The notes under the pieces: model-generated | The model's input: the letters and a program-made list of their open reading frames with translations, nothing else | Told to the model about the DNA's origin: nothing | The model's database searches: none | From: a virus | IMG/VR virus record: IMGVR_UViG_3300041955_001107 | Location: 1-33,025 of that record | Strand: one strand, 5' to 3' | DNA length: 33,025 nucleotides | Translations under genes and position numbers: made by a program | Shown here: piece after piece, positions 1-33,025 of the stretch | Position numbering within the stretch: position 1 is the stretch's first letter | Layout: the number at the start of each line of letters is the position of its first letter

Positions 1-659
1 CCCTTGGGCAAACCCACCAATCGGCGACGGGCAACCGATGGCACGGCGCAGACGAGCGATCTTTCCGTGATGCCTTCAAGATGAAGAAAGCCAAGGAACG
101 ACCGAAGCGCCGTGACTGTCAACTTCGCCGTGCTGCTGTTTTCGCGAGGACACCGCGCCACCACAAACGAGATGATATCGGCCGGGCGCAGGTTACCAAG
201 CTCCAGGGCATCTGCAGAATTCCTGCTATCCAGAAATGGGCGCAGACGATCGATATATCGCTCGACCGTAGTGGCTATCAAGGAACGCTCCATGGTCAAA
301 AAGCGCCGGTACCGGTCCAGAATTACGCTTGCAGGGCCTTCGCCCACAGGCGCCTCAAGGGGAGGAGCTAGCTTCAGTCGATGGAGATAATCAAGGATCG
401 GACGCAGGGTCCTGTGCGTCTTGTGTCTAGCGAAGCCTGCGGATCTGCGGTCGCGTAAGAAACGATCCGCCAGTCGGAATGACAGATCGCCCGCGGTTAA
501 TTCCTGAGCCTGCAGCCAATCGCTCAGATCGGCAAACAGTCTCTTCTTTCTGTGAACGGTACTTGGTGGGTATCCTTGCTGCAGCAGTTCGCCTTCAAAG
601 TCCTGCAAAAAGGCATCGCGTGAGCATACGGCCGGTGCTTCGATGGGTTTGACCAACAT
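1..659 (-). CDS. Tyrosine recombinase/integrase, N-terminal part (runs off left edge)
   Basis: Read from the reverse strand, an open frame starts with ATG at 659 and stays open to base 1 (219 codons seen, no stop). The first ~90 residues contain YPPSTVHRKKRLFADLSDWL and LRPILDYLHRL, and residues ~110-200 contain a second helical block (SVILDRYRRFLTMERSL, TVERYIDRLRPFLD, LRPADIISFV, TALRSFLGFL). This is the pattern of SAM-like core-binding domains of XerC/D-type integrases. The catalytic domain with the R-H-R-Y residues lies beyond the window, so activity cannot be judged. GAGGAG at 665-670 is a good ribosome site 5 nt before the ATG. The gene runs away from the repeats at 718-801, as the first gene of an integrating element would. 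It is probably not the phage integrase, because it belongs to the element that disrupts the neighbouring gene. Confidence 0.8.
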   Translation of the reverse strand, partial: MLVKPIEAPAVCSRDAFLQDFEGELLQQGYPPSTVHRKKRLFADLSDWLQAQELTAGDLSFRLADRFLRDRRSAGFARHKTHRTLRPILDYLHRLKLAPPLEAPVGEGPASVILDRYRRFLTMERSLIATTVERYIDRLRPFLDSRNSADALELGNLRPADIISFVVARCPRENSSTAKLTVTALRSFLGFLHLEGITERSLVCAVPSVARRRLVGLPK

Positions 660-664
660 GAAAA

Positions 665-690
665 CTCCTCTTTTGGATTTGAAAGAGGAG
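665..690 (-). promoter_or_regulatory. Perfect hairpin covering the integrase ribosome binding site
   Basis: CTCCTCTTT (665-673) and AAAGAGGAG (682-690) are perfect inverted 9-base arms around an 8-base loop. In the - strand transcript the GAGGAG Shine-Dalgarno of the integrase is the 3' arm, so folding would bury it, while the 5' arm is a second copy of the same purine-rich sequence. Control of recombinase translation is inferred; the structure itself is read directly. Confidence 0.5.
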
Positions 691-717
691 ACCGTAGCAT
701 GTGGTCAAAGGTCACTG

Positions 718-801
718 ATTATGCCGACTCCTTCGCAGCGATCACCGCCCCACAGGCCGGGTTGCCAACACAGGTCGGCATAATCCGGACGTCGGCATAA
801 T
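718..801. repeat. Three copies of GTCGGCATAAT at the element end
   Basis: GTCGGCATAAT occurs on the + strand at 774-784 and 791-801 (direct repeats, 17-bp period) and inverted at 718-728. All three copies are identical over 11 bases. The outermost copy coincides with the point where the DUF3489-type protein loses family similarity. They are the natural candidates for recombinase binding or crossover sites at the element terminus. Confidence 0.7.
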
Positions 802-1135
802 GGTTCTGCCAGTCGGTCGCCTTGGCGATCTCGGCCATGGTCGCGCCCTTGGGGCGGCGCAGGAGGTCCAGAACGATGCTCTTTTTCGAGAACTCGCGCG
901 GCACCGCAGCCTCCTTCGCCTTGGGTGCCTTCTTGCTGGTGGCCTTTTCCTTGGCCTGCTTCTTCGGCGCGGCCTTGGCTTGCTTGGTGGCTTTCTTCGC
1001 GCCCTTGCTGGCCTTGGGCGCGCCCTTCTTGTTGCTGGCAGCCTTCTTCGAGGTGGCCTTCTCCGGCGCGACTTGCGCGCCCTGTTCCGCAACGGCGGCG
1101 GTTTCGGTGGTCTTGGTGGCTTCTGCGTTCGTCAT
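719..1135 (-). CDS. DUF3489-type protein with 3' end replaced by the mobile element
   Basis: A 138-aa frame starts at ATG 1135, with GAAAGGAA (1146-1153) 10 nt upstream. Residues ~20-85 are a Lys/Ala-rich low-complexity tail (repeated KKA, APK, KAAPK), followed by SKKSIVLDLLRRPKGATMAE and IAKATDWQNH. That block is the start of the winged-helix-like DUF3489 domain, often found beside phage or recombinase genes in Proteobacteria and Acidobacteria. Family members normally continue with a Ser-Val-Arg-Gly-like helix and a C-terminal strand. Here the sequence instead runs into 26 residues encoded by the repeat-containing element end, so the domain is cut roughly in half and probably non-functional. 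It diverges from the terminase operon. The Lys-rich tail suggests nucleic-acid binding; the exact role is unknown. Confidence 0.75.
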   Translation of the reverse strand: MTNAEATKTTETAAVAEQGAQVAPEKATSKKAASNKKGAPKASKGAKKATKQAKAAPKKQAKEKATSKKAPKAKEAAVPREFSKKSIVLDLLRRPKGATMAEIAKATDWQNHYADVRIMPTCVGNPACGAVIAAKESA

Positions 1136-1228
1136 CGGGGTGCTTTTCCTTTCGGCGGGTGATCCGCGCATGACGATTCATCACTCCGGTGCGCCCGTAA
1201 AGCAAGGCAATTCTCAGCAAATAATCGT

Positions 1229-1717
1229 ATGGCGATCATGAGCCAGCGGGCCTATGCCCGGCAGCGTGGCGTTTCGGTGAGCACCGTCCAGAAGGCCATC
1301 GAGACAGGCCGTATATCGACGTTGCCCACTGGGCAACTCGACTCCGATGTGGCCGACGAAGAATGGGCCCGCAACACGCAGACTCATGCGCCCGCCGTGG
1401 ACCGGCGCGGCCAAGCAGACGAGGACGGCGAGGTCTTCGGCGCGTCGCAGTACACCAAGGCGCGGGCCGTGCGAGAGCACTACCAGGCGCGCCTCGCCAA
1501 GATCGAATACGAGGAGCGCGTCGCGCAGCTCGTATCCGGGGATGAGGTCCAGGTAGCCGCTTACAACAAGTTCCGGCAGTTCCGCGACGCGATGCTCAAT
1601 CTTCCCGACCGCCTCGCCGCGATGCTTGCCGCCGAGAGTGAAGCCGCCAAGGTCCATGAGGCTCTCACGGTCGAGATTCGGAACGCCCTGAATGATTTCG
1701 CCGACGCTAACGGCTGA
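1229..1717 (+). CDS. Phage terminase small subunit (Nu1-like)
   Basis: A 162-aa protein precedes the large terminase and overlaps it by 26 nt. The N-terminus (MSQRAYARQRGVSVSTVQKA, then IETGRIS) is a MerR/Nu1-type winged helix-turn-helix, used by lambda-like small terminases to bind the packaging site. Residues ~70-120 are a charged helix (AVREHYQARLAKIEYEERVA) typical of the oligomerisation region, followed by a helical tail. Start choice: ATG 1229 gives the full frame, but ATG 1238 (MSQRAY) is equally possible, and neither has a strong Shine-Dalgarno. Its role would be DNA recognition in the terminase holoenzyme with the next gene. Confidence 0.85.
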   Translation: MAIMSQRAYARQRGVSVSTVQKAIETGRISTLPTGQLDSDVADEEWARNTQTHAPAVDRRGQADEDGEVFGASQYTKARAVREHYQARLAKIEYEERVAQLVSGDEVQVAAYNKFRQFRDAMLNLPDRLAAMLAAESEAAKVHEALTVEIRNALNDFADANG

Positions 1718-3608
1718 GCAAATCTATTCTGCCGCCGCCGCGGCCGGCGCGCGCCCGGACCCGCTGCTCACCATCTCGCAGTGGGCCGACCGCTATCGCT
1801 GGCTCTCGCAACGGGCGTCGGCGGAACACGGTCGCTGGCGTACGGAGCGCACGCCGTATCTCCGGGAGATCATGGATTGCCTTTCGCCGATGTCGCCTAT
1901 CGAGCGCACTGTGTTCATGAAGGGCGCGCAGATCGGCGGCACCGAGTGCGGCAACAACTGGATGGGCTACATCATCCATCAGGCGCCGGGGCCGATGATG
2001 GCGGTGCAGCCCACCGTCGAAATGGCGAAGCGCAACTCGAAGCAGCGCATCGACCCGCTGATCGAGGAGTCGGAGGTACTTCGGAAGCTCGTGCGCGATC
2101 CACGGTCGCGCGACTCCGGCAATACAGTTCTCTCGAAGGACTTTCCGGGCGGCGTGTTGGTGATGACCGGTGCGAACAGCGCCGTCGGCCTGCGGTCGAT
2201 GGCTGCGCGGTATCTGTTCCTGGACGAAGTGGACGCCTATCCCGGCGATGTGGAAGGCGAGGGCGACCCGATCACGCTGGCCATGGCGCGCACGCGGACG
2301 TTCGCCAGGCGGAAGGTATTCCTTTGCTCGACGCCCAAGATCACCGGCATGAGCCGGATCGAGGCGGCGTATGAAGAGAGCGATCGGCGTAAGTACTTCG
2401 TGCCGTGCCCGACTTGCCGCGACTTCCAGATTCTGAAATTCGCGCAACTCCGGTGGCCGAAGGGCAATCCGCAGGGGGCCGTTTACGTTTGCGAGCATTG
2501 CGGCCAGGAGATCCAGAACCATCAGAAGCACTGGATGCTGGCTCAGGGCGAGTGGCGCGCGGGCACGAAGGGCGATGGCAAGACGGCGGGCTTCCACATC
2601 TCCAGCCTCTACAGCCCGGTTGGCTGGTTCTCTTGGGGCGATGCAGCCAAGCAGTTCGAGCAGGCACAGAAGAACTCCTCGCTGCTGCAGGTATTCGTCA
2701 ACACCGTGCTGGGCGAGACGTGGACCCAACTCGGCGAAGCTCCGGATTGGCAGAAGCTCTACGACCGCCGCGAAGACTACAAGGTCGGGCTGGTCCCGCG
2801 CGGCGGCCTGTTCCTTACGGCGGGCGCGGATGTTCAGAAGGACCGTATCGAGGTCGAGATCGCCGCCTGGGGCCGCGGAAAGGAATCGTGGTCGGTCGAT
2901 TACCGGGTGTTCGAAGGCGACACGTCGCGCCCGGCGGTGTGGGAGAAGCTCACCGGCCTGCTGAACGAAACCTTCACGACCGCGTCGGGGCTGGAGTTGC
3001 CCATCATGCAACTCGCGATCGATTCCGGATTCGCGACCACGGAGGTCTACCATTGGGCGCGGCGGCAGGGCGGGCGCGTGCTGGTGATCAAAGGCGATTC
3101 ACGCGCACCGGCGCTGCTCGGGGCGGCGTCGCCCGTGGATGTGGGCCCGTTGGGTGCCAAAATCAAACGCGGCATTCGCGTATGGCCGGTCAACTCCGGC
3201 ATGGCGAAGGAAGAGTTGTACCGTTGGCTGCGCCTCGAGCGGCCCACCGACGAGGACATTGCCGGCGGTGTGCCGTTTCCGGCAGGCTACTGCCACTTTC
3301 CGAAGTACAGCGAGGAGTACTTCAAACAGATCACTGCTGAGCAGTTGGTGACGAAGCTCGTCAAAGGCTACCGGCGGCATGAATGGCAGAAGATGCGCGA
3401 GCGCAATGAAGCGCTCGATTGCCGCGTGTATGCGCGCGCGGCGGCAGGCCGGATCGGTATTGATCGGTTCCAGGAGAAGCACTGGGCCGACTTCGAGCGC
3501 CGAGTGGGCACCCCTCCGGTAAAGGAAGTAAAACAAGCGCAGCAACCGCCTCGCCCGGGCGGGACGCAGACTGCGCGTAACCGGGTGCGCTTCAGGATGG
3601 CTCTCTAA
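1692..3608 (+). CDS. Phage terminase large subunit (lambda GpA family)
   Basis: This 638-aa ATPase/nuclease matches the length of GpA-type large terminases. The Walker A-like motif is KGAQIGGTE (77-85), Walker B is YLFLDEVD (174-181), and the coupling motif CSTPK is at 212-216. A zinc knuckle is formed by C239/C242 and C267/C270, as in other GpA proteins. The C-terminal nuclease has acidic residues in GADVQKDRIEVE (D380) and LAIDSGF (D444), and NEALDCRVYARAA near the end. It packages concatemeric DNA through the portal and makes the cos-type cuts. It overlaps the small terminase, and its TAA shares a base with the ATG of the gpW gene, indicating translational coupling. Confidence 0.97.
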   Translation: MISPTLTAEQIYSAAAAAGARPDPLLTISQWADRYRWLSQRASAEHGRWRTERTPYLREIMDCLSPMSPIERTVFMKGAQIGGTECGNNWMGYIIHQAPGPMMAVQPTVEMAKRNSKQRIDPLIEESEVLRKLVRDPRSRDSGNTVLSKDFPGGVLVMTGANSAVGLRSMAARYLFLDEVDAYPGDVEGEGDPITLAMARTRTFARRKVFLCSTPKITGMSRIEAAYEESDRRKYFVPCPTCRDFQILKFAQLRWPKGNPQGAVYVCEHCGQEIQNHQKHWMLAQGEWRAGTKGDGKTAGFHISSLYSPVGWFSWGDAAKQFEQAQKNSSLLQVFVNTVLGETWTQLGEAPDWQKLYDRREDYKVGLVPRGGLFLTAGADVQKDRIEVEIAAWGRGKESWSVDYRVFEGDTSRPAVWEKLTGLLNETFTTASGLELPIMQLAIDSGFATTEVYHWARRQGGRVLVIKGDSRAPALLGAASPVDVGPLGAKIKRGIRVWPVNSGMAKEELYRWLRLERPTDEDIAGGVPFPAGYCHFPKYSEEYFKQITAEQLVTKLVKGYRRHEWQKMRERNEALDCRVYARAAAGRIGIDRFQEKHWADFERRVGTPPVKEVKQAQQPPRPGGTQTARNRVRFRMAL

Positions 3609-3820
3609 TGGCATTCACCCAGTCCGACCTCGATGCTCTCGACGCCGCGCGTAAGCAGGGGGCGAGGCGAGTCCGGTTTCAGGACCGCGAGTTTGAATTC
3701 GATTCCGTGGATGACTATTTGAAACTCCGGAATCTGATCCTGAACGACATCGCCCAGCAGTCCGGGCCGCAGCAAGTGCGCCAGGTGCGAATCTACACGA
3801 CCAACGGTTGGGGCCACTAA
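3608..3820 (+). CDS. gpW-like head-tail joining protein
   Basis: A 70-aa protein sits between large terminase and portal, exactly where lambda W lies. It begins with a helix (SDLDALDAARKQGARRV), then a short beta segment with RVRFQDREFEFDS, then a second helix (VDDYLKLRNLILNDI), matching the alpha-beta-alpha plan of gpW. In lambda, gpW seals the portal after packaging and provides the platform for gpFII. The ATG overlaps the terminase stop (TAATG). The last ~15 residues, with a Gln/Arg-rich stretch, are longer than I would expect for gpW. Confidence 0.85.
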   Translation: MAFTQSDLDALDAARKQGARRVRFQDREFEFDSVDDYLKLRNLILNDIAQQSGPQQVRQVRIYTTNGWGH

Positions 3821-3826
3821 AGCGCC

Positions 3827-5431
3827 GTGCCAATTGAAACGTTGATGACGCTCGCCCGCCAGGCCGGGCATGAGCCGATGCCGATCCCCGTCCTGCGCGT
3901 GCCGCGCACCCGCGCCATGGGGACGTTCCCGTTCGACGCCGCCGGGCGCGGGCGTCGCGGCATCGGATGGAATCCGCCGTTTCTCGGCCTCAACACGCTC
4001 CTGTTTTCGCACGGCCTGGAGCTGCAGGCGCGGAACCGGGACGCGGTTCGCAACAGCGCGTGGGCGGCTGCGGCCGTGGATTCGTATGTGGCGAATGCAA
4101 TCGGGCGTGGGATTCGCCTGGTGCCTCACCATCCGGACGATAAGATCCGCGACCTGATCACCAGGAAGTGGAACCGATGGACTCGCGAATGCGACGTCGA
4201 GTACGACCCGCGGAATCCAGCGTCAGGCCAGACGGATTTTTACGGCCAGCAGATGGTGATTGCCCGCGAGGTCATGGAGGCGGGCGAGTGCTTCGTGCGG
4301 TTCCGGCCGCGCTCGCCAAAGGAAGGCCTCACGGTTCCGCTGCAACTGCAACTCATCGAAGCCGAGCAACTGCCGCTGTGGCGCACGGCCGTCGAGCAGA
4401 TGCCACCCAAGAATTCCGTCCGGTGTGGCATCGAGTTTCAGACCGATGGCCGGCGCGCGGCGTACCACTTCTGGAAAGCGCATCCGGGCGAAACGATGTT
4501 CTTCCCGATGGAGGCGCTGTCGGTGGAGCGCGTGCCAGCCACCGAGGTGCTGCACGTCTACAAGCCGATCCGCGCCGGCCAGTTCCGGGGGCAGCCGTGG
4601 CTTACTTCGGTAATCGCGAAGCTCTACGAGTTGGAGCAATACACAGACGCCGAGATCGTCCGCAAGAAACTCGCGGCGATGATCACCGGGTTCATCACCC
4701 AGGCCAGCCCGGACAATCCGATCATCCCCCCGGACCAGTATCAGAACGGGCCGGGCCAGACGGAGCCGGGGACGCAGATCAGCAAGCTCGAACCTGGCAC
4801 CTTTCAGGTACTGAACTTCGGCGAAGAGGTGTCGTTCGCCGAGGCCAAGGACAGCGGCGATTTCAAATCGTTCATCCGAACCTGCTTGCAAGCGTTTTCG
4901 AGCGGCGCCGGTCTCGCCGAGTACCAGATCAGCGGTGACCTGTCGGGGATTAATTATTCTTCGATCCGCGCTGGCCTGCTGGAGTTCCGCCGCAAGTGCG
5001 AGCAGTATCAGCATTCGGTTTTCATCTTCCAGGTCTGCCACCCGGTTTATAAACGCTGGCTGCGGGAGGCGATGCTGGCGCTGGTGTTCGGCATTGACCT
5101 GCTGAACGCGTACAGCAAAGATCCCGAGCCATTCGAGGAAGTGCAGTGGGTAACGCCCGGCTGGCCGTGGGTGGACCCCGAAAAGGACATCAAAGCTTCC
5201 AACGACGCCATCCGCAGTGGCCTGTCCACGCGCTCTGCCGAGGTGGCGGCGCAAGGGCGCGACGCCGGTGCGGTGGATGCGGAGCAGACAGTGGACAACG
5301 AGCGAGCCGACAAGCTTGGGCTCTCTTACGACAGCGATGGCCGGAAGGTCCTGACCGGGCGCAACGCCGGATTGACAGAAGGCGAGATCCAGCAGGATGC
5401 CAGCAAGGGCGAGGTGGACGTGAAGCCATGA
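3827..5431 (+). CDS. Phage portal protein (lambda gpB family)
   Basis: A 534-aa protein follows gpW after 6 nt and starts at GTG 3827; ATG 3845 is an alternative. Family marks include NPPFLGLNTLLF near residue 45, a conserved early helix with RNSAWAAAAVDSYVANAIG, the region LQLIEAEQLP, then ATEVLHVYKPIRAGQFRGQP (the HVF/HVYxPxRxGQxRG signature of gpB portals), and GDLSGINYSSIRAGLLEFRR (the YSSxRAGLLE signature). The portal forms the dodecameric ring at one capsid vertex through which DNA enters and leaves. Its TGA overlaps the protease start (ATGA), typical of coupled head genes. Confidence 0.96.
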   Translation: MPIETLMTLARQAGHEPMPIPVLRVPRTRAMGTFPFDAAGRGRRGIGWNPPFLGLNTLLFSHGLELQARNRDAVRNSAWAAAAVDSYVANAIGRGIRLVPHHPDDKIRDLITRKWNRWTRECDVEYDPRNPASGQTDFYGQQMVIAREVMEAGECFVRFRPRSPKEGLTVPLQLQLIEAEQLPLWRTAVEQMPPKNSVRCGIEFQTDGRRAAYHFWKAHPGETMFFPMEALSVERVPATEVLHVYKPIRAGQFRGQPWLTSVIAKLYELEQYTDAEIVRKKLAAMITGFITQASPDNPIIPPDQYQNGPGQTEPGTQISKLEPGTFQVLNFGEEVSFAEAKDSGDFKSFIRTCLQAFSSGAGLAEYQISGDLSGINYSSIRAGLLEFRRKCEQYQHSVFIFQVCHPVYKRWLREAMLALVFGIDLLNAYSKDPEPFEEVQWVTPGWPWVDPEKDIKASNDAIRSGLSTRSAEVAAQGRDAGAVDAEQTVDNERADKLGLSYDSDGRKVLTGRNAGLTEGEIQQDASKGEVDVKP

Positions 5432-6999
5432 GGAATCTGACTCGTGTGGCATCGCGGTTTGTGAACACGCCACTCATGATTCACCCGCCCAAGCTGGACG
5501 TCATGGTGCAGGCGCTGGGCCCGCGCCTGGGGCTTATTCCGGGAGCACCGGAGACTGCCCATCCGTTCGCCGCGTCGTACATCGAGCAGGGTGATGACGG
5601 CGATTATCAGGTGATCGACGGCATCGCGATCATTCCGATCCAGGGCGTGCTGACGAAAGCGGAATCCTGGGTTTCGGCGCTGAGTGGTTGCAGTTCCTAT
5701 GCGCAGATTGGGGGCTACCTTCAGGACGCGGTGAACGACGCCGGAGTGCGGGCGATCCTCTTGCAGGTGGATTCGCCGGGCGGCGAGACCACGGGATGCC
5801 TTGAACTGTCCGACTACATGTACTCTCTTCGCGGCCTGAAGCCCATCTTTGCGGTCGCCGACGATTTCGCGTTCTCGGCGGCCTACGCTCTTACCAGCGC
5901 GGCCGACAGGATCTTCGTCACGCGCATGGGAGCGGTCGGGTCCGTTGGCGTCGTCGTGCTCCACACGGAAGATTCGAAGTTCAACGGCGAGCAGGGGTTC
6001 AAGTACACCTACATCTTCAAAGGCGACAAGAAGGTCGATGGGAATCCGCACGAACCGCTGTCGGAGCGGGCCGAGAAAGACATCCAGTCCGAAATTGACC
6101 GGCAGTACGACCAGTTCGTAGCAACGGTGGCGCGGAACCGGAAGGCCAGCGCTGAAAAGATCATCGCGACGCAGGCCGGGGTGTGCTGGGCGGAGAATGC
6201 CGTTCCGCTTCTGGCCGACGCGGTCGGAACGCTTGGCGATGCCATGAACGCGCTTCGTCAACTGCTGGGCGAGCCGGTCCAAAAATCAACGGCGGCGATT
6301 GCCGCAATATCCACAACCAAGGAGGTAACAGCAAGTATGCCCGATGAAACGACGATCGCCACCGAGGGTAAGAAGCCCAGTGATGGCGACGAGAAGACAA
6401 ACAACGAGCCGAAGTTCTGCCACGCGTGCGGAACCAAGCTTCACGCGGATGCGACATTCTGCCACGCCTGCGGCGAGAACGTAAAGGGCGACGCCAAGAA
6501 ACCGGAAGGCATGGCCCCGCTCACTGGCCTGGCTGCCGTGGCCGGCGAAGCGTTGAAGATGCGCCCCGAAGTTGACATCGAAGCCATTGGCGCACTGTGC
6601 AAAATGGCCGGATGTCCCGATAAGGCCGCAGAACTCCTCACCAAGAAGAAATCCACCGGCCAGTACTTCAGCGTGGCGGAAATCAGCGAGGAGCTGACTG
6701 CCGCCCGCGTGATCGAAAGCGAGAGGAGCATGATTACATCCCACGTCAACCCGAACCAGGGCGCGGTTGGCTCGCTTCAGGAAATTGAAGCGCAGGCCAC
6801 CAGCTACGCCCGGCAGAATCGCGGCAAAGAGACTTCCAATCTTTACGCCGAAAGCGGTACCACCAAGCTGACCAAGGAGCGCGCATACGCCCTGATGCTC
6901 GAAGAGCATCCCGAGGTTTACGGCGCGTTCGTGGCGCAACACAACGCGAAGGGCCTGATCGCCACGCTCGAGCGGGCCGGCGTTCGCCTCGCCCGGTAG
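5428..6999 (+). CDS. S49 family head maturation protease with C-terminal scaffold region (gpC-like)
   Basis: The 523-aa frame starts at ATG 5428, overlapping the portal stop. The open frame extends upstream inside the portal gene but has no reason to start there. Residues ~60-240 are an S49/SppA-like serine protease: GIAIIPIQGVL, QVDSPGGE (DSPGG 115-119), ADDFAFSAAYAL with probable nucleophile Ser150, GSVGVV, and the lysine-bearing KGDKKVDGNP segment with Lys202 as the likely general base. Residues ~300-523 are the assembly scaffold, also made separately from an internal start. The protease cleaves scaffold and probably portal or capsid during prohead maturation. A CxxC...CxxC zinc ribbon (CHACG twice) lies at the start of the scaffold part, which is unusual. 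Confidence 0.93.
   Translation: MRNLTRVASRFVNTPLMIHPPKLDVMVQALGPRLGLIPGAPETAHPFAASYIEQGDDGDYQVIDGIAIIPIQGVLTKAESWVSALSGCSSYAQIGGYLQDAVNDAGVRAILLQVDSPGGETTGCLELSDYMYSLRGLKPIFAVADDFAFSAAYALTSAADRIFVTRMGAVGSVGVVVLHTEDSKFNGEQGFKYTYIFKGDKKVDGNPHEPLSERAEKDIQSEIDRQYDQFVATVARNRKASAEKIIATQAGVCWAENAVPLLADAVGTLGDAMNALRQLLGEPVQKSTAAIAAISTTKEVTASMPDETTIATEGKKPSDGDEKTNNEPKFCHACGTKLHADATFCHACGENVKGDAKKPEGMAPLTGLAAVAGEALKMRPEVDIEAIGALCKMAGCPDKAAELLTKKKSTGQYFSVAEISEELTAARVIESERSMITSHVNPNQGAVGSLQEIEAQATSYARQNRGKETSNLYAESGTTKLTKERAYALMLEEHPEVYGAFVAQHNAKGLIATLERAGVRLAR
6319..6326 (+). promoter_or_regulatory. Strong internal ribosome binding site for the scaffold
   Basis: AAGGAGGT is a near-complete anti-16S match inside an open reading frame, 10 nt before ATG 6337. 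Coding constraint alone would not require it, which supports real internal initiation. Confidence 0.75.
6337..6999 (+). CDS. Nested in-frame scaffolding protein (Nu3-like)
   Basis: Inside the protease gene, AAGGAGGT (6319-6326) stands 10 nt before an in-frame ATG at 6337, a much stronger ribosome site than most in this operon. Translation gives 220 aa identical to the C-terminal part of the protease gene product. This copies the lambda C/Nu3 design, in which the scaffold is made from an internal start at higher level than the protease fusion. The product has a Cys4 zinc ribbon (about residues 27-47) and then helical, charged sequence with EELTAARVIESE, QEIEAQATSYARQ and TLERAGVRLAR, fitting a scaffold that oligomerises and binds coat protein. 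Internal initiation is inferred from the ribosome site. Confidence 0.75.
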   Translation: MPDETTIATEGKKPSDGDEKTNNEPKFCHACGTKLHADATFCHACGENVKGDAKKPEGMAPLTGLAAVAGEALKMRPEVDIEAIGALCKMAGCPDKAAELLTKKKSTGQYFSVAEISEELTAARVIESERSMITSHVNPNQGAVGSLQEIEAQATSYARQNRGKETSNLYAESGTTKLTKERAYALMLEEHPEVYGAFVAQHNAKGLIATLERAGVRLAR

Positions 7000-7020
7000 G
7001 GCGAAAGGAGACCAACAGAC

Positions 7021-7404
7021 ATGGCATTCGAACAGACATTACGTAATGTAGGGCTTCCGGCCGCGGCGGACCTCACGAGTGGCGGAACGGTGAATCCGCA
7101 GTTCTACTTCGTGACCGTCAATGCGTCCGGACAGATCAACTTCACGGGCGCTGGCGCCGTCGCCGATGGCGTGGTCCAGGACAAACCCAACGCGCAGGGA
7201 ATCGAAGGCGAGGTCGCGATCCTCGGCATCACCAAGCTGGTGACCGGCGCGGCGGTCAATGCCGGCGATCCGCTCATGGCCAATGCCAGCGGTCAGGCCA
7301 TCACTGCGACCGCCGGCAATTTCGTGCGGGCGCGCGCGCTGGCAGCCTCGGCGGGAGCTGGCGTGATCATCCCCGCGCTGCTTCTCGGCCCGTACAAGAT
7401 GTAG
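7021..7404 (+). CDS. Head decoration/capsid cement protein (DUF2190-like)
   Basis: A 127-aa, beta-rich, Ala/Gly-rich protein lies between the protease/scaffold and the major capsid gene, the place of lambda gpD. Features fitting the DUF2190 cement family are the repeated short strands with NASGQINFTGAGAVADGVVQ, VAILGITKLVTGAAVNAGDP, NASGQAITATAGN and the end ARALAASAGAGVIIPALLLG. Such proteins trimerise on the expanded capsid surface and stabilise it against DNA pressure. AAAGGAG (7003-7009) is a strong ribosome site before ATG 7021, as expected for a protein needed in hundreds of copies. Confidence 0.82.
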   Translation: MAFEQTLRNVGLPAAADLTSGGTVNPQFYFVTVNASGQINFTGAGAVADGVVQDKPNAQGIEGEVAILGITKLVTGAAVNAGDPLMANASGQAITATAGNFVRARALAASAGAGVIIPALLLGPYKM

Positions 7405-7446
7405 CCGTCAGCGGAGCCACAACAAACTCAAAGGAGAAATCGACAA

Positions 7447-8460
7447 ATGCCTCAACCGACATTGCAGGACGTTCACGTTAACCGACCGCTGACGAACATC
7501 TCCGTGGCCTACCTTCAGGAGGCCGCCGGAGTTGAATTCGTCGCGGACAAGGCCTTCCCGGCGGTCCCGGTCGAAAACAAAAGCGATCTCTACTACACCT
7601 ACGCGCGGGCCGACTTCAACCGCGACGAGATGCAGAAGCGGGCGCTCGCTACCGAATCCGCCGGCACGGGCTACAATCTGAATTCCACCGGCACGTACAA
7701 CTGCGACGTCTGGTCGCTGCACAAGGATGTGGATGATCAGATCCGCTCCAACAGCGACTCGCCGCTCGCCCCCGACCGCGACGCCACGATCTTCCTCACC
7801 CAGAAGGCGCTGATTCGGCGCGAAAACCAGTGGGTCTCGAAATTCTTCGGCACCGGCATCTGGACCAACCAGGCCAGCGGCCAGGCAACGGCGGATTCCA
7901 CCCATGTGATCTACTGGGACTCCGCGAATTATCCCAACGGCAACCCTATTACCGACATCCGCCACGCCAAGACCCAGATGCGGCTGTCGAGCGGCGGCTT
8001 TGCGCCCAATATCTTTGTGATCAGCCGCCCGGTGTTCGATAAGCTCGTGGATCATCCCGACTTCATCGACCGCACCAAATATGGCCAGACCGCGCCGAAC
8101 CCGGCAGTGGCCACCCGCCAGATCATGGCGGAAATCCTGGAACTCGAAGAGGTCCTGGTCATCGACGCCGTCTACAACCAGGCGGCGGAAGGCGCGGCCG
8201 AATCCAACGCGTTCATCGGCGGCCTGAGCGCGGCGCTGTTTTACCGTCCGAAGAACGCCGGCCTGATGACACCCAGCGCCGGGTACGTGTTCAACTGGAC
8301 GGGCCTGATCGGAACCACCGGCGGCGCCGGCGTCCGCATCAAGACGTTCCGCATGGAGCACCTGGCTTCGGATCGCGTGGAGATCGACTCTGCGTTCGAT
8401 ATGCGCCTGGTTTCTGCGGATCTCGGGTTCTACTTCAACAACGTGATCTCGGCGGTGTAG
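7447..8460 (+). CDS. Major capsid protein (lambda gpE-like, HK97 fold)
   Basis: A 337-aa protein follows the decoration gene, with AAAGGAG about 10 nt before ATG 7447. Length and position match coat proteins of lambda-type heads. Recognisable family stretches include the N-terminal YLQEAAGVEFVADKAFPAVP, the long acidic E-loop-like segment with YTYARADFNRDEM, the spine helix region with TQKALIRRENQWVSKFF, the A-domain block RHAKTQMRLSSGGFAPNIFV and the C-terminal block FRMEHLASDRVEIDSAFDMR. It forms the icosahedral shell. No N-terminal delta domain is visible, consistent with a separate scaffold being provided by the nested gene. Confidence 0.93.
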   Translation: MPQPTLQDVHVNRPLTNISVAYLQEAAGVEFVADKAFPAVPVENKSDLYYTYARADFNRDEMQKRALATESAGTGYNLNSTGTYNCDVWSLHKDVDDQIRSNSDSPLAPDRDATIFLTQKALIRRENQWVSKFFGTGIWTNQASGQATADSTHVIYWDSANYPNGNPITDIRHAKTQMRLSSGGFAPNIFVISRPVFDKLVDHPDFIDRTKYGQTAPNPAVATRQIMAEILELEEVLVIDAVYNQAAEGAAESNAFIGGLSAALFYRPKNAGLMTPSAGYVFNWTGLIGTTGGAGVRIKTFRMEHLASDRVEIDSAFDMRLVSADLGFYFNNVISAV

Positions 8461-8462
8461 AC

Positions 8463-8753
8463 ATGATGCTTCGCCGTGAATCGTGGGCGCGGCTGACCAG
8501 GGGCCTGGCTCCGCCGCTTTACGTCCTGCGCCCGTTGCAGGGCTTTACACCGTCTGACGTCGGCGATGAGTATCCCGCTCCGGACGCCACAAACAAGGTC
8601 CAGTTGATGCGCGCACGGCAGCTCTATGAGCAGCGCCGAATCGGGACACAGGCTGAAGCGGAGCGGGCGCTCTCCAAGCTTCCCCAACACGAACCGGCCA
8701 AGCCGGGAAAGGAGAAGAGACATGGCAGTCAAAGTGGAAAAAACGCCCGTTAA
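8463..8753 (+). CDS. Small head-region protein of unknown function
   Basis: A 96-aa frame opens 2 nt after the capsid stop (ATG 8463 or 8466) and overlaps the next gene by 32 nt. It is basic, with an early RLTRGLAPPLYVLRPLQGF, a middle helix (VQLMRARQLYEQRRIGTQAE) and a very Lys/Arg-rich end. I do not recognise the family. By position it could be the counterpart of lambda FI (head packaging accessory) or of a head completion protein, but there is no sequence support. Tight spacing and + strand operon placement support that it is a real gene. Confidence 0.6.
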   Translation: MMLRRESWARLTRGLAPPLYVLRPLQGFTPSDVGDEYPAPDATNKVQLMRARQLYEQRRIGTQAEAERALSKLPQHEPAKPGKEKRHGSQSGKNAR

Positions 8754-9030
8754 CGCTCCGGAGTTTCAGAGCGCGGGTCCGCAGGCAAACTTCAAGGGCA
8801 TCTACCCGTCGAAGCAGAAGCAGTTCTTGTCGGCGGTGCAGACTGGCACGGGCGCCCAGCAGAGCATCGCGCACGGGTTGGGTGCGGTGCCCGCAGGCGT
8901 GCTGATCTCCTGCACGGACAACAGCGGAAGCACCAATGTCTTCACCGTGACCGAGGGAACGCATGACGCGACCAACGTGAAGGTGACGGTGACGACGAGC
9001 GCCAAGTACAAGATCCTGGCCTGGCTCTGA
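8722..9030 (+). CDS. Small beta-rich virion protein with HGLGxxP motif
   Basis: ATG 8722 is preceded by AAAGGAGAAGAG (8708-8719), a strong ribosome site, and yields 102 aa. An open frame extends upstream, but this site decides the start. The middle contains QQSIAHGLGAVPAGVLISCT, a short motif (His-Gly-Leu-Gly-x-x-Pro followed by a hydrophobic strand) often seen in phage head fibres, decoration and tail spike proteins. The remainder is Thr/Val-rich beta sequence ending KYKILAWL. Probably a structural or decoration protein; the specific role is not known. Confidence 0.7.
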   Translation: MAVKVEKTPVNAPEFQSAGPQANFKGIYPSKQKQFLSAVQTGTGAQQSIAHGLGAVPAGVLISCTDNSGSTNVFTVTEGTHDATNVKVTVTTSAKYKILAWL

Positions 9031-9035
9031 TTCCG

Positions 9036-9362
9036 ATGAAAGCAAACTCGTTCGGCAATATCCCGGTTCCGACTCCTGGCACGCCCGTCCCCGTTACCAG
9101 CGACCCGAATCTGCGCGTGGAGCGGATGCGCTTCGCCGCGGTGATAGGTCAGACGGGGCGGGTGTTCCTGGGCGTTTCCGGCATGAACAAGGCGAACGGC
9201 ACGGGCGTGATCAAGGAGTTCTGGCCCACCGGTGCTGGTGGCGGGGTTGCGGATGCTTACGAGATCTGGGCGGAAGACTCCAGGCATCTGCTTGTGCCAT
9301 CGGACTACTACGTCGACGCCAACAACGCTGGCGAAGGGCTGATCGTCGCCTATTGGACGTGA
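9036..9362 (+). CDS. Unknown phage structural-region protein
   Basis: A 108-aa frame begins 5 nt after the previous stop and ends 1 nt before the next ATG. It starts with a Pro/Thr-rich stretch (IPVPTPGTPVPVTSDP), then strands with RMRFAAVIGQTGRVFLGVSG and a C-terminal RHLLVPSDYYVDANNAGEGL. It looks like a single compact beta domain, and the Pro-rich N-terminus suggests a tether on a virion surface. I do not recognise it. Together with the preceding gene it could form a head-surface pair. Confidence 0.65.
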   Translation: MKANSFGNIPVPTPGTPVPVTSDPNLRVERMRFAAVIGQTGRVFLGVSGMNKANGTGVIKEFWPTGAGGGVADAYEIWAEDSRHLLVPSDYYVDANNAGEGLIVAYWT

Positions 9363-9363
9363 A

Positions 9364-9690
9364 ATGCCAAACTGGCCCACCATCGAAGCGTTCGTAGACG
9401 GCGTCATGTTGCAGACGTTTGGCGAGCCGGTGGTGTACCAACCGGTACAGGCGGGCGTGGCGCAGGGGAATCCGTTCACCGTGACGGCCATTCGCCACCT
9501 TCGCGTGCGCGATGAGTCGGGCGCGATGGCGAACTTCGAAGAGATCTCGGTGAATCCTTCAGACTTCTCGAATCCGCCGGCAAAGGGCGATTGGGTAACC
9601 GCGTGGGGTGCGCAGTACGTGTTGACGACTGTGCGCCAGCCGGATGCGTACGGGATGCTCAACCTGGCACTGCTGCAGCGAGCGAGTTGA
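9364..9690 (+). CDS. Head-tail connector (lambda gpFII-like)
   Basis: A 108-aa protein sits at the head/tail gene border. It contains FVDGVMLQTFGEPVVYQPV, then VRDESGAMANFEEISVNPSD, and KGDWVTAWGAQYVLTTVRQP followed by GMLNLALLQR. This order (early helix, variable loop with modified strands, a G-D-x-V-x-x-x-G segment near residue 80, final L-x-L strand) is that of gpFII/Gifsy-2-like stopper proteins, which attach to the gpW ring and bind the tail. Translation follows the previous gene by 1 nt. Confidence 0.7.
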   Translation: MPNWPTIEAFVDGVMLQTFGEPVVYQPVQAGVAQGNPFTVTAIRHLRVRDESGAMANFEEISVNPSDFSNPPAKGDWVTAWGAQYVLTTVRQPDAYGMLNLALLQRAS

Positions 9691-9697
9691 CGGGTCC

Positions 9698-10195
9698 GTG
9701 ATCAATCCAAAAACGATCCTCGGCGAGTGGGTGACCGCGCTTCAGTCCTGCCCGGACTTGGTGACTGCAATCGGCGGCGGCAACGTCCGCGCGTTCATGG
9801 AAGGGCTGGCTACCGACAACAATCTTCGGTTGGCCATCCTGCAAATGCCGCCTGGCTCGATTCTGGTTGCCTGGAACGGCACCACGCCGCGGCGTCTCAC
9901 TGGCGGATCGCTGCACTTCGCGCATCGCTTCTCGATCTACCTGCGCGCGCCGGAGCAGGATTCCACCGCCACCTATGCCGATCTGTTCTGGCGGCTGGTC
10001 AGTGCAATACCAACGGGCGCTCCATCGTGGGCATCGCTACTGCATTTCCAGATCGACCCCGATTGCTACCCGATGGACATGGATCTTCCATCCGCCCAGC
10101 GAAACACGGTCGTAGTGAGCGCGGACGGGGCAACGCTCGATTACTTCGAAGTTCAGGCCACGCTCGTGGAACAAGGCAATCCCGGCGGGGAATAG
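9698..10195 (+). CDS. Tail terminator-like minor tail protein
   Basis: The likely start is GTG 9698 (residues VINPKTILGEW), 7 nt after the connector stop, giving 165 aa. The open frame upstream to 9644 lies inside the connector gene and is not needed. The protein has an N-terminal helix (LGEWVTALQSCPDLVTAIGG), strands with GSILVAWNGTTPRR and HFAHRFSIYLRA, a helix (YADLFWRLVSAIP) and a final strand DYFEVQATLVEQ. That resembles the fold order of tail terminators (lambda gpU/HK97 gp10-type), and the position between connector and tail tube agrees. The assignment rests on context and predicted fold order, not on a diagnostic motif. Confidence 0.6.
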   Translation: MINPKTILGEWVTALQSCPDLVTAIGGGNVRAFMEGLATDNNLRLAILQMPPGSILVAWNGTTPRRLTGGSLHFAHRFSIYLRAPEQDSTATYADLFWRLVSAIPTGAPSWASLLHFQIDPDCYPMDMDLPSAQRNTVVVSADGATLDYFEVQATLVEQGNPGGE

Positions 10196-10207
10196 AGGAG
10201 AACGTTT

Positions 10208-10366
10208 ATGGACTGGATTTTTCTTGAATCGCCAACGGGCGAAGTGCGGGAAGTCGAGGCGACCGCCGCAGCGCTTACGCCTCTGATGGTGGCTGGTTGG
10301 CATCAGGTTCCCGCGCCAGTAGTCGCGAACCAGAAGCCGGCAACTCCGGCTCAGGAGAAGAAGTAG
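10208..10366 (+). CDS. 52-aa ORF before the tail tube gene
   Basis: ATG 10208 with GAGGAG at 10196-10201 opens a 52-codon frame that ends TAG at 10364-10366, one base before the ATG of the tail tube gene. The protein starts MDWIFLESPTGEVREVEA, continues with a short hydrophobic stretch ending MVAGWHQVP, and ends in a Pro/Lys-rich tail. The good ribosome site, exact fit between neighbours and coding-like third-position GC support a real gene. No function is recognised. Small genes at this position occur in other siphophages. Confidence 0.6.
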   Translation: MDWIFLESPTGEVREVEATAAALTPLMVAGWHQVPAPVVANQKPATPAQEKK

Positions 10367-10367
10367 C

Positions 10368-11396
10368 ATGGCGAACATCAATGAATTGATGGAGGGCTGG
10401 GGATTCGGCAAGCAGACCGCCATCGGGACGGCGAATGCCTCGGCCGCCATCTGGCGTCACACCAATCTGAACACCAAGCCGTGGGCCAAGGTCCCGGTGA
10501 ACGAGGACGACCGCGCTGAAATCGGCAAGGGCCACGAGTTCCCGACGCAGCTTTTCAAGTCGCACTACAACATGCCGGCCTTCGAGATTTCGAAGTACGC
10601 TTCGTCGGAGTTTCTCGCATGGGCGATGTCCTTCGCTCTCGGCAACGTCGCCGTAAGCGGCAGTGGTCCGTACACGTACACCATCGTTCCGGCACTGGGA
10701 GCCACGAACCCGACCGGCCTCGAGCTGCCGTACTTCTCGTTCGTGCAGCAGATTCGGCCCGGTGGGTCGGCGGTGCTGGACGAGATGCTGGTGGGCTGCG
10801 CCGTCAAATCGTGGAAACTGGCGATCAAGAACTCGCCGGGCCGCGCGAGCGCGATGTGTTCCGCCGAATGCGTGACTACCGGCCAGTACACTTCGCCCAG
10901 TGGCATCACGCTCCCAGCCGTCTATGCGCCCCATGAGTTCAATGCTGGGATGGTGAGTGCGCTGACGTTCAACGGCATCAACTACCTCTCCGGCGGTAGC
11001 GCCAAGCAGTTCGTGTCCATGGACGCCTCCTGGGAGAACAACTTCCGGCCCGGCTTCTTCCCCGGCTCGGGCGCTCAGGATGGCTACCAGATCCAGGGAC
11101 GTTTCGAGTGGGGCGACCGCGTCTTCGCGATGCAGTTTGTGGTGCGTGTGCAGGCGGGATCGACTGAGTATTCGAACCTGATCAACCAGACAACCGGGAC
11201 CGCCACGTTCACGGTGACCCGCGACGCCAACAATTCGTTCACGATGCTCATCCAGAAGATGGGTTTCAACGTCGCCGAACTGGGGAACACGGATGGCATC
11301 GTGACGCTTCAAATCACCGGTGTCCAGCTCTACGACCCCACCAACGGGCTGGTGACGATGACCGTCATGACGCCGCAAACGGGCATCTGCCAATAG
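10368..11396 (+). CDS. Major tail tube protein (gpV-like)
   Basis: A 342-aa protein lies just before the tail chaperone genes, the usual place for the tube subunit. N-terminus MANINELMEGWGFGKQTAIG is typical of phage tail tube proteins. It continues with beta-rich stretches (YTYTIVPALGATNPTGLELP, YFSFVQQIRPGGSAVLDEML) and a duplicated-looking second half (MDASWENNFRPGF, FAMQFVVRVQAGS, TATFTVTRDANNSFT). It is longer than lambda gpV, suggesting an extra surface domain or two tandem tube-like folds. Hexameric rings of this subunit would form the DNA conduit. Strong linkage to the next gene (AGGAGG about 7 nt before ATG 11406) indicates co-translation. Confidence 0.82.
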   Translation: MANINELMEGWGFGKQTAIGTANASAAIWRHTNLNTKPWAKVPVNEDDRAEIGKGHEFPTQLFKSHYNMPAFEISKYASSEFLAWAMSFALGNVAVSGSGPYTYTIVPALGATNPTGLELPYFSFVQQIRPGGSAVLDEMLVGCAVKSWKLAIKNSPGRASAMCSAECVTTGQYTSPSGITLPAVYAPHEFNAGMVSALTFNGINYLSGGSAKQFVSMDASWENNFRPGFFPGSGAQDGYQIQGRFEWGDRVFAMQFVVRVQAGSTEYSNLINQTTGTATFTVTRDANNSFTMLIQKMGFNVAELGNTDGIVTLQITGVQLYDPTNGLVTMTVMTPQTGICQ

Positions 11397-11405
11397 GAGG
11401 TTTGA

Positions 11406-12014
11406 ATGGAAGCCGAAAAGAAAGCTGGCTTCGATGCGTCGAAGCCATTTGTAGTGCCGATCCTGTCGGGCGGCGAGAAGAGCTGCGAGGTGCGGTTCCC
11501 TTCGGACGAGGAATGGTGCGCCTGGGCGCGTGCGCAACGCACCGTGCGCCATTTCCTGGGGCGCGGGAAGTCGCAGAGCGAGGATCTGGACCTGCCGAAG
11601 ATCAACGCGGAGTTGTTCGCAAAGATCCGCACCGACAAGGATGGCCCCGAGTTTGATGACGCCGAGGCCGGCATGGTGATTGGCCGCATTGAACGGTGTG
11701 CCGTAGCCAGCGTGGAGCGCGAAGGGATCAACTACCGGATCGAGGTGAAGGTCCCTGGCACGCGCGTGGTTCACGTGCTGCGGATGCCGTCCGCCAAAGA
11801 GATGCAGGACCACGAACGGGCTTCGACCAGCGTGGTGGCCGCGCGGCGGTCGGTTGAGACGCGGGCATTCCTGGAGCCGAGCGGCGCGCTCTACGACAAG
11901 CTGCACATCTCCCACGATGGCTATGCGAGCGCCGTGCCGATCGTTCACAAGTCGGCTGCGGTGTCTGAGGTCATCGCGCAACTGGCCATCGAGGCTGACG
12001 AAGACCCGGAATAG
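11406..12014 (+). CDS. Tail assembly chaperone (gpG-like)
   Basis: A 202-aa protein lies between tail tube and tape measure, where lambda-type phages carry the G/GT chaperones that wrap the tape measure during tail assembly. It starts MEAEKKAGFDASKPFVVPIL and has a domain with FPSDEEWCAWARAQRTVRHF, an RIERCAVASVEREGINYRIE strand region, and a helical C-terminus ending AQLAIEADEDPE. The stop TAG (12012-12014) is followed at once by a stem-loop, and the -1 frame continues into the next ORF, as expected for a G to GT frameshift. Family assignment is by position, size and this frameshift layout. Confidence 0.7.
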   Translation: MEAEKKAGFDASKPFVVPILSGGEKSCEVRFPSDEEWCAWARAQRTVRHFLGRGKSQSEDLDLPKINAELFAKIRTDKDGPEFDDAEAGMVIGRIERCAVASVEREGINYRIEVKVPGTRVVHVLRMPSAKEMQDHERASTSVVAARRSVETRAFLEPSGALYDKLHISHDGYASAVPIVHKSAAVSEVIAQLAIEADEDPE

Positions 12015-12049
12015 CAGCGCCCGGCGACTGGCCGGAAGAGCCGGGCGTT
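12005..12049 (+). promoter_or_regulatory. Candidate -1 ribosomal frameshift site with stem-loop
   Basis: CCCGGAA (12005-12011, read as C CCG GAA) directly precedes the chaperone stop codon. After a short spacer, CGCCCGGC (12018-12025) pairs perfectly with GCCGGGCG (12040-12047). An A-T and a G-T pair can extend the stem to 12016/12049, and the loop is 14 nt. The -1 frame has a stop at 11996-11998 and is then open to 12472, so a shift must occur in exactly this window. The heptamer is not the best type, because the A-site codon re-pairs poorly. Frameshifting is therefore inferred from layout, not proven. Confidence 0.55.
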
Positions 12050-12067
12050 CGATTCCTGATCCGGTCC

Positions 12068-12472
12068 GTGCTGTACCAGGGCGGGCTGTGTGGCTCCGAT
12101 GAAGATTGCCCCGACCGCGTCTTCCGCTGCAGGAAGTGCGGCTACTCGGCGCAGACGGAATTGGATGGCTGCCCAGCATGTGGCGCGGACTGGAAAGCCA
12201 TCGACGTCAGCCACGGGCCCGGCTGCCCGAAGAACCTGCTCGAAGAGGCGATGGATACACCGAATGGAACGCTGGTGCGCCGGTGCTTTCGCATCCTTAA
12301 CGCCAAGAACATCGGGCTGACGATCACGCTGGCGGATATCACGGAAGAGGAGTTCCGCGTGCTGGAACTGATCGAGGTTGAGCGCCAGGAGCAGAATAGA
12401 AGCGGAGAGGGCGCACCGGGGCCGCGGCAAGCAGTATCAGTCAGAAACAATTCAGCCGTCAATCCTGCGTGA
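12068..12472 (+). CDS. T-like ORF with zinc ribbon, probably made as a -1 frameshift extension
   Basis: The frame is open from 11999 to the stop at 12472. GTG 12068 is the first start-like codon, but no Shine-Dalgarno precedes it, and the sequence just upstream already looks coding (GDWPEEPGVRFLIRSVLYQ). It therefore probably continues the gpG-like protein through a frameshift, like lambda GT. Residues from 12068 on hold a Cys cluster (CGSDEDC, then FRCRKCGYS and GCPACGADW), a zinc ribbon, followed by a helical part with LADITEEEFRVLELIEVERQ. T domains recruit tail tube subunits to the chaperone-tape measure complex. The last ~20 residues (Gly/Pro/Ser-rich) overlap the 3' end of the antisense toxin gene by 14 nt and may be sequence gained when the toxin cassette arrived. 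Confidence 0.6.
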   Translation: MLYQGGLCGSDEDCPDRVFRCRKCGYSAQTELDGCPACGADWKAIDVSHGPGCPKNLLEEAMDTPNGTLVRRCFRILNAKNIGLTITLADITEEEFRVLELIEVERQEQNRSGEGAPGPRQAVSVRNNSAVNPA

Positions 12473-12779
12473 GACCTAACCAATCCCGCACGCCCGCCAT
12501 AACCGCCGCCATTTGGTCTCGCGTGAGTGCGCCGATCTTGCGGATCGCCCAGGCTTTCGGGTGTGTCGATATGCCTTGAACCAAGAAGGCGCCCTGTTGA
12601 AGGAAGGGGGCACGCACGGAGATTTCAAAAGGGGAGCCGCGAAGCTGAGTCGTGTGGGGTACGACGGTAACGATGGCGCGATCGGCATCGCCATAAGCGA
12701 CACTCACAACCAGGACGGGACGGGTCTTCGCCGCCATCCCGAGGTCGAATAGCCACACCTCACCTCGGGTGGGCTGCAT
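12459..12779 (-). CDS. MazF/PemK-type mRNA endoribonuclease toxin
   Basis: The 106-aa protein starts at ATG 12779; the open frame continues upstream but only this start gives the family N-terminus. MQPTRGEVWLFDLG with conserved RGEVW (5-9), then KTRPVLVVS (RPVLV 20-24), TVVPHTTQLRGSPFEI and the C-terminal SxxxxxAxRKIGALTRDQM segment are the ordered MazF/PemK blocks. Such toxins cut mRNA at short sequences when not bound by antitoxin. It overlaps the antitoxin frame by 20 nt and runs antisense to the phage tail operon, between chaperone and morphogenesis genes. Its likely roles are cassette maintenance or defence against other phages, both inferred. Its own promoter would lie in 12964-13071. 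Confidence 0.88.
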   Translation of the reverse strand: MQPTRGEVWLFDLGMAAKTRPVLVVSVAYGDADRAIVTVVPHTTQLRGSPFEISVRAPFLQQGAFLVQGISTHPKAWAIRKIGALTRDQMAAVMAGVRDWLGLTQD

Positions 12780-12963
12780 TCTCTTCCTGGTCGAGGAGGG
12801 CGAACAGCGCCTTGCCAGCTTCGCCAATCTCCTCGTCGGTGATCGGGCCGGAGTCAAACGGCAATTCGCGGGTCCGCCGCATGATTTCCACGGCGAATGC
12901 CTGCTTGTCGTCGGACGGCAGCGCCTCGAAGGCATCCAGGAGCTGGGCAGTTTGCTCGCTCAT
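12760..12963 (-). CDS. Antitoxin of the MazF-type pair
   Basis: A 67-aa acidic protein starts at ATG 12963, directly upstream of and overlapping the toxin gene. The N-terminal half (LLDAFEALPSDDKQAFAVEI) is helical. The C-terminal half (PITDEEIGEAGKALFALLDQ, then EENAA) is the short acidic, disordered-to-helical toxin-binding tail typical of small antitoxins paired with MazF-like toxins. A much longer antisense frame runs on upstream to 13770, but it is a GC-driven shadow of the next genes; the antitoxin-like sequence begins at this ATG. Gene order antitoxin then toxin with 20 nt overlap suggests coupled translation and autoregulation. Confidence 0.78.
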   Translation of the reverse strand: MSEQTAQLLDAFEALPSDDKQAFAVEIMRRTRELPFDSGPITDEEIGEAGKALFALLDQEENAAHPR

Positions 12964-13071
12964 ACTTTCAAGGTAGCCTCTTCCTAGTTTCTCGGCAAGT
13001 CTGGGATGCCTGGTGCTCCCCGTCTTCCACCGACCCTTCCGGCCTTGCTCGAACCACACGGTGCTGATTCC

Positions 13072-13530
13072 ATGCCCCGATTCCAAACCGTCATCCGCCG
13101 CGCCCGCTTCGTGTACTCGCCCTACACCGCCACGGAAATGCAGGGCTTCGCGCAGGTGCTGGCGGATTCGATCCGGGCACGCATTCAGAGCGGGCGGAAC
13201 ATCTTCGACCAAACCGCTGCGCCACTGAAACCAGGGCTGCCGGGCCGGCGCGGTTACCCCGACTACAAGGCAGCGCGCGGCCTCCAGCCAATCCGCGATT
13301 GGACCTGGAGTGGGCATACCCTGCGCTGCCTCAAAGTGCTGACCGCGAACGAGAACCGCGCGGCGATTGGGTTTCTCGACGAGTCCCTTCCTGGCCGGCG
13401 GCAGACCGCTTCGCAGATCGCCGCCTTCAACAACCGTCGCGAGGCGCAGTGGGGTGTATCGCCGCGCGACCGCCAGGCCGTGCTCATCGCATTCCAGGCG
13501 CGTCCCTTCGTGATGCTCAAGGCAGCGTAA
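13072..13530 (+). CDS. Phage virion morphogenesis-like tail protein
   Basis: ATG 13072 gives 152 aa; ATG 13006 would add 22 Pro-rich residues and is less likely. The protein begins MPRFQTVIRRARFVYSPYTA and has a helix with AQVLADSIRARIQSGRNIFD, PLKPGLPGRRGYPDYKAARG, DWTWSGHTLRCLKVLTANEN, a strand AAIGFLDES, and ASQIAAFNNRREAQWGVSPR. This order (buried helix, an F-D-x-x-x-x-P-L segment, a W/L-T-x-S-G-x-x-L element, a glycine-ended strand, helix then WGVSPRDR) resembles the virion morphogenesis/tail completion family (PF05069-like). It ends one base before the tape measure ATG. Upstream 12964-13071 carries no recognised gene and should contain the antitoxin promoter on the other strand. Confidence 0.6.
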   Translation: MPRFQTVIRRARFVYSPYTATEMQGFAQVLADSIRARIQSGRNIFDQTAAPLKPGLPGRRGYPDYKAARGLQPIRDWTWSGHTLRCLKVLTANENRAAIGFLDESLPGRRQTASQIAAFNNRREAQWGVSPRDRQAVLIAFQARPFVMLKAA

Positions 13531-16500
13531 ATGGCAGACCAAGCGGAACGAGTAATTCTCGAAGCCGAGGACCAGGTCAGCCCGATAACGGACAAGGCCA
13601 ACGCCGCCCTCGACGGCTTCGAGAAGAAAGCGGAATCGTCGCACGGCAAGGTCATCCGGATTTCGGATCAGACCCGGTCCTCGGTCCAGCGGCTCATCGC
13701 CTCTCTCGAAAAGCAGGCCGAGACTTACGGCAAGAGCGGCGTGGACCGGTTGATCACCCAGCGGGATCAACTGTTACAGCGGTACAACCGCGAGCCACAG
13801 GCCATCGATGCGATCACCAGGTCCTACGAAAAGATGATCGCAATGGAGGAGAAGGCCGCGCGCGAAGCTCTCGCGGTCAAAGCGGCCAAGGAAGCCGAGG
13901 AGGCGTTGCGTAAGCAGGCCGAATCGATCACATCGTTCGGCGAGCGCGTCAGCCAGTTCATGGAGAACCCGCTCCAGGGGGCGAAGGGCGCACTCTCGTC
14001 CGTGCTTACGGCTCTCGGTCCGTTTGGAGTCGCGGTCGCGACCGGCGCGGCTGTGCTCGGCACCATTGCGGTTTCCGCATTCGAGGCGGCGAAGAGTCTC
14101 GGCGAGTACGGCACGCGCGTGAAGGACGCGGAACTGCGCACCGGTTTGGCCGCGAAGGAAGTCGGGCAGTTCGGTTTTGCGGCGCGCGCGGTTGGGCAGG
14201 ATATCTCGATTGTTGAGCGCCTCATGCGCGGTCTCTCCCAGGCTGCCGACGACAATTCCCAGGAGGGCGAGAAGGTGCGGACCACCCTGCGCGGGATGGG
14301 CATCGATTTTCACACCGCCACCGGAGAGATGAAGCCCACCTCCGAGATTCTGGTTGAGATTTCCGAGGGTTTGAACAAACTCCCGGAAGGGCTTCAGCGG
14401 GACGCGGCCGCCATGGACCTGTTCAAGCGGGTGGGCGTGGAGGCGATTCCGTTCATGACGGAACTCAACGAGAACCTGCGCGTGGCCCACGAGCAGGGCT
14501 TCGGGCCGACCGAGGAAGACATCCGCCGCTTTTCCGAATACCAGCGCGAAGTGACCGTGCTCGAAACCAAGTGGGACTCGCTGGTCCGCAAGTTCAAAGA
14601 AGGGCTGGTCGTTACCGTGACCTGGGTCGGGAAGGGCGTCGATTGGCTCCTCAACAACATCTCGGCTGCCGGCGATGATGAACGGCAGCGCCGCGAAGAG
14701 GAACAGGCGATGCAGGATGCCGCCGACATTCGGGCGGCGGGCGGCATCGGGGCGAAGATGTCGATCTCCGGACATCGGCAGGAAGTGGCCGACTTGGAAC
14801 GCCGGGCGCCGGACATCATGAAGAATCGCGATGCCACCTTGAAGCAAATCGAGGATTTGCGGGCCCAACAGCAGGGGCTGGTCGGCGATTTCGGCATTCT
14901 GCAAGCCATCGCTCCCACGCGCGACGAGGAGGCACGCGCGAAGCGTGCGGACGACATTCAGGGCCAGATTCAGCAGTTGCAGAAGATGCTGGATGATGCC
15001 GAGGCAGCCACCAAGAGGAAAGACCTGCGGGCCGGCAAGGAGGAGACGGATCGTATTCGCGCCCGATTCTTCGGCACGCACGAGGGCATGGAGAAGGCAT
15101 ACGCCGACGCTAAGAAGGATGTCGAGCGGCTCCAGAAGCAACTGCTCGAACCGGACAAGCCGTTGACGAAGGCTCAAGCGCAGGATCTGGGCCAACAACT
15201 CCAGACCGCCGAAGCTACCGAAGCCCGCCGCAAGGCGGCGCTGGACGCGACCGCAAAGGGCGCGGAGCAGCTCAAGGATTTCCGTCGCCAGGCGGCAGAG
15301 TTCGAGAAGAAGGGTGACGAAGCCGAACTCGATGCAATAGGCAAGATCTACTTTCAGCGGGACCAACTTCTGAAACAGGCCGCGCAAGTGAAGGCGTCGG
15401 AATCGGAGATTGCGGCGATCCGCAAGGCGGCCGACGAGCAGGCAGCCGTCATATCGAAGAAGGCATGGGAGGAATTTGAGAAGTACGACGAGAAGCAGCG
15501 AGCCGAGCAGAGCAAGAAAATGCTCGCCCTCATGATGCCTTCGAAGGAGCAGATGAAGGAGTGGGAGGAAGGCTTCGCCGCGCAGGAACGGATCGCGGAC
15601 ATCGGAGTCCAGGAGCAACGGGACGAACTGCGGCGGCGCGCCGCGCGATCTGCGCGCATGACGGAACTGACTGCCGGGCAGGAAACGCCGATGGCAATGT
15701 CCGAGGCCGAAAAGCGGGAGATGGCGGCGCGAAAAGACGAGGCAGCAGCGCAGGAAGCCTACCAGATCAGACTCGATCTGGCCGTGCAGTTGGCGGGCAT
15801 CGAAGCGGAGCGGATATCGAAAGAAGAGAACGCGGCGAAACGCTCCGTCCTGGCGGCGCAGGCGCAGAAGGATCTGTTCACTGAAATCGCCCAGGCGCAG
15901 GATCAGTTCGAGGAAAAGGAGGCGCAGCTTCAGCAGAAACGCCAGCAGGAGATCCAGTCGCAGTTCGACAACCTGCAGAAACAGGCCGAGAAGCTAATCG
16001 ACGTTCTATTCACGAAGCCTAAGAACTTCGGCAAGGACCTGGTGAGCACGATCCACACCGCCGTGCTCAAGCCGGTTACTGAGACGCTGGGCGGCGCGGC
16101 GGCGAATATTCTCCATCCGATCATCTACGGGCCGGACGGACAGGGTGGACTAAACGGGATGTTGCGCGGCACATCGAAGGACCCGGTGCGCGTGTCCACT
16201 GACCAGAACACCGCCGCTACCATGCAGAACAGCGCGGTGATGGCGGCGTTGACGGGCTTTCTTGCGGCGGGCATGGGAGTTGCGGCGCCCTCGCTGCCTG
16301 GCGGCGCGGCGGGCATTTTGAGCATTTCGGTTCCCTCGATTTCGGCGCCCGCCACGATGAGCATGCCCGCCTCGCCGGGCGGCTACTCCCCGGCTCCATG
16401 GAGTTCGCGCGGCGCGGGTGTTCCGCTATCTTCCGGTGCCAGTGGTGGAGCGGCTCCGGTGTCCGGGCCCAGTTTCGCCGACTTGGTGAATCTCCCCACC

Positions 16501-17466
16501 ACTCATTCGACCGCCGGCATGAACCCGCTGTCGATGATCCTTGGAGGTGGCAGCACTGGGGCGAAGGGTGGGACCTCGAGCATTTACAGCCTGTTCTCCA
16601 AGGGCGGGCTTTCGAAGTCGCTGTCGAGCCTGAAGAGTTCGGTGTGGAATCAGGATGCATGGGACGCCTATCCGAGCACCACGGGCGGGTATCTTGCCGG
16701 CGGCCTGCAGGGCGCGGCGACTTCACCAGCCGCCGGTGCTGCCGGGATGATGCTCGCGACCCATGGGCTGATTACGGATGCCGGCACATGGAGTGGCGCT
16801 CTTCAGGGGGCCGCTGGCGGTGCATTGATCGGAGATCAGATCGGCGGGCCGCTGGGCGCGGGGGTGGGCGCTTCGCTTGGCTTCGAGGTTGGCGCCATCG
16901 AGAAACTGCTCGGCGTGAAGTCGCCAGCCCAGAAAGCGCATGACGACATCAAGTCGATCTATAACGTGAGCATCCCGACCAACAGCGGGACCATCAAGCA
17001 GGTCGTTCAAATCGCACAGTCGCAGTTCGGCGGCGATATTGCGGTGGCCGTGAGGTCGCCGAGCGTCCGTCAACTTGTGATGCTGTACTCTGAAGCCACG
17101 GGTCAGAAGATGCCGTTGTCGGCCACGACGCCGTATGCCGGCAGTCTCGTGGAGCAGGGCGGCAAGGTCTACCAACAAGCCAGCTACCAAGATGGCCAGG
17201 CTCATGTATACGCCTCGAATATCCCGACGCTGGGCGGCATCGCGGCGGGCACCTATCCCACGCCGGGAAACCCGAACACCGCTGGCGGCAGCGGCGCGAC
17301 CTACCTCTCGCTGAACATCAGCGGCAACGACGCGGCGAACTTCATGACCGGACAGTTCGTCACGCCGCAGTTCGTGACCGACCAAGCGATGGCGGCGCAG
17401 TATTCCAGTTACGGGCGCACGCAGCAATCGGCGAACATGCAGCTTCCCGGCCTGACGGTGGCGTGA
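13531..17466 (+). CDS. Tail tape measure protein
   Basis: At 1311 aa this is the second longest gene in the structural operon, placed after the chaperones. The first ~130 residues are coiled coil (repeated EK/AE/KQ heptads such as KMIAMEEKAAREALAVKAAK). A hydrophobic membrane-like segment lies at ~154-184 (LGPFGVAVATGAAVLGTIAV). A long charged coiled-coil region follows (LQTAEATEARRKAALDATAK, EKEAQLQQKRQQEIQSQFDN), then a Gly/Ser/Ala/Pro-rich low-complexity region around 890-1060 and a hydrophobic glycine-rich stretch near 1090-1130 (GALIGDQIGGPLGAGVGASL). The protein sets tail length and enters the host envelope at infection. No lysozyme or peptidase motif was recognised in it. Confidence 0.93.
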   Translation: MADQAERVILEAEDQVSPITDKANAALDGFEKKAESSHGKVIRISDQTRSSVQRLIASLEKQAETYGKSGVDRLITQRDQLLQRYNREPQAIDAITRSYEKMIAMEEKAAREALAVKAAKEAEEALRKQAESITSFGERVSQFMENPLQGAKGALSSVLTALGPFGVAVATGAAVLGTIAVSAFEAAKSLGEYGTRVKDAELRTGLAAKEVGQFGFAARAVGQDISIVERLMRGLSQAADDNSQEGEKVRTTLRGMGIDFHTATGEMKPTSEILVEISEGLNKLPEGLQRDAAAMDLFKRVGVEAIPFMTELNENLRVAHEQGFGPTEEDIRRFSEYQREVTVLETKWDSLVRKFKEGLVVTVTWVGKGVDWLLNNISAAGDDERQRREEEQAMQDAADIRAAGGIGAKMSISGHRQEVADLERRAPDIMKNRDATLKQIEDLRAQQQGLVGDFGILQAIAPTRDEEARAKRADDIQGQIQQLQKMLDDAEAATKRKDLRAGKEETDRIRARFFGTHEGMEKAYADAKKDVERLQKQLLEPDKPLTKAQAQDLGQQLQTAEATEARRKAALDATAKGAEQLKDFRRQAAEFEKKGDEAELDAIGKIYFQRDQLLKQAAQVKASESEIAAIRKAADEQAAVISKKAWEEFEKYDEKQRAEQSKKMLALMMPSKEQMKEWEEGFAAQERIADIGVQEQRDELRRRAARSARMTELTAGQETPMAMSEAEKREMAARKDEAAAQEAYQIRLDLAVQLAGIEAERISKEENAAKRSVLAAQAQKDLFTEIAQAQDQFEEKEAQLQQKRQQEIQSQFDNLQKQAEKLIDVLFTKPKNFGKDLVSTIHTAVLKPVTETLGGAAANILHPIIYGPDGQGGLNGMLRGTSKDPVRVSTDQNTAATMQNSAVMAALTGFLAAGMGVAAPSLPGGAAGILSISVPSISAPATMSMPASPGGYSPAPWSSRGAGVPLSSGASGGAAPVSGPSFADLVNLPTTHSTAGMNPLSMILGGGSTGAKGGTSSIYSLFSKGGLSKSLSSLKSSVWNQDAWDAYPSTTGGYLAGGLQGAATSPAAGAAGMMLATHGLITDAGTWSGALQGAAGGALIGDQIGGPLGAGVGASLGFEVGAIEKLLGVKSPAQKAHDDIKSIYNVSIPTNSGTIKQVVQIAQSQFGGDIAVAVRSPSVRQLVMLYSEATGQKMPLSATTPYAGSLVEQGGKVYQQASYQDGQAHVYASNIPTLGGIAAGTYPTPGNPNTAGGSGATYLSLNISGNDAANFMTGQFVTPQFVTDQAMAAQYSSYGRTQQSANMQLPGLTVA

Positions 17467-17470
17467 TCCA

Positions 17471-17887
17471 ATGCCAGGAAATCTCGTGCAATCCGCCCCC
17501 AACGGGGTGATGCCCGCTTCGCTGTGCACCGCGTTTACGGAGTTGCGCGAATACGTGCAGCTCCAGAACCAGTTTCACGACGGGACGATCCAGCGGTCGC
17601 AGCTCGCGCAGACCTCCCGCCGTACGTTTCGGCTCAGCAAGCGATTGAGCGCATCGGTGCTCTCGGCGCTCTACAGCTTCTGGGTATCCCAGAATGCCGG
17701 GCTGACCCCGTTCGCCTTCTACAACCCGTTCGACGTGGCGTCCGGCCAGCAGATCGGCAGCAACTACGATTCCACCGGCAACAACACGCAGGGACGCGTG
17801 ACAGTGGTGTTCCGCGGCAACTGGGCACAGGCGACGGATATCGCGCGGACGAACGTGCAGGGCCTCGAACTTGTCGAGGTGGCGTAG
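17471..17887 (+). CDS. Minor tail protein (gpM-like)
   Basis: A 138-aa protein starts 4 nt after the tape measure, the place of lambda M. It shows the order of tail-tip M/DUF2460-type proteins: an early strand around QNQFHDGTIQRSQ, FRLSKRLSASVLSALYSFWV, then PFAFYNPFDVASG, RVTVVFRGNW, and a C-terminal VQGLELVEVA. The same order is found in the N-terminal domain of the giant protein at 18879 (QFKRPNLNWAETNQLKAFWE ... GLNLIEVVD), so two M-like modules are present. It probably sits between the tape measure end and the tail-tip ring. Confidence 0.72.
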   Translation: MPGNLVQSAPNGVMPASLCTAFTELREYVQLQNQFHDGTIQRSQLAQTSRRTFRLSKRLSASVLSALYSFWVSQNAGLTPFAFYNPFDVASGQQIGSNYDSTGNNTQGRVTVVFRGNWAQATDIARTNVQGLELVEVA

Positions 17888-17950
17888 GTGTCTACATCTG
17901 GGAAATCGGGGAATAGAATGGAGTAGAGTAAGGACGAGGCTGTTGCAGCT

Positions 17951-18778
17951 ATGGGGAAGTGGCAGACGACCTACGCCACGGAATGCGGACATGAGGTCCA
18001 CATCCTCGAAGAGTGGGACCGGCCACGGTTCTGCAAAGAGTGCAAAGCAGCCAATGACGCCAAGTGGTACGACAAATCCTGCGAGGATTGCGGAGCCAAC
18101 ATCCACGTCTGCCGGGACTGGGACCACGAGCCCCGCGTATGCAAAACCTGTAAGGCGGCCAGAGAAGCCAAGTGGTACGACAAATCCTGCGAGCACTGCG
18201 GTAAGACAATACGAGCAAACCGCGATTGGGACCACCCACCCAAGTTCTGTGACGAGTGCAAGCGCGAATACTCCCCAAAGAACGCCGAGTGTGAACACTG
18301 CAACAACACTTTCACGATCCCAATGGGAACCCAGATCAACTGCAAAGAGCACGGCTGGGACCTCCCCAAGAAATGCCCGGAGTGTAGAGAGAAGTTCCGC
18401 CACAAGCCCTTCAAGACGGTACGGGAGGAGACATTCTTCGGGAAAACGGTGTTTCGGACGTACAACAGCATCGGACAGCTCATCTCCGAATCAGCCGACG
18501 AGAAGACGTTCTGGACCGGCACCGACCAGCGACGCCACAAAAGCCCGACAGGGAACACTATCGGGATCACGCGCAAGAAGGAGCGGTTCTGGACAGGCAC
18601 ACCCTACCGGGAAACCACAGGTCCCGACGGATCGGTAAAATCCACCGCCGAGGAGAAGACGCGTTTGCTCACCGGACAACAGTACACGGAGAGCACCGGT
18701 GGGGCTTCCGGGACCAAGCACACCACGACAACGAAGACGTCGTGGTGGACCGGGAAGACATACCGAGAAACCAAGTAA
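17951..18778 (+). CDS. Unrecognised multi-zinc-ribbon protein with 26-residue TG repeats
   Basis: This 275-aa protein interrupts the tail-tip genes. The N-terminal ~150 residues hold 17 cysteines, mostly as CxxC pairs (C28/31, C44/47, C64/67, C80/83, C100/103, C114/117, C142/145), built from a repeated 36-residue ribbon unit (AKWYDKSCEDCG... and AKWYDKSCEHCG...). The last ribbon (CEHCNNTFTIPMG, GWDLPKKCPECREKF) resembles the probable zinc-ribbon family zf-trcl. From 161 on a 26-residue unit recurs at 161, 186, 212, 238 and 264, each starting with an aromatic/leucine pair and T/G (TFFGKT, TFWTGT, RFWTGT, RLLTGQ, SWWTGK), suggesting stacked beta-hairpins. No tail role is evident; it looks like an inserted accessory (moron) gene. 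GC is about 53-58% in the three 60-base lines counted, seemingly lower than its neighbours. Confidence 0.75.
   Translation: MGKWQTTYATECGHEVHILEEWDRPRFCKECKAANDAKWYDKSCEDCGANIHVCRDWDHEPRVCKTCKAAREAKWYDKSCEHCGKTIRANRDWDHPPKFCDECKREYSPKNAECEHCNNTFTIPMGTQINCKEHGWDLPKKCPECREKFRHKPFKTVREETFFGKTVFRTYNSIGQLISESADEKTFWTGTDQRRHKSPTGNTIGITRKKERFWTGTPYRETTGPDGSVKSTAEEKTRLLTGQQYTESTGGASGTKHTTTTKTSWWTGKTYRETK
18059..18193 (+). repeat. 27-bp perfect direct repeat within the zinc-ribbon gene
   Basis: The 27 bases at 18059-18085 recur exactly at 18167-18193, 108 bp (36 codons) apart and in frame. Both encode AKWYDKSCE, the start of a CxxC ribbon. DNA-level identity, not just protein similarity, indicates a recent tandem duplication or gene-conversion event between ribbon units. 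Confidence 0.85.
18721..18747 (+). other. 9-bp perfect inverted repeat near the 3' end of the zinc-ribbon gene
   Basis: CACCACGAC (18721-18729) and GTCGTGGTG (18739-18747) are perfect inverted arms around 9 bases. They encode part of the last repeat unit. A run of seven T lies at 18784-18790, 36 nt further on. The distance is too great for a classical intrinsic terminator, so a function is uncertain. Confidence 0.3.
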
Positions 18779-18878
18779 AACCCTTTTTTTCGCAGCCCAG
18801 CCCGTTCGCCCTTTGAATCCATCCGATCTTCACGGGCACACCTGAAGGTCGTGCTCGCCGAATCCGTTTCCACAAGCC

Positions 18879-21800
18879 ATGTCCGACACCATCGGCCGCA
18901 TCACCGTCCCCACGGTGATCAACTCCGGCCAGGCATTCCCGCTCACCACACAGTACCCCTTCGGCTTCTCCGTCGAGCGCCCGGTGATCGTTCACCGCTT
19001 CGGCAGCCTCGACGCCAAGCAGGAGCAGCGGTATTACGTCGGCATCGGCCCCCGCAAGTTCCAGTTCAAACGGCCCAACCTCAACTGGGCGGAAACGAAC
19101 CAGCTCAAGGCGTTTTGGGAAGCGATGCAGGGGCCGTGGAAGGCGTTCACCTACGCCGTCCCCAATCCCGATGGAACCACCACCGGCGTGCTCGTCACCT
19201 TCGAGCAGACGCCAATCTCCTTCGAGTACCTCCGCAACGCGGCCCAGGTCGGACTGAACCTCATCGAGGTCGTCGATCCGACACAAGCCCCCACCTACGC
19301 GGTCAATTCCACCTGCCTGCGTTTTCCCTCTACCGCGCTGTCTACGGCGCTGCTGTCCGAAGTACAGCAGATCGTTCCCCTGGTGCACATCCGCGTGCGC
19401 GAATCCGCGGTCGCTGACATCTATCTCTCCGACCGGCGCGTCACGATCGCCGGGCAGCTTTACCTGCCGCGGCTCATCGGTATCGGTGAGCCGGGCTCCG
19501 ACGTGCTGATCGCGCAGGACATCAAAGGCACGTCCGATAACGTCCGCTTCACCTTCGGCAACGGCGACCGCGTGATGACGCAACTCGCCAACGACACTGA
19601 CCTGAAGTACGCTGAGATCGATCTTTGCCTGTTCCACGTCAACTCTGGGGTTCTGCTGCAACTGTGGAAGGGCGTCATCCAGAACTTCACCAGCGATGGG
19701 ACGCCGATCTTCCCGGTGACGTGCTCCGACGGCTTCTTCCAGATCATGAACCAGTACCCCGAGCGGCAACTTAGCCGCCAGTGCTGGAAGACCTACAACG
19801 ATGGCGTGAACTGCCCGTGGGCGTCGAAGGGCCGGAGCGCTGCGGCGGTAACGGCCGCGGGCGGCGATCCTACAAGCTGCGACTACTACCTCGAATCGGC
19901 GAACGGTTGCCAGGTCCACGGCATGGCTCCGTACTTCGGCGCCCAGCAGTCCGACCCGCAAGGCGTCGTTATCAAGGACGATTCCACTGGGTTTCTCGGC
20001 TTCGGCCGCAACACTGTCACAGCAACGTCGATTATCTCGGATACGGTCTGGGGGCTCTCGCTGCCGGAGATCTGGTGCAATAGCGGCGGCAATCCGCTTT
20101 ATGCTTTCATGGCCAACGCGCTGATGGTCGCGTATCGCGATGAATCGGGCTATGCCGACTCGCTCGGTATTCTCAGCGCCGGGCCTCTTGGCGGGTTCAC
20201 CGCATCGATGGTCGTCACGAACGCGGATGGCTACCGCTACGTGGTCGCTCCCATGGTCGATGGGTACCTCTGGCAGGGCTTGAAGGTTGACGGCAACCTG
20301 AACATCACGAAATACCAGCCGGGCATGGGGCTGCGGTACATCACCGGCAGCGATCCGGCAAATTCGAGTACCGATTATTTCTCGCTCGGCCAAGGAACGC
20401 CCCAGGTTTGGGAGCCGAACGTGTATGCGGCGGGCACGGCGGCGTGCGAGATCCGCATCGTCAAATCCACCACTATTCAGCCGAGCACGCCCGACCAGCA
20501 CCAGATGACCGTTCCGATCGACTACGGCATGTGGGGCTGGACGTGGGACCAGAACGGCAACCGGACGGCCATCAGGGGACTCATCAACCCGTTCTGGATC
20601 GCCGTCAACATGCTACTGCGCGCGATGGGTTTGTATGGTGATCCGTCCAGCGGCTCGAATCCCGCCGGCGGCTCCGGCCCGGCTTCGTCTGCGCAGCTCG
20701 CCACGTTCGTGCTGCCGTCGCTGATCGTGGGCGATGGAAGCGGTGCAGCCGAGATCGCAGCGGACCAGGTCGCAGCCATCCTAGGAACCGGCGTCGAGAC
20801 GCAGTTCCAATTCCAGGGGATCATCAGCAGCCAGAAGCCGTTCCGCGACTGGCTCACCGAGGTGCTGAACTGCTGCCTGGGCTTCTACACCTGGGAGTTC
20901 GGCAAGCTCAAGCTCGGCTGCCGGATAAACGCCAGCGCCGTGGATGCTTACACCCTCGCCAACTCGCTGTTTCAAAGCTTGCGGTTGACACCGATCCAAG
21001 CCGGGTTCGAACACCTGGTGATTTCATTCGCGGACGTTGCCTATCAGTACCAGGCGAACACGGCTGAGTATTGCGACAAGGGCCACGCGGCCTACTACGG
21101 GCGGGCCGGATCTCCGCTCACGAGCCAGATGCACTCGGTGGGGTGCTCGACGCTGAGCCAGGCGCTGCGCATCGGCGCAACGCGCACGCGCGAAGAGATC
21201 GGCGGCGTGCAGTACACGGAGTGGCGCGACGCGCGCACCGCTGCCTGGCAGACCACGCTGCTCGGCCTCGGTAACGAAGTCGGACAAGTTGTCTCGATGA
21301 CGCATCCGGACGTCCCCGGACTTCACGGGACGTGCGACGTCACCGGCACCTCGGTCACCTGGGCCAGCGGTGACGCCTTTGACACGTCCATGAAGAACAA
21401 GGAAACTGTGATCAACGGCGTGCAGGTCTTGATCACGGGCTATACCACGGACCCCACCTACCAAACGGTGACCGGTTTGCTGCTGGCGTCCGCGCCGGGC
21501 GACGGGACCAACCTTCCGTTCCAGATCATCACCATGTCCTTCAGGATTCAGCGGTGGACGCTGAAAAAGGACTGGTCGGTGCAGATCGAGGGGCAGACCG
21601 TCACCGACTCGATGTACGACCTGGACGTTGGCCCGAAGCCGATGGACGTGGTGCCCGCCCCGCTGCCGCCGCTGTTCTATCAGATTCCGCTCGGCCCGGC
21701 GTGGGCGCCGTACCAGATCCAGGCGGCGGCGAATGACGCGCTGTTTCCGGGCGAGTGGACTTTTGATACCAACCAGTCCTACGCGCAGATGGCCGACGGC

Positions 21801-23297
21801 AGCATGCTCGCAAACCTGGTGGTGACCGGGAAGTTGCCGGTGAACGAGTTCAGCGCCACCGGCGCGGGTGCGCCCGGAATTGGATCGATCTCACAGGCTA
21901 CGACAGGCGGGTCGTTGCCAGCCAACGTGACGCTGCGCGTGGCCATCTGTGCGATCGATTCAAGCGGGCTTCCTTCGGCCCCGTCGAATATCGCCATCAT
22001 CGGGACCTCGGCCTCCGGAACGGACATTTTCACCTTGGAAGGCATCACGTGGCCGGCGGTCGCGGGCCTCGTTCCCTATGTGCTGTTCGTCGCGACGCAA
22101 GACGACCTAATCTGTGCGCAGGCAACCGGAACGCTGACGGCGGGCGCGGGTAACACGTACACTCCCGGATCGATTACGTTCGGCGGGCCGCTGGTGCGCT
22201 CGACGTGGGCACTGCCGTCGCCGTATGTCAGCAAGGTCCGGCTGAAAGCCAAGCATGAGATTCATGGCGGGATCATCGGCGCGCCCGTCGATAGCGTCTC
22301 AACCGGGGCGCTCGTGGTCGGGTACCTGAAAGGCAGCCCGCCATCCAGTAATCCTTCGTTCACGCCGGTGGGCCGCATCATCTCGATCATCGGCAGGCCG
22401 GAAAGCGCCACGCCGTACTTCAGTGCGACGGTCACTTCGTGGGATTCCGGCACGGGAACTATCGGGGTCACTCCCGACCCGAACGGCATCGTGCAGGCGG
22501 GAGACTGCCTGGTGGTCCGGTACAACGCCGACGCCTCGAATTCCGCGAACCTCACCTCCATCACGGATTCCGGGTGCCAGAACATCGCCTATCCCACGGG
22601 GATGACGCCCGGAGCGGAAGTCGGCAACCTGATCCGCGTAATTCAAGGCGCCTCGCGCGGCACGCCGCCGCGCAAGATCGTCTCCAATACGGCGACCACC
22701 CTCACGTGGGACCTCCCAATGCTCATCAATCCCGGCGATGTGTGGATCGTCGAGGAACCGACGTGGCCGTACTCCTGCGACACGACATCTCTCGACAACG
22801 GCAACCCGCTGGCGGTGACAACGATCAACATGCCCACCAGCAATTTCGTGGACGAGACCCTCGTGATCGCAGGCTTCACGGTGGACGTGAACGGCAACGA
22901 GTTGCCCGACGGCGATGCGCCGATCCGCGAGGATTGGGTGTTCGGAGCGGAAGGACTATCGAAGGTTGCAGGGCTCGTGTTCCAGATGCAAGGAACGCTG
23001 GGCGTCGAATCCAACGCGGCGCAACCGCTGTATTTGAATGGCCCGGTTACAGTCGGCGACGTGAAGGGTTATGTGCAGGCCGCGCCAACAGGCTCCGGGA
23101 TCACGTTCACGATTTATGTCGGCACCACGGCGTGGCTCACATTGACCATTCCGGCAGGCCAGACCGTAGTGGTCGCCACGCCGTCGCAGATTGGCGCCCT
23201 CTCGCAGATCCCGGCCAATACAGCGGTCTCAATCGGCATCACGGCAGTCGGTACCACATTTCCGGGATCAGCCCTTTCGGTGTTCATCTACTCGTAA
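18879..23297 (+). CDS. Giant tail-tip fusion: M-like + gpL-like (DUF2163) + hub (J-like)
   Basis: This 1472-aa protein appears to combine several lambda tail-tip proteins. Residues 1-~135 are a second gpM/DUF2460-like module ending GLNLIEVVD. Residues ~165-345 match DUF2163/gpL: VHIRVRESAVADIYLSDRRV, DLCLFHVNSGVLLQLWKGVI, PVTCSDGFFQIMNQYPERQL, then cysteines C302, C312, C334 and C344. Lambda gpL-type proteins bind an iron-sulfur cluster through four cysteines in this place. A J-like baseplate hub follows (FRDWLTEVLNCCLGFYTWEF, GHAAYYGRAGSPLTS, EWRDARTAAWQTTLLGLGNE), then Ig/FnIII-like beta modules (VAICAIDSSGLPSAPSNIAI) and a variable C-terminus. It would form the tip complex that opens the tail. 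There is no strong ribosome site before ATG 18879. No separate K (NlpC/P60) or I gene was recognised. Confidence 0.8.
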   Translation: MSDTIGRITVPTVINSGQAFPLTTQYPFGFSVERPVIVHRFGSLDAKQEQRYYVGIGPRKFQFKRPNLNWAETNQLKAFWEAMQGPWKAFTYAVPNPDGTTTGVLVTFEQTPISFEYLRNAAQVGLNLIEVVDPTQAPTYAVNSTCLRFPSTALSTALLSEVQQIVPLVHIRVRESAVADIYLSDRRVTIAGQLYLPRLIGIGEPGSDVLIAQDIKGTSDNVRFTFGNGDRVMTQLANDTDLKYAEIDLCLFHVNSGVLLQLWKGVIQNFTSDGTPIFPVTCSDGFFQIMNQYPERQLSRQCWKTYNDGVNCPWASKGRSAAAVTAAGGDPTSCDYYLESANGCQVHGMAPYFGAQQSDPQGVVIKDDSTGFLGFGRNTVTATSIISDTVWGLSLPEIWCNSGGNPLYAFMANALMVAYRDESGYADSLGILSAGPLGGFTASMVVTNADGYRYVVAPMVDGYLWQGLKVDGNLNITKYQPGMGLRYITGSDPANSSTDYFSLGQGTPQVWEPNVYAAGTAACEIRIVKSTTIQPSTPDQHQMTVPIDYGMWGWTWDQNGNRTAIRGLINPFWIAVNMLLRAMGLYGDPSSGSNPAGGSGPASSAQLATFVLPSLIVGDGSGAAEIAADQVAAILGTGVETQFQFQGIISSQKPFRDWLTEVLNCCLGFYTWEFGKLKLGCRINASAVDAYTLANSLFQSLRLTPIQAGFEHLVISFADVAYQYQANTAEYCDKGHAAYYGRAGSPLTSQMHSVGCSTLSQALRIGATRTREEIGGVQYTEWRDARTAAWQTTLLGLGNEVGQVVSMTHPDVPGLHGTCDVTGTSVTWASGDAFDTSMKNKETVINGVQVLITGYTTDPTYQTVTGLLLASAPGDGTNLPFQIITMSFRIQRWTLKKDWSVQIEGQTVTDSMYDLDVGPKPMDVVPAPLPPLFYQIPLGPAWAPYQIQAAANDALFPGEWTFDTNQSYAQMADGSMLANLVVTGKLPVNEFSATGAGAPGIGSISQATTGGSLPANVTLRVAICAIDSSGLPSAPSNIAIIGTSASGTDIFTLEGITWPAVAGLVPYVLFVATQDDLICAQATGTLTAGAGNTYTPGSITFGGPLVRSTWALPSPYVSKVRLKAKHEIHGGIIGAPVDSVSTGALVVGYLKGSPPSSNPSFTPVGRIISIIGRPESATPYFSATVTSWDSGTGTIGVTPDPNGIVQAGDCLVVRYNADASNSANLTSITDSGCQNIAYPTGMTPGAEVGNLIRVIQGASRGTPPRKIVSNTATTLTWDLPMLINPGDVWIVEEPTWPYSCDTTSLDNGNPLAVTTINMPTSNFVDETLVIAGFTVDVNGNELPDGDAPIREDWVFGAEGLSKVAGLVFQMQGTLGVESNAAQPLYLNGPVTVGDVKGYVQAAPTGSGITFTIYVGTTAWLTLTIPAGQTVVVATPSQIGALSQIPANTAVSIGITAVGTTFPGSALSVFIYS

Positions 23298-23302
23298 ATC
23301 AC

Positions 23303-26300
23303 GTGGACCAGATCTACAAACTGCAACCGCATCGCACCATTGCGCTGCAGGGCTTTGACGACTATGGCGCAGCGGCCGCACTATGGGGCGCGTCCGACAC
23401 GGGCTTCACCGTCTCCGGCGTCTTCCGCGACATGGCTGACTTCGCGGTGCTGGTTCTGTTTCAAAAGGACGATCCGTTCGGACACCCTCTGTTTTCATAC
23501 CTTCCGGACGGCGACCTCACCGGTCTCGTGCTCGACTTCGATGTGACCTGGCAGGGCATTCAGTCCTGGGAGTCGCTAAAGAACGCCTGGACGGACTGGA
23601 ACACCCTCGACTGCACCGTGAACGGCGTGGGCCAGAAGGTGACGTGGTTCGGCACGTCCGGTATCACTGTCACCTGCAACACGACTGGCCGCACGGGCGC
23701 GTCGGCGACGTTCACGCTCAACCTGAACAGCCCGCAGCCCGGCGACAAGGTGACGCTGTGGTATCAGAACCAATCGTTCATCAGCCCGGCGATTTCGGCG
23801 TCGCACACAACCACCGATCAGGCGATGTGGTGGCAGGGCAACGCGGCATATAACCACTCGGTCACCATCGGGTCGGCCACGTACTCTTGCCTGGAGGATT
23901 CGCTGAACAGTGCGGGCGTGGCGAACAACATCGCCGGCCAGATCAACGCGTCCGATCCGAACTGCACGGCCACCACGGGCGGGACCTATGGCAACGAGAT
24001 TTTCATCACGTTGAAAGCCGGCGTAGCGGGGCCGGTTGCCGTTTCGAGTTCCGATGGATCGGCCGCGGACTCGCTGTCACAGGTCAGCGCCTCCACGATC
24101 TTGCAGTCCATTGCTCAGCAGATCAACGCCGTCAATTGGGTGCTGAACGGCCCCGCCGTGCTCGCCGCCACCGTGGTCGCGCCGAACCAGTTGGTGATCA
24201 CCGCAACGCCGGGCGCCGACGGCAACATGGTGGCGTTCTATCAGACGGACAACAACAGCAGTGCGCGGCTGTACTTCACTGCGACCAACTGGAACCTGGC
24301 GGGCGGGTCTTCGGACAACGTATCCTGGCACGTTCACATCGATTTCACGGCGCTCGGCTGGAGCAGCGTGGACAAGGTCTGGTGGACCATCGCTCCCGCG
24401 CTCCCGAACAGCCGAGCTTACCAGTCAACCGAGTGGCAGATGGTCGTCACCAACTGGACGGTGACCAGCAGCCCGACCAGCAAGCGCGCGCTCAAGGTGG
24501 CCGGACCCGGGTCAGTCCGGATCGAAGAGGACAGCACGTGGGTCAACACGACCGGGTACTGGGAGGCCGCGCCAGGCAACGACCCGGTGAACGGTGCGTT
24601 CGCCTTCTGGAGCCAGGGACGGGCGATCCGGGCGGCGGCTTCCGGGGCCAGCGTCACTGTTGAGACGCATTGTCAGTACACGCACGATATCTATGTCGGC
24701 ACACGCCTCGATACCACCTGCGGCATCGTGACCGCCACGCTCGACGGCGGCGCACCGGTGACGCTCGATTGCTACTATCCCACCGCCAACACTTCGCAGA
24801 CGCGGCGGTTGCTCTTCTCCGGCGTCGCCGCCGGCCAGCACACGGTGGTGATCACGCTCTCGGGCAATAAGAACGCATCGAGCCATGGCTGGTATTTCTA
24901 TTTCGATTTCCTGGAATGCGCGGTCGCGAGCGACGTTCCCGATCCGGTTGCGACGACCACCGCCGTGGCGGTAGCCACCGACTTCGATACGGACAACACG
25001 TACAAGCTTTCACCGCAGAGGCTGGTTTGGAACATTCAGAAGCTCGGGCTGCTGGGCGAGATCGATCACTACTGCGGCGTGTTTTGGTGGAAGCAGTCGG
25101 TGGCTTCCAATCCGTCCTACCCGCAATGCACGATCACGTTCTCCGGAAATTGGAACGATCAGGATGTCGTCTGGCTGCACGTCGGCGGCTCGGCGATCGG
25201 CAAAACAGTCTTCGGCGGGCAGGACAGCACCAGCACCATTGCCCGGCACTTCGCCAACTTCATCAACGCGATCTTCGACGGCGTCTGGGCCACAGCCTCG
25301 GGCAGCGTCCTCACGATCACTTCCCATTCCTTCGGCAGCGTGTGGCAGTACCACGTGTACACGGCGCTGCCCACCTCGAACACCGGCAGCGGCCAGGCCG
25401 CGGTGACGGGAGATCTTCAGGACGGAACCTACGGTGTTACGTGGGTGATCGACCCAACCCAGACGCCGGTGCTCAACCGGGCGTTCCGAGACTGGAGCAC
25501 GGACTTCTTCAATCAGCTCAAGGCGAACAACATGAGCGCCGTCTGCTCGTTCTCGCAGGAACTGGTGCAGCCGCCGGACAATCCCGCCGGTGGCGCCGTT
25601 TGGGTCCAACGCTTCCCCGACGGAACGGCGGTCGAAACCGCCACCGGATTCGGGACGTTGAATAGTTCGCAGGTTGCTTTCAGTGCCGGACCGCAGAACT
25701 ACATGGCGCAGGCACATGCTGCGGTGGCCGGCCTGATGCTGGCTGCCGGGCTTACGCCCAAGCTCCAGTTCGGCGAAATCCTTTGGTGGTATCAATCGAA
25801 CGCGTCCGGCATGGCGTTTTGCGACGCCGATACGGCGGCGGCTGCGCAGACGGCGCTGGGCCGAGCGTTGGCGACCTTCCATACGCCGAACGACGATCCA
25901 TCGGTCAATAGCTATGCCGACGCGAACTTCCTCCGGACGCGCCTGTACAACTACGTGGCCGCGATCCAGAGTTCCGTCCTTTCGCAATGCCCGTCTGCCG
26001 TGTTCGAGTTGCTCTGGCCAATGGATGTGAACGACCCGAACAACTGCAAGCTGACACGGTACATCAATCTGCCCTCGCAATGGACGGCGCGGGCAGGCTC
26101 CGGCTTCGACACGTTCCTCATCGAGGGCTACCAGTATCCGGGAATCAATCACAACCTCGACCAGGCGACCAGGTGTGCGCAGTACCCATGGAAGGAACTT
26201 TCCTGGGACCAGGCCCACTGCCGTTACCTGATGGGCCTGTATTACGGCACGTGGCCGTGGATGCGCGAGTTCGTGAACGCCAGCCGCCTCGGGCTTCCGG

Positions 26301-26389
26301 CAATCAAGCTCTGGGCTTACGACCACATCTGCCTGTACGCATGGCCGGTGCCGTTGCCCACGAGCGACGACAGTTCGTTTATCTACTGA
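23303..26389 (+). CDS. Large tail fibre/tip protein with possible glycosidase-like C-terminal domain
   Basis: GTG 23303, 5 nt after the hub stop, is chosen because sequence read upstream in this frame is the shadow of the hub gene. The product is 1028 aa. The N-terminal ~600 residues are Ser/Thr/Asn/Gly-rich beta sequence with repeated strand patterns (SATFTLNLNSPQPGDKVTLW, NEIFITLKAGVAGP, IAGQINASDPNC, later IARHFANFINAIFDGVW), typical of fibres. The C-terminal ~300 residues change to alpha/beta sequence: VLNRAFRDWSTDFFNQLKAN, LTPKLQFGEILWWYQ (Glu at residue 825), SAVFELLWPMDV (Glu 902), GFDTFLIEGYQYPG. This looks like a TIM-barrel glycoside-hydrolase-like domain. If real it would cleave or bind host surface sugar; the catalytic assignment is tentative. 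Confidence 0.7.
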   Translation: MDQIYKLQPHRTIALQGFDDYGAAAALWGASDTGFTVSGVFRDMADFAVLVLFQKDDPFGHPLFSYLPDGDLTGLVLDFDVTWQGIQSWESLKNAWTDWNTLDCTVNGVGQKVTWFGTSGITVTCNTTGRTGASATFTLNLNSPQPGDKVTLWYQNQSFISPAISASHTTTDQAMWWQGNAAYNHSVTIGSATYSCLEDSLNSAGVANNIAGQINASDPNCTATTGGTYGNEIFITLKAGVAGPVAVSSSDGSAADSLSQVSASTILQSIAQQINAVNWVLNGPAVLAATVVAPNQLVITATPGADGNMVAFYQTDNNSSARLYFTATNWNLAGGSSDNVSWHVHIDFTALGWSSVDKVWWTIAPALPNSRAYQSTEWQMVVTNWTVTSSPTSKRALKVAGPGSVRIEEDSTWVNTTGYWEAAPGNDPVNGAFAFWSQGRAIRAAASGASVTVETHCQYTHDIYVGTRLDTTCGIVTATLDGGAPVTLDCYYPTANTSQTRRLLFSGVAAGQHTVVITLSGNKNASSHGWYFYFDFLECAVASDVPDPVATTTAVAVATDFDTDNTYKLSPQRLVWNIQKLGLLGEIDHYCGVFWWKQSVASNPSYPQCTITFSGNWNDQDVVWLHVGGSAIGKTVFGGQDSTSTIARHFANFINAIFDGVWATASGSVLTITSHSFGSVWQYHVYTALPTSNTGSGQAAVTGDLQDGTYGVTWVIDPTQTPVLNRAFRDWSTDFFNQLKANNMSAVCSFSQELVQPPDNPAGGAVWVQRFPDGTAVETATGFGTLNSSQVAFSAGPQNYMAQAHAAVAGLMLAAGLTPKLQFGEILWWYQSNASGMAFCDADTAAAAQTALGRALATFHTPNDDPSVNSYADANFLRTRLYNYVAAIQSSVLSQCPSAVFELLWPMDVNDPNNCKLTRYINLPSQWTARAGSGFDTFLIEGYQYPGINHNLDQATRCAQYPWKELSWDQAHCRYLMGLYYGTWPWMREFVNASRLGLPAIKLWAYDHICLYAWPVPLPTSDDSSFIY

Positions 26390-26412
26390 TTCGACCCCAA
26401 CAGAGGTGCTAT

Positions 26413-26895
26413 ATGGACGATCTCCAATCGCGACTCGATCAGGTCGCGCAAATCGCCGTCGCGCTGGAAGCGCAGACCGGATGCCCCGCACAATTGCTAA
26501 TTGCGCAGTGGGCGTTGGAATCCGAGTGGGGCGCCAAGCCCGCCGGAACCGCCAACTATTTCGGGATTAAACGCACCGCCCGCCACACGAAGTGGTGCAC
26601 GGTGACAACCCGCGAGGTTGTGAACGGAAAGTCCATCGTGCAGGACCTCCAGTTTGCCGACTACGACTCCCTCGAGGATTCTTGCCGCGACTATGCGTGG
26701 CTGATCACCAACGGCGCGCCGTACCACGCAGCTTGGCAGCAGTATTTGAACGACCGCGATCTGCACACGCTCATTGCGGCGGTTGCGCGCGTCTACGCCA
26801 CCGATCCCGACTACGCGCGATTGACGGCGGCGATCGCCGGCCAGGAGAATGTGGCCCAGGCAATCGCGGAAGCGCGCCTTGAGGTGTCGGCATGA
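26413..26895 (+). CDS. Endolysin: FlgJ-like glucosaminidase domain
   Basis: ATG 26413 with AGAGGTG (26402-26408) upstream gives 160 aa, one compact catalytic domain. AQLLIAQWALESEWG carries the probable catalytic Glu36 in the LESxWG motif. ANYFGIK (47-53) and the later YDSLEDSCRDYAWLI and YLNDRDLHTLIAAVARVYAT, with TDPDYA, are ordered FlgJ/N-acetylglucosaminidase-family motifs. It would cut peptidoglycan glycan strands. No signal peptide or wall-binding domain is seen, so release to the wall would need a holin-type partner, for which the next gene is the candidate. It follows the fibre gene by 23 nt. Confidence 0.88.
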   Translation: MDDLQSRLDQVAQIAVALEAQTGCPAQLLIAQWALESEWGAKPAGTANYFGIKRTARHTKWCTVTTREVVNGKSIVQDLQFADYDSLEDSCRDYAWLITNGAPYHAAWQQYLNDRDLHTLIAAVARVYATDPDYARLTAAIAGQENVAQAIAEARLEVSA

Positions 26896-27248
26896 CCGCG
26901 CAAGACATCACTATCGCGGTGTCCATCCTTACGGTGGTTTCCGGAGGCATCAACGTGTACGTCGGCCTTCGTCTGTCTGCGCTCCAGGCGCAGATGAAGG
27001 CCGACTCCGCGGCGGCCGAGATTGCGCTGGTGAAGCAGTTCGTTGAGTGGAAGGACGACATGCTTCAACTGCTGAACGGCAAGTATGTGACAGCCGTGCT
27101 GGTCGCGGAGATTCGGACTGGCATCGCACACGACGTTTCGCGGATCGACAGAGTGCTGGACCGCATCGAGCGCAGATGCGAGGAGCGTGGACCGGTTGGC
27201 TGCATCTTCCATCAGCCGCACGTACCGCCGCCCGAAGATCAGGCGTAG
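26892..27248 (+). CDS. Small membrane protein of the lysis region (holin/spanin-like candidate)
   Basis: A 118-aa protein starts at ATG 26892, overlapping the endolysin stop (ATGA). One hydrophobic segment at about residues 5-25 (ITIAVSILTVVSGGINVYVG) is followed by a charged helical region with a likely coiled coil (RLSALQAQMKADSAAAEIAL, VSRIDRVLDRIERRCEERG) and a Pro-rich end. A short N-terminal TM with a long periplasmic or cytoplasmic coiled coil next to an endolysin suits an inner-membrane spanin (Rz-like) or a holin accessory protein. There is no second TM as in most holins. Function is inferred from context only. It is the last gene of the late operon. Confidence 0.7.
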   Translation: MTAQDITIAVSILTVVSGGINVYVGLRLSALQAQMKADSAAAEIALVKQFVEWKDDMLQLLNGKYVTAVLVAEIRTGIAHDVSRIDRVLDRIERRCEERGPVGCIFHQPHVPPPEDQA

Positions 27249-27708
27249 TATCACCCCTCACATCCGGCGTTCACGCTCTCCATCCCACCCGCGATTATTT
27301 CTCTGGTTCATTCTTTCCGCAACAGCCCTGCCCCACCTGCGACCCCTGGTCCCGTAGGCCACCAGGAAAGCCAACTCCCTTCCGCTGTTCCACTTCCATG
27401 GACTCTCCATTTCTAATTCGGTTGCCGTCGCACAGTTTATAGCTATAAAGCAATTTATTTTCGGATTTGCAACTCCCAACGGGACTCAAAGTTGCGACAA
27501 AAAAGGGCTACATCGCTGTTTCTCAAGGGGTTGACCCTCCATCACAATCAGATTAACTTCGAGTGGTACTTCAGAGAATCTGGGGTCGCTGTTAGGGACA
27601 CGGGCGATTCGGGAACGCCACACCGGCATTCCTTCTTGTTTCCTGCCGTTGAGCGGAGGCCTGCCCGTCTGCCATTCGAGTTTCATTCTTTAGAGACAGG
27701 AGCCGTCC
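27249..27708. other. Non-coding control region between late and early modules
   Basis: The 460 bases between the membrane protein and the HTH gene contain only short frames with no coding character. Composition drops to AT-rich around 27400-27500. It contains the promoter-like palindrome at 27436-27449, a CCTGGT/ACCAGG inverted pair (27345-27350/27361-27366) without a T-run, and a second weak promoter-like element, TTGACC at 27531-27536. It separates late genes from the replication module, so transcription of the latter probably starts here. No origin, attachment site or repressor gene is recognised. Confidence 0.6.
27422..27449 (+). promoter_or_regulatory. Probable promoter overlapping a perfect 14-bp palindrome
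   Basis: TTGCCG (27422-27427) and TATAAA (27444-27449) with 16-bp spacing resemble a sigma70-type promoter reading toward the HTH and helicase genes. The -10 lies within TTTATAGCTATAAA (27436-27449), a perfect self-complementary 14-mer that could be an operator for a dimeric repressor. It is the most AT-rich stretch I noticed in the window. Activity is inferred. Confidence 0.4.
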
Positions 27709-27921
27709 GTGACAATCCGACAGGAGAGCACTGCGCGCAAGCGCGGGAAGAGGGTCAATCACCGGTACGGCGACCTCGTCAAGATAACAGCGGAGATCTC
27801 CGGGAGGTCCAAGGCTATGATCTATGCGGTGCTCACGGGGAGGGCCACGTCCGAGCCGGTCCAGCAGGCCATCGAGGATGCGCGCGAGCGCATTCGCCGC
27901 GCCAGGAAGCGGGCGGCATGA
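27709..27921 (+). CDS. Small HTH DNA-binding protein
   Basis: GTG 27709 preceded by AGGAG (27698-27702) opens 70 codons; the stop overlaps the helicase ATG (ATGA). The basic protein has YGDLVKITAEISGRSKAMIY and AVLTGRATSEPVQQAIEDAR, where ISGRSKAMIYAVLTGRATS looks like the helix-turn-helix of small phage regulators or LacI-type N-termini. It ends in an Arg-rich tail. As first gene of the early module it could autoregulate the palindromic promoter upstream; this is inference. Confidence 0.7.
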   Translation: MTIRQESTARKRGKRVNHRYGDLVKITAEISGRSKAMIYAVLTGRATSEPVQQAIEDARERIRRARKRAA

Positions 27922-29708
27922 CCACAGCGGACATCGACTCCGGGCGCATCATCGTGCGACCGTCATTTGCCGACCTGTTCGTCTGCCGACAGATTCCGGG
28001 CAGCCGGTGGGACGCCGCGCGTAAGGCCTGGTCGCTCCCCGCCACGGTAGCGACCGCCACGCTCCTCCGCAAGAAGCTCCGCAGCGTCCTGGAGTCCGAC
28101 CGCTTCAAGCTGCTCCTCACCACCAGCATCACAATCAAGCTCGACGGTGAGCAGGCCACCGCTCTCCTGGCGGGCGCGGTTGTCCCCGGCAACGTCGTCC
28201 CGCTCGTTCCTCCCGTGCCCGATGCGTTGCCGGTGCCCGCGCCCGATGTGATGTCGATCTCCGTTCCGCAGGAGCCGGAAATCGTGGTCGAGTTGCCCGC
28301 CGGCCTGCGAACGAAACCGTGGCGGCACCAGCGTATCGCCTACAAATTCTGTCTCGATCACTTCGGCCAGGGTCAGCACGGAATCCTGCTGGCTATGGGC
28401 ATGGGCACCGGCAAGAGTCTGGTGGCTTGCCTGCTGTTGCTGGGTCTCGCCGCCAAGCGTGTGCTGATCTCCTGCCCGTTGCGCGTAGTTCCGGTGTGGC
28501 TCACGCAGTTCGAACGCCACGTCGCGATTGACATGGTGGTGGTCGCGCTCGACGAGGACATCGGCAGCGTCGTGAAGAAGATGGAATTGGCCCAGGAAAA
28601 ACTGCGCCTTGCCGAGGCGCGCGGCGTCCCATTTGTGGCCGTCATCAACTACGATTCCGCGTGGCGCGAGCCGTTCGCGGAATGGGCCGAGAAGCAGCGA
28701 TGGGACCTTGTTATCGCCGACGAGGCGCACCGCATCAAGGCGCCGGGCGGTAAGGCCAGCATGTTCTTCAAGCGCTTGCGGACCAAGGCGCTGCATCGCG
28801 TGCTACTCACCGGCACGCCTATGCCGCACGGTCCGATGGACATCTTCGCCCCGCTGCGTTTTGCGGACATCACCATCTTTGGGCCGTCGTTCGCGGCGTT
28901 CCGCCAGAAGTACGCGGTCATGGGCGGCTACCTCCGCAAGCAGATCACCGGTTTCCAGAAGCTCGATGAACTGGAACGTCTGATGAGCCGGGTCACCTAC
29001 CGGGTCGGTAAAGAGGTTCTCGACCTCCCGCCCGAGACGGATGTCACGTATCACTGCGACCTGGGCAGCGAAGCGCGCCGCATATATAAGGATATCGAGG
29101 AAGACTTCGTGGCCCAGGTGCGCGACGGCATGGTGACCGCCGCGAACGCCATGGTTAAGCTGCTGCGGCTGCAGCAGGTGGCCAACGGCATCGCCAAGAC
29201 CGACGACGGCGTGGAGCAGCGCATCGACAACTCCAAGCAGAAGCTGCTCGCGGACACGCTGGAGGATATCGGCGGGGACGAGCCGGTGGTGGTGTTCTGC
29301 CGGTTCCACGCGGACCTTGACGCTATCCACGAGGGTTGCCAGGCGTTGCAAACAGGACTGACGGAGGAGGGCAAAGCCAGTGGCCACTACCAGACCCTGG
29401 AACTGTCCGGACGCCGCGATGAATTGAAACAGTGGCAAGACGGCGTGGCGCAGGTGCTCGCCGTGCAACTCGACTCCGGTGGTGAGGGCGTCGATTTGAC
29501 CCGTGCCAGGTTCAGCATCTTCTACTCACTGTCGTTTTCCCTGGGCAAGTACGATCAGGCACGCTCGCGCACCCATCGCCCCGGCCAGACGAACCCTGTA
29601 GAACACATCCACCTGATCGCGAGGAACACGGTGGATGTGAAGATCATGCGCGCCCTCGAAAAGCGCGCCGAGATCATCGAGTCGATCCTCGCTGAAATCA
29701 CGAACTAA
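27918..29708 (+). CDS. SNF2-family DNA helicase/translocase with HARP-like N-terminus
   Basis: The start ATG 27918 overlaps the HTH stop; the longer open frame from 27492 is not coding upstream. The product is 596 aa. Residues ~10-50 (VRPSFADLFVCRQIPGSRWD, AARKAWSLP) resemble the HARP-like module of SMARCAL1-type annealing helicases. Helicase motifs: WRHQ (135-138), Walker A GMGTGKS (161-167), DEAH (268-271), LTGTPMPHGP (297-306), then the second RecA lobe with VVVFCRFHADLDA, DSGGEGVDLTRA and YDQARSRTHRPGQTNPV (the SNF2 motif VI with arginine finger). Phages use such proteins in replication fork handling or recombination. It opens a run of co-oriented early genes. Confidence 0.93.
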   Translation: MTTADIDSGRIIVRPSFADLFVCRQIPGSRWDAARKAWSLPATVATATLLRKKLRSVLESDRFKLLLTTSITIKLDGEQATALLAGAVVPGNVVPLVPPVPDALPVPAPDVMSISVPQEPEIVVELPAGLRTKPWRHQRIAYKFCLDHFGQGQHGILLAMGMGTGKSLVACLLLLGLAAKRVLISCPLRVVPVWLTQFERHVAIDMVVVALDEDIGSVVKKMELAQEKLRLAEARGVPFVAVINYDSAWREPFAEWAEKQRWDLVIADEAHRIKAPGGKASMFFKRLRTKALHRVLLTGTPMPHGPMDIFAPLRFADITIFGPSFAAFRQKYAVMGGYLRKQITGFQKLDELERLMSRVTYRVGKEVLDLPPETDVTYHCDLGSEARRIYKDIEEDFVAQVRDGMVTAANAMVKLLRLQQVANGIAKTDDGVEQRIDNSKQKLLADTLEDIGGDEPVVVFCRFHADLDAIHEGCQALQTGLTEEGKASGHYQTLELSGRRDELKQWQDGVAQVLAVQLDSGGEGVDLTRARFSIFYSLSFSLGKYDQARSRTHRPGQTNPVEHIHLIARNTVDVKIMRALEKRAEIIESILAEITN

Positions 29709-29732
29709 ACCAGCCCGAGGAGCACGAACGCA

Positions 29733-30179
29733 ATGAACCAAGAGCAGTTGAAGGGATTCGTGTGTCTGGAGAAGCGGAAGCGCGATCTGGACGCCGAACT
29801 GAAGCAGGTCAAGCAGCAAATCGACGATCTCGAACAGGCGCTGATCCCGCAGTTCATCGAGTTGGGCGCGGACCCGAGCGTTCGCCTCGATGGCATGACG
29901 ATCTGGCTGGTGCAGGAGATTTACGCCAGCCCGGTCAACGACCGCCAGGAAGTGGCCGACGCGCTGAAGCTGTCCGAGTTGGGCCAGTACGTCGCCGAAA
30001 ACTACAACAGCAATTCGCTCAGCGCCTACGTTCGCGAGGTGGCCCGCGAGGTCGCGGCGCGCTTCAAGAAGGAAGAACGCATGTACGACGCCGAGGACGT
30101 GCGCGCGGCGCTTCCCGATCCTCTCGGGAAGACGCTCAAGCTCTCGTTCGTTCACAAACTCAGCACCCGCAAGGCTTGA
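29733..30179 (+). CDS. Unknown early phage protein with N-terminal coiled coil
   Basis: ATG 29733 follows GAGGAG (29717-29722). The 148-aa protein begins with an amphipathic coiled coil (LEKRKRDLDAELKQVKQQID, DLEQALIPQFIELG), then a beta segment (VRLDGMTIWLVQEIY) and a helical C-terminus (VAREVAARFKKEERMYDAED). The first half resembles the coiled coil of Gp157-like or recombination accessory proteins in phage early regions, but I cannot assign a family. Placement directly behind the helicase suggests a DNA-metabolism partner. Confidence 0.75.
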   Translation: MNQEQLKGFVCLEKRKRDLDAELKQVKQQIDDLEQALIPQFIELGADPSVRLDGMTIWLVQEIYASPVNDRQEVADALKLSELGQYVAENYNSNSLSAYVREVAREVAARFKKEERMYDAEDVRAALPDPLGKTLKLSFVHKLSTRKA

Positions 30180-30192
30180 AAAGGAGAATCCA

Positions 30193-30924
30193 TTGTCACA
30201 GGAACTTGTAAAAGTCACGGCGCCCAAGGCGCTTTCCATTCCACCCGATGAGGCGGCGGCTGTCCAGGAGGCCTTCGCCATCAACATCGCCAGCGGCACT
30301 GTCTCGGAGTTCGACCTGCCCAGAATCAAGGTGATGAGCGGAGCGGCGCTCTGGCTCATCCCCAGTCTGGAGGGCGATGAAACCGTGCCGAAGATCGAAG
30401 GCGTCATCGTCTTCTCGCGCGACGCGCGGGTATACTACGCCTCCAAAGACGCCGGGAACGTGCCGCCCGACTGCTCCTCGACGGACGCCATCACGGGCAT
30501 CGTCCAGGGCAAGGCCGCCGATGTGAAGTATGGCGGCGCGTGCCAGGCATGTCCGATGTCCAAGTGGGACTCGGCACAGGACGGAGGGGGCGGCCAGGCC
30601 TGCAAGCAGGTGAAGCAGTTGTTTTTCCTGCGCGGCGATTCGATGTTCCCCGAGGTCGTCTCGCTTCCGCCCACCAGCGTGAAAGCGGCGCGCCAGTTTC
30701 TGGTCAAGCTCACCACGCAGGGCATCCCGTACTACGGCGCTCTCGTGGCCATCGAACTGGAGAAAGCCCAGAACGCGGCTGGCAAGCCGTACGGCAGGGC
30801 CAGCATGAAGTACCTGCGCCGCCTCTCGCCCGACGAGCAGGCGCGCGCCGTCGAGTTCCACCAGATGTGCCAGCAGTTTGCCGGGCGTGTCCAGACCGGC
30901 ACAGCCGCGGACGCAGCCGAGTAA
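30193..30924 (+). CDS. Unknown early phage protein with Cys cluster (possible zinc or Fe-S site)
   Basis: TTG 30193 is used because AAGGAG (30181-30186) lies 6 nt before it; the product is 243 aa. It has four cysteines in the order C94, C117, C120, C137 within CSSTDAIT, GGACQACPMSKW and GGQACKQVKQLFFLR, followed by LPPTSVKAARQFLVKLTTQG and a strand-rich end (YYGALVAIELEKAQN, ASMKYLRRLSPDE). A C-x-x-C-P-x-x-x-W/FGS...G.G.AC pattern with LPPTS is familiar from conserved proteins in many siphophage early regions, with no function I can state. The cluster suggests metal binding. It could be a single-strand DNA-binding or recombination factor, by context only. Confidence 0.8.
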   Translation: MSQELVKVTAPKALSIPPDEAAAVQEAFAINIASGTVSEFDLPRIKVMSGAALWLIPSLEGDETVPKIEGVIVFSRDARVYYASKDAGNVPPDCSSTDAITGIVQGKAADVKYGGACQACPMSKWDSAQDGGGGQACKQVKQLFFLRGDSMFPEVVSLPPTSVKAARQFLVKLTTQGIPYYGALVAIELEKAQNAAGKPYGRASMKYLRRLSPDEQARAVEFHQMCQQFAGRVQTGTAADAAE

Positions 30925-30936
30925 ACGGAGAGACCC

Positions 30937-31272
30937 ATGTTCCAGGAAACCATCGTTCAGATCAACAACGGCGCGGCGGTCGCGGAATTGTCCGACGCGC
31001 TTGAAAAGGTCGTCGCCGCCGTGCGGCAGACCGGCAAAAGCGGCACGATCACGCTCACGTTGAAGGTGGCGCCCGCTTCAAAGGGCACCAGCAACGTGCT
31101 GCTGATCGAGTCGCAGGTGAAGACGAAACTGCCGGAGCCGGAGCGCGGCATGACGATCTTCTACGCCACCGAGGACAACAAGCTCGTCCGCAACGATCCG
31201 CGGCAGCAGATGCTTCCGCTCCGCGTGGTCGAGTTCGACCAGCAGCCCAAGAATCTCAAGGAGGTCATTTAG
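30937..31272 (+). CDS. Unknown conserved-looking early phage protein
   Basis: ATG 30937 is preceded by GGAGAG. The 111-aa protein has an N-terminal helix (VAELSDALEKVVAAVRQTGK), a central strand pair (GTITLTLKVAPASKG, VLLIESQVKTKLPEPERG), and MTIFYATEDNKLVRNDPRQQ. Strand-strand-charged loop order suggests a small alpha/beta domain. No family is assigned. AAGGAGGT near its 3' end (31258-31265) is the ribosome site of the following DUF2303 gene, so the two are coupled. Confidence 0.75.
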   Translation: MFQETIVQINNGAAVAELSDALEKVVAAVRQTGKSGTITLTLKVAPASKGTSNVLLIESQVKTKLPEPERGMTIFYATEDNKLVRNDPRQQMLPLRVVEFDQQPKNLKEVI

Positions 31273-31274
31273 CC

Positions 31275-32102
31275 ATGCCCCAGTTCAACGACTCCGATCA
31301 CATCGGAGACACCCAGACGGCGATTGCCGCTGGAGCCGCCATTGGCGACCCGCGCATCGTCGTCCCCACCAATGAAGGCGTGTACGCCGTGGTCCCGAAG
31401 GATTATGAGCTTCAGGATCTCGAAGCGTACCTGCCCAAGCCGTTGCGCGTGCGCCAGCACGTCACGCTGAACGACACGGACTCGTTCATCGAGTACGTGA
31501 AGGCCTACGCGAAGCAGCCCACCACGCGTCTGTTCTTCGCCAACGAGGGTGAGGCCTTCGAGGCGGTGATCGACTACCACGAGAGCGCCGACGCTCCCGC
31601 ATGGTGCGAGCACAAGGCCACGTTCAAGCCCGTCCGGTCGGTCGAGTTCACGACCTGGATGGAGCGCAACCGGAAGCAGTTCACCCAGGTCGATTTCGCG
31701 CGCTTCCTGGAAGAGAACCTGCCCGATGTGGTCGAGCCGGAGGGCGCGGTGCTGCTGGAGGTGGCGCTCACCATGGAGGCCAAGAAGGAGGTCACCTTCA
31801 GCAGCGGCGTGCGCCTCGCCAACGGCCAGATCCAATTCCAGTACGACGAGGAAGTCCGGGGGACCGCGAAGAAGGGGACGCTCGAAATTCCCGAGCAGTT
31901 TGTGCTGGGCATCTCCATCCACGAGAACGGCCCGGCCTACCGAATTCCGGTGCGCTTGCGCTGGCGGCTGCACGAGGGCAAGGCGATTTTCTGGTACGAG
32001 ATCGTGCGCCCTCACCGCTTCGTGCAGGACGCCATCAAGGAGATCCGGGCGAAGGTCACCACCGACACCGGTTATCCCGTCCTGACGGGCGTGCCCAACT
32101 AG
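31275..32102 (+). CDS. DUF2303 family protein (YfdQ-like)
   Basis: The 275-aa product starts 2 nt after the previous stop with AAGGAGGT upstream. DUF2303 marks: YELQDLEAYLPKPLRVRQHV near residue 45, DTDSFIEYVKAYAKQPTTRL, AVIDYHESADAPAWCEHKAT, FTTWMERNRKQFTQVDFARF and LEENLPDV, then a beta-rich half (QFQYDEEVRGTAKKGTLEIP, YRIPVRLRWRLHEGKAIFWY). Members occur in prophages such as the yfdQ region of E. coli and usually neighbour recombination or replication genes. The biochemical function is unknown; it is thought to belong to the phage early DNA module. Confidence 0.88.
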   Translation: MPQFNDSDHIGDTQTAIAAGAAIGDPRIVVPTNEGVYAVVPKDYELQDLEAYLPKPLRVRQHVTLNDTDSFIEYVKAYAKQPTTRLFFANEGEAFEAVIDYHESADAPAWCEHKATFKPVRSVEFTTWMERNRKQFTQVDFARFLEENLPDVVEPEGAVLLEVALTMEAKKEVTFSSGVRLANGQIQFQYDEEVRGTAKKGTLEIPEQFVLGISIHENGPAYRIPVRLRWRLHEGKAIFWYEIVRPHRFVQDAIKEIRAKVTTDTGYPVLTGVPN

Positions 32103-32127
32103 CGGCCCGGCGCGCGGAGCTATTCCC

Positions 32128-32958
32128 ATGGATACCAACACCCAACCCGACGCGGTCCAGGTCAAGCGCATGACCCGGGTGATGGTGAAGACCGCCGCCA
32201 CGCTCGGGCGCGGCGAGGCGTGCTACCTCGTCAACGCCTACTACGCGATGCAACGCCAACGGGAGTCCGCCGAGGCGCAGCTCCGGCGCGCCTCGGACTC
32301 CCGGCCTCATGAAGTGCTCGCGTGGGTTATCGAACAGGACCGCATCGTCGAGAAACAGATTAAACGCGTTCTCGATGAGTGGAGCGACACCGTCCCGGCT
32401 GCGCGTTGGGCGAAAGGCATCATCGGCGTTGGCCCCATGATCGCCGCCAGCCTCGCGGCACACATAGATATTTCGAAGTGCAGAACAGTCGGCCAAATCT
32501 GGCGCTTTGCCGGTTACGATCCGACGCTCAAATGGGCGCGCGGGACGAAGTGCCCGTGGAACCGGCACCTGAAGCGCGTGTGCTGGCTGGCCGGCGAGAG
32601 CTTCGTGAAGACGTCCGGGCATGAGGACGGCTTCTACGGACGGTTGTATCTGGCCAGGAAGCGGGTCGAGCAGGAGCACAACGAGGCAGGCCAGTTCGCG
32701 GGCCAGGCGCGCGAGAAGCTGGAACGCTTCAAAATCGGCAGCGACACCGACGCACGGAAGTGGTACGAGCAGGGGAAACTCCCGCCCGCCCAGATTCACG
32801 CCCGTGCGAAGCGCTGGGCGGTGAAGCTCTTCCTGGCCCACTACCACCACGTCGCCTGGGTCGCGGCGACAGGGACCGAACCGCCCAAGCCTTACGTGAT
32901 CACAATCCTCGGCCACGACGGGTTCATCGTGCCGCCGAACTTCCCGGAGGTGCAGTGA
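32128..32958 (+). CDS. Stand-alone IS110 transposase C-terminal-like (Transposase_20/HhH) phage protein
   Basis: ATG 32128 gives 276 aa. A central block (residues ~96-165) reads GIIGVGPMIAASLAAHIDIS, VGQIWRFAGYDP, KWARGTKCPWNRHLKRVCWL. It follows the helix-hairpin-helix plus RNP-like region of IS110/IS116 transposases (G(I/V)GPxxAxxLxxxI, then F...AGxxP, then nxxLKrxLxxxa). The N-terminal part is helical (ACYLVNAYYAMQRQRESAEA) and has no DEDD RuvC-like motif, so it is not a complete transposase. The C-terminus carries AKRWAVKLFLAHYHHVAW. DNA or RNA junction binding is plausible by family; the phage role is unknown. The stop overlaps the next ATG (TGATG). Confidence 0.78.
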   Translation: MDTNTQPDAVQVKRMTRVMVKTAATLGRGEACYLVNAYYAMQRQRESAEAQLRRASDSRPHEVLAWVIEQDRIVEKQIKRVLDEWSDTVPAARWAKGIIGVGPMIAASLAAHIDISKCRTVGQIWRFAGYDPTLKWARGTKCPWNRHLKRVCWLAGESFVKTSGHEDGFYGRLYLARKRVEQEHNEAGQFAGQAREKLERFKIGSDTDARKWYEQGKLPPAQIHARAKRWAVKLFLAHYHHVAWVAATGTEPPKPYVITILGHDGFIVPPNFPEVQ

Positions 32959-33025
32959 TGGACGTATTGGAAAGCATCCTCGAACGCATCGGCACGTGCC
33001 AGGAGCAGCGCGACGCGTACCTGAA
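32958..33025 (+). CDS. Start of a further early gene (truncated by window end)
   Basis: ATG 32958 overlaps the preceding TGA (TGATG) and GGAGG lies at 32946-32950. 22 codons are visible, MDVLESILERIGTCQEQRDA and two more residues, an amphipathic helix. Too short to assign. Confidence 0.55.
   Translation, partial: MDVLESILERIGTCQEQRDAYL

Follow-up and report, generated by a model that had tools for sequence, protein, structure and literature searches.

A zinc-ribbon gene as probable exchangeable cargo of a hypervariable slot between two tail genes of temperate Terriglobia phages

The window analyzed here, the 33,025 nucleotides of IMG/VR virus record IMGVR_UViG_3300041955_001107, carries a gene for a zinc-ribbon protein (P0001) between two tail genes, here called A and B (Table 1). 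The gene is probably exchangeable accessory cargo, held in a hypervariable hotspot of temperate phages of Terriglobia (Acidobacteriota). The slot between A and B is almost certainly an accessory hotspot, and it is quite likely that this hotspot is mainly antiviral. That P0001 itself is antiviral and defends the lysogen is something we infer tentatively, at somewhat less than an even chance.

Table 1. Positions in the window of the zinc-ribbon gene, its flanking tail genes and the slot.
Feature	Position	Strand	Description
P0001 cargo gene	17951..18778	+	275 aa, zinc-ribbon / 26-aa-repeat protein; ORF translation, relatives L002-L005
P0001 N-terminal half	17951..18400	+	four Cys-rich ribbon units, 36-aa period
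P0001 C-terminal half	18413..18775	+	five 26-aa repeats; predicted ten-strand antiparallel beta meander
Gene A, left anchor	17471..17887	+	138-aa minor tail protein, weak DUF2460 match, E 0.027
Gene B, right anchor	18879..23297	+	1472-aa tail hub-like protein, weak Phage-tail_3 match, E 0.06
Tape measure protein (TMP) gene, upstream of A	13531..17466	+	phrog_12506, E 1.8e-7
Hypervariable slot (accessory hotspot), A to B	17888..18878		junction comparison across related phages
Sigma-70-like promoter match TCTACA-17-TAGAAT	17891..17919	+	sole match within 17800-18900; 0.1 expected by shuffle

The slot between genes A and B and its cargo

IMG/VR was searched with two queries, gene A and the N-terminal part of gene B, and each returned 77 loci. 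The distance from A to B was taken at 78 junctions, with L002 and L045 treated as the single contig that they are and the tandem L037 and L040 contributing two junctions each. Fourteen of the 78 junctions are empty (at most 12 nt, with the stop codon of A at or beside the start of B), and the other 64 hold 150-4690 nt, most inserts being 0.6-4.7 kb. By DNA similarity the occupied slots fall into 50 cargo groups, a set that includes L147 and excludes the two loci with the window's cargo (L002 and L003). Related cargo proteins were found across different contigs only for L052-L061 and L063-L109. Identical inserts occur in the pairs L090-L093, L042-L043, L086-L087 and L053-L105, each of which may be one phage sampled repeatedly. 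Among the 78 junctions, the zinc-ribbon gene is present only in the window, L002 (= L045) and L003. The earlier note had described A and B as minor tail genes that usually lie side by side. This holds for the 14 empty junctions, which include L051 and L106, about 93% identical in A and B, but most relatives have an insert, and it is almost never the P0001 gene.

The inserts run from the stop codon of A to the ATG of B, and no shared border motif or recombination site was seen at either end. Of the first cargo genes, 25 share the strand of the tail genes and 24 are on the other. The GC content averages 0.554 in the inserts vs. 0.617 in the anchors, and 50 of the 51 inserts have the lower value (Wilcoxon p 5e-10). 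The lower GC noted earlier for the P0001 gene was borne out: the gene has 0.576, the window as a whole 0.624, and either neighbor gene 0.63. In this late structural operon, independent genes of either orientation are tolerated, inserted precisely where one reading frame stops and the next starts. The earlier view that P0001 is not a tail component is supported by the absence of its gene from nearly all related phages, the empty junctions, and the random strand of the cargo. The promoter-like site in the window falls between the stop codon of A and the cargo ATG, and the same hexamers are found in L002. Upstream of the cargo overall, such sites occur in 5 of 43 cases vs. 1.7 expected, a weak excess; the consensus used is that of E. 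coli and may be a poor fit for Acidobacteriota.

Pfam assignments of the sister cargo given here are matches above cut-off. L065 (2277-5831) carries a complete Lamassu pair, matched by PADLOC to LmuA (1.3e-17) and LmuB (2e-88), with a Cap4 nuclease in Pfam. TIR_2 domains are found in L056, in L046 together with AAA_35, and in L038, where a 1138-aa TIR protein with 13 WD40 repeats (2505-5921) is the sole large cargo gene. GmrSD_N occurs in L052 and L053, and the L061 cargo is 94% identical to that of L052. PLD-type cargo was found in L147 (PLDc_2 with RE_NgoFVII) and L071 (PLDc_2), FRG in L047, DUF4365 in L054, a UvrD helicase in L055, and PD-T4-7 in L070 (PADLOC). Other cargo with a Pfam assignment comprises HD (L062), NYN (L057), a kinase (L049), ankyrin (L086), and HEAT (L075). 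The non-defense cargo includes an HNH_3 and NUMOD4 homing endonuclease (L081), a histidine kinase (L078), and a leucine carboxyl methyltransferase-like protein (L050). Also counted as non-defense is a 4.7-kb base-modification cassette in L042 (1311-6000) and L043, which encodes ADDT/aGPT-Pplase3 (alpha-glutamyl/putrescinyl thymine pyrophosphorylase-like) and thymidylate synthase; an HTH/toxin-antitoxin-like ORF pair is also visible in it by eye. Most short single-gene cargo, P0001 included, received no assignment, and ten small sister cargo proteins compared singly with PADLOC gave one match. The assignable sister cargo is largely defense-type.

The slot could also be a generic moron space with no functional theme, in which case P0001 would serve host physiology (lysogenic conversion) and have nothing to do with other phages. 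Many cargo proteins do lack a defense match, and the kinase, methyltransferase-like and other cargo would be at home in such a space. The complete Lamassu pair, three TIR proteins, GmrSD_N in two groups, FRG, and PLD among 50 groups nevertheless make a strong theme, and we consider this explanation rather unlikely. The PADLOC models matched number 137 over 64 cargo proteins vs. 50 over 61 chromosomal Terriglobia proteins, a rough contrast in which redundant models are counted and which falls short of a formal test of enrichment. Many of the models displayed for the chromosomal control are of one type (PD-T4-6, kinase).

Phage-encoded antiviral hotspots have been described in P2-like phages, P4-like satellites, Vibrio K139-like phages and Bacillus prophages, as small loci (~1-5 kb) flanked by two conserved phage genes, adjoining cos or the repressor and showing high gene turnover (Rousset et al., 2022, PMC9122126). 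The A-B slot is likewise small and of high turnover, is carried by temperate phages, and holds diverse defense-type cargo, with many genes of unknown function. It differs in lying between two tail genes, in its Acidobacteriota host, and in that its defense roles are predicted from sequence. As far as sequence can be checked, the locus fits every part of the definition of an antiviral hotspot, i.e., turnover, size, a temperate carrier, and recognizable putative defense systems. We did not find a hotspot between tail genes, or one in an Acidobacteriota host, in the open-licence papers searched. The antiviral hotspots described so far occupy few sites, for the most part in Proteobacteria and Bacilli; the one described here lies among the tail genes of Acidobacteriota phages that are uncultured. 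Its 78 junctions yield 50 cargo sets, mostly unrelated to one another, as a ready list of candidate defense genes, the zinc-ribbon protein among them, and genes A and B are simple anchors for harvesting more cargo from metagenomes.

Relatives of gene B are present in 20 of the 399 genomes searched from the class of the Terriglobia locus that carries a P0001 relative (L005), and none were found among 50,697 phage records in INPHARED. The closest full relative of the phage lies at the end of a 125-kb Terriglobia contig (G892; A 91%, B 89%). From translations read by eye, we take the other genes of this contig to be those of the host, among them pyruvate kinase, dihydroxy-acid dehydratase, and an NRAMP-type transporter; a large serine recombinase comes after them. 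The slot in G892 holds a different, 173-aa ORF on the opposite strand (GC 0.55). Six of 15 related virus records encode tyrosine integrases. The phage family is temperate, and a relative is integrated in a Terriglobia chromosome. A hotspot common to all Terriglobia relatives was considered and rejected. Prophages whose B is 40-48% identical hold mostly ordinary-looking structural genes between A and B, so the hotspot belongs to the closer lineage only.

The tree of gene B is poorly resolved. The three zinc-gene carriers fall in three places, and the empty L051 falls among occupied relatives. Horizontal swapping of the zinc gene between lineages is suggested, although no branch with strong support requires more than one origin. 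L037 (1669-6000) and L040 have the tandem order TMP-A-cargo1-B'-TMP'-A'-cargo2-B, where B' is 46 codons long, the 3' end of TMP and gene A are duplicated, and the cargo differs between the two slots. This arrangement is a stacked double cassette with duplicated anchors. The simplest reading of cargo movement is that cargo would be exchanged by homologous recombination in the conserved anchors A and B.

The zinc-ribbon protein and its relatives

P0001 has 17 cysteines (residues 12, 28, 31, 44, 47, 54, 64, 67, 80, 83, 100, 103, 114, 117, 131, 142, and 145) and seven CxxC pairs. The protein has a period of 36 residues over its first 150 residues and of 26 over its last 125. For the latter, the BLOSUM autocorrelation is 1.02 vs. 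a shuffle-maximum mean of -0.11, and 0 of 2000 shuffles reached it. The ORF and the autocorrelation thus confirm the 17 cysteines in serial CxxC ribbons and the C-terminal repeats of 26 residues that the earlier note had reported. The repeat starts given there (161, 186, 212, 238, and 264) precede the FG/TG motifs, at residues 163, 189, 215, 241, and 267, by two or three residues.

No clear homology to any tail or housekeeping family already described emerged: P0001 has no match in PHROG, and the Pfam models that resemble it are generic zinc-ribbon models below their gathering cut-offs. DZR (PF12773) resembles the middle ribbons (25.3 bits, cut-off 27.3) and zf_Tbcl (PF13451) the last ribbon (16.9 bits, cut-off 24). 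The N-terminal half shares CxxC pairs and predicted hairpin-helix units with these zinc-ribbon/treble-clef families. It differs from them in having four tandem units fused to a 26-aa-repeat sheet, and this full architecture was found at five loci only. NCBIfam gave nothing above cut-off, PADLOC-DB 2.0.0 gave 0 families at E 0.001, and no nuclease or other catalytic domain was recognized by Pfam or NCBIfam. A tblastn of P0001 against INPHARED and PLSDB returned weak zinc-ribbon matches and nothing else. PDB-sequence matches to C2H2 zinc-finger arrays and PKC C1 domains were dismissed, since the Cys/His spacing alone fits. P0001 is a new sequence family within the hotspot setting.

The structure prediction that the earlier note proposed gave hairpin-helix ribbons followed by a beta meander. 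AlphaFold2, run on the whole protein with a small alignment (pLDDT 80, pTM 0.41), predicts a beta-hairpin plus helix for each ribbon and then the meander; the C-terminal half alone is predicted as ten antiparallel strands (pLDDT 82, pTM 0.67). Foldseek found no match in the PDB at E 0.001 for either the whole protein or the C-terminal half, for which the best E was 0.045. In the Foldseek viral library, P0001 matched zinc-ribbon and HNH proteins, with zinc-finger HNH proteins among the best matches; these matches presumably arise via the ribbon half. VIA aligned the C-terminal half with tubby-like, BF3112, and Rhs-like sheets (112-116 residues, rmsd 3.6-6.4 A), with best Z of 7.9-8.0, which is in the range of chance. 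The tubby-like C-terminal domain and the Rhs, teneurin, and OspA sheets have an open antiparallel beta meander, as is predicted for this half of P0001. The comparison gave Foldseek E-values above 0.04, Z-scores typical of chance meanders, and no sequence match.

Two of the relatives of P0001 are at the same site in phages. L002 (51 kb, IMG/VR) has a homolog of 98% protein identity, and L003, from a 3-kb contig in the bin of a Myxococcales MAG, has one of 96% and flanks of the same phage type. All three phage copies are on the tail-gene strand. Two other relatives with the full architecture lie elsewhere. L004 (44%) is on a 171-kb contig of a Kazan bacterium and has a scaffold gap within the ribbon array. 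L005 (53%) is on a Terriglobia contig, near a serine recombinase, a CHC2/Toprim primase, and a Schlafen AlbA_2 protein, in a mobile island. The frame of L005 is broken once, so it is a pseudogene or contains a sequencing error. A scan of ~1,060 genomes with profile A2 (380 from the phylum of the Kazan locus, 396 from that of the Terriglobia locus, and 282 from that of the Myxococcales locus) found no further full-length members beyond the seed genomes, the other matches being mostly of ~40 residues to treble clefs. A second viral scan with the P0001 profile returned L002 again and nothing new.

Between the phage copies, dN/dS of the P0001 gene is 0.05-0.09, which indicates purifying selection. 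The gene is dispensable cargo. In the same phage pairs, dS is 0.16-0.21 in the cargo gene vs. 0.46-0.68 in the flanking A and B. The lower value in the cargo is consistent with recent acquisition or exchange followed by selection.

Possible roles of P0001

Several sister cargos are recognizable defense genes, which makes P0001 a candidate new defense protein. The Lamassu (LmuA/LmuB), TIR, and GmrSD-type genes occupy the same slot in sister phages and have no sequence relation to P0001. We propose that the zinc gene would be driven in the lysogen by a promoter of its own upstream, not expressed as a late tail gene, and that its product would aid the lysogen against competing phages. The four-ribbon array may recognize a nucleic acid or protein of an incoming phage, and the curved sheet of 26-aa repeats may be a docking or oligomerization surface. 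This mechanism of ribbon binding is doubtful in its present form. Blocking or sensing is likelier than cutting, because no catalytic domain was recognized.

The moron with a host-directed function that the earlier note suggested is supported in kind, by a hypervariable accessory locus, temperate phages, and a promoter-like site directly upstream. The anti-defense function also suggested there fits less well than defense, because the assignable sister cargo is mostly defense-type; anti-restriction-like base-modification cargo was found once (L042/L043). In its fullest form, such a reading makes P0001 a factor of counter-defense or host take-over, expressed late with the tail genes, whose ribbons bind the host RNA polymerase, a sigma factor, or a defense protein. 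The tail-gene strand of all three phage copies would agree with this, and the ADDT/aGPT-Pplase3 and thymidylate synthase of L042 would modify phage DNA bases. Half of the cargo is on the opposite strand, however, which does not suit a slot meant for late co-expression, and the Kazan relative has no phage genes adjoining it when its contig is read by eye. We therefore regard a take-over factor as unlikely.

In a wider reading, the tail-operon hotspot would be a large reservoir of unknown defense systems in a widespread family of uncultured Acidobacteriota phages, and P0001 the first of a new non-enzymatic defense family with members in phages, a CPR bacterium, and a mobile island of Terriglobia. 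This wider reading is possible, and on balance we do not expect it to hold in full.

P0001 might instead be selfish cargo or a relic, i.e., an inactive or degenerate homing-type element with ribbons that bind DNA at the slot. The HNH_3 and NUMOD4 cargo of L081 in the same slot, an HNH/NUMOD-like ORF seen by eye between TMP and A in L078, and the zinc-finger HNH proteins among the best Foldseek viral matches would suit such an origin. It is improbable given that Pfam and NCBIfam recognize no nuclease domain, the C-terminal half is a beta meander with no recognized nuclease, the gene is under purifying selection, and relatives of P0001 lie at unrelated sites. An accessory virion protein (a tail-tip decoration or injected cargo) would suit the position between tail genes and the weak resemblance of the repeat half to Rhs, teneurin, and OspA sheets, but is very unlikely in view of the 14 empty junctions, two of them (L051 and L106) in phages ~93% identical in A and B, the unrelated proteins that fill the slot in either orientation, and a CxxC-rich half of the kind typical of intracellular zinc proteins.

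Other insertions near the tail genes

The spacing between TMP and A, taken as a control, does not exceed 7 nt in 58 of the 78 cases. We considered this gap as an equal hotspot and mostly rejected it, as its ~2.2-kb inserts are one conserved gene of ~700 aa with a phage-like GC. The protein has a signal peptide-like N-terminus and was seen in the TMP-A gap of L056, L058, L061, L062, L084, and L108, and not in the window; the gene is confined to one sub-lineage. Small low-GC ORFs are occasionally inserted between TMP and A (L072, L078, and L088), that of L078 being the HNH/NUMOD-like one. In the related phage G001, an opposite-strand ORF of 235 aa (L034:1698-2460, GC 0.53) directly follows B and is a second insertion site; it is not in the window. 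Lastly, one 85.6-kb contig (IMGVR_UViG_3300048503_000180; L138 and L139) has two copies of gene A ~63 kb apart, possibly from tandem prophages or a joined assembly.
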